The notes under the pieces: model-generated
Databases searched by the model: none
The model's input: only the letters and a program-made list of their open reading frames with translations
Told to the model about the DNA's origin: nothing
Origin: Aminobacter niigataensis
Lineage (GTDB): Bacteria > Pseudomonadota > Alphaproteobacteria > Rhizobiales > Rhizobiaceae
Assembly: GCF_014200015.1 (NCBI RefSeq)
Contig: NZ_JACHOT010000001.1
Location: 372,001-436,000, forward strand
Reading direction: 5' to 3'
DNA length: 64,000 nucleotides
Part shown: positions 1 to 64,000 of the stretch, in pieces
Layout: every line of letters begins with the position of its first letter
Position numbering within the stretch: the first letter of the stretch is position 1
Made by a program: the position numbers and the translations under genes

Positions 1-1226
1 GAATCAATTCAGACCGTTTGTGGGATTCGCTGATGGAAATGGCGAAGATCGGCCCCGGCATCGCCGGCGGCAACAATCGCCAGACGCTGACCGACGAGGA
101 CGGCGAGGGCCGCCACCTGTTCAAGAAATGGTGCGACGCTGCCGGCCTTGAAACGGGCATCGACGAGATGGGCACGATGTTTGCCCGGCGCGAAGGCACC
201 GACCCCGAGGCGCTGCCGGTCTATGTCGGCAGCCACCTCGATACCCAGCCGACGGGCGGCAAGTTCGACGGCGTGCTCGGCGTGCTTGGCGGGCTCGAAG
301 TCATCCGCAGCCTCAACGACCTTGGCATCAAGACCAAACATCCGATCGTGGTGACCAACTGGACCAACGAAGAGGGTACCCGCTTTGCCCCGGCAATGCT
401 CGCTTCCGGCGTGTTTGCCGGTGTGCTCGAGCAGGACTGGGCCTATGCGCGCCAGGATGCGCACGGCAAGCGCTTCGGCGACGAGCTGGAACGCATCGGC
501 TGGAAGGGTGCGGAAAAGGTCGGCGCGCGCAAGATGAAGGCCTTCTTCGAATTGCATATCGAGCAGGGGCCGATCCTTGAGGACGAAGAGATCGAGATCG
601 GCGTCGTCACCCACGGCCAGGGCCTGAAGTGGCTGCAGGTGACGCTGACCGGAACGGAGGCGCACACCGGCTCGACGCCGATGTACAAGCGCCGCAATGC
701 CGGGCTCGGCATGGCGCGGGTGACCGAGCTGGTGCATGAAGTGGCGATGGACTACCAGCCAGACGCCGTCGGTGCCGTCGGCCACATGGAGGTCTATCCC
801 AACTCGCGCAACATCATTGCCGGGCGCACGGTGTTCACCATCGACATCCGCTCGCCGGAGAAGGAGGTGCTGGACACGATGGATGCGCGTGTGCGCGAGG
901 GCATCGCCACCATCTGCGAGGCGCTCGACATCTCGTTCGAGATCGAGCAGGTCGGCCATTTCGATCCCGTCGCCTTTGACAAGGATTGCGTCAAGGCCGT
1001 GCGCGACGCCGCCGACCGGCTCGGCTACAGTCATCGCGACATCGTCTCGGGTGCCGGCCACGACGCCTGCTGGATCAATCGCGTGGCGCCGACGGCGATG
1101 GTCTTTTGTCCATGCGTCGACGGCCTGAGCCACAACGAGGCCGAGGAAATCTATCCAGAATGGGCCGCTGCCGGCTGCGACGTGCTGTTCCATGCCGTGG
1201 TCGAGACGGCGGAGATCGTGGAGTGA
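1..1226 (+). CDS. N-carbamoyl-amino-acid / N-carbamoyl-beta-alanine amidohydrolase, 5' partial
   Basis: This is an M20-family, Zn-dependent amidohydrolase that removes the carbamoyl group from N-carbamoyl amino acids. The frame is already open at base 3 (reading I-N-S-D-R-L-W-D), so the true start lies outside the window. Counting from the TTG at 18, it shows GSHLDTQPTGG (metal-ligand His about residue 73), the NEEGTRF Glu motif, ELHIEQGP, and a C-terminal SGAGHDA and GLSHNE that carry further ligands. The next gene is dihydropyrimidinase, whose product (N-carbamoyl-beta-alanine) is the substrate of beta-ureidopropionase. The last step of reductive pyrimidine degradation is therefore the favoured role. 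Allantoate or hydantoin-derived carbamoyl amino acids remain possible substrates, because the family cannot be separated by motif alone. Confidence 0.85.
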   Translation, partial: INSDRLWDSLMEMAKIGPGIAGGNNRQTLTDEDGEGRHLFKKWCDAAGLETGIDEMGTMFARREGTDPEALPVYVGSHLDTQPTGGKFDGVLGVLGGLEVIRSLNDLGIKTKHPIVVTNWTNEEGTRFAPAMLASGVFAGVLEQDWAYARQDAHGKRFGDELERIGWKGAEKVGARKMKAFFELHIEQGPILEDEEIEIGVVTHGQGLKWLQVTLTGTEAHTGSTPMYKRRNAGLGMARVTELVHEVAMDYQPDAVGAVGHMEVYPNSRNIIAGRTVFTIDIRSPEKEVLDTMDARVREGIATICEALDISFEIEQVGHFDPVAFDKDCVKAVRDAADRLGYSHRDIVSGAGHDACWINRVAPTAMVFCPCVDGLSHNEAEEIYPEWAAAGCDVLFHAVVETAEIVE

Positions 1227-1379
1227 GCTTTCGGACCGACATTGCTGCCCAGGCAGCCCTTTTTCCGATCGGGGAAGGGTGGCTTGCGCTTGGCCTGCGC
1301 GGAGTTGCTGTCCTTAGATGATATGAAACTTTGCCGAAACGCTCGAAAAGAAGCGCGGCAGCAATTGGGGAACTAAAGA

Positions 1380-2831
1380 ATGACCAAAGTCATCAGAAAC
1401 GGCACCATCGTCACGGCCGACCGGACGTGGAAGGCCGACGTGCTGATCCAGCATGGCAAGATCGTCGCCATCGGCGAGAACTTGCATGCCGACCACGAGT
1501 TCGATGCCACCGGCTGCTACATCATGCCCGGTGGCATCGACCCGCACACCCATCTCGAAATGCCGTTCATGGGCACCTATTCGGCCGACGACTTCGAGAG
1601 CGGGACACGCGCCGCCCTTTCCGGTGGCACGACGATGGTGGTCGATTTCTGCCTGCCGGCGCCCGGCCAGTCGCTGCTCGAAGCGCTGCAGATGTGGGAC
1701 AACAAGACGTCGAAGGCCTGTTCCGACTACTCCTTCCACATGGCGATCACCTGGTGGGGCGAGCAGGTGTTCAACGAGATGGCCCAAGTGGTCGACAAGG
1801 GCATCACCTCGTTCAAGCACTTCATGGCCTACAAGGGTGCGCTGATGGTCGACGACGACGAGATGTACTCGTCTTTCAAGCGCTGCGCCGAGCTCGGCGC
1901 GCTGCCGCTGGTGCATGCCGAGAACGGCGACGTCGTCGCCCAGCTGTCGGCGAAGCTCCTTGCCGAGGGCAACAACGGACCCGAGGCGCATGCCTATTCG
2001 CGCCCGCCGGAAGTGGAGGGCGAGGCGACCAACCGCGCCATCATGATCGCCGACATGGTGGGCAGCCCGCTCTATGTCGTGCATACCTCCTGTGAGCAGG
2101 CGCATGAGGCGATCCGCCGGGCCCGGCAGAAGGGCATGCGCGTCTATGGCGAGCCGCTGATCCAGCACCTGGTGCTCGACGAGACCGAATATTTCAACAA
2201 GGACTGGGACCACGCGGCGCGCCGGGTGATGAGCCCACCCTTCCGCAACAAGCTGCACCAGGATTCTTTGTGGGCCGGCCTGCAGGCGGGTTCGCTGCAG
2301 GTGGTGGCGACGGATCATTGCTCGTTCACGACCGAGCAGAAGCGCACAGGCGTCGGCAACTTCACCAAGATCCCTAATGGCACCGGCGGGCTCGAAGACC
2401 GCATGCCGGTGCTGTGGACCAAGGGCGTCAACACCGGCCGGCTGACGATGAACGAGTTCGTGGCGGTGACCTCGACCAACATCGCCAAGATCCTCAACAT
2501 GTATCCGAAGAAGGGCGCGATCGTCGAAGGCGCGGATGCCGACGTCATCGTGTGGGACCCCAAGCGCAAGAAGACGATCGCGGCGAAGAGCCAGCAGTCG
2601 GTCATCGACTACAACGTCTTCGAGGGCATCGAGGTGACCGGCCTGCCGCGCTTCGTCTTCACCCGCGGCGAGCTCGCCATCCAGGAGCACGAGGTGAAGG
2701 CTAATCCCGGCCACGGCGAATTCGTCACCCGCGAACCGCATGCCGCGGTCAACCGGGCGCTGTCGCAGTGGAAGGAGATCACCGCGCCGCGCAAGGTCGA
2801 ACGCACAGGCATCCCGGCGACCGGGGTGTGA
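1380..2831 (+). CDS. hydA: dihydropyrimidinase (D-hydantoinase family)
   Basis: This cyclic amidohydrolase opens 5,6-dihydrouracil or dihydrothymine (and hydantoins) to N-carbamoyl-beta-amino acids in the cytoplasm. The 483 residues match the usual family length. The binuclear metal site is complete: HTH at 56-58, a lysine in MAYKG (K152) that is normally carbamylated, His 179 in LVHAE, His 235 in VVHTS and Asp 312 in ATDH. The ATG at 1380 follows a GGGG stretch about 9 bases upstream. It sits 153 bp after the amidohydrolase and about 180 bp before an ABC importer on the same strand, so the block looks like a pyd/hyu-type catabolic unit. Dihydropyrimidine dehydrogenase, the first enzyme, is not in the window. 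Confidence 0.92.
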   Translation: MTKVIRNGTIVTADRTWKADVLIQHGKIVAIGENLHADHEFDATGCYIMPGGIDPHTHLEMPFMGTYSADDFESGTRAALSGGTTMVVDFCLPAPGQSLLEALQMWDNKTSKACSDYSFHMAITWWGEQVFNEMAQVVDKGITSFKHFMAYKGALMVDDDEMYSSFKRCAELGALPLVHAENGDVVAQLSAKLLAEGNNGPEAHAYSRPPEVEGEATNRAIMIADMVGSPLYVVHTSCEQAHEAIRRARQKGMRVYGEPLIQHLVLDETEYFNKDWDHAARRVMSPPFRNKLHQDSLWAGLQAGSLQVVATDHCSFTTEQKRTGVGNFTKIPNGTGGLEDRMPVLWTKGVNTGRLTMNEFVAVTSTNIAKILNMYPKKGAIVEGADADVIVWDPKRKKTIAAKSQQSVIDYNVFEGIEVTGLPRFVFTRGELAIQEHEVKANPGHGEFVTREPHAAVNRALSQWKEITAPRKVERTGIPATGV

Positions 2832-3009
2832 GCACCTGCGCGTTCGCAGGCAATTTCCGTGTACCGAACAGGGATGGCGGCCGCGCCTTGCGGCCGCAAG
2901 GATGGCGCCGGAATGACATCCGGCTTCAAGGCCAGCAAAAACATCCCGATCAAGTGGACGCCTGCCTCATCTTCGGAGAGGATGGCATGATGTGGGGTAA
3001 AGTCGGGCA

Positions 3010-3831
3010 ATGCTCATGACAGTCAATCAAGCCACGGCGACGAGCGTCGATCAGAACGCCGTCGTCGAAGCCAGAAAGCTGGGGCTGACCTTCCAGACCA
3101 ATGACGGCCCGGTGCGGGCGCTGGCGGACGTCGATCTGACCATCAACAAGGGCGAGTTCGTCTCCTTCATCGGCCCTTCGGGCTGCGGCAAGACGACGTT
3201 CCTCAGGGTCATCGCCGATCTCGAGCAGCCGACGGAAGGCAAGATCTCGATCAACGGCATGACGCCCGAACAGGCACGTGAGGCCCGGGCCTACGGCTAT
3301 GTGTTCCAGGCGGCAGCGCTGTTTCCGTGGCGGACGATCGAAAGCAATGTCGGGCTACCGCTCGAGATCATCGGTCTTTCGAAGGCAGAGCAGCAGGAGC
3401 GCATCAAGCGCACGATGGACCTGGTCAATCTCTCCGGCTTCGAGAAGAAATATCCCTGGCAGCTTTCCGGCGGCATGCAGCAGCGCGCCTCGATTGCGCG
3501 CGCACTGGCCTTCGACGCGGATCTGCTCTTGATGGACGAGCCGTTCGGCGCGCTCGACGAGATCGTGCGCGACCATCTCAACGAACAGTTGCTCCGGCTG
3601 TGGCGGCAGACCAACAAGACGATCTGCTTCGTCACCCACTCGATTCCCGAGGCCGTGTATCTGTCGACGCGCATCGTGGTGATGTCGCCCAGGCCCGGGC
3701 GTGTCACCGACGTGATCGAGTCGACGCTGCCCACGGAGCGACCGCTCGACATCCGCGAGAGCCCGGAATTCCTGGCGATCGCCGCGCGCGTCCGTGACGG
3801 GCTGCGCGCCGGCCATTCCTACGAGGATTGA
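3010..3831 (+). CDS. ABC transporter ATP-binding protein (NitT/TauT type)
   Basis: This is the cytoplasmic ATPase of the importer encoded by the next three genes. All ABC motifs are present in 273 residues: Walker A GPSGCGKT (55-62), Q-loop Gln 100, signature LSGGM (152-156), Walker B LLLMDE (172-177) and switch His 210. The AALFPW segment after the Q-loop is typical of the SsuB/TauB/ThiZ branch. ATG codons occur at 3010 and 3016, and neither has a strong ribosome site, so the start is uncertain by two codons. The position after hydA suggests uptake of pyrimidine- or hydantoin-like compounds, but the substrate is inferred from context only. Confidence 0.9.
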   Translation: MLMTVNQATATSVDQNAVVEARKLGLTFQTNDGPVRALADVDLTINKGEFVSFIGPSGCGKTTFLRVIADLEQPTEGKISINGMTPEQAREARAYGYVFQAAALFPWRTIESNVGLPLEIIGLSKAEQQERIKRTMDLVNLSGFEKKYPWQLSGGMQQRASIARALAFDADLLLMDEPFGALDEIVRDHLNEQLLRLWRQTNKTICFVTHSIPEAVYLSTRIVVMSPRPGRVTDVIESTLPTERPLDIRESPEFLAIAARVRDGLRAGHSYED

Positions 3832-3837
3832 GCCGCG

Positions 3838-4716
3838 ATGGATCGCCTCAGAGACCGGATTATTCCCGTCATCACCATCCTACTGGTCATTGTTGCCGCT
3901 TGGTATGCGTTCGCCGTCTACATGAATGCGCCGTTCCAGCGCGACCTCGACCGACGGGCAGGCCTGACGCCAGGTACCGTGGAATTCGTCGGCAAGACGC
4001 TGTCGCAGCCGAAGCCGACCATGCCGGCGCCGCACCAGGTAGCGCAGAACTTCTTCGAAAACACCTTCCTGAGGAAAGTCACCAGCGCGCGCAGCCTCGT
4101 CTATCATTCGTGGGTGACGCTGTCGTCGACGCTGCTCGGCTTTACCTTCGGCACCGCACTCGGCATCCTGATCGCCGTCGGCATCGTGCATGTGATCGCG
4201 CTCGACCGCAGCCTGATGCCGTGGATCATCGCCTCGCAGACCATTCCCATCCTGGCTGTGGCGCCGATGATCATCGTGGTGCTGGCGGCCATCGGCATCA
4301 CCGGGCTGATCCCCAAGGCGCTGATCTCGACTTATCTGTCGTTCTTCCCGGTCGCCGTCGGCATGGTGAAGGGGCTACGCTCGCCCGATCTCATGCATCT
4401 CGACCTGATGCACACCTACAACGCCAGCGCGTCGCAGACGTTCTGGAAGCTGCGCGTGCCGGCATCGGTGCCGTTCCTGTTCGCCTCGATGAAGGTGGCG
4501 GTGGCGGCGAGCCTTGTTGGCGCCATCGTCGGTGAGTTGCCGACAGGTGCTGTCGCCGGCATCGGCGCAAAACTGCTCGCTGGATCCTACTACAGCCAGA
4601 CCATCGACATGTGGGCGGCACTCGTCGCCGGCTCGGTGGTGGCGGCCATGCTGGTGGTACTGGTGGGGATCGTCGGCAAGGTTGTCGAACGTTCGATGGG
4701 AGGGCGGCCGGCATGA
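3838..4716 (+). CDS. ABC transporter permease (NitT/TauT type), first
   Basis: This is the inner-membrane permease subunit of the importer, 292 residues. One transmembrane segment lies near the N-terminus (about residues 10-27), followed by a long periplasmic stretch rich in charged and polar residues (about 30-85). A BPD_transp_1 domain follows, with several hydrophobic helices and the cytoplasmic coupling region around LRVPASVPFLFASMKVA. It starts 6 bp after the ATPase stop. Its own stop overlaps the start of the second permease (ATGA at 4713-4716), so translation is probably coupled. Two different permease genes imply a heterodimeric channel. Confidence 0.88.
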   Translation: MDRLRDRIIPVITILLVIVAAWYAFAVYMNAPFQRDLDRRAGLTPGTVEFVGKTLSQPKPTMPAPHQVAQNFFENTFLRKVTSARSLVYHSWVTLSSTLLGFTFGTALGILIAVGIVHVIALDRSLMPWIIASQTIPILAVAPMIIVVLAAIGITGLIPKALISTYLSFFPVAVGMVKGLRSPDLMHLDLMHTYNASASQTFWKLRVPASVPFLFASMKVAVAASLVGAIVGELPTGAVAGIGAKLLAGSYYSQTIDMWAALVAGSVVAAMLVVLVGIVGKVVERSMGGRPA

Positions 4717-5846
4717 TGAACTCCAAACCGTCCTGGCAAGCCGGGCTGGCGCTGGTGTTGTGCGCCGTCGCCATGGCGACAGTGCCGATACTGACGGCCG
4801 AAGCTACCGCGCCGATGTCGAGCGGCATGACGTCGCTTGTCGTCGGCCTCATCGCCTTGCCTGCCGTGGCCTCTTTCGCCATGTTTTCCGGCCTCGCCAG
4901 CGCCGCTGTACTTTTCGTCGGCGCGCATGGCGCTGCCTGGCTGCTGATATCTGGCATCGCAGGCAATGAAGGCACGGCGCGGATGCCGTACTTCCTGCTG
5001 CTTGCCGCCGCCTGGCTGCTGGCCTGGCGATGCGTTGCGGTGCTGTCGGCCATCCGGCCGGTGTCGACGCAGGTCAGGACGTTGCTGCGCCTGCTGATCC
5101 CGGCAATCTTCGGCGCCTGGATCCTGATCATATGGGAAGCGGTCACGCGGGGGGCGGGCGTTCCGTTCATCCTTTTGCCGCCGCCAAGTGCGATCGCCGC
5201 GCGCATCGGCAATTCGCTGCCGATCCTTCTGGCCGACGTGCGCCAGACCATCTTCAAGGCGGTGCTGTTCGGCTACATCGTCGGCTGTGCCTCGGGCTTC
5301 GCCGTGGCGATCCTGGCCGACCGGGTGCCGTTCCTGCGCAAAGGGCTTTTGCCCATCGGCAACATGGTGTCGGCGCTGCCGATCATCGGCGTCGCCCCGA
5401 TCATGGTGATCTGGTTCGGCTTCGAGTGGCAGTCGAAGGCAGCCGTTGTCATCATCATGACCTTCTTCCCGATGCTGGTGAACACGGTCGCGGGCCTCGC
5501 GGCCTCGGGGCACATGGAGCGCGACCTGATGCGCACCTATGCGTCCAATTACTGGCAGACGCTGTTCAAGCTGCGCCTGCCGGCGGCCGCACCCTTCATC
5601 TTCAATGCGTTGAAGATCAACTCCACGCTGGCGCTAATCGGCGCCATCGTCGCCGAATTCTTCGGCACGCCGATCGTCGGCATGGGCTTCCGAATCTCGA
5701 CAGAGATCGGGCGCATGAATGTCGACATGGTCTGGGCGGAGATCGCTGTTGCGGCTCTGGCCGGTTCCGTCTTCTATGGCGTGGTCGCCCTGATCGAGAG
5801 GGCCACCACTTTCTGGCATCCGTCTGTCCGTGGTGGGCGGGCGTGA
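4713..5846 (+). CDS. ABC transporter permease (NitT/TauT type), second, with extra N-terminal membrane segments
   Basis: This is the second permease of the importer. The start is placed at the ATG overlapping the previous stop (4713), although the frame is open further upstream. The 377-residue product is longer than usual (about 250-280). The first roughly 100 residues hold about four hydrophobic segments and precede the standard BPD_transp_1 domain (about 125-370), which carries the coupling motif FKLRLPAAAPFIFNALK. The extra helices have no function I can assign. They may help assembly with the first permease or with the binding protein. The substrate-binding protein follows 50 bp downstream. 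Confidence 0.87.
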   Translation: MMNSKPSWQAGLALVLCAVAMATVPILTAEATAPMSSGMTSLVVGLIALPAVASFAMFSGLASAAVLFVGAHGAAWLLISGIAGNEGTARMPYFLLLAAAWLLAWRCVAVLSAIRPVSTQVRTLLRLLIPAIFGAWILIIWEAVTRGAGVPFILLPPPSAIAARIGNSLPILLADVRQTIFKAVLFGYIVGCASGFAVAILADRVPFLRKGLLPIGNMVSALPIIGVAPIMVIWFGFEWQSKAAVVIIMTFFPMLVNTVAGLAASGHMERDLMRTYASNYWQTLFKLRLPAAAPFIFNALKINSTLALIGAIVAEFFGTPIVGMGFRISTEIGRMNVDMVWAEIAVAALAGSVFYGVVALIERATTFWHPSVRGGRA

Positions 5847-5896
5847 CCTGAGCTCCTTGGGCGGGGCCGCGGTCCAACTTCAGAGGGAAAAAGAAG

Positions 5897-6871
5897 ATGA
5901 AGAGACTGATGATATCGTTGATGGCGGGGGCGATGTCGCTGGCCGCCGCGCAGGCGGCACTTGCCGCCGACAAGGTGACGCTGCAGCTCAAGTGGGTGAC
6001 GCAGTCGCAGTTCGCCGGCTACTACGTCGCCAAGGAAAAGGGCTTCTACGGCGAGGAAAACCTCGACGTCGACATCAAGCCGGGCGGCCCTGACATTGCA
6101 CCGGAGCAGGTGATCGCCGGTGGTGGCGCCGATGTCATCGTCGACTGGATGGGCGGCGCTCTGGCGGCCCGCGAAAAGGGTGTCGGCCTGGTCAACATCG
6201 CTCAGCCCTACAAGAAGGCGGGTATGGAGCTGGTCTGCCCGAAGGACGGACCGGTCAAGACCGAAGCCGACTTTAAGGGCAAGACGCTGGGCGTCTGGTT
6301 CTTCGGCAACGAATATCCGTTCTTCGCCTGGATGAACAAGCTCGGCCTGCCGACCGAGGGCGGCGCCGATGGCGTGACCGTGCTGAAGCAGAGCTTCGAC
6401 GTGCAGCCGCTGATCCAGAAGCAGGCGGACTGCATCTCGGTCATGACCTACAATGAGTACTGGCAGCTGATCGACGCGGGCTTCAAGCCGGAAGAACTGA
6501 CCGTCTTCAATTATACCGAGATGGGCAACGACCTGCTCGAAGACGGCCTCTATGCGATGGAAGACAAGCTCAAGGACCCGGCCTTCGAAGACAAGATGGT
6601 TCGCTTCGTGCGCGCCTCGATGAAGGGCTGGAAATACGCCGTCGACAATCCTGACGAGGCAGCCGGCATCGTCGTCGACAATGGCGGCCAGGACGAAAAC
6701 CACCAGAAGCGCATGATGGGCGAAGTGGCCAAGCTGATCGACAATGCCGACGGCAAGCTGATCGAGGCGGCCTACAAGCGAACAGCAGAAGCGCTTTTGG
6801 CGCAGAAGATCATCACCAAGGAGCCTTCGGGCGCCTGGACGTCCACGATCACCGACAAGGCGATCAAATAA
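5897..6871 (+). CDS. ABC transporter substrate-binding protein (NMT1/THI5-like)
   Basis: This is a periplasmic solute-binding protein of 324 residues with a clear Sec signal peptide (MKR, hydrophobic core, ALA-A cleavage near residue 23). The mature start VTLQLKWVTQSQFAGYYVAKEKGFY is typical of the NMT1/THI5-like family, which binds pyrimidine-like, riboflavin-like or thiamine-precursor molecules. Next to dihydropyrimidinase this favours a pyrimidine or hydantoin ligand (inference). The start has an AGAGGGAAAAAGAAG ribosome site. A strong rho-independent terminator 25 bp after the stop ends the transcription unit. Confidence 0.88.
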   Translation: MKRLMISLMAGAMSLAAAQAALAADKVTLQLKWVTQSQFAGYYVAKEKGFYGEENLDVDIKPGGPDIAPEQVIAGGGADVIVDWMGGALAAREKGVGLVNIAQPYKKAGMELVCPKDGPVKTEADFKGKTLGVWFFGNEYPFFAWMNKLGLPTEGGADGVTVLKQSFDVQPLIQKQADCISVMTYNEYWQLIDAGFKPEELTVFNYTEMGNDLLEDGLYAMEDKLKDPAFEDKMVRFVRASMKGWKYAVDNPDEAAGIVVDNGGQDENHQKRMMGEVAKLIDNADGKLIEAAYKRTAEALLAQKIITKEPSGAWTSTITDKAIK

Positions 6872-6895
6872 GATCTGGATGACCGGACGATCTGG

Positions 6896-6926
6896 AAAGG
6901 GGGCGGGTAACCGCCCCTTTTTCTTT
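6896..6926 (+). terminator. rho-independent terminator of the hydA-ABC operon
   Basis: GGGGCGG pairs with CCGCCCC across a GTAA loop, flanked by AAA/TTT pairs, and runs into TTTTTCTTTTT. It lies just after the binding-protein stop codon. Confidence 0.9.
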
Positions 6927-6945
6927 TTCGAGGTTGGAGTTTGAG

Positions 6946-7086
6946 GTGCGTCCTTCGAGGCCCGCTTCGCGGGCTCCTCAGGATGAGGGAGGTCAGCGCA
7001 ACGGTCCTCATCCTGAGGTGCGAGCCCCGCCCTGACCGCTGACGGCTTGGGGCTGACTTGTCATGGGCGAGCCTCAAAGGACGCAC
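6946..7086. repeat. rhizobial-type intergenic palindromic repeat
   Basis: The ends are inverted copies (GTGCGTCCTTCGAGG and CCTCAAAGGACGCAC, one mismatch). Inside are a GCCCGC-TTC-GCGGGC hairpin (6960-6974) and a perfect 13-bp inverted pair, CCTCAGGATGAGG (6976-6988) and CCTCATCCTGAGG (7006-7018). The 'CCTCATCCTGAGG...AGGACGCAC' style is familiar from dispersed repeats of Mesorhizobium, Bradyrhizobium and relatives. It lies between convergent genes and fills the gap after the terminator. Confidence 0.75.
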
Positions 7087-7114
7087 GCCCAAGCCACTGG
7101 CAAGGGGGCTGCCG

Positions 7115-8803
7115 CTACTTCGCCACCACGTAGAAGGTCAGCGTGCGCGACTCGCCCTTGGAATAGTTCATGCCTTCGATGCGGCCGCGCTCCCTGAGCG
7201 CTGCTGCGCCGCCCGGCACGGCAGCGAGGAAGGCCTTGCTTTCGGCCGCCGAAACCACGGCAATGGCGCATGCGGGATCGGCCGCCAGGGCCGCTGCCGC
7301 GCCCTTGCCATTGGTGAGTTGGGTCGAGGTGCCGGCGAGGAAGACCAGGCTCGGCTCGCTGTAGCCGGCGGAAGCGAGCACCGAGGTGGTGCAGGGCTTC
7401 AGTTTCTCGAACTGCTCAGCAATCTGCGGACTAAGCCACAATGGCTTGAGCGGCGGCAGGACCTTCAGGGTCAGCACGCCGAAGGCTGCGGCGGCAGCAG
7501 CCGCGGCAATGCCGGTGCGCTTGAGCGGCGACATGTCGCTCGGCATGCCGGCGCCGAGCGTGGCGGCAACCAGAACAAGCAGGCCGGCCAGTTGGCCCCA
7601 CCAGGAGAACTGGCCGAGGAAATAGGGCGTGATGCCGAGTGCGATGGCAGCAAGGCCGGCACTGATGCCGAAGACGCCAAAGGCGCAGGCCCTGCGGATC
7701 CAGAGCTGCCAGCGCGACAGCTCGATGCCTGCGGCGGCCGGATCGGTCAGCGACCAGGCCATCAGCAGGAGCAGAGCGGGATAGGCCGGCATCGCATAGT
7801 GCGGCAGCTTGGTGGGGATCAGCTCGATGGCGATCCAGTAGGGCAGGTACCAGGCGAGGCAGAACAAAAGCCGGGGGTCGTCGCGGAAGCGCTTGAGCGC
7901 CTTCAGCCCGCCTTCGAGCGCCACCAAAGCGAAGGGCCACATGAACACGGAATAGGTCAGGAAGTAGTAGCCGGGTGGGAAGCCATGCGATTCCTGGCCG
8001 GAGCCGACCTTGCTCAACAGGTCCTTGCCGACCGATTCCTGCCAGAATTCGGTGCCGGTCTTGATGGTGATCAGGATCAGCCACGGCGCTGCGACGAGCA
8101 GCGTCACCAGGATGCCGGTGAAGGGGCGGAGCTTGCGCAGCCATGAGCGGTCGCGGTCGAGGATGGCGATGGTGGCGACCGTGAGCAGGCTGAGGAACGG
8201 AATGACCGGGCCCTTGATCAGCAGGGCAAGGCCGTGGGCGATCCAGAACAGCCAGTTGGCTTTGCCCTGCGGCCGGCCGGCCTTGTGGCCGAGATAGACG
8301 GCTGCGAGCGCCCCCTGGGCGAGCAGGGCGGTGGCGAGCAATGTCGCGTCGGTCTTGGCGATGCGTGCCTCGACGCCGAGCATGAGGATACCCATGAGGC
8401 CGAGGCCGGCAACGACGCCTGCCGTGCGGCCGAACATGCGGTCGCCGACGAAGGCGAGGGCAAGGACCGAGAAGGTGCCGGCCAGCACCGAAACCAGCCG
8501 GTAGACCCATATCGGGGCATCGCTGCCCTTTCCGCTGACCAGGACGGCGGCCGACTGCAGCCAGTAGATTCCGGCTGGTTTCTTGTAGCGCGGCACGTCC
8601 TGGAAACGGATGTCGACATAATCGCCACTCTCGACCATCTGCTTGGTGGCCTGGACGAAGCGCGACTCGTCGCGATCAGTCGGCGGCAGGGTGGAAATGC
8701 CCGGCGCAAAGGCAAACAGGCAGAGTGCCGCGAGCAGGAGATAGCTGAACAAAGACAAAGACTTGTGCTGGGTCTCTGTGGTTTTGATTCCGGTTGCCAG
8801 CAT
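7115..8803 (-). CDS. GT39-family (ArnT/Rgt-like) membrane glycosyltransferase
   Basis: This is an integral inner-membrane sugar transferase of 562 residues, with about a dozen hydrophobic segments. The N-terminal periplasmic loop holds the GT39 acidic pair (D45-E46 in DRDESRF) and the KKPAGIYWLQ stretch common to ArnT/PMT-like enzymes. The family moves a sugar from a polyprenyl-phosphate carrier to lipid A or LPS core on the periplasmic face. It is the last gene of a three-gene minus-strand operon after a GT2 carrier-loading enzyme and a lipid-A-synthase N-domain protein. In rhizobia the Rgt proteins of this family add galacturonic acid to lipid A or core. A similar role is inferred here, but sugar and acceptor cannot be read from sequence. 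Confidence 0.85.
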   Translation of the reverse strand: MLATGIKTTETQHKSLSLFSYLLLAALCLFAFAPGISTLPPTDRDESRFVQATKQMVESGDYVDIRFQDVPRYKKPAGIYWLQSAAVLVSGKGSDAPIWVYRLVSVLAGTFSVLALAFVGDRMFGRTAGVVAGLGLMGILMLGVEARIAKTDATLLATALLAQGALAAVYLGHKAGRPQGKANWLFWIAHGLALLIKGPVIPFLSLLTVATIAILDRDRSWLRKLRPFTGILVTLLVAAPWLILITIKTGTEFWQESVGKDLLSKVGSGQESHGFPPGYYFLTYSVFMWPFALVALEGGLKALKRFRDDPRLLFCLAWYLPYWIAIELIPTKLPHYAMPAYPALLLLMAWSLTDPAAAGIELSRWQLWIRRACAFGVFGISAGLAAIALGITPYFLGQFSWWGQLAGLLVLVAATLGAGMPSDMSPLKRTGIAAAAAAAAFGVLTLKVLPPLKPLWLSPQIAEQFEKLKPCTTSVLASAGYSEPSLVFLAGTSTQLTNGKGAAAALAADPACAIAVVSAAESKAFLAAVPGGAAALRERGRIEGMNYSKGESRTLTFYVVAK

Positions 8804-8808
8804 GCCCG

Positions 8809-9138
8809 CTACTCGGTGTCGGCCATGGCGGCGCGCCGCTCATTGGCGATCAGCCAGAGATTGCGGATGTAGATGAACAGGCCCAGCCCCTGGCCGGCAA
8901 TGAACACCGGGTCCTGGCGCTGGATGGCATAGATCAGCAGCAGGGCGCCGCCCCCGAGCGAGAAGAACCAGAAGGCGACGGGCACGACGGAGCGCTTGGC
9001 GCGTTCCGAAGCGAGCCATTGCACGACGAAACGCATGGTGAACATGCCCTGGGCGACGAAGCCGAGCAGGATCCAGCCGTTGAACTGGGCGACGAAGACA
9101 TCGTGCAGCCAGGTGCCGAGTTCGGAAATGAGGTTCAT
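8809..9138 (-). CDS. lipid-A-disaccharide synthase N-terminal domain (LAB_N) membrane protein
   Basis: This is a small membrane protein of 109 residues consisting only of the LAB_N domain. It has three hydrophobic segments (around FNGWILLGFVAQGMF, VPVAFWFFSLGGGALLLIYAI and FIAGQGLGLFIYI) and the conserved RFVVQWLASE. The ATG at 9138 overlaps the stop of the GT2 gene by 4 bp, which decides the start over the longer open frame. The domain occurs fused to LpxB in some bacteria and stands alone beside GT2/GT39 pairs in others. It may anchor the soluble GT2 partner or help move its lipid-linked sugar, which is inference. Confidence 0.85.
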   Translation of the reverse strand: MNLISELGTWLHDVFVAQFNGWILLGFVAQGMFTMRFVVQWLASERAKRSVVPVAFWFFSLGGGALLLIYAIQRQDPVFIAGQGLGLFIYIRNLWLIANERRAAMADTE

Positions 9139-9851
9139 TGGCCAAGCTCCGTGACCGATGGCACGACCTTGCGGCGGCGACGCAGCCACCACACGCCCGT
9201 GAGGTCGAGGATGCCGCGCAGGCCGCGATCGAGGATGCCGTAATTGGATTTGCCGTGGCGGCGCGAGCGGTCGACGACGTCGACATGGACGACGCCGCGG
9301 CCCTCGCGCAGTGAAAGTGCGGGCAGGTAACGATGCCAGCCGTCGAAGAACGGCAGCTGGCGGAACAGATCGGTGTGCAACGCCTTGAGGCCGCAGCCTG
9401 AATCGCGCGTGCCGTCGCGCAGGATCATCTCGCGCAGGCCATTGGCGAAACGCGACGACAGCTGCTTGAGCTTGGTGTCGGTGCGCTTGAGGCGCTGGCC
9501 GGCGGCGACGCCGACCGACGGGCCGGCGGCGATCAGCGCGTCGGCGAGCTTGGGCAGGTAGGCGGGATCGTTCTGGCCGTCGCCATCCATGGTGACGACG
9601 ATGCTGCCCCGCGCCGCGAAGACGCCGGAGCGGACGGCGGCACTCTGGCCCGCCGAGCGGTCGTGCCTGACATGACGCAGGCGACCGGCGCTGCGCGCCA
9701 GCTCGGCGAGAACGTCGGCCGTGCGATCGGTCGAGCCGTCATCGACGACGATGACCTCGTAGTCGCGGCCGGCCATGGCGTCGTGGACCTCGCCGACCAG
9801 TATCGGCAGGTTCTCGGCCTCGTTCTTGCACGGAATGACGATTGAAATCAT
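9135..9851 (-). CDS. GT2 polyprenyl-phosphate glycosyltransferase (DPM1/ArnC/RgtE-like)
   Basis: This is a cytoplasmic-face transferase that would load a nucleotide sugar onto polyprenyl phosphate. Its 238 residues show a GT-A fold: IVIPCKNEAENL at the N-terminus, VDDGSTD (37-42) and the metal-binding DGDGQND (89-95). It lacks the pair of C-terminal transmembrane helices found in ArnC-type enzymes, having only a short RGILDLTGVWWL stretch. The LAB_N membrane protein translated right after it may supply the membrane contact. It is the first gene of the operon with LAB_N and GT39. The sugar is unknown; galacturonic acid is a reasonable guess from rhizobial RgtE systems. Confidence 0.85.
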   Translation of the reverse strand: MISIVIPCKNEAENLPILVGEVHDAMAGRDYEVIVVDDGSTDRTADVLAELARSAGRLRHVRHDRSAGQSAAVRSGVFAARGSIVVTMDGDGQNDPAYLPKLADALIAAGPSVGVAAGQRLKRTDTKLKQLSSRFANGLREMILRDGTRDSGCGLKALHTDLFRQLPFFDGWHRYLPALSLREGRGVVHVDVVDRSRRHGKSNYGILDRGLRGILDLTGVWWLRRRRKVVPSVTELGQ

Positions 9852-9886
9852 CAGCTTGCCTGGGGAAGTGTTACGTCAGGATGGTG

Positions 9887-9923
9887 AAATGCGCGGCCTC
9901 AATAGCATCAAAGCCGCGCATTT
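9887..9923. terminator. 11-bp perfect inverted repeat between the ThDP and GT2 operons
   Basis: AAATGCGCGGC (9887-9897) and GCCGCGCATTT (9913-9923) pair perfectly around a 15-base loop. It lies after the ThDP enzyme stop and before the GT2 start on the minus strand. It has no T-run, so it may be a weak terminator or part of the GT2 leader. Confidence 0.5.
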
Positions 9924-9980
9924 GCCACGACGCTTGCGCTTTCCCCAAGGCAAGGGTCCCGCTTGTCCCCGGGGCAGGGA

Positions 9981-11630
9981 TCAGCGCTTGTCCCTGATGT
10001 CGCTCAGCGTGCGGGTCGGCGTGATGGCCTCCGGATCGAGCTTGATCTCGATGATCGTCGGCTTGCCGCTGGCACGGGCGCGCTCGAAGGCGGGCGCGAA
10101 TTCGTCGGTCTCGCGCACCGTCTCGCCATGGCCGCCATAGGCACGGGCAAGCGCTGCGAAATCAGGGTTCTTGAGGTCGGTCGCCTCGACACGGCCGGGA
10201 TACTCGCGCTCCTGGTGCATGCGGATGGTGCCGTAGATGCCGTTGTTGACGACGATGACGATGATCGGCAGGCCGTATTGCACGGCGGTGGCGAACTCCT
10301 GGCCGTTCATCATGAAGCAACCGTCGCCGGCGAAGGCGATGACCTCGCGCTCGGGGAACAGGCCCTTTGCTGCAACCGCCGCCGGCGTGCCGTAGCCCAT
10401 CGAGCCCGACGTCGGCGCGCCTTGGGTGGCGAAACGGCGGAAGCGGTGGAAGCGGTGCACCCAGGTGGCGTAGTTGCCGGCGCCGTTGGTGAGGATGGCG
10501 TCCTCAGGCAGGACCTTTTCCAGCCAGTTCATGATCGGGCCCATCTGGACCGCACCCGGGCCGGCGAGCGGCGGGGTCGACCATTCGAGATAGGCAGCAT
10601 GCAGCGCCTTGGTGTTTTCGGTCCATGCCGGCTTTGCGGCCGGTTTGCGCTTGGCAAAAGCCTCGACGAAGGCTGCCGGCGAGGCGTTGATGGCGACGGT
10701 CGGGCGGTAGACACGGCCGAGTTCGTCGGCGTCGGCATGGACATGCACGAGCTTCTGATCGGGATAGGGGCTCTTGATCAGCGTGTAGTCCGATGACGGC
10801 ATCTCGCCGAAGCGACCGCCGACCAGCAGCACCACGTCGGCGTCCTTGATCGCCTTGGCGATCTTCGGGTTGACGCCGATGCCGACGTCACCGGCGTAGT
10901 TTTCATGGAGATGGTCGAACAGCATCTGGCGGCGGAAGGAGACGCCGACCGGCAGCGACCAGGCTTCAGAGATTTTCTTCATGCGCTCGACGGCCTCGGC
11001 ATTCCAGCGGGTGCCGCCGAGGATGACGAACGGATTCCTGGCGCTGTTGAGCAGGGCCTCGAGCTTGGCCAGCTCTTCGTCGCCCGGGCGGGTTTCGACA
11101 GCGACGGCGGGCAGGGCGGCCGGCGCCTCGACCTCGCTGGTCAGCATGTCCTCGGGCAGCGAGATGACGACGGGACCGGGTCGGCCTGATGTGGCGACGG
11201 AGAAGGCACGGGTGAGCAGCTCGGGAATGCGCGCGGCATCGTCGATCTCGACCACCCACTTGGCGATATCGCCGAAGAAGCGCCGGTAGTTGACCTCCTG
11301 GAAGGCTTCGCGCTCCTTGGCATGGCTCGCCACCTGGCCGATGAACAGGATCATCGGGATGGAATCCTGCATGGCGATGTGCACGCCGGCGGACGCGTTG
11401 GTGGCGCCAGGGCCACGGGTGACGAAGCAGATGCCCGGCTTGCCGGTGAGGCGGCCATGGCAGTCGGCCATCATCGCCGCACCGCCTTCCTGGCGGCAGA
11501 CGATGCTCCGGATCTTGGAATCATGCAGCGCGTCGAGTACCGCGAGATAGGATTCGCCCGGCACGCAGTACATGCGGTCGACGCCGTTGGCCTCGAGCGC
11601 GTCGACGATCAGTTGTCCGCCGGTCTTCAT
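9981..11630 (-). CDS. thiamine-diphosphate-dependent enzyme, acetolactate-synthase-like
   Basis: This is a ThDP enzyme of 549 residues with the normal three-domain layout: a PYR domain with catalytic Glu 48 in RQEGG, a central domain, and a PP domain with the GDG-to-NN cofactor motif (G435 to N462-N463). It resembles large-subunit acetolactate synthases and uncharacterised relatives. It is not the oxalyl-CoA decarboxylase type, although the partner gene is a CoA-transferase. The ATG overlaps the stop of that CoA-transferase gene by 4 bp (11627-11630), so the two are coupled. The natural reaction is not known. A carboligase or decarboxylase acting on a 2-oxoacid or acyl-CoA is the most one can say. 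Confidence 0.85.
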   Translation of the reverse strand: MKTGGQLIVDALEANGVDRMYCVPGESYLAVLDALHDSKIRSIVCRQEGGAAMMADCHGRLTGKPGICFVTRGPGATNASAGVHIAMQDSIPMILFIGQVASHAKEREAFQEVNYRRFFGDIAKWVVEIDDAARIPELLTRAFSVATSGRPGPVVISLPEDMLTSEVEAPAALPAVAVETRPGDEELAKLEALLNSARNPFVILGGTRWNAEAVERMKKISEAWSLPVGVSFRRQMLFDHLHENYAGDVGIGVNPKIAKAIKDADVVLLVGGRFGEMPSSDYTLIKSPYPDQKLVHVHADADELGRVYRPTVAINASPAAFVEAFAKRKPAAKPAWTENTKALHAAYLEWSTPPLAGPGAVQMGPIMNWLEKVLPEDAILTNGAGNYATWVHRFHRFRRFATQGAPTSGSMGYGTPAAVAAKGLFPEREVIAFAGDGCFMMNGQEFATAVQYGLPIIVIVVNNGIYGTIRMHQEREYPGRVEATDLKNPDFAALARAYGGHGETVRETDEFAPAFERARASGKPTIIEIKLDPEAITPTRTLSDIRDKR

Positions 11631-12802
11631 TTTTCGTTCTTCTCCAGTTCGGCAAGGATTTCCGCGGTGTGTTCCCCGAGCCGCGGCGAAGGTCTGACAT
11701 ATGAAAGAGGTGTCTCGGACATGATCATTGGCGCGCGCACTGAGGGCAGCGCATTGCCGTGGCCATCGTCGAGGTCCATCCGCATGCCGCGGGCGATCGC
11801 CTGCGGATCGGCGAAGGCCTGGCCGATATTGTTGATGGGGCTTGCCGGCACGCCTGAAGCCTCGAGCCGGGCGAGCAGGGTTTCGCGGTCGAAGGCCGCG
11901 AGCGCGGCGACGATCTTCTCGCGCAAGGCGACGCGGTTGGCGACGCGGGCCGAATTGGTGGCAAAGAGCGGGTCGGCGGGGAGATCGTCGAGGCCGACGA
12001 TGGCGCAGAATTTCTGGAACTGGCCGTCATTGCCGACGGCGAGGATGAAATGCCCGTCGCGCACCGGCAGCACCTCGTAAGGCGAGATGTTCGGATGGGC
12101 GTTGCCCATCTGCACCGGCGAATTGCCCGAGACGAGATAGTTGAGGTTCTGGTTGGCGAGCACCGACATCTGGGCGTCGAACAGCGCCATGTCGACATGC
12201 TGGCCCTGGCCGGTGGCCTCGGCGTGGCGCAAAGCCGCCTGGATGGCGATGACCGAATAAAGCCCGGTGAAGATGTCGGTGACGGCGACGCCGACCTTTT
12301 GCGGCTCGCCGCCGGCAGGCCCGGTGATCGACATCAGGCCCGACATGCCCTGGACGATGAAATCGTAGCCGGCGCGCGGCGCATAAGGGCCGGACTGGCC
12401 GAAGCCGGTGATCGAGCAATAGACCAGCCTGGGGTTGATCTTCTTCAGGCTGTCATAGTCGAGACCGTATTTCTTGAGGCCGCCAAGCTTGAAGTTCTCG
12501 ATCAGCACGTCGGCGCCGGCGACCAGCTTGCGCACGATCTCCGCACCTTCCGGCGTCGAGAAATCGAGCGCGATCGAGCGCTTGCCGCGATTGCAGGCGT
12601 GGTAATAGGCGGCCGACAGGTTCTCGCCGTCATGGGAGGTGACGAAGGGCGGGCCCCATTTGCGGGTGTCGTCGCCGCCGTCGGGGTTTTCCACCTTGAC
12701 GACATCGGCGCCGAGATCGGCGAGCAACTGTCCGGCCCAGGGGCCGGCGAGGATGCGGGCGAGTTCGATGACGCGGACGCCGTGGAGGGGCGGATTGCTC
12801 AT
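11627..12802 (-). CDS. CaiB/BaiF family (class III) CoA-transferase
   Basis: This enzyme moves coenzyme A between carboxylic acids, or racemises acyl-CoA, in the cytoplasm. The 391 residues fit the family. They start with LHGVRVIELARILAGPWAGQLLADLGADV-type sequence, carry the IENFKLGGLKKYGLDY and GFGQSGPYAPRAGYD blocks, and have the candidate catalytic Asp 176 in AVTDIFTG. It is the first gene of a two-gene minus-strand operon with the ThDP enzyme. Pairing of these two families recalls oxalate detoxification (frc/oxc), but the ThDP partner is of another subfamily, so the substrate stays open. Confidence 0.87.
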   Translation of the reverse strand: MSNPPLHGVRVIELARILAGPWAGQLLADLGADVVKVENPDGGDDTRKWGPPFVTSHDGENLSAAYYHACNRGKRSIALDFSTPEGAEIVRKLVAGADVLIENFKLGGLKKYGLDYDSLKKINPRLVYCSITGFGQSGPYAPRAGYDFIVQGMSGLMSITGPAGGEPQKVGVAVTDIFTGLYSVIAIQAALRHAEATGQGQHVDMALFDAQMSVLANQNLNYLVSGNSPVQMGNAHPNISPYEVLPVRDGHFILAVGNDGQFQKFCAIVGLDDLPADPLFATNSARVANRVALREKIVAALAAFDRETLLARLEASGVPASPINNIGQAFADPQAIARGMRMDLDDGHGNALPSVRAPMIMSETPLSYVRPSPRLGEHTAEILAELEKNEK

Positions 12803-12890
12803 GGGGCACCAGAGATCATTTCGGTCGCGCCACGATCTATCAGGAGTCCCGGTATCCCGCCACCACGTTGCGATGGGCCAGCAAGCATGT

Positions 12891-13823
12891 TCACCGCGGA
12901 AACGTCAGGTCGAGCCAGCCGGCAAAATCGGTCATCACGGCATCGCGATTGATCTCGTTCAGGCTTTCGTGGCGGGTTTCTGCGTAAACCTTTGAAACGA
13001 GATTCGAAAAGCCCATCCGGCGCATGCGCGAAGCCAGCGCCTCGACCGCCTTGCCGCCATCGGTTGCCGGGTCGTGAGCGCCGCCGATGAGGTTGAACGG
13101 CAGGTCCTTGCGCACGCTTGCGAAGTTGCCGTCGTCGGCACCGGCAAAGACCAGATCGAAAATGTCGATCCACATCGACACCGAGGCGTTCCAGCCGCAG
13201 AGCGGGTCGGCGATGTAGGCATCGACCTCGGCCGGATCGCGCGAGAGCCAGTCGAATTCGGTACGGCGGCCGGGGATCTTCTTTGCCCAGTCGCCGAAGG
13301 TCAGCTTGGGCAGGATGCGGGAGGGCACGTCCGACCCGAGCCGGAAGCGCTCGAAGGCAAGGATGGCCTGTGCCAGCCGGCCGAGGATGCCGGCGGAGAA
13401 ATTGGCGTTCCAGATGGCCGCGGCTGCCACGCGTTCGGAATGGCGCAGCACGAAATTGAGCGCGATCAGCCCACCCATCGAGTGGCCGACGATCACAACC
13501 GGCAGATCGGGGTGCTGGACTGCGATGAAGTCATGCACGGCTCCGACATCGGCCAGGACGCGGTCGACACCGTCCTTGGCCGCGAAACGCCCGGTAGGCG
13601 CATCGGGCGCCGACGTCGCGCCATGGCCGCGATGGTCATGGGCGTAGACGTGACAGTCATGGGCGGCGAGGAAATCGGCGAAGCGGCCGTAGCGTGCGGC
13701 ATGTTCGGCCAAGCCGTGGTTGATCTGAACCACCGCCCGGGCAGGTGCCTCGGCGCGGCGGACAAACAGGTTGATATGGGCGCCCGTGGGCGATGCGAGC
13801 GGAATGCGACTGTCGAACGGCAT
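12891..13823 (-). CDS. alpha/beta hydrolase, monoacylglycerol-lipase-like (S33-type)
   Basis: This is a serine hydrolase of 310 residues. It shows the oxyanion stretch NHGLAEHAARY, HDHRGHG, the nucleophile elbow GHSMGG (Ser 115), an acid candidate in GGAHDPATD and the C-terminal catalytic His 285 in TRHESLNE. These fit the lysophospholipase/monoacylglycerol lipase branch. The start at 13823 is chosen because GGGAG lies 6 bases upstream; the frame is open for 24 more codons, without a better site. It stands alone on the minus strand. It is probably a cytoplasmic esterase of lipid or lysolipid turnover, with no closer substrate assignment. Confidence 0.82.
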   Translation of the reverse strand: MPFDSRIPLASPTGAHINLFVRRAEAPARAVVQINHGLAEHAARYGRFADFLAAHDCHVYAHDHRGHGATSAPDAPTGRFAAKDGVDRVLADVGAVHDFIAVQHPDLPVVIVGHSMGGLIALNFVLRHSERVAAAAIWNANFSAGILGRLAQAILAFERFRLGSDVPSRILPKLTFGDWAKKIPGRRTEFDWLSRDPAEVDAYIADPLCGWNASVSMWIDIFDLVFAGADDGNFASVRKDLPFNLIGGAHDPATDGGKAVEALASRMRRMGFSNLVSKVYAETRHESLNEINRDAVMTDFAGWLDLTFPR

Positions 13824-14021
13824 TGTTGTCTCCCCTCGATCGGAACTGTTGAGGGCCCCACCCTTGCGCGTCAAGGGCGGCGGCCGGTGGTGCACACGAC
13901 AATGTCAGGAGGCGGCGGCGTGCCCCTTGTTCGCACGATATCAGCCCATATATTCCGCTAACCCCAGCGCCGGCGTGCCCCCAGCCGGTTTTGCCCTTCA
14001 TTTCCATTCAAATCTCAAGCG

Positions 14022-14957
14022 ATGATCGCCATGCAGCCGATTATTTCCGTTTCCAATCTTTCCAAGACCTATGCGTCGGGCTTTTCGGCGCTGAAGAACA
14101 TCAATCTCGACATCAGCCGCGGCGAGATCTTCGCTTTGCTCGGGCCCAACGGCGCCGGCAAGACGACGCTGATCAGCATCATCTGCGGCATCGTCAACCC
14201 GACCGAGGGCATGGTGCTGGCGGATGGGCACGACATCGTTCGCGACTACCGTGACGCGCGCTCGCGCATCGGGCTGGTGCCGCAGGAACTGACCACCGAC
14301 GCCTTCGAAACCGTATGGGCGACGGTCAGCTTCAGCCGCGGCCTGTTCGGCAAGCCGGCGAACCCGGCGCATATCGAGAAGATCCTCAAGGACCTGTCGC
14401 TGTGGGAGAAAAAGGACAGCAAGATCATGACGCTGTCGGGCGGCATGAAGCGGCGCGTGATGATCGCGAAGGCGCTGTCGCACGAACCGCAGATCCTGTT
14501 TCTCGACGAGCCTACCGCCGGCGTCGACGTCGAGCTGAGGCGCGACATGTGGGAGGTGGTGCGCTCGCTGCGCGAAACCGGCGTCACCGTCATCCTGACC
14601 ACGCACTACATCGAGGAGGCCGAGCAGATGGCCGACAGGGTAGGGGTCATCTCCAAGGGCGAGATCATCCTCGTCGAGGAGAAGGCCGAGCTGATGCGCA
14701 AGCTGGGCCGCAAGCAATTGAAGCTGCAGTTGCAGAGCCAGCTCGACAGCCTGCCGCCGGCGCTCGCCAGCCACGGCCTGGAGCTGGCCGACGGCGGCCA
14801 CGAAATCGTCTACACCTACGACGCGCAGGGTGAACGAACCGGCATCACGGCGCTGCTCAAGGACCTCAACGACAACGGTATCCGCTTCAAGGACCTTCAG
14901 ACCAGCCAGAGTTCGCTGGAGGAGATCTTCGTCAATCTGGTGAGTGAACGGCGATGA
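14022..14957 (+). CDS. yadG: ABC-2 type transporter ATP-binding protein, YadG-like
   Basis: This is the ATPase of a two-gene ABC-2 exporter. The 311-residue protein has Walker A GPNGAGKT, the PQE Q-loop, signature LSGGMKRR, Walker B ILFLDEP followed by [10 protein letters not shown], and switch His in TTHYIEEAE. It resembles E. coli YadG closely along its length, including LTTHY and the C-terminal [10 protein letters not shown]. An in-frame ATG nine bases later (14031) would match the YadG N-terminus better, so the start is uncertain. Its stop overlaps the permease start (ATGA at 14954-14957). The exported compound is unknown. Confidence 0.88.
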
Positions 14958-15715
14958 ATTTTCACGCGATCCGCGCAATCTACCTGTTCGAAATGGCGCG
15001 CACCTGGCGCACGCTGCTGCAAAGCATCGTTTCGCCCGTCATTTCGACTTCGCTCTATTTTGTCGTCTTCGGTGCTGCCATCGGCTCGCGCATCAGCGAG
15101 ATCAACGGCATCAGCTACGGCGCGTTCATCGTGCCCGGGCTGATCATGCTGTCGCTTTTGACCCAGAGCATCTCCAATGCCTCGTTCGGCATCTATTTCC
15201 CGAAATTCGTCGGCACCATCTACGAGCTGCTGTCGGCGCCGGTGTCCTATCTGGAGATCGTCATCTCCTATGTCGGGGCGGCAGCGTCGAAGTCGATCAT
15301 CCTCGGGCTGATCATCCTTGCGACCGCCGCACTGTTCGTGCCGCTGCAGATCCAGCATCCCGGCTGGATGCTGTTGTTCCTGGTGCTGACGGCGGTGACC
15401 TTCAGCCTGTTCGGCTTCATCATCGGCATCTGGGCCGGCAATTTCGAGCAATTGCAGCTGGTGCCGATGCTGATCGTCACACCGTTGACCTTCCTTGGCG
15501 GCAGCTTCTACTCCATCGACATGCTGCCGCCGTTCTGGCGCACCGTGTCGCTGTTCAACCCGGTGGTCTATCTGGTCAGCGGCTTCCGCTGGAGCTTCTT
15601 CGGCATATCGGACGTCAATGTCGGCATCAGCCTCGGCATGACGCTGGTGTTCCTCGTTGCCTGCCTGATTGCGGTCTGGTGGATATTCAGGACCGGCTGG
15701 CGCATCAAGGCGTAG
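14954..15715 (+). CDS. yadH: ABC-2 type transporter permease, YadH-like
   Basis: This is the inner-membrane permease for the preceding ATPase, 253 residues with six hydrophobic segments. It has the ABC-2 signature area around [17 protein letters not shown] near the C-terminus, as in YadH and capsule- or drug-type ABC-2 permeases. It is translationally coupled to the ATPase by a 4-bp overlap. A perfect inverted repeat ends the unit just downstream. Confidence 0.88.
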
Positions 15716-15743
15716 GCTAGGAAGACAACAATCGGCTAGCTTA

Positions 15744-15780
15744 TGCGGCTGCACGCCAAAGACTTTTCGGTGCAGCCGCA
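15744..15780. terminator. bidirectional hairpin between convergent genes
   Basis: TGCGGCTGCAC (15744-15754) and GTGCAGCCGCA (15770-15780) are perfect inverted copies with a 15-base loop. They lie between the stop codons of yadH (plus) and the flavin reductase (minus), so they can serve both as terminator. Confidence 0.75.
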
Positions 15781-15800
15781 GCGAGGACGCCTAGCCGAAC

Positions 15801-16307
15801 TCAGACTCCTCTGTCGTTCGAGATCGCCGAAAAGCCGCGCCGCCAGAATACCAGCGGTGCGAGGTCTTCCGTCTGGGTGTGCTCGATGATCGCCGTGACC
15901 AGTATGTGGTCGCCAAGCGACAGCTGGTCGCGGACGCGGGCCGCAATCCACAGCAGCGTCTCGTCGATGCGGGGAAGCGCGTGCTCCTCGCACCATCGCG
16001 TGTCGCCGAACCGATCTATGCCTGGCGTGGCAAAGCGGCGCGCTATGTCGTGCTGATGGGCGGCGAGAACGTTGATGCCGACAGGCCTTCCCACCTCCAG
16101 CCGCTGCAGCAGGCTGGAGGTCTGTTTCATCGCGAACATCAGCATCGGCGGGCCGAGGGACAGTGCTGTCAGCGTGCCAACCGTTGCACCATAGCGCTCC
16201 GATCCGCTGCCTGTCGTGACGATTGCAACAGATGTCGGAACCTGGGCGAAGGCCGACTTGAGGGCGTCAAGCGACATTGTGGCTGGCCGCTCTGCGACGC
16301 TTACCAT
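15801..16307 (-). CDS. flavin reductase domain protein, partner of the monooxygenase
   Basis: This is an FMN-binding, split-barrel flavin reductase (Flavin_Reduct type) of 168 residues. The core reads AFAQVPTSVAIVTT, YGATVGTLTALSLGPPMLMF, GINVLAAHQHDIARRFA and a C-terminal GDHILVTAII. It would use NAD(P)H to make reduced flavin for the luciferase-like monooxygenase encoded just upstream. The start at 16307 overlaps that gene's stop by 7 bp, suggesting coupling. A second in-frame ATG at 16277 is an alternative, and neither has a strong ribosome site. The flavin and nucleotide preferences cannot be told from sequence. Confidence 0.8.
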   Translation of the reverse strand: MVSVAERPATMSLDALKSAFAQVPTSVAIVTTGSGSERYGATVGTLTALSLGPPMLMFAMKQTSSLLQRLEVGRPVGINVLAAHQHDIARRFATPGIDRFGDTRWCEEHALPRIDETLLWIAARVRDQLSLGDHILVTAIIEHTQTEDLAPLVFWRRGFSAISNDRGV

Positions 16308-17350
16308 CTCGCAGCAAGCGGCGAAGGCCCCTCCAGCGACGGGAAGTGTGGCAAGACCTCTTCGGCGAGTTCCTGGATGATCTCGCCAGCCGGGCGGCCG
16401 GAAAACTGCATCCCCAGAGCCGCATGGTTGACGCCGGCCTCGCGCCATTCTCCGAGAAGGTCGATCAGCCCCTTGCGGCCGGTCTTCAACACGAATCCGC
16501 CGCGGAGCGCAGTGCGGGGGAAGTCGGGGTCGTCGGAGAGATCGAGCCACTCGTTGGTCATATGCGGGCGAAAGCCACCATCCGGAATCTGGTCCCGCCA
16601 AGCGCGAATGTTCTGCGCCAGCCGCTTCGGGCCCTCCGCTATGTGGGTGGGCTGCGGGTAGGTCAGCCAGCCATCGGCATGTTCGGCAACCCATGCCGGC
16701 GTCTGCCGGCTGGATCCGGTGACGATCAGCGGAATACGACCTACCGGCGGCTTGGGCAGGAAGTCGATGCCTGTCATCGTTCCGAGCCTTGAATTGATGG
16801 ACGGCCGGCCGGGTGCGATCAGTTGCCGGAAATAGGCCACCGCTTCCGCAAATCGCCTGCCCCGATCGTCCATGTCCAGGCCGTAGGCCGGAAACTCCGC
16901 CGGGCGGTCGCCTGATGCGATTCCCAGCACGAGACGGCCGCCGGAAAGGTGGTCGATCGTGGTTGCCGCCTTGGCGAGATCGATGGGATGGCGCAGCGAA
17001 AAGATGGCGCTTCCCGTGGCCAGCGCGACTTTATGCGTCCGCGCCGCCAGATAGGAAAGATAGGTGAAGGGGTCGAAAAGCTGGCCGGCATCGCCAAAGC
17101 CCGGATCGAAAAGCGGCACGTCACGGACCCAGATGCTTGCAAAGCCGCGGCGGTCGATGTCCTCGACCAGTTCAGTCTGGCCTTCCAGGACAGCCATGTC
17201 GCCCTCATAGAAGCGCAAGGGCAGAAAGATGCCGACGGTCAGCCGGTCCGGAGCGAACATGCGCCGATAGCCGGGGTGACCGGCAAAAGCTTCACTGGAT
17301 GCGCCGGAATGGGCGGTCGAACGATCTGTTCGGGGGGCGGCGATGTTCAT
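16301..17350 (-). CDS. luciferase-like (LLM) flavin-dependent monooxygenase
   Basis: This is a bacterial-luciferase-fold oxidoreductase of 349 residues. The barrel motifs are FASIWVRDVPLFDPGFGDAGQLFDPFTYLSYLAARTHKVALAT, HPIDLAKAATTIDHLSGGRLVLGIASGD and VTGSSRQTPAWVAEHADGW. It belongs to the group annotated as 'luciferase-type oxidoreductase'. With the coupled flavin reductase it forms a two-component monooxygenase, whose substrate is unknown. It is transcribed away from a LysR regulator across a 300-bp AT-rich region that carries inverted repeats, so that regulator probably controls it. Confidence 0.85.
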   Translation of the reverse strand: MNIAAPRTDRSTAHSGASSEAFAGHPGYRRMFAPDRLTVGIFLPLRFYEGDMAVLEGQTELVEDIDRRGFASIWVRDVPLFDPGFGDAGQLFDPFTYLSYLAARTHKVALATGSAIFSLRHPIDLAKAATTIDHLSGGRLVLGIASGDRPAEFPAYGLDMDDRGRRFAEAVAYFRQLIAPGRPSINSRLGTMTGIDFLPKPPVGRIPLIVTGSSRQTPAWVAEHADGWLTYPQPTHIAEGPKRLAQNIRAWRDQIPDGGFRPHMTNEWLDLSDDPDFPRTALRGGFVLKTGRKGLIDLLGEWREAGVNHAALGMQFSGRPAGEIIQELAEEVLPHFPSLEGPSPLAARW

Positions 17351-17650
17351 AGGCAGAAGTTTCCTTGTCGCGGATTCTTTCCCGAGCCTGGCGGAGGCCC
17401 GGCAGTGGGAGCTTGCGCTTTTGCAGCGCTAACCTGGCAGCACGTTACGAAACCCGGACAAGTGAGGGAAACGATGAATTCTCGTCTAAGAAGGTAGTTC
17501 AGCTAAATTCTAAAGGGGCTTCACGATGGCGAATTGCCGTGAATTTCTCTATATGAAATATGGATGCATGCCGCGCCCCAAGGTAATCGACGATGAGGAG
17601 GGCGCTTCAATAGAGTTTAGCTCATTTCATATCTGGATCGGACGTCTCTC
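17351..17650. promoter_or_regulatory. divergent control region of the monooxygenase pair and LysR gene
   Basis: This 300-bp gap is richer in A/T than its neighbours. It holds two inverted pairs: AGCTAAATTCTA (17501-17512) against TAGAGTTTAGCT (17611-17622), 11 of 12 matching, and ATATGAAAT (17551-17559) against ATTTCATAT (17624-17632), perfect. Such dyads fit operators for the LysR protein encoded 19 bp to the right. No convincing gene lies in it. Confidence 0.6.
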
Positions 17651-18538
17651 ATGGGCAGGGTTCTCCCTTTGCTGGCACTACGGGCCTTTGCCGAAACCGG
17701 ACGCCACGGCAGCATCAAGCGTGCGGCTGAAGCGATGGGGGTGACTTCCGGTGCGGTGAGCCAACAATTGAGGTTGCTCGAGCAGCGCTCTGGCGCGCCG
17801 CTGTTTTCGCGAACACGATACGGCGTCGAGTTGACGGAAGTCGGCGCAAGCGTCCATCCGGCAGTCCTGCGTGCCTTCGACCAGATCGAACATGGCCTTG
17901 ACCTGCTCGAGGCCAGAAATGCTGCGCAATCGATCACCATCTGCACCGTGCCATCCTTCGCGGCATCCTGGCTCGTTCCTCGTCTCGGCCGGTTTACTAG
18001 CCGGCACCCTGAGATCGAGGTCCGGGTCGAGGCATCATCCGAACTGGTGGATCTGCGCAAGGGAAGGGTGGATGTCGCAATCCGCCACGGGCTTGGCGAC
18101 TATCCCGGCCTCGATGCCATTCATCTGATGGCGCCCGAACTGATACCGGTGGCTAGCCCGGCGCTGCTGGCCGGCGGCCCTCGACTGACGGAGCCTGGCG
18201 ACTGTCTTGCCTACCCCCTTCTGCAGGACTCGGACAGGGCCGACTGGCGGCTCTGGCTCAAGGCAATGGGGATCGAAGGCGACGCGCGCATCGAACGCGG
18301 GCCTTCATTCGACGATGATTTTCTGCTGATCCGAGCGGCTGAAGCCGGGCAGGGCATCGCGCTCATTCGTGACATCTATGCCAAGGAAGAGATCGCCTCC
18401 GGCCGGCTCGCTGTCGCCATCGAGCGCCCATGGCCAACCGCGTTCGCCTATTATGCCGTCACCTTGCCGCATGTCGCCGAACGCCCCGCGATCGCGCGCT
18501 TCGTTGCCTGGCTCATGGAAGAGGCGCAAGCAGGCTGA
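17651..18538 (+). CDS. LysR-family transcriptional regulator (GcvA-like)
   Basis: This is a DNA-binding regulator of 295 residues. The N-terminal winged helix-turn-helix (about 5-62) reads LRAFAETGRHGSIKRAAEAMGVTSGAVSQQLRLLEQ, and the LysR_substrate ligand domain spans about 88-290. The HTH and the SFAASWLVPRLGRF start of the effector domain resemble the GcvA group. It is divergent from the monooxygenase/flavin reductase pair, the normal arrangement for a LysR protein that controls its neighbour. The effector is unknown. Confidence 0.88.
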   Translation: MGRVLPLLALRAFAETGRHGSIKRAAEAMGVTSGAVSQQLRLLEQRSGAPLFSRTRYGVELTEVGASVHPAVLRAFDQIEHGLDLLEARNAAQSITICTVPSFAASWLVPRLGRFTSRHPEIEVRVEASSELVDLRKGRVDVAIRHGLGDYPGLDAIHLMAPELIPVASPALLAGGPRLTEPGDCLAYPLLQDSDRADWRLWLKAMGIEGDARIERGPSFDDDFLLIRAAEAGQGIALIRDIYAKEEIASGRLAVAIERPWPTAFAYYAVTLPHVAERPAIARFVAWLMEEAQAG

Positions 18539-18539
18539 G

Positions 18540-19457
18540 TTACTCCGCCCATTCCTTGTCGGCGGTGAAGGCGATGGTCAGCCAACGATCAGGGCCTTCA
18601 TCGCCAAGGGCGTCGCCTATCTCGTCGCGCAGCCGGTCCCATTCCTCGATGGTTTTCGCGGGCAGGCCGGGCGGCACGATGAAGTAAAGCTCGACCTGCA
18701 TCAAACGGCCGACCTTGGCGACATAGGCGCGATAGGAAACGAAACCGTGTTTCTTCACGGTTGCACGGGCAACCTCGTCGACATGCGTCTTGAGCGTTTC
18801 CGGCGTGATCAGCAGAATGTCGGAAAATGCCTGGCGGACGGTGGCGATGGGCATCGGTATGATGATCAGGCAGACCAGCGCCAGCACCGCAGGGTCGACA
18901 TAAGGCGCGACCCAGCTCAGTTCGGTGCCTTCGACCAGACTGCCGCCGATGAAGGCAACCAGCAGCGCTGCGGTGATGCCGCCGGACATCATCCATGCTG
19001 TGACGTCGAGGGTGACGAAGTCGGACTGGATCGTCCGGTTGGCGCGGCTGCCGATGAACGCCATGGTCAGGCAGGCGGCGAGCGTCACCGCGGCATAGAC
19101 GATGGCGAAGTCGAACTCGAGCTGGCGGCCGCCGGCCAGCAGGTTGGCGATGGCGTTGATCAGGGCGTAGATGGACACGCTCATCAAGACGATGCCGTTC
19201 ATGCCCAAAACGATGGGCTCCAGGTGCCAGAAGCCGAGCGAAAAGCGCTTGTGCAGCCGGCGGTTGTGATTGGCGTTGCTGGTGATGAGCCGCGCGACGA
19301 TCAGCGCCAGGATGGTCATGGTCGCATCGGCGAGGGAATAGGCGCCATCGAAAGCGATCGAGGACGAGCCGCTCAAGACACCGAAGGCAATGCCGAAAAC
19401 CGCGACGACGAAGGTCACGGCGATGGAAATTCGAAGGACTTTCGTTTCGCTGAGCAT
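18540..19457 (-). CDS. cation diffusion facilitator (CDF) family transporter, atypical metal site
   Basis: This is an inner-membrane protein of 305 residues with the CDF layout: about six transmembrane helices (to about residue 205) and a cytoplasmic C-terminal domain. The family exports divalent metals in exchange for protons. The usual site residues look altered. Helix 2 reads Y40-S-L-A-D44 where D/HxxxD is expected. Helix 5 reads D151-V-T-A-W155 where HxxxD is expected (my alignment by eye against YiiP). Metal specificity, or even metal transport, is therefore uncertain. The stop lies 1 bp past the convergent LysR stop. It is about 100 bp downstream of a minus-strand L,D-transpeptidase-like gene. 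Confidence 0.8.
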   Translation of the reverse strand: MLSETKVLRISIAVTFVVAVFGIAFGVLSGSSSIAFDGAYSLADATMTILALIVARLITSNANHNRRLHKRFSLGFWHLEPIVLGMNGIVLMSVSIYALINAIANLLAGGRQLEFDFAIVYAAVTLAACLTMAFIGSRANRTIQSDFVTLDVTAWMMSGGITAALLVAFIGGSLVEGTELSWVAPYVDPAVLALVCLIIIPMPIATVRQAFSDILLITPETLKTHVDEVARATVKKHGFVSYRAYVAKVGRLMQVELYFIVPPGLPAKTIEEWDRLRDEIGDALGDEGPDRWLTIAFTADKEWAE

Positions 19458-19557
19458 GTCGCCGGTTATGGAATGGCGCTGCCGCGATGTCTATCGACTG
19501 TGGCAGCGGCTCATTGCCTTGGCGAAAGCACCCGCGGCCCCGGGATTGGCTTGCCCG

Positions 19558-20877
19558 TCAGATGGACTTGCCGTTCGAGGCAAGGCGGAAGCTTTCGCGC
19601 CCACCGCTCGGCACGACGATGATCTGCTTGACCTTGCCCTGCTTGAAGGCAGTGAGGAAACGCTTGTAGTCGGCGAAGGCAACGCAGCCATGCGACTCCT
19701 CGCGGCCGCCGCGCAGCAGGTAGCTATGGGTCAGGAAGCCATCGCGGCCGAATTTGTTCTTGCCATCGACGGGCAGCATGCGGATCGCCTCGACGCCATG
19801 GAAGCGCTTTTCACGCATTCTGAGATTGTAGGTATGCGGCGGGGTCGGGCCGTTCATCTTGACATGGGTGTAGCGCGGATTGTCGGCCATGTTGCCGATG
19901 CCGGAATGGGCCTCGAGCACGCTGCCGTCGGGCATGTAGACCTTGGCGGCGCTGATGTCGTAGACGGCGACGCCGTTGCCGGCCCTGGTCTTGCCGCCGA
20001 ACATGTTGCGCAACGACTGGCCAAGGGTGCTGCCTGGCTTGTCTTCCGGGATTTCCGGACGGGCATAAGCGAGCTTCTGATGCTTCTGCGTTTCGCGCTT
20101 GTCGGCTGCCTTCGGCTCAGCGGCCTCGCCAGCGTCCGGCTTGCCGGCGTCGGCGGGCCGGGCGGTTGCTTCCGGGCGAAGTTCGGGCCGGGGGGCCGCA
20201 GAAGGGGTTTCGGCATAGTCGGGCAGGGCGGCGGCTTCCGCTTCAACCTGTGCTGCGGCGAGTTCCTCCTCGGAAGGACCCGTCAGCAAGGTCGACAGGG
20301 CCGTGTCGGCGGCGGCGCCCGGCGACGGATCGGCATAAGCGAGGATCGTCGGGTGCTGCGTCGTCGAGGCGGGCAGCGGCACGTCCGGGCTGGACGTTGT
20401 GGCGTCCGCGGCGAGGCGTTGCGGTGCGGCCGCATCGGCCGAGCCGAACAGGCTGGCGAGCTTTTTCGAGCTGAGGTCGGCCTGCCTGGCGATGGTGTCG
20501 AAGCGGGCGGAATGGCCGGTTGGGGGTGCAATAGCTGCAACATCGACATGCCGGGGGGATTTGCCTGAGCCAGAAACCAGGCTCGCGGTCACAACGGGCT
20601 GCGCGGCGTTGGCGATAACGGGCCTCTGCCTTGGTGCGGTCAGCCGCGACGCCTTGTCGGTACTGACATAGGCCGTCAGACGCGCCTTGGGGACCTTGAC
20701 CGCCTGGACCGGTGGCTTGGGCGCAAAGTGGGTCGCATCGAAGGCGCTGACATTGCCCATCGCCACCACGCCGGCCATCGACCACGCGGCCGCGCCGGCA
20801 AAAGCGGTGCCAAGGGAAGCGATCAGCAATGGACGCAAAAGACGGCGCAAAGGCCGGAAACGAACGGTTTTACTCAC
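19558..20877 (-). CDS. DUF2778 L,D-transpeptidase-like (YkuD-fold) protein with membrane anchor
   Basis: This is a cell-envelope protein with three parts (439 residues from a GTG). A basic N-terminus (RFRPLRRLLRPL) and one hydrophobic segment (about 15-38) come first. An Ala/Pro-rich linker of about 220 residues follows. The C-terminal DUF2778 domain (about 305-439) carries the YkuD catalytic pattern, His in THSYLL and SHGCVAF with Cys 398. DUF2778 proteins act on peptidoglycan stem peptides; some are T6SS toxins, but no immunity or T6SS gene is near, so a housekeeping role is likelier. The start is uncertain: the frame stays open to a TTG at 20988. The GTG at 20877 just before the basic anchor is preferred. 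Confidence 0.75.
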   Translation of the reverse strand: MSKTVRFRPLRRLLRPLLIASLGTAFAGAAAWSMAGVVAMGNVSAFDATHFAPKPPVQAVKVPKARLTAYVSTDKASRLTAPRQRPVIANAAQPVVTASLVSGSGKSPRHVDVAAIAPPTGHSARFDTIARQADLSSKKLASLFGSADAAAPQRLAADATTSSPDVPLPASTTQHPTILAYADPSPGAAADTALSTLLTGPSEEELAAAQVEAEAAALPDYAETPSAAPRPELRPEATARPADAGKPDAGEAAEPKAADKRETQKHQKLAYARPEIPEDKPGSTLGQSLRNMFGGKTRAGNGVAVYDISAAKVYMPDGSVLEAHSGIGNMADNPRYTHVKMNGPTPPHTYNLRMREKRFHGVEAIRMLPVDGKNKFGRDGFLTHSYLLRGGREESHGCVAFADYKRFLTAFKQGKVKQIIVVPSGGRESFRLASNGKSI

Positions 20878-21137
20878 TAACGCGTAGCAGACCAGTTGTC
20901 TCGCAACGTCTACGGCCGGCGAGCGACCGCAGTGCGTGATTTCCGGAATGTCCCCAACTCGACAGAACGATGGAGAAAGGATGGACAAATATGGTTAAAT
21001 TTTGCTTTGCGGCTGCGACGACGCTCCGGGAGCGTCTGTTGGCGCTGATTTGGCTCACCCAAAAGCATTTGCCGTTTGGGGTGGGATGGCCTACATAGCG
21101 CCCAACTCCTATCACTTGAGAAGCAGGATACGCGCGC
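20878..21137. promoter_or_regulatory. divergent promoter region with a hairpin, DUF2778 gene and ettA
   Basis: This 260-bp gap lies between divergent genes. It contains a perfect GACGCTC-CGG-GAGCGTC hairpin (21020-21036) in the likely ettA leader. No other gene is visible. Confidence 0.4.
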
Positions 21138-22787
<1,650 letters not shown>

Positions 22788-22804
22788 GCTCCAGACTATT
22801 CCAA

Positions 22805-22827
22805 GCGCCCCGCCAAAAGCGGGGCGC
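22805..22827. terminator. hairpin after ettA, shared with the convergent hydrolase gene
   Basis: GCGCCCCGC and GCGGGGCGC are perfect 9-bp inverted copies around CAAAA. The downstream side is only moderately T-rich. The position between convergent stops fits a terminator. Confidence 0.75.
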
Positions 22828-22857
22828 AATTGGTTTGGTGTGCGGAAACCCGGCCGG

Positions 22858-23682
22858 TCAACCCATCAATGCGGCGATGCGGGACGGATCAGGTTCGCGG
22901 GCGAGATTGAATATCTCGGCGTGAAAGCCGCCAAGCTTTCCCTTGTCTTTAAGGACCATGGGAAAGTTGTGCTTGCGGCCGGGTACGCCAATTCTGTGGC
23001 TTGCGGGTGCGATTGCCGCGAGCTTGGCCGCGTGGTCGAGGTCTTCGCGGCAGCCCACACTGTACAGGAGATAGCAGCGCGTCGTCAGTGGCGAGCGGCA
23101 GTTGCAGAGCGTGTCGAACGCGCCAACCCGCAGGCCCTTTGCCATCGACCCGGGATGCCAGGCATATCTGCCACCGACGCTGATCGCCCGATCGGCGCCC
23201 ATGAGGTTGCCGGCCCGAATGGCAGGAAATCCGCCCATGCTGGTGCCGTAGGTCATGATCGACCGATAGCCGCGTTCGCGGGCCAGGTTGCCGACGCGCA
23301 ATGCCAGATCGCGCATCGAGGAAGCAAATCCCTCGATGCCGCCGTCGAAGAATTCACGCCTGGGATCGGCCAGTTGCAGGAAGTCATGCTGGGCATCGTC
23401 CAGATCTTCGAGGAACAGCGCCGCGCCCATCATGATGAAGCCATGCTTGGTAGCGAAGCCGACGATGAGATTGGGCGCGCTGCGCCCGGCAGAGTAGAGA
23501 TTGACGTGCGTTGCGATTTCCGTGCGCGAGAAGCGCGTCAGCGGCGGTTCGCCCGAGCTCAACAGGCCGAAACGGACAAGATTCTTCACGATCCCGTTGC
23601 TGCGCGGCAACCTCAACCCAAAGCTGGGCGAAGCCGCTTCGGCGGCGACTTCCGAAGCGGATCGTCTGCGGAACTTAAACAC
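22858..23682 (-). CDS. alpha/beta-hydrolase-like protein, third gene of the P450-ACP operon
   Basis: This protein of unknown specificity has 274 residues. A nucleophile elbow is visible (TYGTSMGGFPAI, Ser in GTSMGG). A late His (GRKHNFP) could complete a Ser-His triad, so a small alpha/beta hydrolase or thioesterase is likely. The GTG start at 23682 is chosen because it overlaps the stop of the acyl carrier protein gene by 8 bp; the frame is open upstream inside that gene. After a P450 and an ACP, a thioesterase releasing an acyl product from the carrier is plausible. That is inference from order only. Confidence 0.6.
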   Translation of the reverse strand: MFKFRRRSASEVAAEAASPSFGLRLPRSNGIVKNLVRFGLLSSGEPPLTRFSRTEIATHVNLYSAGRSAPNLIVGFATKHGFIMMGAALFLEDLDDAQHDFLQLADPRREFFDGGIEGFASSMRDLALRVGNLARERGYRSIMTYGTSMGGFPAIRAGNLMGADRAISVGGRYAWHPGSMAKGLRVGAFDTLCNCRSPLTTRCYLLYSVGCREDLDHAAKLAAIAPASHRIGVPGRKHNFPMVLKDKGKLGGFHAEIFNLAREPDPSRIAALMG

Positions 23683-23935
23683 GCGCAGTCGAGATGAGGG
23701 CTGCAAGCTCGCCGACATTGGCGCAGCCGTTGACGGCTTCTTCGTCGAGCACAACGTCGAAGCGCTCTTCCAAGCCCATCACGTATTCCATGGTGGTGAG
23801 GCTGTCGACGTCGAAAGATTCTATCGGATTGGACAGTATCTGCGCATCCGATATGCCGCCGCCGTGGCTTGAGCTGTTCAAGCCGGCTATGTCGCGGAAC
23901 ATCTCGACGCAGACCAGGCGAACATCTTCAGTCAT
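23675..23935 (-). CDS. acyl carrier protein
   Basis: This is a carrier protein of 86 residues. The phosphopantetheine site is D-S-L with Ser 45 in ESFDVDSLTTMEYVMGLEERFDV, the four-helix ACP/PCP pattern; the last helix ends in the GELAALI area. It is acidic, and is distinct from the housekeeping fatty-acid AcpP, which would sit with fabD/fabG/fabF. The ATG at 23935 overlaps the stop of the P450 gene by 8 bp, and its own stop overlaps the hydrolase start. The three proteins are therefore probably made in fixed ratio and work together, with the ACP tethering the P450 substrate. Confidence 0.85.
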   Translation of the reverse strand: MTEDVRLVCVEMFRDIAGLNSSSHGGGISDAQILSNPIESFDVDSLTTMEYVMGLEERFDVVLDEEAVNGCANVGELAALISTARV

Positions 23936-24962
23936 GGATGGTGACTCGCGCAAATTCGGGGAAGCTGAAGGCATAGTCGCCCGTTCTCATCTTGATCTCA
24001 CCAACGGTGAATTTCCGTGAGTTGGCCGACAAGGCTTTGATCAGGCTGCTCCAGATCGTGAGGGTTGCCGGCTTTCCCAAGCAAAGGTGACGCCCCTTGC
24101 CGAACAGCAGATCTGCCTGGTCTTCGGAAACATGGTAGGCGGTCGCGTCGATCATCAGCCGTACGCGTTGCCCCTTGCTCACGATCAAGCCGCCGATTTC
24201 CACGTCCTCGGCCGCTACCCTTTCGATGTACGGGACGCCGGTCGAGGGCAAATTGTCGGGATAGTCGATTTCATCGAGACGCTTGCCGGCGTTGCGCGCC
24301 AGTGTGTGCCACAACGACAGCGCAATCGAGCCAATGAGGGCGTCGTTGCCAAGTATGTTCATGGCGACGGCGATCTCCGGCGTCGTCGGTAGCCGGGTTT
24401 CCTGCGAGGCAAAAGCGCAGGTCATGGCCGCAACCTGATCATTCACGCCTTTGCGGCGGTTCAGACTCAGCACCATGTCGAAGACTTGCGAAACATTCAT
24501 ATGCCCGACAAGTTCAGCCTGCTCTAGGCCGAACCAGAGTGAGAACAATTTGTTGAAGATCGGCCCCGCAACGTCATGCACCAGATCGACATCACGTCCG
24601 CCGGTGAAGGTATTCGTTGCCAGCCCGGCAATGAAATTTTCGATAGCACGCAACTTGCTGCGGGAATCCGCGCCCACGACCGACGCGACCTGTCCGCGGA
24701 GATGTCGGTGGCGGCTGCCCTCATTTGCCAGCGGGACATGGTCAAGTGCTGCGATGCTCGCATCGAAATTGAACTTGGTGCGATCTGCTATCTGGCGATA
24801 ATGATCGGCAAAAGCGATAACCTTGAATCGATCCGATCGAAATATTTCGGATATGAGATTTTTATCGAAAACGCATATACATCTTAACTTTTCGTCGAAA
24901 CGAAACGGATGCATGCTCAGGTATACATCAGCTCGGTCGGGATCGTGATGGATCTTTAGCAT
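23928..24962 (-). CDS. cytochrome P450, short and atypical
   Basis: This is a haem monooxygenase of 344 residues (most bacterial P450s have about 390-410). The haem loop is clear: LLFGKGRHLCLGKP with the thiolate Cys 294. The I-helix reads I-L-G-N-D-A-L (G205 to L209), so the usual acid-threonine pair is D207-A208. No clean ExxR is visible before the haem loop; IERVAAEDVEI is the nearest. It is the first gene of a coupled operon with an ACP and a hydrolase. P450s that act on ACP-bound acyl chains are known (BioI type). This one may do so too, but could also be a non-monooxygenase relative. Confidence 0.82.
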   Translation of the reverse strand: MLKIHHDPDRADVYLSMHPFRFDEKLRCICVFDKNLISEIFRSDRFKVIAFADHYRQIADRTKFNFDASIAALDHVPLANEGSRHRHLRGQVASVVGADSRSKLRAIENFIAGLATNTFTGGRDVDLVHDVAGPIFNKLFSLWFGLEQAELVGHMNVSQVFDMVLSLNRRKGVNDQVAAMTCAFASQETRLPTTPEIAVAMNILGNDALIGSIALSLWHTLARNAGKRLDEIDYPDNLPSTGVPYIERVAAEDVEIGGLIVSKGQRVRLMIDATAYHVSEDQADLLFGKGRHLCLGKPATLTIWSSLIKALSANSRKFTVGEIKMRTGDYAFSFPEFARVTIHD

Positions 24963-25208
24963 TGGCGGCTGCTGTGCATGTAGAACTCACTTCTCGTAGC
25001 GGATTCAACTTGGCAGCTCAAGCAGGTTCGCGTATTCCGCGCATCGGCTTGACCTAGTTCAGCGAAAAGTTGGTATTCAAATGCGAGAAGGCCGACGATG
25101 ATGGCGATGCGAAACCGATTCCGGAATTGCAGTCGATGCGCTAGACGTCAGTAAGATTGTGCAGGCGGTGTTCCAGTGACCGCACGAGAATTGGACGGAC
25201 AGTACTTC
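24963..25208. promoter_or_regulatory. divergent intergenic region between the P450 operon and KAS III gene
   Basis: This is a 246-bp gap. Together with the start of the P450 gene (about 24,780-24,960) it is visibly richer in A/T than the rest of the window. Promoters for both directions should lie here. I could not fix -10/-35 boxes with confidence. Confidence 0.35.
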
Positions 25209-26330
25209 ATGCATCGCGTCATCATCAGCGGTATCGGCGTTGAAATCCCCGAGGCGTCGATCAGCAACGACGAATTGGTCGAGAGCTTCAACGCCTGGGT
25301 CGACATCGAGAACGCCAGGAGGCAGGCCGCCGGCGAGGAACTGGTCCGCAAGTCGGACAGCGAGTTCATCGTCTATGCCTCGGGGGTGAAAAACCGCCAC
25401 GTCCACACGCTTGACGGCATTCTCGACCCCCAACGCATGGCGCCACGCATTCCGCCACGCGCCGACGACGCATTGTCTGTCGAAGCCGAGTTCGGCGTCG
25501 CCTCGGCGCGCAAGGCGCTCGACCATGCCGGGCTGACTGGCGCCGACATCGACATGGTGATCTGTGCCGCCTCGCACCAGCAGCGGCCTTATCCGGCGAT
25601 ATCGATCGAGATCCAGAAGGAACTGGGCATCGAAGGTGCGGCCTTCGACATGAGCCTCGGCTGCTCGTCGTCGGCGGCGGCGCTGCATGTCGCCTTCAAC
25701 CTGGTGCGCTCGGGCGGGCAGAAGCGCGTGCTGATCGTCACGCCCGAGATCATCACCGGCCATCTCAACTTCCGCGACCGGCAGACGCATTTCATCTTCG
25801 GCGATGCCTCGGTGGCGATGGTGGTAGAGGCGATTGGGCCGAAGGAGACGCGGCCCGGGCGCTTCGAGATCATCGATACGCGCAACTGGACGCAGTTCTC
25901 CAACAACATCCGCACCAATTTCGGCTTCCTGCTGCGTGCCGGCCAGGAAAACACCTCCGTCGTCGAGATGGAGGGCAACATGATCAAGCAGGTGGGCAAC
26001 AAGGTGTTCAAGGAGGTGACGCATGCGGCGCACCGCTTCATCACCGCCTTCCTCGCCGACCACGGCATGACGCCATCAGACGTCAGGCGCTACTGGCTGC
26101 ACCAGGCCAATGCGCGCATGAACGCCATGATCCTGAAGCTGGCGCTCGGCCACGAGGCCGACCAGGACACCGCACCGATGGTTCTGGAGCGGCTGGGCAA
26201 CACGGCCGCGGCCGGCGCCATCATCGCGCTCAAGGAAAACCACGAGGACATGAAGGCGGGCGAGCACGGGTTGATCTGCGCCTTCGGCGCCGGTTATTCG
26301 ATCGGCGGCGCCCTGGTGCGGATGCACTGA
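25209..26330 (+). CDS. beta-ketoacyl-ACP synthase III-like enzyme
   Basis: This is a FabH-fold condensing enzyme of 373 residues with the full Cys-His-Asn triad: C152 in LGCSSSAA, H298 in WLHQANARM and N331 in ERLGNTAAAG. FabH-type enzymes condense an acyl-CoA primer with malonyl-ACP. This one is longer than FabH (about 320) and has an N-terminal insertion (about 30-75), as in FabH paralogues that make special acyl chains. The ATG at 25209 is preferred over the GTG at 25176 because homologous proteins start just before RVIISGIG. It is divergent from the P450/ACP/hydrolase operon, so a joint acyl-modification pathway is possible. Confidence 0.83.
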   Translation: MHRVIISGIGVEIPEASISNDELVESFNAWVDIENARRQAAGEELVRKSDSEFIVYASGVKNRHVHTLDGILDPQRMAPRIPPRADDALSVEAEFGVASARKALDHAGLTGADIDMVICAASHQQRPYPAISIEIQKELGIEGAAFDMSLGCSSSAAALHVAFNLVRSGGQKRVLIVTPEIITGHLNFRDRQTHFIFGDASVAMVVEAIGPKETRPGRFEIIDTRNWTQFSNNIRTNFGFLLRAGQENTSVVEMEGNMIKQVGNKVFKEVTHAAHRFITAFLADHGMTPSDVRRYWLHQANARMNAMILKLALGHEADQDTAPMVLERLGNTAAAGAIIALKENHEDMKAGEHGLICAFGAGYSIGGALVRMH

Positions 26331-26423
26331 CGCATCAGTCCGGGTGATGCCGGGATCAGGCTTTTTGTCTGGATTTTCTGTGGGCTGATTGGCAATGTGC
26401 CGCCTCTAATTGAGAGGCAAAAG

Positions 26424-27041
26424 ATGCTCGATCCGACGATGCGCAGGGAAGGCGAACCCGAAATCCTGCCCGGCAGGAAGCTCGCCGCGCGCGTCGCTGG
26501 CGTCTACACCGCGCCCTTCGACCATTTTGTCACCCGGGCAGTGGGAACGCTGCCGCTGAGCTTCGAGGGCATCGACGGCGATTTTCATGCCGGGCATGTC
26601 AGGCGGTCGGGCGGGCGCGAGCCGTGGTATCCGCGCGGCACCGAAATGCGCAACGAGCGGCAGCTTTCCATCGTGGCGCCCGACGAACTGGCCGTCGTCG
26701 CCGAGCGCATGGGGCTCACCGAGATCAAGCCGGAGTGGATCGGCGCCAACCTCCTGCTCGACGGCGTGCCGATGCTGTCGATGCTGCCTTCCGGCACCAT
26801 GCTGTTCTTCAAGGGTGGCGTGACGATCAAAATCGATGGACAGAATGCTCCGTGTCGCCTCGCCGGGCGCTCGATCGCCGAGCATGCCCGCATGGCCGAC
26901 CACGACGCCGGCTCGCTGATGTTCCCCAAGGCCGCAAAGCGCCTGCGCGGGCTGGTCGCCTGGGTGGAAAAGCCCGGCGTGATCGCGGCCGGCGAAGAGG
27001 TCTCGGTGCGGGTTCCCGAGCAGTGGATCTACAGGGCCTAG
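26424..27041 (+). CDS. MOSC-domain protein
   Basis: This is a MOSC (molybdenum cofactor sulfurase C-terminal) domain protein of 205 residues. It carries the conserved Cys in NAPCRLAGRSIAEH and the region GANLLLDGVPMLSMLPSGTMLFF. Family members handle molybdenum-cofactor-bound sulfur or reduce N-hydroxylated compounds; the exact role here is unknown. The ATG at 26424 follows GAGAGG by 7 bases and is preferred over a GTG at 26397. Its stop overlaps the stop of the convergent YwqK-like gene (CTAG, 27038-27041). Confidence 0.82.
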   Translation: MLDPTMRREGEPEILPGRKLAARVAGVYTAPFDHFVTRAVGTLPLSFEGIDGDFHAGHVRRSGGREPWYPRGTEMRNERQLSIVAPDELAVVAERMGLTEIKPEWIGANLLLDGVPMLSMLPSGTMLFFKGGVTIKIDGQNAPCRLAGRSIAEHARMADHDAGSLMFPKAAKRLRGLVAWVEKPGVIAAGEEVSVRVPEQWIYRA

Positions 27042-27385
27042 CCCGTCAGCGGGGGAGGCCTGCGCCAGTCAGCGGGTTGTCCGCTTGGGACGGCCGCCTT
27101 CCTGATGGTGGTGACCTTGTAGACCTTGCCTGCCTTGTCATAGGTCGTCCATTCGCCGACCTGGACGCCTTTGGAAAAATGGCCGGAACGCAGTTTCGTG
27201 CCGTCCTTGCGGAACCATTCCCAATAGCCGTCGGCCTGGCCGGCACGCAACTGGCCGACGACCCACAGGCTGCCGTCCTTGTGATGATGACGATAGGGTT
27301 CAGTGCTTTCGGTGATGCGCTTGCTCCTCTCAAGCTGCGATGCGCCGGAGGAAAGCAGAGATGGCGCGAGCGGGCAATGGGCCAA
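27038..27385 (-). CDS. YwqK/MORN-repeat-like small protein
   Basis: This is a small protein with MORN-type repeats (HHKDGSLWVVGQLRAGQADGYWEWFRKDGTKLRSGHFSKGVQVGEWTTYD), as in proteins annotated 'YwqK family antitoxin'. The role is unknown. The start is a puzzle. The only conventional start is a TTG at 27385 without a ribosome site. A strong GAGAGGAG lies 7 bases before an ATC codon at 27316, from which the protein would read (I)TESTEPYRHHHKDG. It is the last gene of a minus-strand run after trmO and a DUF2293 gene. Confidence 0.7.
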   Translation of the reverse strand: MAHCPLAPSLLSSGASQLERSKRITESTEPYRHHHKDGSLWVVGQLRAGQADGYWEWFRKDGTKLRSGHFSKGVQVGEWTTYDKAGKVYKVTTIRKAAVPSGQPADWRRPPPLTG

Positions 27386-27405
27386 GGATACGCGCGGCCG
27401 GGTGA

Positions 27406-27720
27406 CTAGACGTCCTCGTCGTCGGGATCGAGCAGCCGCGTGGCGCGCCAGCGGGTGAGGGTGGCGTTGATCTGGCCGATGACGAAGAAGCGGGCGGAAT
27501 CGCGGTCGTAGCCTTCCGACAGGAGCTTTTCGTAGTCGCTGTGGGCGTGGCGGACATGGGCGACGGTCGCCAGCCAGACGGCGATGGAAGGTGGCAGCGT
27601 CTTCATGTGCACGGCGAGCGCGTCGGCGCGGATGGCCTCCGTGTCCGCGTAGGGCGCCAGCGGCAGCAGTGCTGTCAGCGACCTGGCAACAGCGCGGCGG
27701 CGGCCGGTGGGTGCAGCCAT
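27406..27720 (-). CDS. DUF2293 domain protein
   Basis: This protein of unknown function has 104 residues, mostly helical and basic at the N-terminus. The central HVRHAHSDYEKLLSEGYDRDSARFFV and WRATRLLDPDDE are typical of DUF2293. It begins 2 bp after the trmO stop, so the two are co-transcribed. No catalytic residues can be named. Confidence 0.78.
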   Translation of the reverse strand: MAAPTGRRRAVARSLTALLPLAPYADTEAIRADALAVHMKTLPPSIAVWLATVAHVRHAHSDYEKLLSEGYDRDSARFFVIGQINATLTRWRATRLLDPDDEDV

Positions 27721-27722
27721 GC

Positions 27723-28229
27723 TCAGGTGTCCTTGCTCGGACGCGAAGCGTCCGGAAAGGCGTCGACGGATGCGAAATAGGGTTTCAGGTCGATGACGGG
27801 GGTGCCATCGAGCGCGTCAATGGCATCGAGCTCGATCACCCCGGTTTCGACGTCGAGCGCAACGATGCGGGCGACATGCATTCCAATGGGGTTGGGCCGG
27901 GCAGGCGAGCGAAGGGCGAAAACGCCTTTTGCTTCAGTTGCATGGCGCGGTTTTTGCACAATCAGATTCCGCGGCGCCTTTTCGAACCAACTGAGGATGA
28001 CGACGTGGCTGAAGCCGGCCAGCCCGGCGAGGCCCGGCCGGTAGAGCTCGTCGACGGTGACGGTTGCGCCGCCGCCGCGCTCGCGTGCGGCATCCATGTT
28101 CTTGGGGCACTCCTCGCGCAGCTTCCACGGCGAGGTGATGCGGCCGATATAGGCAAGGCTGGCGTCGGACGACTGCGCGGGATCGCCGGTCAGCGCAATC
28201 TCGCCCTCGCGCTGTTCGAACATCTGCAT
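27723..28229 (-). CDS. trmO: tRNA (N6-threonylcarbamoyladenosine-37) N6-methyltransferase TrmO
   Basis: This SAM-dependent enzyme of 168 residues methylates t6A37 of ACY-decoding tRNA. Family marks are IGRITSPWKLREECPKN at the N-terminus, GFSHVVILSWF and the signature FALRSPARPNPIGMHVARIVALD. The start at 28229 is set by a strong GGGAGGGG about 5 bases upstream; ATGs further up (28253, 28286) lack one. It is the first gene of a trmO, DUF2293, YwqK unit. It is divergent from the ArsR-methyltransferase operon. Confidence 0.88.
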   Translation of the reverse strand: MQMFEQREGEIALTGDPAQSSDASLAYIGRITSPWKLREECPKNMDAARERGGGATVTVDELYRPGLAGLAGFSHVVILSWFEKAPRNLIVQKPRHATEAKGVFALRSPARPNPIGMHVARIVALDVETGVIELDAIDALDGTPVIDLKPYFASVDAFPDASRPSKDT

Positions 28230-28280
28230 AGGCCCCTCCCACTGTCGCGCCATTTTCTTGCCCGCATGCGACATTGGGCG

Positions 28281-28309
28281 TTGCAATCGCTCGCTTCGTC
28301 ACATAAAGA
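28281..28309 (+). promoter_or_regulatory. candidate promoter of the ArsR-methyltransferase/metF operon
   Basis: TTGCAA (28281-28286) is followed after 17 bases by TAAAGA (28304-28309). The downstream element lies inside the operator palindrome, which would make repression simple. It was found by eye, and the match to consensus is moderate. Confidence 0.45.
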
Positions 28310-28320
28310 TATGTTTATGT
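28301..28320. promoter_or_regulatory. 20-bp operator-like palindrome upstream of the ArsR-methyltransferase gene
   Basis: ACATAAAGAT and ATGTTTATGT match as inverted halves at 9 of 10 positions. It ends 22 bp before the ATG of an ArsR-type regulator and overlaps the candidate -10 box. It is very A/T-rich against a GC-rich background. These features fit an autoregulatory ArsR-family operator. Confidence 0.7.
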
Positions 28321-28342
28321 CTTTTGGCGAGAACCAAAGCCG

Positions 28343-29350
28343 ATGCACGTTACGCTCGACACCATGGTAGATACCTTGAAGGCGGCTGCCGAATCCAGTC
28401 GCCTTCGCATCCTGACGCTGCTTTCGCGCGGCGACCTCACCGTCTCCGACCTGACCGAGATCCTCGGCCAGTCGCAGCCGCGTGTGTCGCGCCATCTCAA
28501 GCTTCTGCTCGAGGCCGGGCTGATCGACCGCTACCAGGAGGGTTCCTGGGCTTTCTTCCGACTGTCCGACGCCGATCAGGCGCGTGGCTTCGTGCAGGGG
28601 CTGGTGTCTGGCATCGACAAGGGCGACGGCCAGGTGGTGCGCGATTTCGAGCGGCTCGTGGACGTCAAGCGCAAGCGGCAGGAGAGGGCGGCACATTACT
28701 TCAGCGCCAATGCCGCGAGCTGGGACGAGATCCGTTCGCTGCATGCGCCCGACCGCGCCGTCGAGGCCGCGCTGGTGAAGCTGGTCGGCAAGCGGCCGTT
28801 CCAGTCGATGCTCGACCTTGGCACCGGCACAGGCCGGCTGCTAGAAATCTTTGCGCCGCTCTATCGCCGCGGCGTCGGCATCGACATGTCGCGCGAGATG
28901 CTGGCGGTGGCGCGTGCCAATCTCGACAAGGCCGGGGTGGCCCATGCGCAGGTGCGCCAGGGCGACATCTTCTCCCCGCCGGTCGAGCGCGACGCCTTCG
29001 ATCTCGTCACCGTCCACCAGGTGCTGCATTTCCTCGACGATCCGGCCCGCGCCATCCAGGAGGCGGCACGCCTGCTGCGCCCGTCGGGGCGGCTGGTGAT
29101 CGTCGATTTCGCGCCGCACGGCCTCGATTTCCTGCGCTCCGAGCATGCGCATGCGCGCCTCGGATTCTCGGACCGGCAAATCGCCGACTGGCTGGCCGAG
29201 GCAGGGCTGGAACTCGATGATACGCAGGAGTTCGAGCCGCGCGGATCGTCCAAGGCCAGCCTGACCGTCAAGCTGTGGCTGGCACGCGACCGCCGCCAGC
29301 TGATCGCCGAACCAATTCCAGACATTCAAGCCGCAAGGGAAACCGCCTGA
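28343..29350 (+). CDS. ArsR-type regulator fused to a SAM-dependent methyltransferase
   Basis: This is a two-domain protein of 335 residues. Residues about 8-100 form an ArsR winged helix (HTH in SDLTEILGQSQPRVSRHLKLLLEAGLI). Residues about 115-320 form a class I methyltransferase with motif I LDLGTGTGR (157-165) and VHQVLHFLDDPARAIQEAARLLRPSGRLVIVDF. No metal-binding Cys pairs of metal sensors are visible. The methyltransferase fold probably senses SAM or S-adenosylhomocysteine, which would link methylation state to metF just downstream (TGATG overlap at 29348-29352). A true methyltransferase activity is also possible. Confidence 0.85.
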   Translation: MHVTLDTMVDTLKAAAESSRLRILTLLSRGDLTVSDLTEILGQSQPRVSRHLKLLLEAGLIDRYQEGSWAFFRLSDADQARGFVQGLVSGIDKGDGQVVRDFERLVDVKRKRQERAAHYFSANAASWDEIRSLHAPDRAVEAALVKLVGKRPFQSMLDLGTGTGRLLEIFAPLYRRGVGIDMSREMLAVARANLDKAGVAHAQVRQGDIFSPPVERDAFDLVTVHQVLHFLDDPARAIQEAARLLRPSGRLVIVDFAPHGLDFLRSEHAHARLGFSDRQIADWLAEAGLELDDTQEFEPRGSSKASLTVKLWLARDRRQLIAEPIPDIQAARETA

Positions 29351-30264
29351 TGAACCAATACCCCCTGTCCAGGCGTTCCGACATCGGCAACAAGATCCGG
29401 GTCTCGTTCGAATTCTTCCCGCCCAAGAACGACGAGATGGAGGCACGGCTGTGGGAAACGGTGACCAGGCTCGAGCCGCTGAAGCCTCAGTTCGTGTCGG
29501 TGACCTATGGCGCCGGCGGCACGACGCGCGAGCGTACCGCGCGCACGGTGAAGCGCATCCTGCAGGAATCGACGCTGACGCCGGCAGCCCACATGACCTG
29601 CGTCGACGCCACCCGCGAGGAGGTCGACCAGGTGATCGCGGAGTTTGCCGCCATGGGCGTCAAGCGCTTCGTGGCGCTGCGCGGCGACCCCAAGGAAGGC
29701 GTGGGCGCTGCCTACCAGCCGCATCCGGGCGGCTATGCCAATGGCGCCGAGCTGGTCGGCGCGCTCAAGGCGCAGGGCGATTTCGACATCTCGGTGTCGG
29801 CCTATCCGGAAAAGCATCCCGAAAGCCCTGATTTCGCTACCGATTTCGACATGCTGAAGCGCAAGGTCGACAATGGCGCGACGCGGGCCGTCACCCAGTT
29901 CTTCTTCGACAACGACCTCTACGAGCGCTACGTCGAGCGCGCCCGCAAGGCCGGCATCTACATTCCGATCGTGCCGGGCGTGCTGCCGATCCACAGTTTC
30001 GCCCAGGTGGCGAATTTCTCCGCCCGTTGTGGCGCACATGTGCCGAACTGGCTGGCCGAACGCTTCGAAGGGCTGGACAAGGACCCGCAGACGCATGCGC
30101 TGGTGGCTGCGGCAGTCGCGGTCGAGCAGGTGCTCGATCTCGTCGAGCGCGGCGTCAGCGACTTCCATTTCTACACGATGAACCGCTCCGACCTGGTGGT
30201 GGCGGTGTGCCACATGATCGGCATCCGGCCACAGCCGGTGGTACAGGGTGCGGCGGCGGCCTGA
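29350..30264 (+). CDS. metF: 5,10-methylenetetrahydrofolate reductase
   Basis: MetF reduces methylene-THF to methyl-THF, the methyl donor for methionine synthesis, using FAD. The 304 residues fit. Marks are the catalytic Glu 21 in SFEFFPPK, VSVTYGAGGTTRERT, HMTCVDATREEV, ALRGDPKEG, TQFFFDN and PGVLPIHSFAQV. The ATG at 29350 shares one base with the previous stop, so translation is coupled to the ArsR-methyltransferase. The operon is probably repressed when methyl-group supply is adequate (inference). A strong terminator follows. Confidence 0.94.
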   Translation: MNQYPLSRRSDIGNKIRVSFEFFPPKNDEMEARLWETVTRLEPLKPQFVSVTYGAGGTTRERTARTVKRILQESTLTPAAHMTCVDATREEVDQVIAEFAAMGVKRFVALRGDPKEGVGAAYQPHPGGYANGAELVGALKAQGDFDISVSAYPEKHPESPDFATDFDMLKRKVDNGATRAVTQFFFDNDLYERYVERARKAGIYIPIVPGVLPIHSFAQVANFSARCGAHVPNWLAERFEGLDKDPQTHALVAAAVAVEQVLDLVERGVSDFHFYTMNRSDLVVAVCHMIGIRPQPVVQGAAAA

Positions 30265-30326
30265 GGCGGTTTCGACAAGCTGCAAAGTAGTTTGCGCGTC
30301 CGTGGGGGCGCGGCGCTGTAGAAACC

Positions 30327-30360
30327 AAAAAGGCCGGGACTTTGATCCCGGCCTTTTTTT
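30327..30360 (+). terminator. rho-independent terminator of metF
   Basis: GGCCGGGA and TCCCGGCC pair across a six-base loop, preceded by AAAAA and followed by seven T. Symmetric A/T flanks allow it to work in both directions, so it may also end the small minus-strand gene. Confidence 0.92.
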
Positions 30361-30408
30361 AAGTTGTCCACCTTAGAGGTGCTATCGTCTTCCGCCGTCT
30401 TAGCGGCC

Positions 30409-30495
30409 TTATGGAAGAACTCCAACGATGAGCGCGCCGATAAAAGCAAACGCGGCGCAAATCATGAGTGCATTGATTGACCTAGTCAGTCCCAT
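30409..30495 (-). CDS. 28-residue single-span membrane microprotein
   Basis: This is a very short gene of unknown function. A perfect AGGAGG (complement of 30502-30507) lies 6 bases before the ATG. The product has a basic start (MGLTRS) and one hydrophobic helix rich in Ala, Ile and Phe running to the end. The spacing of ribosome site and start is ideal. The gene lies in a 400-bp gap between metF and a transporter, and nothing else explains the gap. Small one-helix proteins often bind and regulate larger membrane proteins. It is probably missed by automatic annotation. Confidence 0.6.
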   Translation of the reverse strand: MGLTRSINALMICAAFAFIGALIVGVLP

Positions 30496-30675
30496 GCATA
30501 GCCTCCTCTGCGCAAGCCACAGGCCGGAATCTAGGGTCATTTCGGCCACACACAAGCAAAAAATGTGCTGCATTGCGACAAGATTGTGAGAAATGCGACG
30601 CATTCCCCGCCCTTAGCCTTTGGTTTTGTTTACCAAAACGGCTGGCTGCAGTTGTGGACAAATTGTGGCAAACAG

Positions 30676-31572
30676 CTAGCCCGCAGCGGCCGCCCGGCGC
30701 CTGAACAGGCGTCCGTCGATGGTGACGAGGCCCAACGCGATCAGCGCCATGCCACCCAGTTCGAAGGCTTCAAGCCGCTCTCCGAGGAAGGTCACGCCAA
30801 GCAGAATGGCGCTCGCCGGCACGATGAGGGTGACCAGCGAAGTGTTGGTGGCGCCCGCCGACGCGACCAGGCCGAAGAACAGCAGATAGGCGCAGGCGGT
30901 TGAAATGAGCGCCAGCGCGAAAACAGCCATCCACGCGCCACTGCTCGCCACAAACAGGCCGTCGGTGCCGTGCACGGTGAGCACGACCGGTATCATGATG
31001 ATGGTGGAAGCGGTGAGTTGGCCGGTCGCCACGACTGCCGGCGGCACGCCCCTGAGCCGCCGCGCCACCATCAGCGCAAAGGCGTAGGAAAGCGATGCGC
31101 CGATCAGCGCCAGCTTGGCCCAGACCGGCCCGCCGAGGCCGGCGACCAGCCCTGGTCCGATCATGACGGCGGTGCCGGCGATGCCGAGCGCAATGCCTGC
31201 GAGCTTGTTCCAGTTCAGTTTCTCGTCCGATGTCATCATGTTGGCGATGATCAGGGTCCAGAACGGCGTGGTGGCGTTGAGCACCGAAGCCAGGCCGGCG
31301 CCGATCTCGGTCTGGCCGGCAAAGATCAGCGAGAAGGGAATGACGTTGTTGAGCAGCGACAGCCCGAACAGCGTTGCTGCCAGCGGCAGCGCGAGGCGGA
31401 AGGAGGGGCCGCGGACAAGCAGATAGAGGTGCAGCGCGCATGCAGCGATCATCACCCGGAACAGGACAAGCTTGAGCGGCGCAATCTCGGCCACCGCGAT
31501 ATGGACGAAAAAGAACGAGCCGCCCCAGATGACGCCCAGAAGCAGCAGTCTTGCCCAGTCGCGTGCACTCAT
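30676..31572 (-). CDS. EamA-family (DMT superfamily) transporter
   Basis: This is an inner-membrane permease of 298 residues, with ten hydrophobic segments in two EamA repeats (about 5-135 and 150-285). The first helix has the usual GVIWGGSFFF. The family exports or imports metabolites such as amino acids and purines; the substrate is unknown. The start at 31572 is chosen for the GAAGGAAG just upstream. The frame is open 64 more codons, but that part is not membrane-like. It is divergent from a PLP decarboxylase. Confidence 0.85.
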   Translation of the reverse strand: MSARDWARLLLLGVIWGGSFFFVHIAVAEIAPLKLVLFRVMIAACALHLYLLVRGPSFRLALPLAATLFGLSLLNNVIPFSLIFAGQTEIGAGLASVLNATTPFWTLIIANMMTSDEKLNWNKLAGIALGIAGTAVMIGPGLVAGLGGPVWAKLALIGASLSYAFALMVARRLRGVPPAVVATGQLTASTIIMIPVVLTVHGTDGLFVASSGAWMAVFALALISTACAYLLFFGLVASAGATNTSLVTLIVPASAILLGVTFLGERLEAFELGGMALIALGLVTIDGRLFRRRAAAAG

Positions 31573-31730
31573 TTCGGCTTCCTTCTTCGCTTTGTCACAT
31601 TCGACAGCTACGCGCGATTCTCGGGTAGGGCCACCCGAATCCAAACGGTGACGCAACGCTCCTGCCAAACTCGTTCGGGTTGCATCATCGGCGACTTGCT
31701 TTAGATTCCGGCCGGTAACGAGGAGCTTCC

Positions 31731-32951
31731 ATGCAGCGATTCGAGAATGCGCGCGAAGCGGCACTGGCGCTCCGTCCGGATGCCCCGGTCTATTGTTTCC
31801 GGCCAGAAGTGCTCAAGACCGATGCCAGGAACTTCATGGAGATGTTCCCCGGCAGGACGGCCTATGCCGTCAAGACGAACGGCGAACTGATCGTGCTCAA
31901 GGCGCTGGTCGAGGCCGGCGTGACGATGTTCGACGTGGCATCGCCCGGCGAATTCGCGGCAGTCAGGGAGGTCACGGCCGAGGCCGAAATGATCTACATG
32001 CACCCGGTCAAGGCGCAGTCCGACATCAGGCTGGCGCTGGAAACCTATGGCATCAGGGTGATCGCCGTCGATCATGAGGACGAGATCAACAAGCTCAACC
32101 GCGTGGTACGGGCGCTCGACATCGATCCTGGCGCGATCACCGTGTTTGTGCGGGTGCAGACCAAGGGCTCGGCGGCCTACGAGCTGTCGAAGAAGTTCGG
32201 TGCCGGGCCAGCCAACGCCGTCGAACTGGCCGAGCGGCTGAACCGCAACGGCTACAAGGTCGGGCTGTGCTTCCATGTCGGCAGCCAGATCGAGGATCCC
32301 GACACCTATGAGCGCGCGCTTGCCTCGGTCGACTGGGTGCGCAACCGCATCAGCTTCGATCTTGCAGGGCTCGACGTCGGAGGCGGGTTCCCGGCCGAAT
32401 ACGGCCACGATCCGAACAGCAAGAAACCGGCGATGCCGTCAATCGGGCAGATCATGTCGCGCTTCCGCGCCGACCTGAAGGAATACAATTTCGACGAGAT
32501 GCCACTGGTGGCCGAGCCCGGCCGCGTGATCGTGGCGCGCTGCCTGTCGCTGATCGTGCGGGTGCTGCTGCGCAAGGGCAGGCGGCTCTACATCAACGAC
32601 GGTATCTGGGCGTCGCTGTCGGATTCGTGGACCGGCAAGATCACGCTGCCGGCGCGCTTCATTCCTGATCCGGCGATCCGCACGCGCAACGGCGATGCCG
32701 GCAGCATCGTGCCGTTCAAGGTGTGCGGGGCGACCTGCGATTCCGTCGACATCCTGTCGCGGCCGTTCTGGCTGCCGGAGACCATCGACACCGGCGACTG
32801 GATCGAGATCGGCCACATCGGGGCCTATTCGCTGTCGCTCCGCACCCGCTTCAACGGCTTTTACCCCGACACTTTCGTCGAGGTGACGACGCCATTCGAC
32901 GAGGGCGACGCACCTGTCGGCTTCGCCAGCCTGGAGACGATGGCGGATTGA
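31731..32951 (+). CDS. fold-III PLP-dependent decarboxylase (ornithine/lysine/DAP type)
   Basis: This enzyme has the alanine-racemase fold and 406 residues. PLP lysine is K48 in YAVKTN. The glycine-rich phosphate site lies around LDVGGGFPAEYG, AEPGR follows, and the substrate-side Cys 336 sits in GATCDSVD with GAYSLSLRTRFNGF near the end. It matches the ornithine/lysine/arginine decarboxylase group better than LysA, so a polyamine product is likely. Several annotated rhizobial homologues are called ornithine decarboxylase. Substrate cannot be settled by eye. A GAGGAG precedes the start. Confidence 0.82.
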   Translation: MQRFENAREAALALRPDAPVYCFRPEVLKTDARNFMEMFPGRTAYAVKTNGELIVLKALVEAGVTMFDVASPGEFAAVREVTAEAEMIYMHPVKAQSDIRLALETYGIRVIAVDHEDEINKLNRVVRALDIDPGAITVFVRVQTKGSAAYELSKKFGAGPANAVELAERLNRNGYKVGLCFHVGSQIEDPDTYERALASVDWVRNRISFDLAGLDVGGGFPAEYGHDPNSKKPAMPSIGQIMSRFRADLKEYNFDEMPLVAEPGRVIVARCLSLIVRVLLRKGRRLYINDGIWASLSDSWTGKITLPARFIPDPAIRTRNGDAGSIVPFKVCGATCDSVDILSRPFWLPETIDTGDWIEIGHIGAYSLSLRTRFNGFYPDTFVEVTTPFDEGDAPVGFASLETMAD

Positions 32952-32961
32952 GGGGGATGAG

Positions 32962-33771
32962 GTGATTGGCCTGGCCCGCTCGGAGACCTCGGCAGATCGC
33001 CTGACGGCTGCCGGGGCGACGCCGCTGCTCGGCGACCTGCGCGCGCCGGCGGAATGGGTGGCCAAGCTACCGACGTTGGATGGGGTCATTCATGCCGCAT
33101 CAGACTTTGGCGACGACATGGGGCCGGTGGACATGGCGCTGCTCGATGCGCTGTTGCCTGTGCTGGGCGCGATGCCGAAGCGGCCGCGCTTCGTCTACAC
33201 CGGCGGCTGCTGGCTGTTCGGGGCGACGGGAGAGAGGGTGGCATCCGAAGACAGCCCGTTTGATCCGCTGCCGGCATTCAGCGAGACGATCACCAATATG
33301 AGGCGGGTTCTCGAAGCCCCCGAGATCGACAGCTTCGTCGTGCATCCGGCGATGGTCTATTCGAGTGAAGGCGGCGTGTTTTCCTCGTTCATGGAAGCGA
33401 TGCGCGAGGGAAAGCCGGTCGAGGTTATCGGCTCGGAGCAGGTGGTCTGGCCGCTGGTCCATGCCGACGATCTCGCCAACCTGTATTTGCAGGTGCTCGA
33501 AAAGGCGAAACCCGGTTCGGTCTACAATGGCTCGGCCATCGACGGTCTGGCCGTCGGCGAGATCGTGCCGGAAGTGGCGCGGTTGATCGGGACGGAGCAT
33601 CCCGAAGTCCACATCGTCAGCGCCGACCTTGCGGCGGAGCGGCTGGGTGAATGGGCGCGGGGCTATGCCCTCAGCCAGCGGCTGAGCGGGCATAAGGCAC
33701 GTGCCGAGCTTGGCTGGAAGCCGGTCCACCAAGACGCGGCTTCGTTGTTCCAGAGAGCGAATAGGGAATAG
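32962..33771 (+). CDS. NAD-dependent epimerase/dehydratase-like SDR, N-terminally truncated
   Basis: This is an extended-SDR-like protein of 269 residues that lacks the first beta-alpha unit with the GxxGxxG NAD(P) motif. The coding frame starts at VIGLARSETSADRLTAAGATPLLGDL, which corresponds to about residue 35 of intact relatives, and the frame is closed upstream at 32,886. The remainder is good: GVIHAAS, FVYTGGCWLFG, HPAMVYS, PLVHADDLANLYL. The would-be start GTG follows the decarboxylase stop by 10 bp. A 5' deletion joining the two genes is likely, so the protein is probably inactive or needs another cofactor route. Treat it as a possible pseudogene. Confidence 0.7.
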   Translation: MIGLARSETSADRLTAAGATPLLGDLRAPAEWVAKLPTLDGVIHAASDFGDDMGPVDMALLDALLPVLGAMPKRPRFVYTGGCWLFGATGERVASEDSPFDPLPAFSETITNMRRVLEAPEIDSFVVHPAMVYSSEGGVFSSFMEAMREGKPVEVIGSEQVVWPLVHADDLANLYLQVLEKAKPGSVYNGSAIDGLAVGEIVPEVARLIGTEHPEVHIVSADLAAERLGEWARGYALSQRLSGHKARAELGWKPVHQDAASLFQRANRE

Positions 33772-33821
33772 GGAGTAGCGAATAGGGAAGAAGCGCGAGT
33801 ATTCCTACTCGCCACTCGCTA
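33757..33821. repeat. short tandem/inverted repeat between convergent genes
   Basis: The left side reads GCGAATAGGGAATAGGGA then GTAGCGAATAGGGAA, a tandem of GAATAGG units. The right side (33801-33821) is an imperfect inverted copy ending ACTCGCTA. Such GAATAGG/GAGTAG arrays are familiar rhizobial intergenic repeats. The fold can act as a two-way terminator. Confidence 0.65.
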
Positions 33822-33825
33822 CGCC

Positions 33826-35046
33826 TCAGAGGTTCGCCAGCAGCTCGTCCGTCGGCCAGCCGTCGACCGGCAGCTTGAGGCGCATCTGCTCCTGGCGGAT
33901 GGCTTCGCGGGTGTTGGTGCCCAAAATGCCGTCGATGCCGCCGACATCGTAGCCCTTGTCGGAGAGCTTCTGCTGCAACTGCTTCATGGCGTCGCCGGTC
34001 AGGCCGGCGTCCGGATTGCCGCGATCGAAGGCTGGCTGGCCGGCGAGGCGTGCCGCCAGGTTCGCGGCGGTCAGCGTGTAGGTCGCCGACTGGTTCCATT
34101 CGAGATAGACGTCGTAGTTGTCGTAGGTCAGGAAGGCAGGACCCTTGCGACCCATCGGCAGCACGATGCCGGCCTTGAGGCCGGTGTCCTTGAGCGGGGT
34201 GCCGTCGCGCATGGTGACGCCCATCGCCGCCCATCTGGCGAGCGGCTGCTTGTTGGTCCGGCCGGTTTCTTCCCAGGCCATTTCGGCAGGCACGCGGACT
34301 TCCTCGATCCAGGGCTCGCCGCGCTTCCAGCCGCGCGACTGGATCTTCTTGCCGGTGGTGAGGATGACGTCGGCCGGCGTGTTGCGCAGGTCGACAGTGC
34401 CGTCGCCGTCGCCGTCGACGCCGCGCGCCAGGTAGTCCGACGGCAGGATCTGGGTCTGGCCGATCTCGCCGGCCCACGCGCCCTTGACGTCGGCGGGCAG
34501 CACGTTGCGGTCGATCAGGGTCAGCAGCGGCACGACCTGCGGACGGAACAGCGTCGGGCGGCGGCAGTCATGGGCCAGCGTGACAAGCGCGTTGAGCGCG
34601 TTGAAATTGCCCTGCACGGCACCGAAATCGGTTTCCAGCGCCCAGAACGCGGCAATGACAGGGCCGGGCACGCCATAATCCTGTTCGGCCTTGGCGAAGT
34701 ACTGGCCGTATTTCTGCAGGTTGGCAGCGCCGTGCTTGAGCCGGTAGTCGCTGATCATGCGCTCGGAAAACTGGGTGAAGGTCTGGGCAAAGACGCCCTG
34801 GGCGCGGTCGCGCTCCAGCACCTTCGGGTCGATGACGGCATTTGCCAGCGCCGACAGGCCCTTTTCGCCGACGCCGGCGGCGCGGGCCTCGTTGGCGAGG
34901 CTCTGCTTCCAGGTGGCGAAATCGTCGCCGCATTCAGAGGTTGCCGCAGGCGCGGCCTGGGATACGGCAGCGGTGTCCTGGGCGATAGCGGGCGCGGCGG
35001 CTGTGGCGAACAGAACAGCGGCCAGCGCTTTGCTCAGCAGATTCAT
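33826..35046 (-). CDS. lytic murein transglycosylase, MltB/GH103 family, with peptidoglycan-binding domain
   Basis: This is a periplasmic peptidoglycan-cleaving enzyme of 406 residues. A signal peptide (to about residue 22, AIAQ), a GH103 catalytic domain (about 40-325) with Glu 138 in FWALETDFG, and a C-terminal PG_binding_1 domain (about 340-405) are seen. An aspartate-rich DGDGDGTVDL loop resembles the calcium-binding EF-hand-like loop of MltB. There is no lipobox, so it is probably soluble in the periplasm. The gene is alone on the minus strand, 196 bp downstream of a GH25 lipoprotein gene on the same strand. Both act on murein. Confidence 0.9.
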   Translation of the reverse strand: MNLLSKALAAVLFATAAAPAIAQDTAAVSQAAPAATSECGDDFATWKQSLANEARAAGVGEKGLSALANAVIDPKVLERDRAQGVFAQTFTQFSERMISDYRLKHGAANLQKYGQYFAKAEQDYGVPGPVIAAFWALETDFGAVQGNFNALNALVTLAHDCRRPTLFRPQVVPLLTLIDRNVLPADVKGAWAGEIGQTQILPSDYLARGVDGDGDGTVDLRNTPADVILTTGKKIQSRGWKRGEPWIEEVRVPAEMAWEETGRTNKQPLARWAAMGVTMRDGTPLKDTGLKAGIVLPMGRKGPAFLTYDNYDVYLEWNQSATYTLTAANLAARLAGQPAFDRGNPDAGLTGDAMKQLQQKLSDKGYDVGGIDGILGTNTREAIRQEQMRLKLPVDGWPTDELLANL

Positions 35047-35242
35047 TGGGCAGGTCTCCTGCTTGGCCCGTCATTCCGGGTTCTTGCCTTCGCCGAATGG
35101 CGAAATGCAGGCAGACGGCCAAGTCGATGTCTTTGCCGCGCCTTCTACAGAACCAGGGCGAGGGCCGCACCCCCTCTTCTTGTCGCATCTGCCATGCGAA
35201 ATACGCAGCCCGGCGGTGCAGGCAGGGCTGCGGGGAAAAATA

Positions 35243-36046
35243 CTACCTCGTGTTGGCGGCGAGCCACTTCTTCCAGTGGGACTCGGTGCCGTTGAACACG
35301 TTGATGTCGGCGTCGCCCCTGATGCCTGGCACGACACCGGTGCCGGTGTACTGCCAGAAGGTGAAGGGGTGGCTACCGTATCTCGAGGTCGGATGGCCGG
35401 CGACGGAGCGCAGCCAGTAGGGATAGCCGCGGAAGGTCGACAGATCGTTGTCGTCGAAGAAATCGATCGATGTGTAGATGATCGGCTTCTTGCCGTAGTG
35501 GTTTTCGACCATTTCGAGGAAGATCTTCATCTCGCTGCGCACCGTGGCCGCTGGTGGCCGCAGCTTGCAGGACGGCGACTGCGGGTTCCACTCCATGTCG
35601 AGGATCGGCGGCAGCGAAGAACGCTCATTGGGCACGTTCTGGATGAACCAGCGCGCCTGTTCGGCGGCAGGCCGGCAGAAATAATAGAAGTGGTAGGCGC
35701 CGCGCGGCACGCCGGCAGCCTTGGTCTCGCGCCAGTGCTCGCCGAAATAGTCGTCGACGCGGTCACCGCCCTCGGTCGCCTTGATGAAGGCGAAGGAGAT
35801 GCCGCTGCCCTTGGCCTGCTGCCAGTCGATCGAGGTCTGGTACTTCGAAACGTCGGTGCCGTGGACGGCATAGGTCCAGGGCGCGCCGCTTTCCCACTGG
35901 TGCGGATCGCTGTCGCTGAAGCGCGGATTCTTGACCGAAACGCTGGCCATGGCGCCTGGCTTGCCCGTCGGGGCAAGCGACAGGGTGTCCGATGTCGAGC
36001 AGGCGCCGAGAAAGGCGAGCAGCACAAGAGCCGAAACGCGGCGCAT
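35243..36046 (-). CDS. GH25 (lysozyme-like) lipoprotein
   Basis: This is a muramidase-like lipoprotein of 267 residues. The signal peptide ends in a lipobox LGAC (Cys 16). The GH25 domain shows HGTDVSKYQTSIDW, FAFIKATEGG, AYHFYYF and the catalytic DMEW. GH25 enzymes cut the MurNAc-GlcNAc bond. The start at 36046 is used because it gives a clean signal peptide; the frame extends 13 codons further with no signal. A MltB-type transglycosylase lies downstream, so this stretch is rich in murein hydrolases. Confidence 0.86.
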   Translation of the reverse strand: MRRVSALVLLAFLGACSTSDTLSLAPTGKPGAMASVSVKNPRFSDSDPHQWESGAPWTYAVHGTDVSKYQTSIDWQQAKGSGISFAFIKATEGGDRVDDYFGEHWRETKAAGVPRGAYHFYYFCRPAAEQARWFIQNVPNERSSLPPILDMEWNPQSPSCKLRPPAATVRSEMKIFLEMVENHYGKKPIIYTSIDFFDDNDLSTFRGYPYWLRSVAGHPTSRYGSHPFTFWQYTGTGVVPGIRGDADINVFNGTESHWKKWLAANTR

Positions 36047-36278
36047 TACTTCTCCTTGCGACCGGCAGAACCGGCCAGAGCACATCGTTTATGGGGCAGG
36101 CCCTGCGGCCAGATACTGTTCTGATGGATCGGCGGTTTCCCCGAGACACCGCATATCCCCCTCTGTGATCGCCGATCATGGTTGATAAACCGTTGATCGC
36201 GCTCGACAGCCTCAAAGATTTGCGTGAGGAATGACGGCAATTCCAAGGCGGAAGCAAGACAGCGGGGCGGGGACAGCA

Positions 36279-37664
36279 ATGCGCAGGCTCGGGAAGATCC
36301 TGAAGTGGCTGGTGGCTCTTGTCGTCGTGGCGGTTGCGGGGCTCTCCGCTTGGCTCTATTTCGCGCCGCCTGATTTGATCCGGGTCGGCTCCGGCTATGC
36401 CGCCAAGATCGTCTGCTCCAACGTCTTCATTGCCGGCCGGGATGCCGGTCAGGTGCTGGCCGACGATGTCCAGGCGCCGGGCCATCCGCTGCTCAGGCTG
36501 ATGTCGGTCGATGTCGATGACAGCGCCGGAACTGTGCGGGCGGGGCTGTTCGGCATCTTCGGCAAGGGTCTTGCCGTGGTGCATGACGGCGCCGGCTGCA
36601 GCAACGTGCCGGATGGCGACATCGCTGCTGCGGCGCTCGGCCCGGTTCCGGCCGCGACCGCAGCCAAGAGCGATGCGCTGTGGCCGGAAGGCGACAAGGT
36701 CGATGCCTCGCAGAACCCGGCTATTGCTGCGATCCTCGACGACGCCGGCCTTGCCGGTCCGGGAATGCGGGCCATCGTCGTCGTGCAGAACGGCCGGATC
36801 GCCGGCGAGCGCTATGGTGAGGGTTTCAGCGCCGCTACGCCCTTGCTGGGCTGGTCGATGACCAAGACGGTGACGGCGGCGATCATCGGCACGCTGGTCG
36901 GCGAAGGCAGGATGTCGGTCGACAAGACCGGGCTGTTCGAGCAGTGGAAGGCCGACGGCCGCGCAGCGATCAGCCTGGCGGACCTGATGGCGATGTCGAG
37001 CGGGCTCGCGTTCAACGAGGATTATGGCGACGTCACCGATGTGACGCGCATGCTCTATCTCGAACCCGACATGGCGAGCTTCGCCGAAGCCAAGCCGCTG
37101 GCCGGCGAGGTCGGCAAGGTGTTTTCCTATTCCAGCGGCACGACGCTGCTCTTGTCGCGGCTGTGGCAGGATGCGGTCGGCGATCCCGCCAAGGCGCTTG
37201 CCTGGCCGCACGAAAAGCTGTTCGGGCCGCTCGGCATGACAAGTGCGGTGCTGGAGGCCGATGCGCGCGGCACTTTCGCCGGCTCGTCCTATCTCTATGC
37301 CACGGCGCATGACTGGGCGCGCTTCGGCCAGTTCCTGATGCAGGAAGGGGTGTGGAACAGCACGCGCGTGCTGCCGGAAGGCTATGTCGCCTGGATGCGG
37401 GAGGCGGTTCCCGCCTCGAACGGCGAATATGGCCGCGGCCAGCTCTGGCTGCGCGGCCCCGAAGGCGGCTCGCCCGAAGGCGAAGATTCCGACGCCGGCT
37501 TCGACCTGCCTGCGGATGCGTTCTGGATGCAGGGCCATGACGGGCAGACGGTGGCGATCGTGCCATCGGCCAATCTGGTGGTGGTGCGCATGGGGCTGAC
37601 GCCGTCGAAGCTGCACTACAAGCCACAGGCCATGCTGGCGGCGCTGGTGGCGGCGCTCAAATAG
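36279..37664 (+). CDS. beta-lactamase-class-C-like serine hydrolase, membrane anchored
   Basis: This is an AmpC/EstB-fold serine hydrolase of 461 residues. An N-terminal transmembrane anchor (about 8-28) is followed by a spacer of about 110 residues with two Cys (C46 and C107) and then the domain, with nucleophile SMTK (S193-K196), YSS near residue 287 as the YxN-type motif, and HDG in place of KTG near the end. The family includes esterases and D,D-peptidases, so it is not an obvious resistance gene. The ATG at 36279 has a CGGGG site 6 bases upstream and is preferred over 36231. It is divergent from the GH25 gene. Confidence 0.82.
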   Translation: MRRLGKILKWLVALVVVAVAGLSAWLYFAPPDLIRVGSGYAAKIVCSNVFIAGRDAGQVLADDVQAPGHPLLRLMSVDVDDSAGTVRAGLFGIFGKGLAVVHDGAGCSNVPDGDIAAAALGPVPAATAAKSDALWPEGDKVDASQNPAIAAILDDAGLAGPGMRAIVVVQNGRIAGERYGEGFSAATPLLGWSMTKTVTAAIIGTLVGEGRMSVDKTGLFEQWKADGRAAISLADLMAMSSGLAFNEDYGDVTDVTRMLYLEPDMASFAEAKPLAGEVGKVFSYSSGTTLLLSRLWQDAVGDPAKALAWPHEKLFGPLGMTSAVLEADARGTFAGSSYLYATAHDWARFGQFLMQEGVWNSTRVLPEGYVAWMREAVPASNGEYGRGQLWLRGPEGGSPEGEDSDAGFDLPADAFWMQGHDGQTVAIVPSANLVVVRMGLTPSKLHYKPQAMLAALVAALK

Positions 37665-38322
37665 GCTTCGGTCCGCCCACGACGATGAGCCAGGCATAAC
37701 CTCGGTACAGCGAGGTGAAGCGAAAGCTCTTGCCGGCAGCCTGGGCCTGCTGTGCGATCTCCTTGGCCAGACTCTCGCGTGGCGAAACATGGAATTTTCC
37801 AAGCCAGCCGCGAAGCAGCTTGCGGAACCAGCCGGGCAGGCCTTCCTGCTGGCCGAAATCGACGATGTGGAGCGAGCCATCTGACACCGAGAGCGCAGCG
37901 GAAACCGAGCGCTCCCAGCCGGGGATCATCGACAGGGCGTAGGAGACGAACACCCGGTCGAAGCCGCTGCGCCCGAACAGGGCGGCGGCGTCGAACGAGG
38001 TTGCATCCGCCTGCGCCAGCGATATGCGGTCCGAAAGGCCGGCCCGGGCGATCGATGCCCTGGCGGTTGCCAGCATCTCGGCGGAAATGTCGAGGCCGTA
38101 GAAATGGGCGTTCGGAAAGCGCCGGGCGGCAAGGATCAGGTTGCGCCCGGTGCCGCAGCCGAGTTCGAGCACGGTTCCGCCCGTCGGCGGGGACAGCTCC
38201 GAAATCATCCGGTCGCGGCCGAGCAGGTAATATTTGCGCGTCAGGTCGTAGATATGACGCTGATGCCGGTAGACCTGGTCCATCAAGCCGGAATGGCTGG
38301 CCGAGAGCTCGGGCGCACTCAT
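37657..38322 (-). CDS. btaB: BtaB, SAM-dependent diacylglyceryl-homoserine N-methyltransferase
   Basis: BtaB adds three methyl groups to diacylglyceryl-homoserine, completing the betaine lipid DGTS in the inner membrane. The 221 residues form a class I methyltransferase: VLELGCGTGRN (51-61), GLDISAEMLATARA, VFVSYALSMIP. The opening MDQVYRHQRHIYDLTRKYYLLGRDR is typical of BtaB. Its ATG shares one base with the btaA stop (TGATG at 38320-38324), so it is coupled to BtaA. The pair replaces phospholipid when phosphate is scarce (known from Rhodobacter and Sinorhizobium). Confidence 0.9.
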   Translation of the reverse strand: MSAPELSASHSGLMDQVYRHQRHIYDLTRKYYLLGRDRMISELSPPTGGTVLELGCGTGRNLILAARRFPNAHFYGLDISAEMLATARASIARAGLSDRISLAQADATSFDAAALFGRSGFDRVFVSYALSMIPGWERSVSAALSVSDGSLHIVDFGQQEGLPGWFRKLLRGWLGKFHVSPRESLAKEIAQQAQAAGKSFRFTSLYRGYAWLIVVGGPKPI

Positions 38323-39566
38323 CAGGGCTTGTTCACATAGAGGTGGAAGCCGCCATAGATCGCCGAACGGTCGCGCGCGGTGAAGTCGCGCGACATCTCG
38401 TCCGCGTAGCTCCACTGGTCGAGAAGAGCAGGCGAGAGGCGGCCGGGCAGCAGGCTCGGCTCGGCGGCGGTGCGGAAGATGACGCGTGCGCCGGGGGCTG
38501 CGGTGCGGGTGATTTCGGACCACAGGGCGTTGAGCTGAACGTCGCTCATCCAGTCCTGGGCGTCGAGCAGGACGTATCGATCGACCGAACCGGCATCCTT
38601 GCTGGCGAGCAGTTCGGTGAAATTGGCGTGATGGATCGCCACGCGATCGATGTTGTCCCGAATGGTCGCATAGTTGGCCTGCTCGAGATAGGCGGGCAGC
38701 GCGGCTTCGCCGGGCTCCGGATAGCGGCGGGCGAAGGCCTGCCAGGCGAAATAGTTGTTCTCGAGCGGGAAATCGCAGGCGAGCTTTTCGAGGCGAGCCC
38801 GGAGCACGCCCGCCATCGAACCGTCGCCCGAGGTCAGCAGGGAGTCGTACTGCGCCGGCGGAATGCCGAGGCCGAACAGCGACGACTTTCGCGACGTTAT
38901 CCAGCGCAGGGCGCGGCGGTCGAAGATCGGGGCCAGGTATTCGTCGAAGAAGCGGCGCTGTTCTGCCCTGTTGCCAGTCGCCATGATACCGGCCGGATCG
39001 ACGCCATAGAGCTTCGCCGCGCGGTGGCCGGCGGCGATGAACAGGCCAAGCAGACCGGTCTTGTAGAAATTGTTGTCGAAGGTTGCGATGCGCCGCTTGC
39101 CGCGCCAGTTGCGGCGCTCCCAGTAGCCGCGGGTGGCGGTGTCGAGGTGAGGGGCGATGAAGCGGTCATAGGCATGCGAGTTGTGCTCGGTGCCGGCAGT
39201 GCCGAAGAAGCGGAACAGGTCGGCCTGCGACGGCAGGTGGCGGACGGCGGCCAGCTTCATCTTGTTGAGAGCGATGTGGGCGGCGTTCAGGTCGACGGCA
39301 TCGATCCGCGCGGGCGAACGGGTGAGATAGGCGAGGATGTTGCAGCCGCCTGAGGCTATGGTGACGATGCGGTGGCCCTCGGCCAGTTGCATCGCTTCGA
39401 TGTCGACCTCGGGGTCTTCCCAGATCTGGGGGTAGACCAGGCCGGAAAACAGAAGCGCAAAGAGGCGCTCTGAAAGCCCTTCCTTGGAAAGCGGGCGGTT
39501 CTGATAGACCGCCTTTCCAACTTTCTTGCCGCGACGAAAGACAAGTTCTCCGGAAACGTTGGTCAT
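38322..39566 (-). CDS. btaA: BtaA, SAM:diacylglycerol 3-amino-3-carboxypropyltransferase
   Basis: BtaA moves the 3-amino-3-carboxypropyl group of SAM to diacylglycerol, the first step of betaine lipid DGTS synthesis. The 414-residue protein has the DUF3419 hallmarks: FALLFSGLVYPQIWEDPEVDIEAMQL, IVTIASGGCNILAYL (SAM site), DAVDLNAAHIALNKMKL and YGVDPAG. The ATG at 39566 opens MTNVSGELVFRRG; the frame is open upstream, but that part overlaps the control region. A three-repeat Pho box lies 52 bp upstream. The operon is therefore expected to be induced by phosphate starvation through PhoB. Confidence 0.93.
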   Translation of the reverse strand: MTNVSGELVFRRGKKVGKAVYQNRPLSKEGLSERLFALLFSGLVYPQIWEDPEVDIEAMQLAEGHRIVTIASGGCNILAYLTRSPARIDAVDLNAAHIALNKMKLAAVRHLPSQADLFRFFGTAGTEHNSHAYDRFIAPHLDTATRGYWERRNWRGKRRIATFDNNFYKTGLLGLFIAAGHRAAKLYGVDPAGIMATGNRAEQRRFFDEYLAPIFDRRALRWITSRKSSLFGLGIPPAQYDSLLTSGDGSMAGVLRARLEKLACDFPLENNYFAWQAFARRYPEPGEAALPAYLEQANYATIRDNIDRVAIHHANFTELLASKDAGSVDRYVLLDAQDWMSDVQLNALWSEITRTAAPGARVIFRTAAEPSLLPGRLSPALLDQWSYADEMSRDFTARDRSAIYGGFHLYVNKP

Positions 39567-39617
39567 GGAAATGCGATTCCCCGCTTCGTTGTTGGCCGCA
39601 GCGGGTAGCGCACCGGC

Positions 39618-39646
39618 GTGACAGCGCGGTGACGCCCAAATGACGC
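39618..39646 (-). promoter_or_regulatory. candidate Pho box of btaAB (three 11-bp-spaced repeats)
   Basis: On the minus strand, reading towards btaA, three seven-base units GCGTCAT, GCGTCAC and CTGTCAC are separated by four bases each (11-bp period). The consensus PhoB half-site is CTGTCAT with four-base spacing. The last unit ends 52 bp before the btaA start. A fourth CTGTCAC (39677-39683) is out of phase. Confidence 0.8.
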
Positions 39647-39773
39647 CTGTGCGACATTGCCGGGCTGCCTGGGAATGTGACAGCCGGACTCCGAACGTTA
39701 TGAAACCGCCGCCACGCCCATGCATTTTTCTCTCCGACGCCCGCCTGACGGGCCGTTTCGAAAGGAGATTGTC

Positions 39774-40058
39774 ATGAAGAAGCTCATTCTTGGTTCGGTC
39801 GCTGCGATTGCACTGTTTGGCGTTGCCGCCTGTAGCGACACCGACGACACGACCACGCAGAGCGTGCAGCCGCCCGCCACCGAGGAGCCGGCACCGATCA
39901 CTCCGGCGCCCGCGACGCCTGAGGCGACCCCTCCGGCCACCGACAACTCGACCACCCAGAGCATCACGCCGACGCCGGAGACCGGCACTGACGGTGAGAT
40001 GCAGAACCACGACACGATGCAGCCCAAGCCGGTCGAACCGGCAGCCCCCGCACAGTAA
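39774..40058 (+). CDS. small Pro/Thr-rich lipoprotein
   Basis: This is a lipoprotein of 94 residues and unknown function. The signal MKKLILGSVAAIALFGVAAC places the lipidated Cys at 20. The mature part is low-complexity, rich in Thr, Pro, Glu and Ala, with no domain. GGAG precedes the ATG at 39774. It is divergent from btaA, so the Pho box region may also touch its promoter. A strong terminator follows. A structural or spacer role in the envelope is possible. Confidence 0.78.
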   Translation: MKKLILGSVAAIALFGVAACSDTDDTTTQSVQPPATEEPAPITPAPATPEATPPATDNSTTQSITPTPETGTDGEMQNHDTMQPKPVEPAAPAQ

Positions 40059-40073
40059 GCGAGCGGGAGGAGG

Positions 40074-40104
40074 AAAAGGCCGGAGCAACTGCTCCGGCCT
40101 TTTT
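40074..40104 (+). terminator. rho-independent terminator after the small lipoprotein
   Basis: GGCCGGAGC and GCTCCGGCC pair across AACT, preceded by AAAA and followed by TTTTT. It also faces the end of the convergent DMT transporter gene. Confidence 0.92.
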
Positions 40105-40113
40105 CGTTGGGTC

Positions 40114-41016
40114 TCAGCGCGAGACGCGCGCGCGCCTGCCGAGAGCGACTATGGCGATGACGCCGAGGGCGAACAGCACCGTATGCGCGCCCACATGTTC
40201 GCCGAGCAGGAATGCCGATATGGTCAGCGTGACGAAAGACTGAAGCAACTGGACCTGGCTGACCCGGGCGATGCCGCCCATGCCGAGGCCGACATTCCAG
40301 GCAAAGAACCCCAGAAACATCGAGCCGAAACTGAGATAGAAGAACGCGAAGGTCTCTGACGACGTGGCCTGGGTGAATTCAGGATGCCAGCTCCAGATCG
40401 CCGCGGGGACGGAGATGGGGGCGGTCAGGATCAAGGACCAGCAGATGACCTCCCAGCCCGGCATGTGGCGCGAAAGCTTGCCGGAGACGACATAGCCCAG
40501 GCTGGCCGACAGGGCTGCGAGGAACAGGAACAGGTCGCCGGTCGAAAGCTGCATGCCGCTGTCGCTTATGGCGAAAGTGACGACGAGGACGGCGCCGGCG
40601 ACCCCGCAGATCCAGAAAAACACCGATGGCCGCTCGCCGCCGATGATCGCGGCGAAGATACTGGTGGTCAGCGGCAACACGCCGAGCACCACCCCGCCAT
40701 GCGAAGCGGGGACCGTCTGCATGGCGATCGAAGAGAAGATCGGGAAGCCGAACACCAGAAGCAGGCCGGCCAGGAACAATGCCGGCGCATCGCTCTTCGG
40801 AAAGCGCTTGCGCAGGATGAAGAGCAGCAGGGCCGCGGCAAGGGACGCCATCGCGGCGCGTCCGTGGGTGACGAACCAGGGCGTAAATGTGGTCAGCGCG
40901 ACGCGCGTCGCCGGCAAGGTGCCGCCGAAGATGACGACGCCAAGCGTTCCCAGAGCGAGCCCGATGGTCTCGCGGGAAGGCCTGTGGGTCGACTGCGTGG
41001 TGTTGCGCGCATCCAT
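40114..41016 (-). CDS. EamA-family (DMT superfamily) transporter
   Basis: This is an inner-membrane permease of 300 residues with about ten hydrophobic segments in two EamA halves (about 15-145 and 160-295). The loop TTFTPWFVTHGRAA in the first half and GFFAWNVGLGMGGIARVSQVQLLQ in the second are typical. It is not a close copy of the EamA gene at 30.7 kb. Substrate is unknown, with no informative neighbour. It converges on the small lipoprotein gene. Confidence 0.85.
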   Translation of the reverse strand: MDARNTTQSTHRPSRETIGLALGTLGVVIFGGTLPATRVALTTFTPWFVTHGRAAMASLAAALLLFILRKRFPKSDAPALFLAGLLLVFGFPIFSSIAMQTVPASHGGVVLGVLPLTTSIFAAIIGGERPSVFFWICGVAGAVLVVTFAISDSGMQLSTGDLFLFLAALSASLGYVVSGKLSRHMPGWEVICWSLILTAPISVPAAIWSWHPEFTQATSSETFAFFYLSFGSMFLGFFAWNVGLGMGGIARVSQVQLLQSFVTLTISAFLLGEHVGAHTVLFALGVIAIVALGRRARVSR

Positions 41017-41162
41017 GGCGCACCGTTAGCGGGGGCGGGCTTTCTCGTCGTGGATTTTCCGTTGGTCCAGAGTTTTGGTCCAGGGTATGCAGTGCCGACA
41101 AAGTTATGCGTCGAGCGCAATGGCATCTCGCATTTGCGAATGTTTCATCCTAAGAAGCGGCC

Positions 41163-41882
41163 ATGTCGATTTGGGACCGCCTCGGCGACTTCATTGCGCG
41201 TATCTCGGCCTCGGCGGCAAACGGCGTGGCCGATGTCGTGGAGGCTGTCCGAACCGTCTTTTCAGGCGATGCCGAATTGCGCCGCCGCGTCGCTTTTTCG
41301 GTGGCGATGATCGCGCTTTCGGCCAAGATGGCCAAGGCCGATGGCGTGGTGTCCCAGGACGAGGTTCGCGCCTTCTACGAGATCTTTGCGGTTCCGCCCG
41401 AGCATGCGCGCGACGTGGCTCGCCTCTACGACCTCGCCCAGCAGGATGTTGCCGGCTACGAGCTCTATGCCCAGCGCATGGCCCGGCTGTGCGGCTCCGG
41501 CCATGCGAACTGCGGCATGCTCGAGGACATTCTCGACGGGCTGTTTCACATCGCCAAGTCGGATGGCATGCTGCATCAGCGCGAGAGCACGTTCCTGCAT
41601 CGGGTGTCGGAGATCTTCCGTATCGAGGAATCCCACTACCAGACGATCCTGGCGCGCCATCTCGATCTCGGCGAGGCCGATCCGTATCGGGTGCTCGGCA
41701 TCGAGCGCGGCAGATCGTTCGAGGATGTGCGCAAGCACTATCGCAAGCTTGTCGCCAACAACCATCCCGATAAGCTGATTGCACGCGGCCTGCCGGAAGA
41801 GTTCATCCGAATCGCCACGACGCGCATCGCCGCAATCAATGCGGCCTACGAAATGATCGAAAGGGGGCTGCGGCACGCATGA
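41163..41882 (+). CDS. TerB-DnaJ domain protein (DjlA-like)
   Basis: This is a cytoplasmic co-chaperone-like protein of 239 residues. A TerB-type helical domain (about 40-165; MIALSAKMAKADGVVSQDEVRAF) is followed by a C-terminal J domain (about 172-235) with HPD at 201-203. DjlA is similar but starts with a membrane span, which is missing here. J domains stimulate DnaK-type ATPases, so it probably recruits Hsp70 to a special client. It overlaps the next amidase gene by ATGA (41879-41882), which hints at a client in the envelope. Confidence 0.86.
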   Translation: MSIWDRLGDFIARISASAANGVADVVEAVRTVFSGDAELRRRVAFSVAMIALSAKMAKADGVVSQDEVRAFYEIFAVPPEHARDVARLYDLAQQDVAGYELYAQRMARLCGSGHANCGMLEDILDGLFHIAKSDGMLHQRESTFLHRVSEIFRIEESHYQTILARHLDLGEADPYRVLGIERGRSFEDVRKHYRKLVANNHPDKLIARGLPEEFIRIATTRIAAINAAYEMIERGLRHA

Positions 41883-42643
41883 GCGGTTTCCAACCCGACC
41901 ACCCGCATGCCGAGGTCCGGCTATCGCCCAATTTCGGGCTGCGGCGTGAGGGTGTGAAGCCCGACATGATCGTGCTGCACTACACCGGCATGGAAACCGG
42001 CGAGGGCGCCGAGGCCTGGCTGTGCGATCCGGCGAGCGAGGTGTCGTCGCACTACCTTGTGCACGAGGACGGCCGCATCGTGCAGATGGTGCGCGAAAGC
42101 GACCGGGCCTGGCATGCCGGCAAGAGCTCCTGGCGTGGCCAGACGGACATCAACTCCTGTTCGATCGGCATCGAAATCGTCAATCCCGGCCATGCCTTCG
42201 GCTATCGTTCTTTTCCACGGCGGCAGATGGAGGCGGTTATCGCGCTCTGCCAGGGCATTGCCAAGCGCCACAATGTGCCGCCCGAACGTGTGCTGGCGCA
42301 TTCGGATGTGGCGCTGGGGCGCAAGGTTGACCCGGGTGAGAAGTTTTCGTGGCGCACGCTGCACGAGGCCGGCATAGGTCATTGGGTCGCACCTTCGCCG
42401 CGCAATGGGCGCCGGGAAATGCAACCTGGCGAGGTCGGCAACGCTGTCGAGGAGCTGCAGTCGATGCTGGCGCTCTATGGCTACGGTGTCGAGATCACCG
42501 GCCATTTCGATGCGCAGACAGCGGTAACTGTCCAAGCTTTTCAACGACATTTTCGCACCAGCTGTGTTGACGGGGTGGCCGATGCCTCGACAATTTCGAC
42601 CTTGCGGCGGCTGCTTTCGTCCCTCGAAGGAAGCCTTGACTAG
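41879..42643 (+). CDS. N-acetylmuramoyl-L-alanine amidase (AmiD/AmpD-like) with peptidoglycan-binding domain
   Basis: This zinc amidase of 254 residues cuts the bond between MurNAc and L-Ala. The Amidase_2 domain (about 12-165) has zinc ligands H34 in VLHYTG, H141 in LAHSD and D151 in KVDPG. A PG_binding_1 domain spans about 186-250 (GEVGNAVEELQSMLALYGYGVEITGHFD). There is no signal peptide, so it may recycle anhydro-muropeptides in the cytoplasm like AmpD, or leave by another route. It is translationally coupled to the TerB-DnaJ gene. Confidence 0.88.
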   Translation: MSGFQPDHPHAEVRLSPNFGLRREGVKPDMIVLHYTGMETGEGAEAWLCDPASEVSSHYLVHEDGRIVQMVRESDRAWHAGKSSWRGQTDINSCSIGIEIVNPGHAFGYRSFPRRQMEAVIALCQGIAKRHNVPPERVLAHSDVALGRKVDPGEKFSWRTLHEAGIGHWVAPSPRNGRREMQPGEVGNAVEELQSMLALYGYGVEITGHFDAQTAVTVQAFQRHFRTSCVDGVADASTISTLRRLLSSLEGSLD

Positions 42644-42849
42644 CCTAGGTAGCTGATTCGCAAAGATTACAACCTGTCACCCTTTGTGACTTGCCCGGCC
42701 ATTTTTCCCGCCAGTTCGCCCGTCACATGCATCTCCGTGCAAGGCGCCGGCTAATCCTGCCATGCCCCGAAGAGGGCCCCGGCGTCGAGGAAGGGATGCT
42801 GCACGACAGCTTTCGGCTGTCGCGCGGCCTGTTCGAGAACAAGGATAAC

Positions 42850-43497
42850 ATGAAGAATTTGACCGTTGTTGCGGTGGCGTTAGCCGCCGGCCTGACTTCT
42901 TTTGCCGCTCACGCCCAGGACGGAGCAGTCAGGGCCTCAAAGGCGATCATCGAAACCACCACAAAAGCCAAGATGAACAAGGCGGCGGACGATTGCCCCT
43001 ATCTCTTCGGCTGCAGCTCCAAGAAAGAAGCTGCCATCGACAATTTCAAGACTGCATCGATCGGCGCCAAGGGTGCCAAGACCGTCAAGGAACAGGCCGG
43101 AAAGACGGCCAGGGCAACCAAGTCGAATGCGCCGTTCGGCGAAATCGTCGCGCGTTATGCCTCGTCCTATGGCGTCCCAGTGTCGCTTGCCCATGCCGTC
43201 ATCAGCGTCGAGAGCAACTATCGCCCGAACGCGCGTGGCAAGGCCGGCGAGATCGGCCTGATGCAGATCAAGCCGGCAACGGCACGGATGATGGGCTATT
43301 CGGGATCGGCGAAGGGCCTGTTCAATCCCGAGACCAACATCAAGTTCGGTCTTAAATATCTGGCCAAGGCGCATGAGCTTTCGGGCGGCACCACCTGCGG
43401 CACGATCCTCAAATACAACGCCGGCCACGGCGCCAAGCGCATGAACCCGATTTCTGCCGCCTATTGCAAAAAAGTGCAGGCTCGTATCGGCGGCTAA
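42850..43497 (+). CDS. SLT-domain lytic transglycosylase, secreted
   Basis: This is a small periplasmic murein transglycosylase of 215 residues. A signal peptide (MKNLTVV...AHAQ, cleavage near 23) is followed by a Lys/Ala-rich stretch with two Cys and the GH23 SLT domain (about 95-213). Catalytic Glu 121 lies in SVESNY, then GEIGLMQIKPATA and the AYCKKVQ end are seen. The ATG at 42850 has AAGGA upstream; the open frame before it includes a short hairpin (CGACAGC-TTTC-GGCTGTCG) in the leader. It follows the amidase by 206 bp, forming a murein-turnover group. Confidence 0.88.
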   Translation: MKNLTVVAVALAAGLTSFAAHAQDGAVRASKAIIETTTKAKMNKAADDCPYLFGCSSKKEAAIDNFKTASIGAKGAKTVKEQAGKTARATKSNAPFGEIVARYASSYGVPVSLAHAVISVESNYRPNARGKAGEIGLMQIKPATARMMGYSGSAKGLFNPETNIKFGLKYLAKAHELSGGTTCGTILKYNAGHGAKRMNPISAAYCKKVQARIGG

Positions 43498-43542
43498 CGG
43501 CCCGAAGACAGGGATGGTTCCCGGGACGGCGCACGTTTTTGT

Positions 43543-43572
43543 TTGCCTTTTGCCGTGCGAACCATTCTATAC
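43543..43572 (+). promoter_or_regulatory. promoter of rnpB
   Basis: TTGCCT (43543-43548), 18 bases, CTATAC (43567-43572). Start at about 43,578 would coincide with the first base of the RNA P1 helix. Confidence 0.6.
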
Positions 43573-43577
43573 GCCTT

Positions 43578-43973
43578 GCCAGCTGGCCGGGCGGCCGCAC
43601 CCGCAATTGCCGAAAGGCCGCGGGTGAGGAAAGTCCGGGCTCCATGGATACACGGTGCCGGTTAATGGCCGGCGGGGGCGACCCCAGGGAAAGTGCCACA
43701 GAAAGCAAACCGCCGCGGTTTTCCGCGGTAAGGATGAAAGGGTGGGGTAAGAGCCCACCGCGCGACTGGCAACAGGAGCGGCACGGCAAACCCCACCGGG
43801 AGCAAAACCGAATAGGGGCGGTACGAGGGGCGACCCTCAGGGCTGTTTCCGGCTCACCGCCCGGGTAGGTTGCGTGAGGCGCATGGCAACATGCGTCCAA
43901 GAAGAATGGTCGCCACGTTCCCGTGCCGCAAGGCGCGGGGGCCATACAGAACCCGGCTTACAGGCCAGCTGGC
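43578..43973 (+). ncRNA. rnpB: RNase P RNA (class A)
   Basis: This is the catalytic RNA that trims tRNA 5' leaders. The ends pair as P1 (GCCAGCTGGCC at 43578-43588 with GGCCAGCTGGC at 43963-43973). The conserved GAGGAAAGTCCGGGCTCC is at about 43,625-43,642, followed by GGGAAAGTGCCACAGAAA and GGTAAGAGCCCACCG. A late GGCTTACAGGCC closes the core. Length of about 396 nt and type A layout are normal for alphaproteobacteria. Confidence 0.96.
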
Positions 43974-44126
43974 GCTGCCTTTTAGCCCCATGACTTCAGC
44001 GACTTGCGGCGATGCTTGCGCGTCTTGAGTCAAGGGCGCCGATGTTGCCCGCCAGGGCAAACCCCGCTGCTGTTTTTGAGTCTGGTACGATTTGATCGTG
44101 CCATTGTCGCAAACGGGAGTAGAGCC

Positions 44127-44388
44127 ATGGGCCATGTCGACAAACGCAGCATCACGCTCTCACCCGAGCTTGCCGCCGCCGTCGATGGCGCGGTCGATGC
44201 CGGGGAATATGCCTCCGCCAGCGAAGTCATCCGCGACGCATTGCGGCTCTGGAAGGAACGGCGCGACCTCTTTGGCTACACCATCGAGGAACTGCCAGGA
44301 AGGCATCGATAGCGGGCCGGGGCAGTTCGACACCATGGATCAGCTAAAGGCCGAAGCGCGCAAGCGGCTTGGCCAAGCAGGTGGTTGA
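44127..44388 (+). pseudogene. decayed ParD-type antitoxin
   Basis: This is a ribbon-helix-helix antitoxin broken by a frameshift. From ATG 44127, VDKRSITLSPELAAAVDGAVDAGEYASASEVIRDALRLWKERRDLF is a normal ParD N-terminus. After YTIEELP the frame stops at 44,312. The missing toxin-binding tail (QEGIDSGPGQFDTMDQLKAEARKRLGQ) continues in another frame to 44,388. A deletion of about 10-11 bases near 44,291-44,297 would explain this. The downstream parE is reduced to a few codons. The short in-frame product of 61 residues may still bind DNA. Confidence 0.72.
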
Positions 44389-44397
44389 GGCCAACCC

Positions 44398-44424
44398 GTG
44401 CGCATCAGGCGGACGGCTTCGTAG
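44398..44424 (+). pseudogene. possible parE toxin remnant
   Basis: Eight codons, GTG-initiated (V-R-I-R-R-T-A-S), resemble the first residues of ParE-type toxins and then end in TAG. It lies 10 bp after the end of the broken antitoxin, where parE would start. Too short to be sure. Confidence 0.3.
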
Positions 44425-44428
44425 GTGT

Positions 44429-45544
44429 TCAGCCGCCGATCCTGTCCAGCGACGCCTCGATCGCAGCCCACAATTCCTCGACCGGCTCGCAGCCGACTGA
44501 AAGCCTGACGAAGCCCGGCGTGACCGCATCGCCGCGGCGGAGCCTGCGTTCGGCGACCGTGTGGACGCCGCCGAATGATGTCGCCGCATGAATCAGTTCG
44601 CAGCCGTTGATGAAATCCTCGGCCCTTTCTTCCGAACCGAGGTCGAAGCTGATCAGGAAGCCGAAGCGCTCCATCTGGGCGCGCGCCAGATTGTGGGACG
44701 GGTCGTCGGCCAGGCCCGGGTATCGGAGGCCGCTGACAGCCGAATGTTGCTTCAGCCTCTGCGCGATGACTTCCGCCGACGAACACATGCGGTCGAAGCG
44801 CAATTCGAGCGTCTCCAGGCCGCGATGGACCAGCCAGGCTTCGAACGGGCCCGGAATGCCGCCGGCATTCTGCCGCCACTCGGCGACGGCGGTGACGATT
44901 TCGGCGTTGCGGCTGGCGACGTGGCCGAACAGCACGTCCGAATGACCGTTGGGCGCCTTGGTGTCGGCGGCGACGACGATGTCGGCGCCGAGGTCGAGCG
45001 GCCGCTGGCCGAAGGGCGTCATGGTGGTATTGTCGACCACCAACTGGCCGCCAGCCTTGTGGACCGCAGCCGCCACCGCGGCGATATCACAGATGTCGAG
45101 TGCCGGGTTGGAAGGGCTTTCCACAAAGACCAGCCGATAGCCGTCGAAACCACCGTCGAGGAATGACGATGTCGGCCTGACGTCGCAGGCAACGCCAAAG
45201 GCACCGAGGAAGCGGTCCGCCAGGATCCGGGTAGTGTGATAACCGTCCGACGGCAGCAGAATGCGGTCGCCTGACTTGAGCAAGGCGAAAAACACCGCCG
45301 AGATCGCCCCCATTCCCGATGGGAACGCCACGCAGGGCGCGTCCTCGAGATGCCCGAGCATTTCTTCGACCGCGTCCCAGGTCGGATTGCTGAAGCGACC
45401 GTACTGGTTGAAGCCGGTGGCGTCGCCGGGAGCGTGGAAGATTGCCGCCATGGTCAAGGGCAGGGGAATGGGGTCGCCGACGGAGAGCCTGGCGCGGCGC
45501 AGGTGGGCTAGCTTTGCTGCGCGGGAACTCGATGCATTCGTCAT
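44429..45544 (-). CDS. cystathionine gamma-lyase/synthase family PLP enzyme
   Basis: This is a trans-sulfuration enzyme of 371 residues. Marks are YGRFSNPTWDAVEEMLGHLE, FPSGMGAISAVF, the PLP-stacking area DGYHTTR, VESPSNPALDICDI, VVDNTTMTPFGQRPLDLGAD and the PLP lysine K196 in ADTKAPNGHSD. The C-terminus carries SFGGVHTVAERR and VRLSVGCEPVEELW. The lysine context (A-D-T-K) differs slightly from the usual S-A-T-K. Gamma-lyase, gamma-synthase and beta-lyase cannot be separated by eye. It stands alone on the minus strand. Confidence 0.85.
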   Translation of the reverse strand: MTNASSSRAAKLAHLRRARLSVGDPIPLPLTMAAIFHAPGDATGFNQYGRFSNPTWDAVEEMLGHLEDAPCVAFPSGMGAISAVFFALLKSGDRILLPSDGYHTTRILADRFLGAFGVACDVRPTSSFLDGGFDGYRLVFVESPSNPALDICDIAAVAAAVHKAGGQLVVDNTTMTPFGQRPLDLGADIVVAADTKAPNGHSDVLFGHVASRNAEIVTAVAEWRQNAGGIPGPFEAWLVHRGLETLELRFDRMCSSAEVIAQRLKQHSAVSGLRYPGLADDPSHNLARAQMERFGFLISFDLGSEERAEDFINGCELIHAATSFGGVHTVAERRLRRGDAVTPGFVRLSVGCEPVEELWAAIEASLDRIGG

Positions 45545-45943
45545 GGTTTGCGGGCTCTCGGTGAAGGTGGCATCCGACGCTAAGGGCAGTGGCGCGAGCG
45601 GGCAAGGGAACTCGTCTTGTGCCAGCCGCTCGTAACCCTTCGTTAGCCTTAAGGGATCATAAAAATCGGGATGCCATGAGAGGGCTCGAAAGGTCCGTCA
45701 AGGCATTGAAGTGCACCCTGTTCCCGTTGACGCCCATATCACCCCATGTTATCCCAAATCGGTAACCATGATTTCGTTCCAGTAGAGGGTGAGGCGTTCG
45801 CCGATCCGGCAGTCGCGGCGGCTGCGGATGGCGATGCATTGTCGATCAACGGAGACAGTCTGGATTTGCGGTTGGGCCGCGCCATTGGGGCGCGGGCGAC
45901 ATGACGACGAGGGGCGCGGCCGCGGAAGCGGTCGGATCATACG
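45545..45943. promoter_or_regulatory. 400-bp control region upstream of mraZ
   Basis: This gap holds no convincing gene. It contains the mraZ promoter and MraZ-box array (given separately), and two CtrA-like pairs, GTAA-N7-TTAG (45632-45646) and TTAA-N7-TAAA (45649-45663). The remaining 185 bp to the mraZ start would be a long leader. Confidence 0.5.
45723..45756 (+). promoter_or_regulatory. mraZ/dcw promoter with MraZ-box array
   Basis: TTGACG (45727-45732), 17 bases, TATCCC (45750-45755) forms a sigma-70-type promoter. Over it lie CCCG (45723) and CCCA at 45733, 45743 and 45753, an exact 10-bp period. On the other strand the last three read TGGG, the MraZ half-site known from E. coli (TGGGN repeats, 5-base spacers). 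MraZ from the adjacent gene would bind here and repress. Confidence 0.7.
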
Positions 45944-46402
45944 ATGGATCGGTTTCTGTCAAATGCGGTGAACAGGATCGATGCGAAGGGACGGGTCTCC
46001 GTTCCGGCGCATTTCCGTGCCGTATTGCAGAAGCGCGGATACGCCGAGCTATATGCGTTGAGGGCGCTCGACGTTCCGGCACTCGATGTCGGCGGGCTCG
46101 ACCTGCTCGACCGTTACGAGCAGCGCATCGCACAAGAAGATCCGTTCCTGCAGACGGCGGACGACATGTCCTTTTTCATCCATGGCGACAGCACGTTCCT
46201 GAAACTCGACCAGGACGGGCGCATTTCGGTCTCGGATTTCCTGCGCGAGCATACGGGGATCACCACCGACGTGGCCTTTGTCGGGCGTGGGCAGTTTTTT
46301 CAAATGTGGGAGCCGGAGCGGCTGCGCAGCCATGGCGCGGATGTTCGCGCCCGGCTCTTGAAGCTTCGGCAGGCGACGAAGCCTGGGGAGCGACCGGAAT
46401 GA
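45944..46402 (+). CDS. mraZ: transcriptional regulator MraZ
   Basis: MraZ is a SpoVT-AbrB-fold ring-forming repressor of the dcw operon. The 152 residues hold two MraZ/SpoVT repeats. The first begins [25 protein letters not shown]; the second has [21 protein letters not shown] and ends with [12 protein letters not shown]. It is first in the long division/cell-wall operon, and its stop overlaps the rsmH start by ATGA. A 10-bp repeat array in the promoter suggests autoregulation. Confidence 0.95.
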
Positions 46403-47415
46403 TGGCGGGTCACGGCGATGACCAACATGCTGTCGGCGGACCGGCCCGCCACATTCCGGTGCTCCTCGCCGAGGTCCTGGCCGCGCTCAAGCCGCAGCCG
46501 GGCGAAGTCGTCATCGACGGCACGTTCGGCGCCGGCGGCTATACCAAGGCCATCCTGGCGACCGGTGCTTCCGTCGTGGCGATCGACCGCGATCCCGATG
46601 CCATCGCTGCCGGCCGTGATCTGGAGGCGCAATCGGGCGGCAAGCTGCGCCTGGTGCAGGCGCCGTTCTCCAGCCTCGATGAACATGTCGAACTGGTCGA
46701 TGGCGTGGTGCTCGACATCGGCGTTTCGTCGATGCAACTCGACCAGGCACAGCGCGGCTTCTCGTTCCGCGCCGACGGCCCGCTCGATATGCGCATGGCC
46801 CAGGCGGGTGCGAGTGCCGCCGATGTCGTCAATCGCTTCAAGGCCGGTGATCTTGCGCGCATCTTCGGTTTCCTCGGCGAGGAGCGGCACGCCGGGCGCA
46901 TCGCCCGCATGATCGAAAACCGCAGGGAAAAGCGGCCGTTCGAGCGCACGCTCGACCTGGCGGATGCGATCGAAACGCATATCGGCCGCGCCCCCAAGGA
47001 CAAGATCCACCCGGCGACGCGCGTGTTCCAGGCGCTGCGCATTTACGTCAACGACGAACTCGGCGAACTGGCGCGGGCGCTGTTTGCCGCCGAGCGTGCG
47101 CTGAAGCCCGGCGGACGCCTCGTGGTCGTCACCTTCCATTCGCTCGAAGACCGGATCGTCAAGCGCTTCATCGCCGATCGCTCCAGCGCGCCGTCGCGTT
47201 CGCGCTACATGCCGGAACTCGAAGTGATTGCGACGACCTTCACCAAGGCGGGCAATGCGGTCGGGCCAGGCGACGCCGAGACCGCGATCAACCCACGTTC
47301 GCGGTCGGCCAAGCTGCGTGCCGCGGTCCGCACGAGCGTTGCGCCACGCGGCGAAGACTTTTCCATTTTCGGACTTCCGAAGCTTCCCGACGTCAGCCAG
47401 TCGGGAGAAAGGTGA
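46399..47415 (+). CDS. rsmH: 16S rRNA (cytosine-1402-N4) methyltransferase RsmH
   Basis: RsmH (MraW) methylates N4 of C1402 in 16S rRNA, tuning the decoding centre. In the 338 residues [27 protein letters not shown] (SAM site), [37 protein letters not shown] and the C-terminal [16 protein letters not shown] are all conserved. The start is the ATG at 46399 overlapping the mraZ stop; the frame is open further up, but that part lies inside mraZ. Five bases (including a ribosome site) separate it from ftsL. Confidence 0.95.
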
Positions 47416-47419
47416 GCCC

Positions 47420-47794
47420 ATGTTCCGCACCAGTGACATCGTGCTGATCGCCGCAATGGTCGGCGCTGCCGCCTTCACTTACCAGACCAAGCACGAGGCC
47501 GAGAACCAGCTCGATGCCGTCCGCAAGATCCAGGCGCAAATCCGCTTCGAGGAAGACACTACCGACCTGCTCAAGGCCGACTGGAGCCTGCTCACCCAGC
47601 CGTCGCGGCTGCAGAAACTGGCCCAGACCTATGAGTCGGAACTCAAGCTTCAGTCCGTGGATGCCCGCCAGATCGTCAGTCTCAAGGATCTGCCGGTGCG
47701 CCCGCTGACCATCGAAGACATCACGAGCGAGCGTTTTGGCGGGGTTGCCGAAATTGCGCCGGACCAAACCACGACCGGAGGGATCGCCCAATGA
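47420..47794 (+). CDS. ftsL: cell division protein FtsL
   Basis: FtsL is a short bitopic divisome protein of 124 residues. It has a transmembrane segment close to the N-terminus (about 6-22; DIVLIAAMVGAAAFTYQ) and a periplasmic coiled-coil-like helix (about 25-75). FtsL joins FtsB and FtsQ and activates FtsW-FtsI. Sequence is poorly conserved, so the call rests largely on position between rsmH and ftsI, size and topology. Its stop overlaps the ftsI start by 4 bp. Confidence 0.88.
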   Translation: MFRTSDIVLIAAMVGAAAFTYQTKHEAENQLDAVRKIQAQIRFEEDTTDLLKADWSLLTQPSRLQKLAQTYESELKLQSVDARQIVSLKDLPVRPLTIEDITSERFGGVAEIAPDQTTTGGIAQ

Positions 47795-49500
47795 TCGGAT
47801 TGTTCGGCAAGAAGCGCAGCGCGGGCGACAGCTCCATCGTCGTCGACAGCGCGCGGAAAGCCACCGGCGGACGCACGCGCAACCGCGTCGTCATGACCAT
47901 GGCCGTGTTCTTCGGTATCTATGCGACGATCGGCGGCCGTCTCGTCTATCTCGCCATGCAGGACCCCGAGACGTCGAACGGACCCGAAAGCCGCGTGACC
48001 GCATCGCGCCCCGACATCGTCGACCGCAATGGCGAGGTCCTGGCGACCGACATCAAGACCGCCTCGCTGTTCGCCGAACCGCGCCGCATCGTCGACGCCG
48101 ACGAGGCGATCGAGAAGCTGTCGACCGTGCTGCCCGACCTCGAGGTCGAGCAGACCTACCTCAAGCTCAAAAGCGGCACAGGCTTCGTCTGGCTGAAGCG
48201 GCAGCTGACGCCCAAGCAGCAGGCCGAGATCATGCAACTCGGCATTCCCGGCATCGCCTTCCGCACCGAAAAGCGGCGCTTCTATCCCGGCGGCGAGACG
48301 ACCTCGCACATCATTGGCCTGACCAACATCGACAACAAGGGTATTTCCGGTCTCGAAAAATACATCGACGACCAGGGGCTCGCCGATCTGCAGGCCTCCG
48401 GGCTGGCGATCGCCAAGGACCTCAAGCCGGTCAAGCTGTCGATCGACCTGCGCGTCCAGCACATCGTTCGGGACGAACTGGTCACCGCGCTCGAAAAGTA
48501 TCGTGCCATCGCTGCAGGTGCTGTCGTAATCAACGTCAAGACCGGCGAAGTGCTGGCCATGGGCTCGGTTCCCGATTTCGATCCCAACAACCCGTTCAAC
48601 GCCCAGGACAAGGACCGCCTGAACCGCATGTCGGCGGGCCTGTTCGAAATGGGCTCGACGATCAAGAGCTTCACCACGTCAATGGCGCTCGATTCGGGCA
48701 AGATGACGCTCAACAGCACCGTCGACGCCAGCCGTCCGATCACCATCGGACGCCAAACCATCCGAGACTTCCACGGCAAGGGCCGGGTGCTGACTGTGCC
48801 GGAGGTGTTCATCTATTCGTCCAATATCGGCTCGGCCAAGGAGGCCGACGTCGTCGGCATCGAAGGGCACCGCGAATTCCTCAAGCGCCTGGGCCTGCTC
48901 GACCGCCTGCAGACTGAACTTCCCGAAACGGCTCGTCCGACCGAGCCGAAGGTCTGGAAGAAGGTGCATTCGATCACCGCTGCGTTCGGTCACGGCTTTT
49001 CGACGACGCCGTTGCAGACTGCGGCCGGCACGGTGGCGCTGATGAATGGCGGCCGTTACATGACGCCGACCTTCCTGCCACGAACCTTGGAAGAGGCAAT
49101 GGCTGTTTCAAGGCAGGTGGTAAGCGAAAAGACCAGCGAAGAGATGCGCTATCTGTACAATCTGAACGCGACGGCGCCGGGTGGTTCCGGCAAGCGCGGC
49201 ACGGTTCCCGGCTATCGAGTTGGCGGCAAGACCGGTACGGCTGAAAAGGTCGTCAACGGGCGCTACTCGAAGGAAAAGAACTTCAACGCCTTTATCGCCG
49301 CCTTTCCGATGGACGATCCGCAATATCTGGTGCTGACGATCATCGACGAGCCGAAGATGGAGGGGTCAACCCGTTCAGCCACGGCAGGCTTCACCGCTGC
49401 ACCGATGGTGGCCAATATTATCCGGCGTTCGGCGCCTCTGCTTGGCGTCAAGCCAGAATTCGGCCAAGAAGGTGGTGCAACTCTGGCTTCTTATCCCTGA
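47791..49500 (+). CDS. ftsI: peptidoglycan D,D-transpeptidase FtsI (PBP3)
   Basis: FtsI is the septal class B penicillin-binding protein that cross-links new peptidoglycan. In 569 residues: one N-terminal membrane span (about 32-55), the dimer domain starting at [15 protein letters not shown], and the transpeptidase domain with the nucleophile motif STIK (S289-K292), SSN (343-345) and KTG (480-482). It works with FtsW, encoded about 5 kb downstream. It overlaps ftsL by ATGA, and 52 bp separate it from murE. Confidence 0.96.
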
Positions 49501-49552
49501 TTCTGCAGGCGCGCCGGCGGCGCGCCGCTTTGTATGTAGCGAACGGAACTCG

Positions 49553-51007
49553 ATGAAACTGATTGACCTTGCCGGTATCCTGCCCGTCGATGGGGTTCTG
49601 CCCAGAGATGTCGAGGTGAGTGGAGTTTCGTCGGATTCGCGGCAGGTGACGCCAGGAACGCTGTTTTTTGCCGTCTCCGGAAGCAAGGCCGACGGGGCCG
49701 CCTATGCCGGCGATGCCGCAAGGCGCGGCGCCGTTGCCGTCATCGCTGCCAAGGGGGCCCAGCTCGGCTCGGCCGGCGTGCCAGTGATATCTGTCGATGA
49801 TCCGCGCCAGGCATTGGCGCTGGCTGCCGCCAAATTCTACGGCCGCCAGCCAGAAACCATGGTTGCGGTGACAGGCACCAGCGGCAAGACTTCGGTGGCA
49901 GCGTTCGCGCGACAGATCTGGACGCATGCCGGCTATGCCGCCGCAAGCATCGGCACGACAGGTGTGGTGGCGCCCGGCCGCAACGAATACGGACAGCTGA
50001 CTACTCCGGACCCGGTCGCGTTGCACAAGCTGCTTGCCGAACTCGCGGACGCCGGCGTGACTCATGCCTCGATGGAAGCGTCGAGCCATGGTCTCGACCA
50101 GCGCCGCCTCGACGGCGTGCGGCTGGCCGCCGGCGGTTTCACCAATCTCGGCCGCGACCACATGGACTACCATCCGACGGTCGAGGAGTATCACCGCGCC
50201 AAGCTGCGCCTGTTCGATGCGCTGCTGCCGAAGGGCGCTCCGGCGGTCGTCTTCGCCGACGATCCGTGGTCACAGCCGACCATCGCTGCGGCGCGTGCTG
50301 CCGGCCTCAAGGTACTTACCGTCGGCCGCCATGGCGATTTCCTCAGCCTCAAGCGGGTCGAACACGAACGCCACCGGCAGCGCGCCGAGATCGAATGCGA
50401 TGGCGTCATCTACGAGATCGACCTGCCGCTGGCCGGCGATTTCCAGGTCGCCAATTCGCTTGTAGCCGCCGGTCTTGCGATTGCCACCGGAACCGATGTC
50501 GCCAAGGCGCTCGGGGCACTGGAATATCTTGAAGGCGCGCCAGGCCGCCTCGATCTGGTCGGCACGACGGCTGCCGGTGCGCCCGTCTACGTCGACTACG
50601 CCCACAAGCCAGATGCACTGGAAAATGTCCTGGCGGCGGTTCGGCCGTTCACGACAGGCCGTGTCATCGTCGTTTTCGGCTGCGGCGGCGACCGCGACCG
50701 CGGCAAACGTCCGATCATGGGCGAAATCGCCACGCGACTGGCCGACGTCACCATCGTCACCGACGACAACCCGCGCTCGGAAGTGCCCGAAACCATCCGC
50801 GCCGCAATCATGGCGGCGGCACCGGGCGCCATCGAGATCGGCGACCGCAGGCAGGCCATCCACGAGGCGGTGAGCATGCTCCATGCAGGCGACACGCTGA
50901 TCGTTGCCGGCAAGGGCCACGAGGAAGGTCAGACGATCGGCGCGGAAACGCTGCATTTCTCCGATCATGAGGAAGTGCGCAACGCGCTCGCCCGGAGTTC
51001 GGCATGA
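49553..51007 (+). CDS. murE: UDP-MurNAc-L-Ala-D-Glu:meso-DAP ligase MurE
   Basis: MurE adds meso-diaminopimelate to the peptidoglycan precursor in the cytoplasm using ATP. The 484-residue protein has the Mur ligase P-loop TGTSGKTS (107-114), [11 protein letters not shown], the substrate Lys area and the DNPR motif (405-408) that reads meso-DAP rather than lysine, as expected in a Gram-negative. The ATG at 49553 fits; the open frame upstream overlaps ftsI. It overlaps murF by 4 bp. Confidence 0.96.
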
Positions 51008-52437
51008 GCCTGCTGTGGACTTCCGAGGCACTTGTCGAGGCGACAGGCGGCCGTCCCTTCGGCCAGATGCCTGAAGGCATATCGGGCATATCCATAGACA
51101 GCCGCAGCCTGAAGCCTGGCGAAGCCTTCTTCGCCATCAAAGGCGATACGATGGATGGCCACGACTTCGCCACCGCCGCCATCAAAGCAGGCGCTGGCCT
51201 GCTTGTAGTTGCCGAAGGCAAGCTGCCGGCGCTCGGGCGTCTGAGCGCGCCGATGATCGTCGTGCCCGATGTGCTCGCAGCCCTTGTAAAGGTTGGCATT
51301 GCGGCGCGGACCCGCTCGCGGGCGCGCATCATCGCCGTCACCGGCTCGGTCGGAAAGACCTCGACCAAGGAAGCGCTGCGCCACGCACTCTCGTCGGTCG
51401 GCAAGGTGCATGCTTCGGCTGCTTCCTTCAACAACCATTGGGGCGTGCCACTGACGCTGGCGCGGATGCCGGAGGATTGCGACTATGCGGTCTTCGAGAT
51501 CGGCATGAACCATCCGGGCGAGATCAGCCCTCTCGTGCGCATGGTCCGGCCTCATATCGCCGTCGTGACGCTGATTGCCGCCGCCCATCTCGGTTTCTTC
51601 CGCAATCTCGACGAGATCGCCAAGGCCAAGGCCGAAATCTTCGAAGGCGTCGAGCCGGGTGGGGCGGTGCTGCTCAACCGCGACGACGGCCGCTTCAAGC
51701 TGCTGGAGAAATTCGCCCGCGCCGCCGGCATCGACAACGTGATGAGCTATGGCGAAAACGCCCGCGCCAACTTCCGGCTGCTGAAATGCACGCTCGAGGC
51801 CGACCATTCGATGATCGTGGCGCGCATCGGCGGCCGCGACGTGCCCGCTCGCATCGGCGCGCCGGGCCGACACATCGTGCAGAACGCGCTCGCCGTGCTT
51901 GGTGCCGCCCATCTCTGCGGCGCTGACGTGCCGACTGTCGCTACGGAACTTGCCTCGATGTCGGCCGAGAGCGGCCGCGGCCAGCGCCATGTCCTGCTCC
52001 TGCCCAACGGCCCGATCACCCTGATCGACGAGAGCTACAACGCCAATCCGGCCTCGATGAAGGCGGCGATCGAATTGCTCGATGCAACGCCGATCCATGG
52101 TGCCGGCCGGCGGATCGCCGTGCTCGGCGACATGCTTGAGCTCGGCAGCCATTCGGCCAAGCTGCATGCCGGGCTCGCCGAGCTGATCGGCTCGACGAGG
52201 ACCGACATGGTGCTGATGGCGGGACCCGAAATGAAGGCGCTTGCCGATACGCTGCCCGAGGGGTTCAGGGCGGAATATCGCACCGGTGTCGAAGAGTTGA
52301 AGGCTGTCCTTTTGCAGACGCTTCAGCCCGGCGACGCCGTCATGATCAAGTCGTCGAAGGGCATTGGTTTTTCCAGGCTCGTCGACGCGCTCGTCAAGAC
52401 ATTCCCGGCGCATGCCGGCAACACCACAGCGACCTGA
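51004..52437 (+). CDS. murF: UDP-MurNAc-tripeptide:D-Ala-D-Ala ligase MurF
   Basis: MurF adds the D-Ala-D-Ala dipeptide, finishing the cytoplasmic pentapeptide. It has 477 residues with the three Mur ligase domains. The ATP P-loop is GSVGKTST (114-121), then [23 protein letters not shown] and [15 protein letters not shown] are typical of MurF. It is coupled to murE by ATGA, and 24 bp separate it from mraY. Confidence 0.96.
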
Positions 52438-52461
52438 CGGGGTCTCGGGGGACGGATACGC

Positions 52462-53544
52462 ATGCTAACTTTGCTTGTCGACTTTGCGGACAAGGTGTCG
52501 TTTTTCAACGTCTTCCGCTACATCACCTTCCGCACCGGCGGCGCGCTGATCACCTCGGCGCTGATCGTCTTCATCTTCGGCCCGGCGATCATCAACGCCC
52601 TGCGCCTGAGGCAGGGCAAGGGCCAGCCGATCCGCGCCGACGGCCCGCAGACGCACTTCAAGAAGGCCGGCACGCCGACCATGGGCGGCCTGATGATCCT
52701 GTGCGGTATCATCGGCTCGACGCTGCTTTGGGCCAATATCACCTCCGTCTATGTCTGGGTGGTGCTGTTCGTCACGCTCGGCTTCGGCGCCATCGGCTTC
52801 TATGACGACTATCTCAAGGTAACCAAGCAGTCGCATCTGGGCCTATCCGGCAAGGCGCGTCTCGGCATCGAGTTCGTCATTGCCGCCATCGCCGCATGGA
52901 TCATCATGCACAACGGCCAGGCGCCGTTCTCGTCGTCGCTGACCTTCCCGTTCATCAAGGACTTCCTGCTCAACCTCGGCTGGTTCTTCATCCCGTTCGC
53001 CTGCTTCGTCATCGTTGGCGCGGGCAATGCGGTGAACCTGACAGACGGTCTCGACGGCCTCGCCATCGTTCCGATCATGATCGCCGCGGCCTCGTTCGGC
53101 GTCATCGCCTATCTCTCGGGCAACGCGGTCTTCGCTGAATACCTGCAGATCCATTTCGTGCCAGGCACCGGCGAACTCGCCGTCATCCTGGGTGCTGTCA
53201 TTGGTGCTGGCCTCGGCTTCCTCTGGTTCAACGCGCCGCCGGCGGCCATCTTCATGGGCGACACCGGTTCGCTGGCACTCGGCGGCCTGATCGGTACGGT
53301 CGCGGTCGCCACCAAGCACGAGATCGTCATGGCGATCGTCGGCGGCCTGTTCGTCATGGAGGCGCTGTCGGTCATCATCCAGGTCGGCTTCTTCAAGATG
53401 ACCGGCAAGCGGGTGTTCCTGATGGCCCCGATCCACCATCACTTCGAAAAACTTGGCTGGACCGAAAGTCAGGTCGTCATCCGCTTCTGGATCATCGCCG
53501 TCATCCTGGCGCTGATCGGTCTTTCCACCCTCAAGCTGCGCTGA
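52462..53544 (+). CDS. mraY: phospho-MurNAc-pentapeptide transferase MraY
   Basis: MraY moves phospho-MurNAc-pentapeptide to undecaprenyl phosphate, making lipid I. This is a ten-helix membrane enzyme of 360 residues. Marks are [15 protein letters not shown], the Asp pair in [22 protein letters not shown] and the HHHFEKLGW loop near the C-terminus. The ATG at 52462 follows a GGGGGA site. Confidence 0.97.
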
Positions 53545-53551
53545 GGCCATC

Positions 53552-54952
53552 ATGATCCCCGCCACCTCATTTCAGGGAAAGCGAGTAGCGCTCTTCGGCC
53601 TCGGCGGCTCGGGGATCGCCACTGCGCGCGCGCTGGCGGAAGGCGGGGCAGAGGTGCTGGCCTGGGACGACAATCCCGAAAGCGTGGCAAAGGCCGCTGC
53701 AGAAGGCATCGCCACGGGCGATCTGCGCGGCGCCGAGTGGGCAGGCATATCGTCCTTCGTGCTGTCGCCGGGCGTGCCGCTGACGCATCCCAAGCCGCAC
53801 TGGACGGTGGAACTGGCGCGCGGCGCCGGCGTCGAGGTGATCGGCGACATCGAACTGTTCGCCCGCGAGCGCATCGCTACGGCATCGGCTGCGCCCTTCA
53901 TCGCCATCACCGGTACCAACGGCAAGTCGACGACGACAGCGCTGACGGCGCATATCCTGCAGTCGGCCGGACGCGACACGCAGATGGGCGGCAACATAGG
54001 CCGCGCCGTCATGACGCTCGATCCGCCGCAGCCGGATCGTCACTACGTCGTCGAGTGCTCGTCGTACCAGATCGACCTTGCGCCTTCGATCAACCCGACG
54101 GCGGGCGTCCTGCTCAACCTGACGCCGGATCATCTCGACCGTCATGGCACGATGCAGCACTACGCCTCGATCAAGGAGCGGCTGGTGGCCGGCAGCGATA
54201 CCGCTATCATCGGCGTCGACGACGTCTATTGCGCCCAGATCGCCGACCGGCTCGAGCGGGCCGGCAAGAACGTCGTGCGCATCTCCAAGCGGCTGCCGCT
54301 GACCGATGGCTATTTCGCCGATGGTACCGATCTGATGGAGGCGGCCGACGGCCGCTACAGCCGCATCGCCTTCCTGGAAGGCATCGGCTCGCTGCGTGGC
54401 CAGCACAACGCCCAGAATGCACTTGCTGCTGTAGTGGCCTGCCTCAAGGTCGGGCTCGATCTCGGTGAGATCCAGGCGGGCCTCGAATCCTTCCCCGGCC
54501 TTGCCCATCGCATGGAGCAGGTCGCACGCAAGGGCCATGTGCTGTTCGTCAACGATTCCAAGGCGACCAATGCGGACGCCGCCGCACCTGCGCTGTCGAG
54601 CTTCCCGCGCATCTACTGGATCGCCGGCGGCCTGCCCAAGGAAGGCGGCATCGAGCCGCTGCGCAGCCTGTTTCCGCGCATCGCCCGGGCCTATCTGATC
54701 GGCGAGGCTGCTCCGGCATTCTCCGCGACGCTGGGCGAGGCTGTGCCTTACGAGATTTCGGGCACGCTGGCCGCAGCCGTCGAACATGCGGCCGAGGATG
54801 CAGCTAGGGACGACTCGAGCGAGGCGGTGGTGCTGCTGTCGCCGGCCTGCGCCAGCTTCGACCAGTTCAAGAACTTCGAGATTCGCGGCGAAGCCTTCAG
54901 GCAAGCTGTGAATGCTATTGATGGCGTGAGCGCTATCGGAGGGGCAAGATAA
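53552..54952 (+). CDS. murD: UDP-MurNAc-L-Ala:D-Glu ligase MurD
   Basis: MurD adds D-glutamate to UDP-MurNAc-L-Ala. The 466 residues show an N-terminal Rossmann part ([17 protein letters not shown]), the P-loop TGTNGKST (120-127), ECSSYQID and LTPDHLDRH, and late [25 protein letters not shown]. It begins 7 bp after mraY and shares one base with the ftsW start (TAATG). Confidence 0.96.
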
Positions 54953-56106
54953 TGGCCAGCCGTCTCGACAGAAGTCCCGTCGCCCTGTGGTGGTGGACGG
55001 TCGATCGATGGTTCCTCGCGGCATTCCTGTCGCTGATGGGACTGGGCATCGTGCTTTCATTCGCCGCAAGCCCGGCTGTCGCCGAACGCATCGGGCTCGG
55101 CAGCTTCCACTTCGCCACGCGCCAGATCATCTTCACGATCCCGGCGCTGGCAGTGATGATCGCGGTGTCGTTCCTCGATACCCGGCAGATCAGGCGCGTG
55201 GCGCTGGTCATGCTCTGCATCATGCTGGTGATGATGGTTGCGGTGCTGTTCGTCGGCGTCGAGGTCAAGGGTGCCCGACGCTGGCTCTCGCTGGCCGGCC
55301 TCTCGATCCAGCCGTCGGAATTCCTCAAGCCGGCCTTTGTCGTCATCTCTGCCTGGCTGCTCGCCCAGCACGAGCGCCATCCAGACATCCCCGGCAATCT
55401 GTTTGCGATGATCCTGCTCGGCGTGGTCCTGGCGCTGTTGATGGCGCAGCCGGACTTCGGCCAGACGATCCTCGTTCTCGGTACCTGGGGCGTGATGTTC
55501 TTCATGGCCGGCATGTCGTGGTTCTGGATCATCACCCTTGGTGCCGTCGGCCTCGGCGGCGGCTTTGCTGCCTACACTGTGTTCCCGCACGTGGCGGGCC
55601 GTATCGATCGCTTCCTCACCGGCGAGGGCGACACGTTCCAGGTCGACATGGGCCGCGAAGCGATCATCAGCGGCGGCTGGTTCGGCGTCGGACCGGGCGA
55701 GGGCATGGTCAAGCGGGTCATCCCCGACAGCCACGCCGACTTCGTCTTCTCGGTGGCGGGCGAGGAGTTCGGCATCGTGCTGCTCCTGATCATCATGTCG
55801 ATCTTCGCCTTCATCGTGCTGCGCGGCCTGCGTACCGCACTGAAGGAACATGACGACTTCACCCGCTACGCGGTTGCCGGTCTTGTCGTGGTGTTCGGCT
55901 TCCAGTCGATCATCAACATGAGCGTGAACCTGCAGCTGATGCCGGCCAAGGGCATGACGCTGCCGTTCATCTCGTATGGCGGCTCGTCGCTTATCGCCAT
56001 CGCCATCTCCATGGGCATGGTGCTGGCTCTGACCCGCAAGAAGCCCGAGAAGCTCAGGCCGACCGGATTCTCCGCCATGCCGCGGCACGCAGTGCCGGCG
56101 GAATAA
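54952..56106 (+). CDS. ftsW: septal peptidoglycan glycosyltransferase FtsW
   Basis: FtsW is a SEDS-family membrane polymerase that makes septal glycan strands from lipid II with FtsI. It has 384 residues and about ten hydrophobic segments. The conserved [37 protein letters not shown]-like [15 protein letters not shown] and the C-terminal [14 protein letters not shown] are all there. The start shares a base with the murD stop. Confidence 0.96.
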
Positions 56107-56107
56107 C

Positions 56108-57235
56108 ATGGCCAAGGGGACTGTCATGCTTGCCGCCGGGGGTACCGGCGGCCATCTCTTTCCGGCCGAGGCGCTGGCGCATGAACTGACGGCGCGCGGC
56201 TGGCAGGTGCATCTTGCCACCGACGACCGCGCCGAACGTTTCGCCGGCAAGTTTCCGGCCACAGCCATTCATCCGATTTCCTCGTCGACGATCGGCTCGA
56301 AGAACCCGATTGCGCTGATGAGGGCGTTCTGGAGCATCTGGCGCGGCGTGCGCCAGGCCTCGCAGGTGATCGCCAAGATCAAGCCTTCCGTGGTCATCGG
56401 CTTCGGCGGCTATCCGACGCTGCCGCCGCTCTATGCCGCGACCCGCCGCGGCGTGCCGGCCATGGTGCACGAACAGAACGCCGTGATGGGCCGCGCCAAC
56501 AAGGCGCTGGCGAACAGGGTCGATGCGATCGCGGGCGGCTTCCTGCCGGAGAACTCCGGCGCCAACAGCGCCAAGATCGTCGTTACCGGCAATCCGGTGC
56601 GGCCAGCCGTGATCGAAGCGTCGAAGACCCCTTATGTTGCGTCCGGCGGCTCGGACCAGTTCAATCTTCTGGTCTTCGGCGGCAGCCAGGGCGCGCAGTT
56701 CTTCTCCGATGCGGTGCCCGGCGCCATAGCCCTGCTGCCCGAAGTGCTGCGCAAGCGCCTGCGCATCACCCAGCAGGCCCGCGTCGAGGATGCCGACAAG
56801 GTCAAGGCGGCCTATGCCAGGCTCGGCATCGCGGCCGACGTGTCGCCATTCTTCAACGACATGGCGCAGCGCATGGCCGCTGCCCATCTGGTGATGTCGC
56901 GCTCGGGAGCATCGACTGTCTCGGAGATCGCGGTCATCGGCCGTCCGGCACTTCTGGTGCCGTACCCGCATGCGCTCGACCACGACCAGGCCGCAAACGC
57001 GGCGCGCCTGGCGGCGGCCGGCGGCGGCGAAGTTCACCCGCAGTCGACGCTTTCCATCGAGCGGATCGCCGGGCTCATTGGGGGCGCCATGGACGACCCC
57101 GCGCGCATGGCCGCCATGGCAACTGCCGCAAAGTCAGTCGGCAAAGCAGACGCCACACGGTTGCTCGCCGACCTCGCAGAGGCTATTGCGTCGAAAATAC
57201 CCGTTGCGGAATTCAGGAAGGGAGTGCGGCCATGA
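56108..57235 (+). CDS. murG: UDP-GlcNAc:lipid I GlcNAc transferase MurG
   Basis: MurG adds GlcNAc to lipid I on the inner face of the membrane, giving lipid II. The 375 residues are a GT28 enzyme: the G-loops [10 protein letters not shown] (11-20) and [11 protein letters not shown], and the C-domain [31 protein letters not shown] (nucleotide-sugar site). It starts 1 bp after the ftsW stop and overlaps murC by ATGA. Confidence 0.96.
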
Positions 57236-58638
57236 AGATGCCGCAGACGATCGGCCTCGTGCATTTCATCGGCATTGGCGGCATCGGCATGAGCGGCATC
57301 GCCGAGGTGCTGCACAATCTCGGCTACAAGGTGCAGGGCTCGGACCAGTCCGAGAGCGCCAACGTGCAGCGCCTGCGCGAAAAGGGCATCGAATGCTTCG
57401 TCGGTCATAAGGCCGAGAACCTTGGCGACGCCGAGGTGATTGTCGTTTCGACGGCGATCAAGAAAACCAATCCGGAACTGATGGCGGCGCGCGAGAAGCT
57501 GTTGCCTGTCGTGCGGCGCGCCGAGATGCTGGCCGAACTGATGCGCTTCCGCAATGCGGTCGCCATCGGCGGCACGCACGGCAAGACCACCACCACGTCG
57601 ATGGTGGCGACGCTGCTCGACGCCGGCGGGCTCGACCCGACGGTCATCAATGGCGGCATCATCAATGCCTATGGCACCAACGCCCGCATGGGCGAGGGCG
57701 AGTGGATGGTTGTCGAAGCCGACGAGAGCGACGGCACCTTCCTCAAGCTGCCGGCTGACGTCGCCGTCGTCACCAACATCGATCCCGAGCATCTTGACCA
57801 CTACGGCACCTTCGACAAGGTGCGCGAGGCGTTCCGCCAGTTCGTCGAGAACGTGCCGTTCTACGGCTTTGGCGTGATGTGCACCGATCATCCTGAAGTG
57901 CAGGCGCTGGTCAGCCATATCGAGGACCGCCGCGTCATCACCTATGGCGAAAACGCCCAGGCCGACGTGCGCTTCACCAATCACCACATGGACGGCGCGG
58001 TGTCGGTCTTCGACGTGGTCATCCGCAACCGCAAGTCGGCGTCGTCGACCACCATCGAGGGCCTGCGCCTGCCGATGCCGGGGCGCCACAACGTCTCCAA
58101 CGCCACGGCTGCCATCGCGGTCGCTACCGAACTGGGAATCTCCGCCGAGGCAGTGAAGAGCGGGCTGTCGTCCTTCGGTGGCGTCAAGCGCCGCTTCACC
58201 CATACCGGCACCTGGAACGGCGTCGAGGTGTTCGACGACTACGGCCACCATCCGGTCGAGATCAAGGCCGTGCTCAGCGCGGCGCGCGAAGCTACCAAGG
58301 GCCGCGTCATCGCCATTGCCCAACCGCACCGCTTCACCCGCCTGCGCGACCTGTTCGACGATTTCTCGGCCTGCTTCAACGACGCCGACACCGTGATGGT
58401 CGCACCTGTCTATGCGGCCGGGGAAGATCCTATCGAGGGCGTCAATTCCGAGACGCTGACCGCGCGCATCCGCGCCGGCGGCCATCGCGACGCCCGTCAT
58501 ATCGAAGGCGCCGCTGCCGTGGCGCCTGTCGTGCGCGAACTGGCCAAGCCGGGCGATTTCGTCGTCTATCTCGGCGCCGGCAACATCACGCAATGGGCCT
58601 ATGCACTGCCGAACGAACTCGCCGGAGGCGGGTCGTGA
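57232..58638 (+). CDS. murC: UDP-MurNAc:L-Ala ligase MurC
   Basis: MurC attaches L-alanine to UDP-MurNAc, the first peptide step. It has 468 residues: [16 protein letters not shown] (UDP-binding Rossmann), the P-loop GGTHGKTTT (113-121), [23 protein letters not shown] and [12 protein letters not shown]. It overlaps both neighbours (murG and murB) by 4 bp. Confidence 0.97.
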
Positions 58639-59600
58639 CGGGTGGCGAAGCGCTGATCGAAAAGCTTGGCGATCGCCTTTCCGGGTTGCGCGGACGCATC
58701 ACGCCCAGCGCCGAAATGGAAAAGATCACCTGGTTTCGCGCCGGCGGCCTGGCCCAGGCGCTGTTCCAGCCGGCCGACGAGGAAGATCTTGCCGCCTTCC
58801 TGAAGGCGGTGCCGGAAGAGATTCCGGTGATGGTCGTCGGCATCGGCTCCAACCTTCTGGTGCGCGAAGGCGGCATTCCCGGTTTCGTCGTACGGCTTTC
58901 GGCCAAGGGGTTCGGCGAGGCCGAGGCGATCTCGCCGACCGGAATCAGGGCAGGGACGGCAACGCCCGACAAGCGCGTCGCAGCCCTTGCGCATGACAAC
59001 GGCATTGGCGGCTTCCATTTCTACCACGGCATCCCCGGTGCCATCGGCGGCGCCTTGCGCATGAACGCGGGCGCCAACGGCGTCGAGACGCGGGAGCGGG
59101 TCGTCGACGTGCGCGCACTCGACCGCCAGGGCAACCTGCATGTGCTGTCCAATGCCGACATGGGCTACAGCTATCGCCACTCGTCTGCGGCTGCCGACCT
59201 GATCTTCACTTCGGCGACCTTCGAGGGGTATGCGGAAGACAAGGACGCCATCAAGGCGGCCATGGACGCGGTCCAGCATCATCGCGAGACGGTGCAGCCG
59301 ATCCGCGAAAAGACCGGCGGCTCGACCTTCAAGAATCCCGAGGGTACCTCGGCCTGGAAGGAAATCGACAATGCCGGCTGCCGCGGCCTGATGATCGGCG
59401 GCGCGCAGATGTCGCCGATGCACTGCAACTTCATGATCAATACGGGCAATGCGACCGGTTACGACCTCGAATATCTTGGCGAGACGGTGCGCAGCCGCGT
59501 GCTCGAGAATGCGGGCATCCGCCTGCACTGGGAAATCAAGCGCATCGGTCAGTTCAAGTCCGGCCGCGAAGTGCAGGAGTTTCTTGGGCAAATGCTCTAG
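58635..59600 (+). CDS. murB: UDP-N-acetylenolpyruvoylglucosamine reductase MurB
   Basis: MurB reduces enolpyruvyl-UDP-GlcNAc to UDP-MurNAc with FAD and NADPH. In 321 residues: [38 protein letters not shown] (FAD), [21 protein letters not shown] and [10 protein letters not shown] (proton-donor Ser), which fits the type II group without the extra loop. The GTG at 58635 overlaps the murC stop (GTGA) and has GGAGGCGG upstream, which decides it over the longer open frame. Confidence 0.95.
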
Positions 59601-59638
59601 AGGAGCAGGTCCAGGGGCCGGCCACGACGATCATTTCA

Positions 59639-59671
59639 GCCCTCGCTGCGCCGTGCATCGAGGGCTTTTTA
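59639..59671 (+). terminator. rho-independent terminator after murB
   Basis: AGCCCTCG (59639-59646) and CGAGGGCT (59660-59667) pair perfectly across 13 bases and run into TTTTTA. It divides the dcw cluster into two transcription units. Confidence 0.85.
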
Positions 59672-59925
59672 CTGCCCGATTTTCGCCTTCCGCCGCTGCC
59701 ATCCAAGTGTTCTCGGGATTCGCCCGAGGTCACGAAATCGCAATGACTTTCAATCGGCACTTGCCACGGAATCAAGTCTCTGATTCTCTGACCTAAAGCG
59801 TTTCCTGATTTGAGTCGCGTGACGCGTAAACCGCGTTTTCATCCGGAGGGTCAACTTCCGGACAGGTGTGATTCGGTCTTTGGAAACAAGGCGTTGTGTT
59901 CGGAGTTGAGAGGGGATTGTCGGGG
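59672..59925. promoter_or_regulatory. promoter region of the ddl-ftsQAZ unit
   Basis: About 250 bp hold no gene. Two copies of the self-complementary TCCGGA (59842-59847 and 59857-59862) can form a hairpin, and a GCGTGACGCG palindrome-like stretch lies about 20 bp upstream of them. No clear CtrA pair was seen. The segment should carry the promoter for ddl, ftsQ, ftsA and ftsZ. Confidence 0.4.
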
Positions 59926-60852
59926 ATGAAGTCGAAGCATGTCGCTGTCCTGATGGGCGGGTTTTCGTCCGAGCGGCCTGTATCCCTGTCGTCTGGAAAT
60001 GCCTGTGCCGATGCGCTCGAGCAGGTGGGTTATCAGGTCACCCGGGTCGATGTCGGCCGCGATGTCGGTGCGGTGCTTGCCGAGCTCGGGCCGGATGTTG
60101 CGTTCAACGCGCTTCATGGCCCCTTCGGTGAGGACGGCACGATCCAGGGCATCCTCGAATATCTCGGCATTCCCTATACCCATTCCGGCGTGCTGGCGTC
60201 GGCGCTTGCCATGAACAAGGAGCAGTCGAAGAAGGTTGCCAAGGCTGCCGGCATTCCGATTGCTGAATCCCGCGTTCTCGATCGTTTCGCGATCGGCAAC
60301 CAGCATCCGATGAAGCCGCCCTACGTGGTCAAGCCGGTGGCGGAAGGCTCAAGCTTCGGCGTGGTCATCGTCAAGGAAGACCAGTCGCATCCGCCACAGG
60401 TGATCTCGTCTTCGGAGTGGCGCTACGGCGATACGGTGATGGTCGAGCGCTACGTCCATGGACGGGAGCTGACCTGCGCCGTCATGGGCGATGTCGCGCT
60501 CGGCGTCTGCGAGATCATCCCGACCGGTCACGCCTTCTACGATTATGATTCAAAATATGTTGCCGGGGGATCAAAGCACGAATGCCCCGCGAAAGTTTCA
60601 CCGAATATTTACCAAAAAATACAAACACTGGCGCTCAAGGCTCACCAAGCGATCGGGTGCCGGGGCGTCTCCCGGTCTGACTTCCGGTACGACGACCGCC
60701 ATTCCGAAAATGGAGAGGTCGTCTGGCTGGAGGTCAATACGCAACCCGGCATGACGCCGACGTCGCTGGTGCCTGAGATTGCTGCCCACGCCGGGCATAC
60801 GTTTGGTGAGTTGTTGAGTTGGATGGTGGAGGACGCTTCGTGTTTGCGTTGA
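59926..60852 (+). CDS. ddl: D-alanine--D-alanine ligase
   Basis: Ddl joins two D-Ala to make the dipeptide used by MurF. The 308 residues are an ATP-grasp enzyme: [45 protein letters not shown] (ATP-binding), RSDFRYDDR and the late [17 protein letters not shown] (Mg and transition-state residues). It resembles DdlB, the usual one in dcw clusters. The ATG at 59926 is chosen over a GTG at 59896. Its last 13 bp are shared with the ftsQ start. Confidence 0.95.
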
Positions 60853-61781
60853 GATCGGGAGATAGCGGGAGGGTGAACGGCGCAACGCCGCGCGTCTTCG
60901 GGCTGTCCCTGTCCGCGGAGCATTTCGTGCTGCCGCGGCTGCTGCGCAAGCCGGTTCGCATGCTGTCGCGCTTCGGGCGTGGGGAGTTCACTCCTCCGCC
61001 CTATGCCGCGTCGATGCTGACGGCGGCGTTTCTTGCCGCGAGCTCGCTCTATGGCGCTTATGTCGGCGGCCATTTTCCGGCACTGGTCCAGGGCGTCACC
61101 GCCCGCAGCGGTTTTGCCGTCGACCAGATCAAGGTCTCCGGCAATCGCGAAACCTCCGAAATCGATATTCTCGACAAGCTCGAGCTTGACGGCTGGACGT
61201 CGCTGGTCGGCTTCAACCCGGAAGAGGCGCGCGAGCGCATCGTCAGCCTGCCTTGGGTTCGCGATGCTGCGGTCCGCAAGGTCTATCCCGACACCATCGA
61301 AGTTCGCGTCGACGAGCGCGACGCCTTTGCCATCTGGCAGCATGGCAGCCAGCTCAGCGTCGTCGAAAAGGACGGCAAGGTCATCGCTCCCTTCACCGGT
61401 GGCCGTCAGGTCGCATTGCCGCTGGTCATCGGTTTCGGTGCCGCCGAGCGCGGGGCTGACTTCGTCGCCAAGGTCCAGGCCTTTCCGGAGCTGGCGTCGC
61501 GCGTGAGAGGCTATATCCGTATCGGCGAACGACGCTGGGACCTGCGCCTCGACAACGGCATCACCGTCAAGCTGCCGGAGAACAAGGTCGATGCGGCGCT
61601 CGCCGATCTCGCTGCGCTTGATCGCGACGATGCGATCCTGACGCGTGACATCTCGGCAGTCGACATGCGTTTCGGTGACAGGTTGGTGGTGCAGCTCACG
61701 CCGGAAGCGGTCGAGCGTCGTGCCGACGCGCTGAAGACCAAACCGAAGGTCGTCAAGGCGAAGGCGGGGAGCAGAACATGA
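60840..61781 (+). CDS. ftsQ: cell division protein FtsQ
   Basis: FtsQ is a bitopic divisome scaffold of 313 residues that binds FtsL-FtsB. It has a cytoplasmic basic tail (to about 55), one membrane span (about 57-80), a POTRA domain beginning [25 protein letters not shown], and a beta domain around [30 protein letters not shown]. The start is a GTG at 60840 inside the ddl gene, supported by GGAGG 7 bases upstream. It overlaps ftsA by ATGA. Confidence 0.93.
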
Positions 61782-63088
61782 GCTGGCTTGGCGGTCAAAA
61801 AGATCCGGTTTCGCGTCGCTCGGGCATCCTCACGGTGCTCGATGTCGGTTCGAACAAGGTTTGCTGCGTGGTGGCCAAGCTGAAGCCAGCCGAAGGCAGC
61901 CAACTTCTCAAGGGGCGTACCCATCAGGCCCAAGTGATCGGCATCGGCCACCAGAAATCGCAAGGGGTGAAATCGGGCGTGGTCGTCGATCTCGATCGCG
62001 CCGAGCACGCCATCCGCCTTGCCGTCGATGCTGCCGAGCGCATGGCCGGGCTTACGGCCGACTCGCTGATCGTCAATCTCTCGGCCGGACGCATCAAGAG
62101 CGAGGCGTTCACCGCGACGATCAATCTCGGCGGCCACGAGGTCGAGGAAGCCGATGTCCGGCGCGTGCTGGGAGCCGGCGCCAAGCAGGCGCTGAAGGCC
62201 GAGCGCGATGTCATCCACTCGCTGCCCGTCGCCTTTTCGCTCGATGCCGAACGCGGCGTGCGCGATCCGCGCGGCATGGTCGGGGACACGCTTGGCGTCG
62301 ACATGCATGTGCTGACCGGCGATTCGGCGCCGATGCGCAATCTCGAGCTTTGCATCAACCGCTCGCACCTGTCGGTCGAGCACATGGTTGCAACGCCCTA
62401 TGCCAGCGGCCTGGCCGCACTGGTCGACGACGAGCTCGAAATGGGTGCTGCCTGCATCGACATGGGCGGCGGAACCACCACCTTGTCTGTCTTCTCCGAA
62501 GGCCGCTTCGTTCACGCTGACGCCATTCCGATCGGTGGCAACCACGTCACCATGGACATGGCCAAGGGGCTTTCCACCCGGCTCGACGATGCCGAGCGTC
62601 TCAAGGTCATGCATGGTTCGGCTTTGCCCGGCAGCACCGACGACCGCGACCTGATCAGCATCCAGCCGATCGGCGTCGATGACAGCGAAGTGCCGCTGCA
62701 GATCCCGCGCTCGGTGATGACGCGGATCATCCGCGCCCGTATCGACGAGACGTTGGAACTGCTGCGCGACCGGCTCAACAAGTCCGGTTACGGCAATGCC
62801 GTCGGCAAGCGCGTCGTCCTGACGGGCGGGGCCAGCCAGCTCGTCGGGCTGCCCGAGGCAGCGCGTCGCATTCTCGGCCGCAATGTACGCATCGGCCGCC
62901 CGCTCGGCGTGGCAGGTCTGCCGGAGGCGGCCAAGGGGCCGGCTTTCGCGACCGCCGTCGGGCTTTTGATCTACCCGCAGATGGCTGGCATCGAGAGCCA
63001 TTCGGCGAAAGGGATTTCCCGTTACAGGGCAACGGGAACTGGCGGAAAACTGCATCGCATGAGTCAGTGGTTGAGAGACAGTTTTTAG
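61778..63088 (+). CDS. ftsA: cell division protein FtsA
   Basis: FtsA is an actin-like ATPase that ties FtsZ to the membrane and recruits the divisome. In 436 residues: phosphate-1 LTVLDVGSNKVCCVV, the 1C/SHS2 domain (about 95-185), phosphate-2 ACIDMGGGTTTLSVF and adenosine VVLTGGASQLVGL. The C-terminus ends in a short amphipathic helix (MSQWLRDSF), the membrane-targeting sequence. It is coupled to ftsQ, and 70 bp separate it from ftsZ. Confidence 0.96.
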   Translation: MSWLGGQKDPVSRRSGILTVLDVGSNKVCCVVAKLKPAEGSQLLKGRTHQAQVIGIGHQKSQGVKSGVVVDLDRAEHAIRLAVDAAERMAGLTADSLIVNLSAGRIKSEAFTATINLGGHEVEEADVRRVLGAGAKQALKAERDVIHSLPVAFSLDAERGVRDPRGMVGDTLGVDMHVLTGDSAPMRNLELCINRSHLSVEHMVATPYASGLAALVDDELEMGAACIDMGGGTTTLSVFSEGRFVHADAIPIGGNHVTMDMAKGLSTRLDDAERLKVMHGSALPGSTDDRDLISIQPIGVDDSEVPLQIPRSVMTRIIRARIDETLELLRDRLNKSGYGNAVGKRVVLTGGASQLVGLPEAARRILGRNVRIGRPLGVAGLPEAAKGPAFATAVGLLIYPQMAGIESHSAKGISRYRATGTGGKLHRMSQWLRDSF

Positions 63089-63158
63089 GAATTGACGGGG
63101 ACAGCCCCATTGGCGGCCGCACGGCGAAGCGGCTTGAAAGGCAAAAAGGACGAGGACT

Positions 63159-64000
63159 ATGACGATCAATCTGCAGAAGCCGGACATCACCGAGCTCAAG
63201 CCCCGCATCACCGTGTTCGGTGTCGGCGGCGGCGGCGGCAATGCCGTCAACAACATGATCACCGCCGGCCTGCGCGGCGTCGAGTTCGTGGTGGCCAACA
63301 CCGACGCCCAGGCGCTGACCATGTCGAAGGCCGAGCGCCTCATCCAGCTCGGCGCGCATGTCACCGAGGGCCTTGGCGCCGGTTCGCAGCCGGAAGTCGG
63401 CCGCGCGGCCGCTGAGGAGTGCATCGACGAGATCATCGACCACCTGTCGAACACCCACATGTGCTTCGTCACCGCGGGCATGGGCGGCGGCACCGGTACC
63501 GGTGCAGCACCCGTCGTTGCCCGCGCCGCGCGCGAAAAGGGCATCCTGACCGTTGGCGTGGTCACCAAGCCGTTCCACTTCGAGGGCCAGCGCCGCATGA
63601 AGACGGCGGACTACGGCATCGAAGAGCTGCAGAAGTGCGTCGACACGCTCATCGTCATCCCGAACCAGAACCTGTTCCGCCTCGCCAATGACAAGACGAC
63701 CTTCGCGGACGCCTTCGCCATGGCCGACCAGGTGCTCTATTCGGGTGTCGCCTGCATCACCGACCTGATGGTCAAGGAAGGCCTGATCAACCTCGACTTC
63801 GCCGACGTCCGTTCGGTGATGCGCGAGATGGGCAAGGCCATGATGGGTACGGGCGAAGCCTCGGGCGAGGGCCGTGCAATGGCCGCTGCCGAAGCTGCGA
63901 TCGCCAACCCGCTGCTCGACGAGACCTCGATGAAGGGTGCGAAGGGCCTGCTGATCTCGATCACCGGCGGCCGCGACCTGACCCTGTTCGAAGTCGACGA
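63159..64000 (+). CDS. ftsZ: cell division protein FtsZ, 3' partial
   Basis: FtsZ is the tubulin-like GTPase that forms the division ring. The window holds the first 280 codons and ends inside the gene. N-terminal [15 protein letters not shown], the tubulin signature [10 protein letters not shown] (109-118), [13 protein letters not shown], and the T7-loop area [11 protein letters not shown] with the start of the C-terminal domain ([11 protein letters not shown]) are present. The ATG at 63159 is preceded by AAGGACGAGG. The 70 bp before it include a TTGACG that may be a local promoter. Confidence 0.97.

Follow-up and report, generated by a model that had tools for sequence, protein, structure and literature searches.

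A putatively mobile P450, acyl-carrier protein and hydrolase gene cassette in Aminobacter niigataensis and other alphaproteobacteria as a candidate module for oxidation and release of carrier-bound chains

The window analyzed in this study, a stretch of 64,000 nucleotides from Aminobacter niigataensis, contains three coupled genes on its minus strand: a P450-like gene (23928..24962, 344 aa, starting at 24962), a small acyl-carrier protein (ACP) gene (23675..23935, 86 aa, ATG at 23935), and an alpha/beta-hydrolase-like gene (22858..23682, 274 aa, GTG start at 23682). As originally predicted, the genes overlap on one strand by 8 bp each, the two overlaps being ATGACTGA and GTGTTTAA, and the operon in the window is confirmed as real. 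For the hydrolase, a TTG at 23754 represents an alternative start; the GTG at 23682 was preferred because only this start produces an 8-bp overlap, in keeping with the short overlaps seen in relatives. A KAS III gene of the PRK07515 type (25209..26330, plus strand, 373 aa; NCBIfam NF005703, 496 bits vs a cut-off of 304) diverges from the P450 gene at a distance of 246 bp from its start and encodes Cys152, His298, and Asn331 (numbered on the 373-aa form), again in agreement with the prediction. On the opposite side, ettA (21138..22787, plus strand; NCBIfam NF008775, 930 bits vs 599) converges on the cassette, with a terminator-like hairpin of nine G-C pairs in between (22805..22827, plus strand); four such hairpins were counted in the region vs a mean of 2.3 in shuffled sequence. 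No sigma-70-like promoter was found, and neither a redox partner nor a loading enzyme was seen by eye next to the trio.

Assignment of the P450-like protein needed a profile, because the single window protein had no Pfam match at 0.1 and matched PDB entries weakly (best E 0.015). On the level of a 17-member profile, similarity to the P450 superfamily was evident: 374 distinct PDB sequences were matched at E<=1e-3 (best 1.6e-19), the best 60 of these 374 being P450s, and hhalign aligned the family profile to an annotated P450 at 5.9e-16. The Pfam P450 model is matched by four of the 17 members of this divergent group. The haem loop of the window protein reads FGKGRHLCLG with Cys294, and F287, G290, C294, and G296 of the FxxGx[HR]xCxG pattern are present in all 17 members, position 292 being H in 15 and R in two. 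Equally invariant are H85 and R89 of the C-helix motif H85xxxR89 (each 17/17, including the window protein), while R248 of the window is R or K throughout the group (17/17); three of the aligned haem-site residues are equivalents of the haem-propionate binders of P450cam. The K-helix ExxR is absent in 15/17 members, the window reading N237..S240 instead, and is present at that place in two (L096 and L098); each of the ordinary P450s with haem loop used for comparison has ExxR within 80 residues before the loop. The I-helix motif (A/G)Gx(D/E)T keeps its acid in 13/17 and its threonine in five members, thus missing in 12/17, with GND-A in the window. As a consequence of the ExxR and threonine losses normal oxygen activation is not assured, and a role as a normal monooxygenase is open to doubt given the loss of ExxR.

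Within the P450 tree (midpoint root), 18 of the 19 cassette P450s fall into one clade with a support of 98/94. The nineteenth, from G061 (L015), branches outside on a long branch among ordinary P450s, and its placement counts against all 19 forming one clade in the strict sense. Inside the clade the window protein is unplaced, its nearest neighbor being that of G578, a cassette without the hydrolase. A Foldseek search with the AF2 model of the P450-like protein retrieved P450BioI:acyl-ACP as best match, accounting for 11 of the 20 top chains; this ranking is a hint only, because the models of both the P450-like protein (pLDDT 56.6) and the hydrolase (pLDDT 54.4) are of low confidence.

The ACP has a PF00550 domain (4e-7, 30.6 bits vs a cut-off of 20.8, scanned as a 99-aa ORF) with the phosphopantetheine serine in the motif FDVDSLT; within the ACP alignment, this carrier serine is found in 18/18 and the preceding Asp in 17/18 sequences. 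The hydrolase contains a GxSxG nucleophile elbow (GTSMGG), and Ser148, Asp214, and His238 are invariant in all eight aligned members, with Asp214 and His238 as probable triad partners of Ser148, in line with an alpha/beta hydrolase. The motif D190-x2-C193-x-C195 is likewise invariant (8/8). Its Pfam Hydrolase_4 match is weak and below the cut-off, and the Foldseek matches of its model are alpha/beta hydrolases. The hydrolase search listed 29 places, of which eight strong ones, the next five and the one at L096 were read, and its counts are lower bounds with up to five candidates scored per genome. Of seven further hydrolase relatives read, four (L149-L152) lie directly beside an ACP gene, and their stretches of ~15 kb contain no P450 of the group; two others have no ACP nearby and one has an ACP ~6 kb away.

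Analysis of the gene neighborhoods revealed an ACP gene adjoining the group P450 at 18/18 loci (19 P450s), with 10 of the 19 cassette ACPs not among the seeds of the ACP profile, a profile that found four of the seven carrier-domain loci in the own genome. Among 37 control loci of ordinary P450s, mostly from Actinobacteria and chosen by their haem-loop pattern, none had an ACP within 1.5 kb, and one (Sphingobium, L012) had an ACP ~4 kb away. Recurring at 18/18 loci, the adjacency of P450 and ACP is more than chance. The order P450-ACP-hydrolase is found at nine loci (the window, Gemmobacter L052, Cypionkella L053, L099, L101-L104, and L118), and at seven of the 18 loci a different, unclassified protein lies near P450 and ACP instead of the hydrolase. 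A dN/dS of 0.15-0.39 in two species pairs indicates purifying selection. The original prediction had called for a neighborhood survey and named lack of joint conservation as its refutation; the survey did not bring this refutation, with the trio recurring as one unit elsewhere in the order and also in two more distant named records, Gemmobacter and Cypionkella. The prediction as a whole is supported in part. That so compact a set of genes is shared by bacteria of distant relationship suggests a little-known route by which carrier-bound chains are oxidized and released, and the cassette is not described in the titles or abstract beginnings of the literature found.

Recovery depended on the query and the scope of the search. 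Genome contigs searched with the single window P450 protein yielded no relative, and the profile retrieved at least 45 loci, of which L052 and L053 are cassette members, L054-L095 resemble ordinary P450s, and L051 was taken as the same contig as that of G244 on account of equal length and scores. A search across the phylum (398 genomes) returned only the own genome at 1e-18, a count that is a lower bound and weak evidence of absence because up to five candidates were scored per genome. Across the class (385 genomes, up to five candidates per genome scored), at least seven matches were obtained at 1e-12: those of the own genome, G970, and G653, which were read, and those of G702, G759, G816, and G927 at 50-68 bits.

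The eight alternative third proteins come from seven loci and share 13-25% identity with the first sequence of their alignment; membership in one family is not proven by their profile because all eight built it. An LpxL-type acyltransferase was considered for these seven loci and not confirmed. LpxL-type acyltransferases carry an HX4D/E motif; none was seen in the alternative third proteins, though one His is invariant, and neither PF03279 nor any other Pfam family was matched by the seven third proteins of six loci or by that of L119. An hhalign comparison to the own genome's LpxL-type protein gave a weak E of 0.02.

Relative to one sister genome, G249, the trio represents a 2.36-kb insertion: positions 22837..25195 are absent at the empty site of G249, which has 103 bp there. 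The cassette is an islet between ettA, a flanking backbone gene outside the unit, and KAS III. In the remaining eight genomes of the genus, KAS III is neighbored by a gene that by eye is methyltransferase-like, and the cassette is sporadic, being found in one of 10 genus genomes. Repeats at the islet ends were not convincing, the one pair of 17 nt (22873-22889 / 25103-25119) being 82% identical. KAS III itself is a core gene of the genus, present in 10/10 genomes, including nine that lack this P450; a search of the 20 other loci gave no match to it at E<=1e-3, and of 16 cassette genomes searched at E<=1e-80, 13 lack it. KAS III is therefore unrelated backbone and no member of the cassette, and its predicted role as maker or primer of the chain is not supported.

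Based on these data, the best reading is a mobile module for ACP-tethered oxidation and release (or transfer), BioI-like in its logic. A dedicated holo-ACP would carry a presumably fatty acyl chain, the divergent haem-thiolate P450, if it binds haem, would oxidize the tethered chain, probably by hydroxylation, and the Ser-Asp-His alpha/beta hydrolase would then cleave the thioester, either setting the chain free or handing it over to an acceptor, a step that may fall to a different protein in related cassettes. We consider the proposal as a whole, a self-contained, horizontally moving three-gene cassette which oxidizes a tethered acyl chain and then takes it off, to stand at even chances. Held more tentatively, and below an even chance, is the extended view of an ExxR-lacking P450 clade restricted to its own partner ACP, forming a mobile two- to three-gene module with exchangeable release enzyme (hydrolase or other protein) that supplies a plug-in oxidized acyl product in scattered alphaproteobacteria.

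Alternatively, the P450-like protein could be a former oxygenase to which the ACP docks, its role being to bind haem or to give structure while recruiting or activating the hydrolase or third protein like the P450-derived glycosyltransferase helpers. The lost ExxR and I-helix threonine, the few Pfam matches, and weak TIGR04515 matches (window 2.9e-4, L101 5.2e-7, L097 2.7e-4) point this way, whereas the almost invariant haem Cys and three putative propionate residues as well as the retained I-helix kink acid do not; P450-derived glycosyltransferase activators are known to lose the haem Cys. Furthermore, CYP157 enzymes without EXXR are still listed as P450s in the available part of PMC5018878, and we regard the docking function as rather unlikely. 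A decoration of surface glycans or lipids, with the hydrolase-fold protein as acyltransferase transferring the oxidized chain onto a sugar or a lipid, is similarly doubtful. L101 adjoins a sulfotransferase as well as a glycosyltransferase-like protein of two domains (L102 alike by eye), a gene resembling O-antigen ligases is close to L105 (24.8 bits, under the Pfam cut-off of 31.7), and the annotated neighbors of the relative in Sphingobium include pyruvyl- and glycosyltransferases; however, in the window, L099, L103, and L104 the cassette sits amid unrelated housekeeping genes (by eye), and the alternative third protein resembles LpxL weakly. Pimeloyl-ACP supply for biotin through BioI-type cleavage of long acyl-ACP, in keeping with the best Foldseek match, is very unlikely, considering that the scanned window neighbors (21138-28286) comprise no biotin genes, none were seen by eye in the other cassette neighborhoods, the cassette is sporadic, and alphaproteobacteria are reported, in the part of PMC7645780 available, to use BioZ for pimeloyl-ACP. 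The originally predicted four-gene pathway, with KAS III making or priming the chain for ACP and P450, draws on their divergent arrangement in this one genome, is already refuted as a conserved unit by the KAS III distribution, and appears most improbable, a local, strain-specific metabolic link of KAS III to the trio being possible.

If the oxidation and release reading is true, P450 reactions on a carrier protein could be studied in a small and testable system that occurs naturally with either of two third proteins and includes a hydrolase family whose invariant CxC is unusual. It would also add a P450 clade which Pfam mostly misses and which surveys demanding both EXXR and CXG, as the accessible part of the Streptomyces survey PMC7369989 does, would class as pseudo-P450. 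The alphaproteobacterial P450 survey PMC8197338, mined by CD-search according to its accessible part, has "acyl carrier" and "EXXR" 0 times in its main text.

Compared with known systems, the cassette P450s share the missing EXXR with CYP157 (PMC5018878, in part), a family common in Streptomyces (PMC7369989, in part); this likeness is one of description, and the accessible parts mention no ACP pairing for CYP157. The TIGR04515 glycosyltransferase activators are alike in weak profile similarity and lost P450 motifs, yet the cassette P450s reach 20 to 29 bits vs a cut-off of 343 (window protein 20.3) and keep the haem Cys in 17/17. P450 and ACP also share one cluster in Sphingobium pBSY17_1 and in L108 (family f41). 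L108 is a distant relative in which two fused P450 domains and an ACP are coupled with an acyl-AMP-ligase-like protein and a carbamoyltransferase; the last of these would require an acceptor, for instance a hydroxyl, and the set speaks for the oxidation and release reading. These clusters differ in P450s outside the cassette clade and in their acyl-AMP-ligase-like gene, none being linked by eye to the window trio. The PRK07515 KAS III enzymes are represented by the neighboring gene, yet outside the cassette; BioZ is another KAS III. P450BioI has ExxR, sits in a biotin operon, and uses the housekeeping ACP. As in the proposed trio, a haem-thiolate P450 acts on an ACP-bound chain in P450BioI (CYP107H1) with acyl-ACP (PDB 3ejb/3ejd/3eje), and the P450 family profile matches 3ejb at 5.3e-13; unlike P450BioI, the cassette P450s mostly lack ExxR and are accompanied by their own overlapping or adjoining ACP gene.

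The original prediction placed three co-translated minus-strand genes next to a KAS III gene, and this gene arrangement proved accurate. A P450-like gene (24962-23928), an acyl carrier protein (ACP) gene (23935-23675) and an alpha/beta-hydrolase gene (23682-22858) overlap by 8 bp each, with the 3' end of the P450-like ORF running into the ACP start (ATGACTGA) and that of the ACP gene into the GTG start of the hydrolase gene (GTGTTTAA). The KAS III gene, encoding Cys152, His298 and Asn331, starts 246 bp upstream on the opposite strand (25209-26330). GC content falls to 0.49-0.54 around the P450 5' end, versus about 0.60-0.66 in most flanking windows.

A gene-neighborhood survey revealed that the predicted unit of P450, ACP and hydrolase recurs. 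P450 relatives were detected in 4 of 247 family genomes, own genome counted, and a four-row P450 profile matched at least 14 of 397 order genomes at E≤1e-8, three of these being of the more distant P450-ACP type f41. Including further loci from Gemmobacter (L052) and Cypionkella (L053) records and two class-level matches, the cassette set consisted of 18 loci with 19 P450s (window, L013, L014, L015, L052, L053, L096-L105, L118, L119). The ACP gene overlaps or adjoins the P450 gene in all 18, both genes being convergent in L100 and ordered ACP then P450 in L119. Some of these ACPs had seeded the ACP profile, 10 of the 19 being unseeded; two f41 ACPs were also detected, though not profile seeds. 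Within 1.5 kb of ordinary P450s, an ACP was found in none of 37 loci; since the profile recovered four of the seven carrier-domain loci of the own genome, the window's own among them, some ACPs near ordinary P450s could have escaped. The cassette is conserved. For the species pairs L101/L102 and L103/L104, dN/dS amounted to 0.15 and 0.20 (P450), 0.19 and 0.39 (ACP), and 0.26 and 0.25 (hydrolase). P450 and hydrolase show correlated pairwise identities across eight loci (Spearman 0.66, the pairs not being independent); for P450 and ACP, the coefficient is 0.63. At L105 (5061-7619), an O-antigen ligase-like gene lies close to two tandem P450-ACP pairs. The P450 of G970 (L118, 8653-9689) is split over two reading frames, either through a sequencing error or because the copy has decayed.

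The KAS III, postulated to feed the same acyl-ACP oxidation pathway, is not supported as a member of the conserved unit. This PRK07515-type enzyme is present at 92-94% identity in nine other genus genomes (search of 21 genomes), and just one of the ten genus genomes carrying it holds the P450. In the sister genome G249, 103 bp alone separate the ettA (window 21138-22787, plus strand) and KAS III blocks, so window 22837-25195 is extra; in the other eight, the KAS III flank contains a gene judged by eye to be methyltransferase-like, the contig of one, L024, stopping short of ettA. Searches at E≤1e-3 found no KAS III in the 20 other loci tested. At E≤1e-80, three of 16 cassette genomes, one of them the own genome, carried it and 13 lacked it, the f41 genomes and L052 and L053 records lying outside this second test. 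The KAS III gene is not part of the cassette. Its intergenic site with ettA (22837-25195) is a variable slot in the genus, being empty (one genome) or hosting the methyltransferase-like gene (eight) or the P450 cassette (window). Alongside this KAS III, each of the ten genus genomes has another KAS III paralogue, 45-47% identical (G000:C11:25212-26330).

Among 17 aligned P450s, Cys294, His85, Arg89 and Arg or Lys248 are kept in all and His292 in 15, columns with roles in heme binding. The K-helix motif ExxR is found at its aligned place in two members, the I-helix acid in 13 and Thr in five, and only four match the Pfam P450 model at 0.1. Phylogenetically, the cassette P450s form a clade apart from ordinary P450s (98/94), G061 excepted. 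In a Foldseek search with a low-confidence AF2 model (pLDDT 56.6), the best match was P450BioI bound to acyl-ACP (E 2.6e-10, TM 0.59), which also made up 11 of the top 20; this ranking is a hint rather than proof.

The same alpha/beta-hydrolase family provides the third gene at nine loci (window, L052, L053, L099, L101-L104, L118), with the L118 protein scoring 253 bits although absent from the hydrolase profile. Besides the triad, a D-x2-C-x-C motif (D190, C193, C195; gene 22858-23682) is invariant in 8 of 8 members. At seven loci (L013, L014, L015, L097, L098, L100, L119) the third gene encodes an alternative protein, about 250 to 340 residues long, that has an invariant histidine, no Pfam match and only faint LpxL likeness; two copies of its gene, one on the opposite strand, flank the P450-ACP pair of L015, and the L100 copy lies on the opposite strand, one gene away. 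L096 carries a weak hydrolase relative on the opposite strand, past a cyclase gene (34 bits; hhalign 1.9e-7), and L105 neither type.

Searched in 397 genomes, the hydrolase family extends to at least 27 genomes at 1e-6. Six of the eight strong matches (≤1e-40) belong to P450-ACP cassettes; in the other two (G481, G603) an ACP gene directly adjoins the hydrolase gene, with no cassette-group P450 within the surrounding 15-kb stretch. Among the next five matches read, an ACP gene adjoins the hydrolase gene in L151 and L152 and lies about 6 kb off, next to a weak P450 match, in L155; L153 and L154 have none. As hydrolase and ACP thus often occur together even without the P450, an ACP-bound hydrolase substrate is favored. 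The two strong ACP-hydrolase pairs lacking a nearby cassette-group P450 are loci L149 and L150, the latter with a peptidase-type ABC exporter-like gene (by eye) in its vicinity.

Holo-ACP would most likely present a chain, the P450 would oxidize it in this ACP-presented form, and the hydrolase would take it off the ACP. Outside the cassette clade, the f41 locus L108 encodes an acyl-AMP-ligase-like protein (best NCBIfam ligase models below cut-off), a fused double P450, an ACP and a carbamoyltransferase, a set that fits a putative order of loading, hydroxylation and capping. The double P450 is one 724-aa protein with two fused domains (6995-9169); two other f41 genomes (L106, L107) showed similar P450 and ACP matches. 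The sulfotransferase and glycosyltransferase-like protein encoded next to L101 suggest that some cassette products may end up on glycans.

No published description of the cassette was found in the literature searched, most subscription papers being outside its scope. P450 action on acyl-ACP is already known in kind from BioI; new is a P450 clade devoid of ExxR, tied to its own ACP and residing in mobile cassettes that differ in their third gene.
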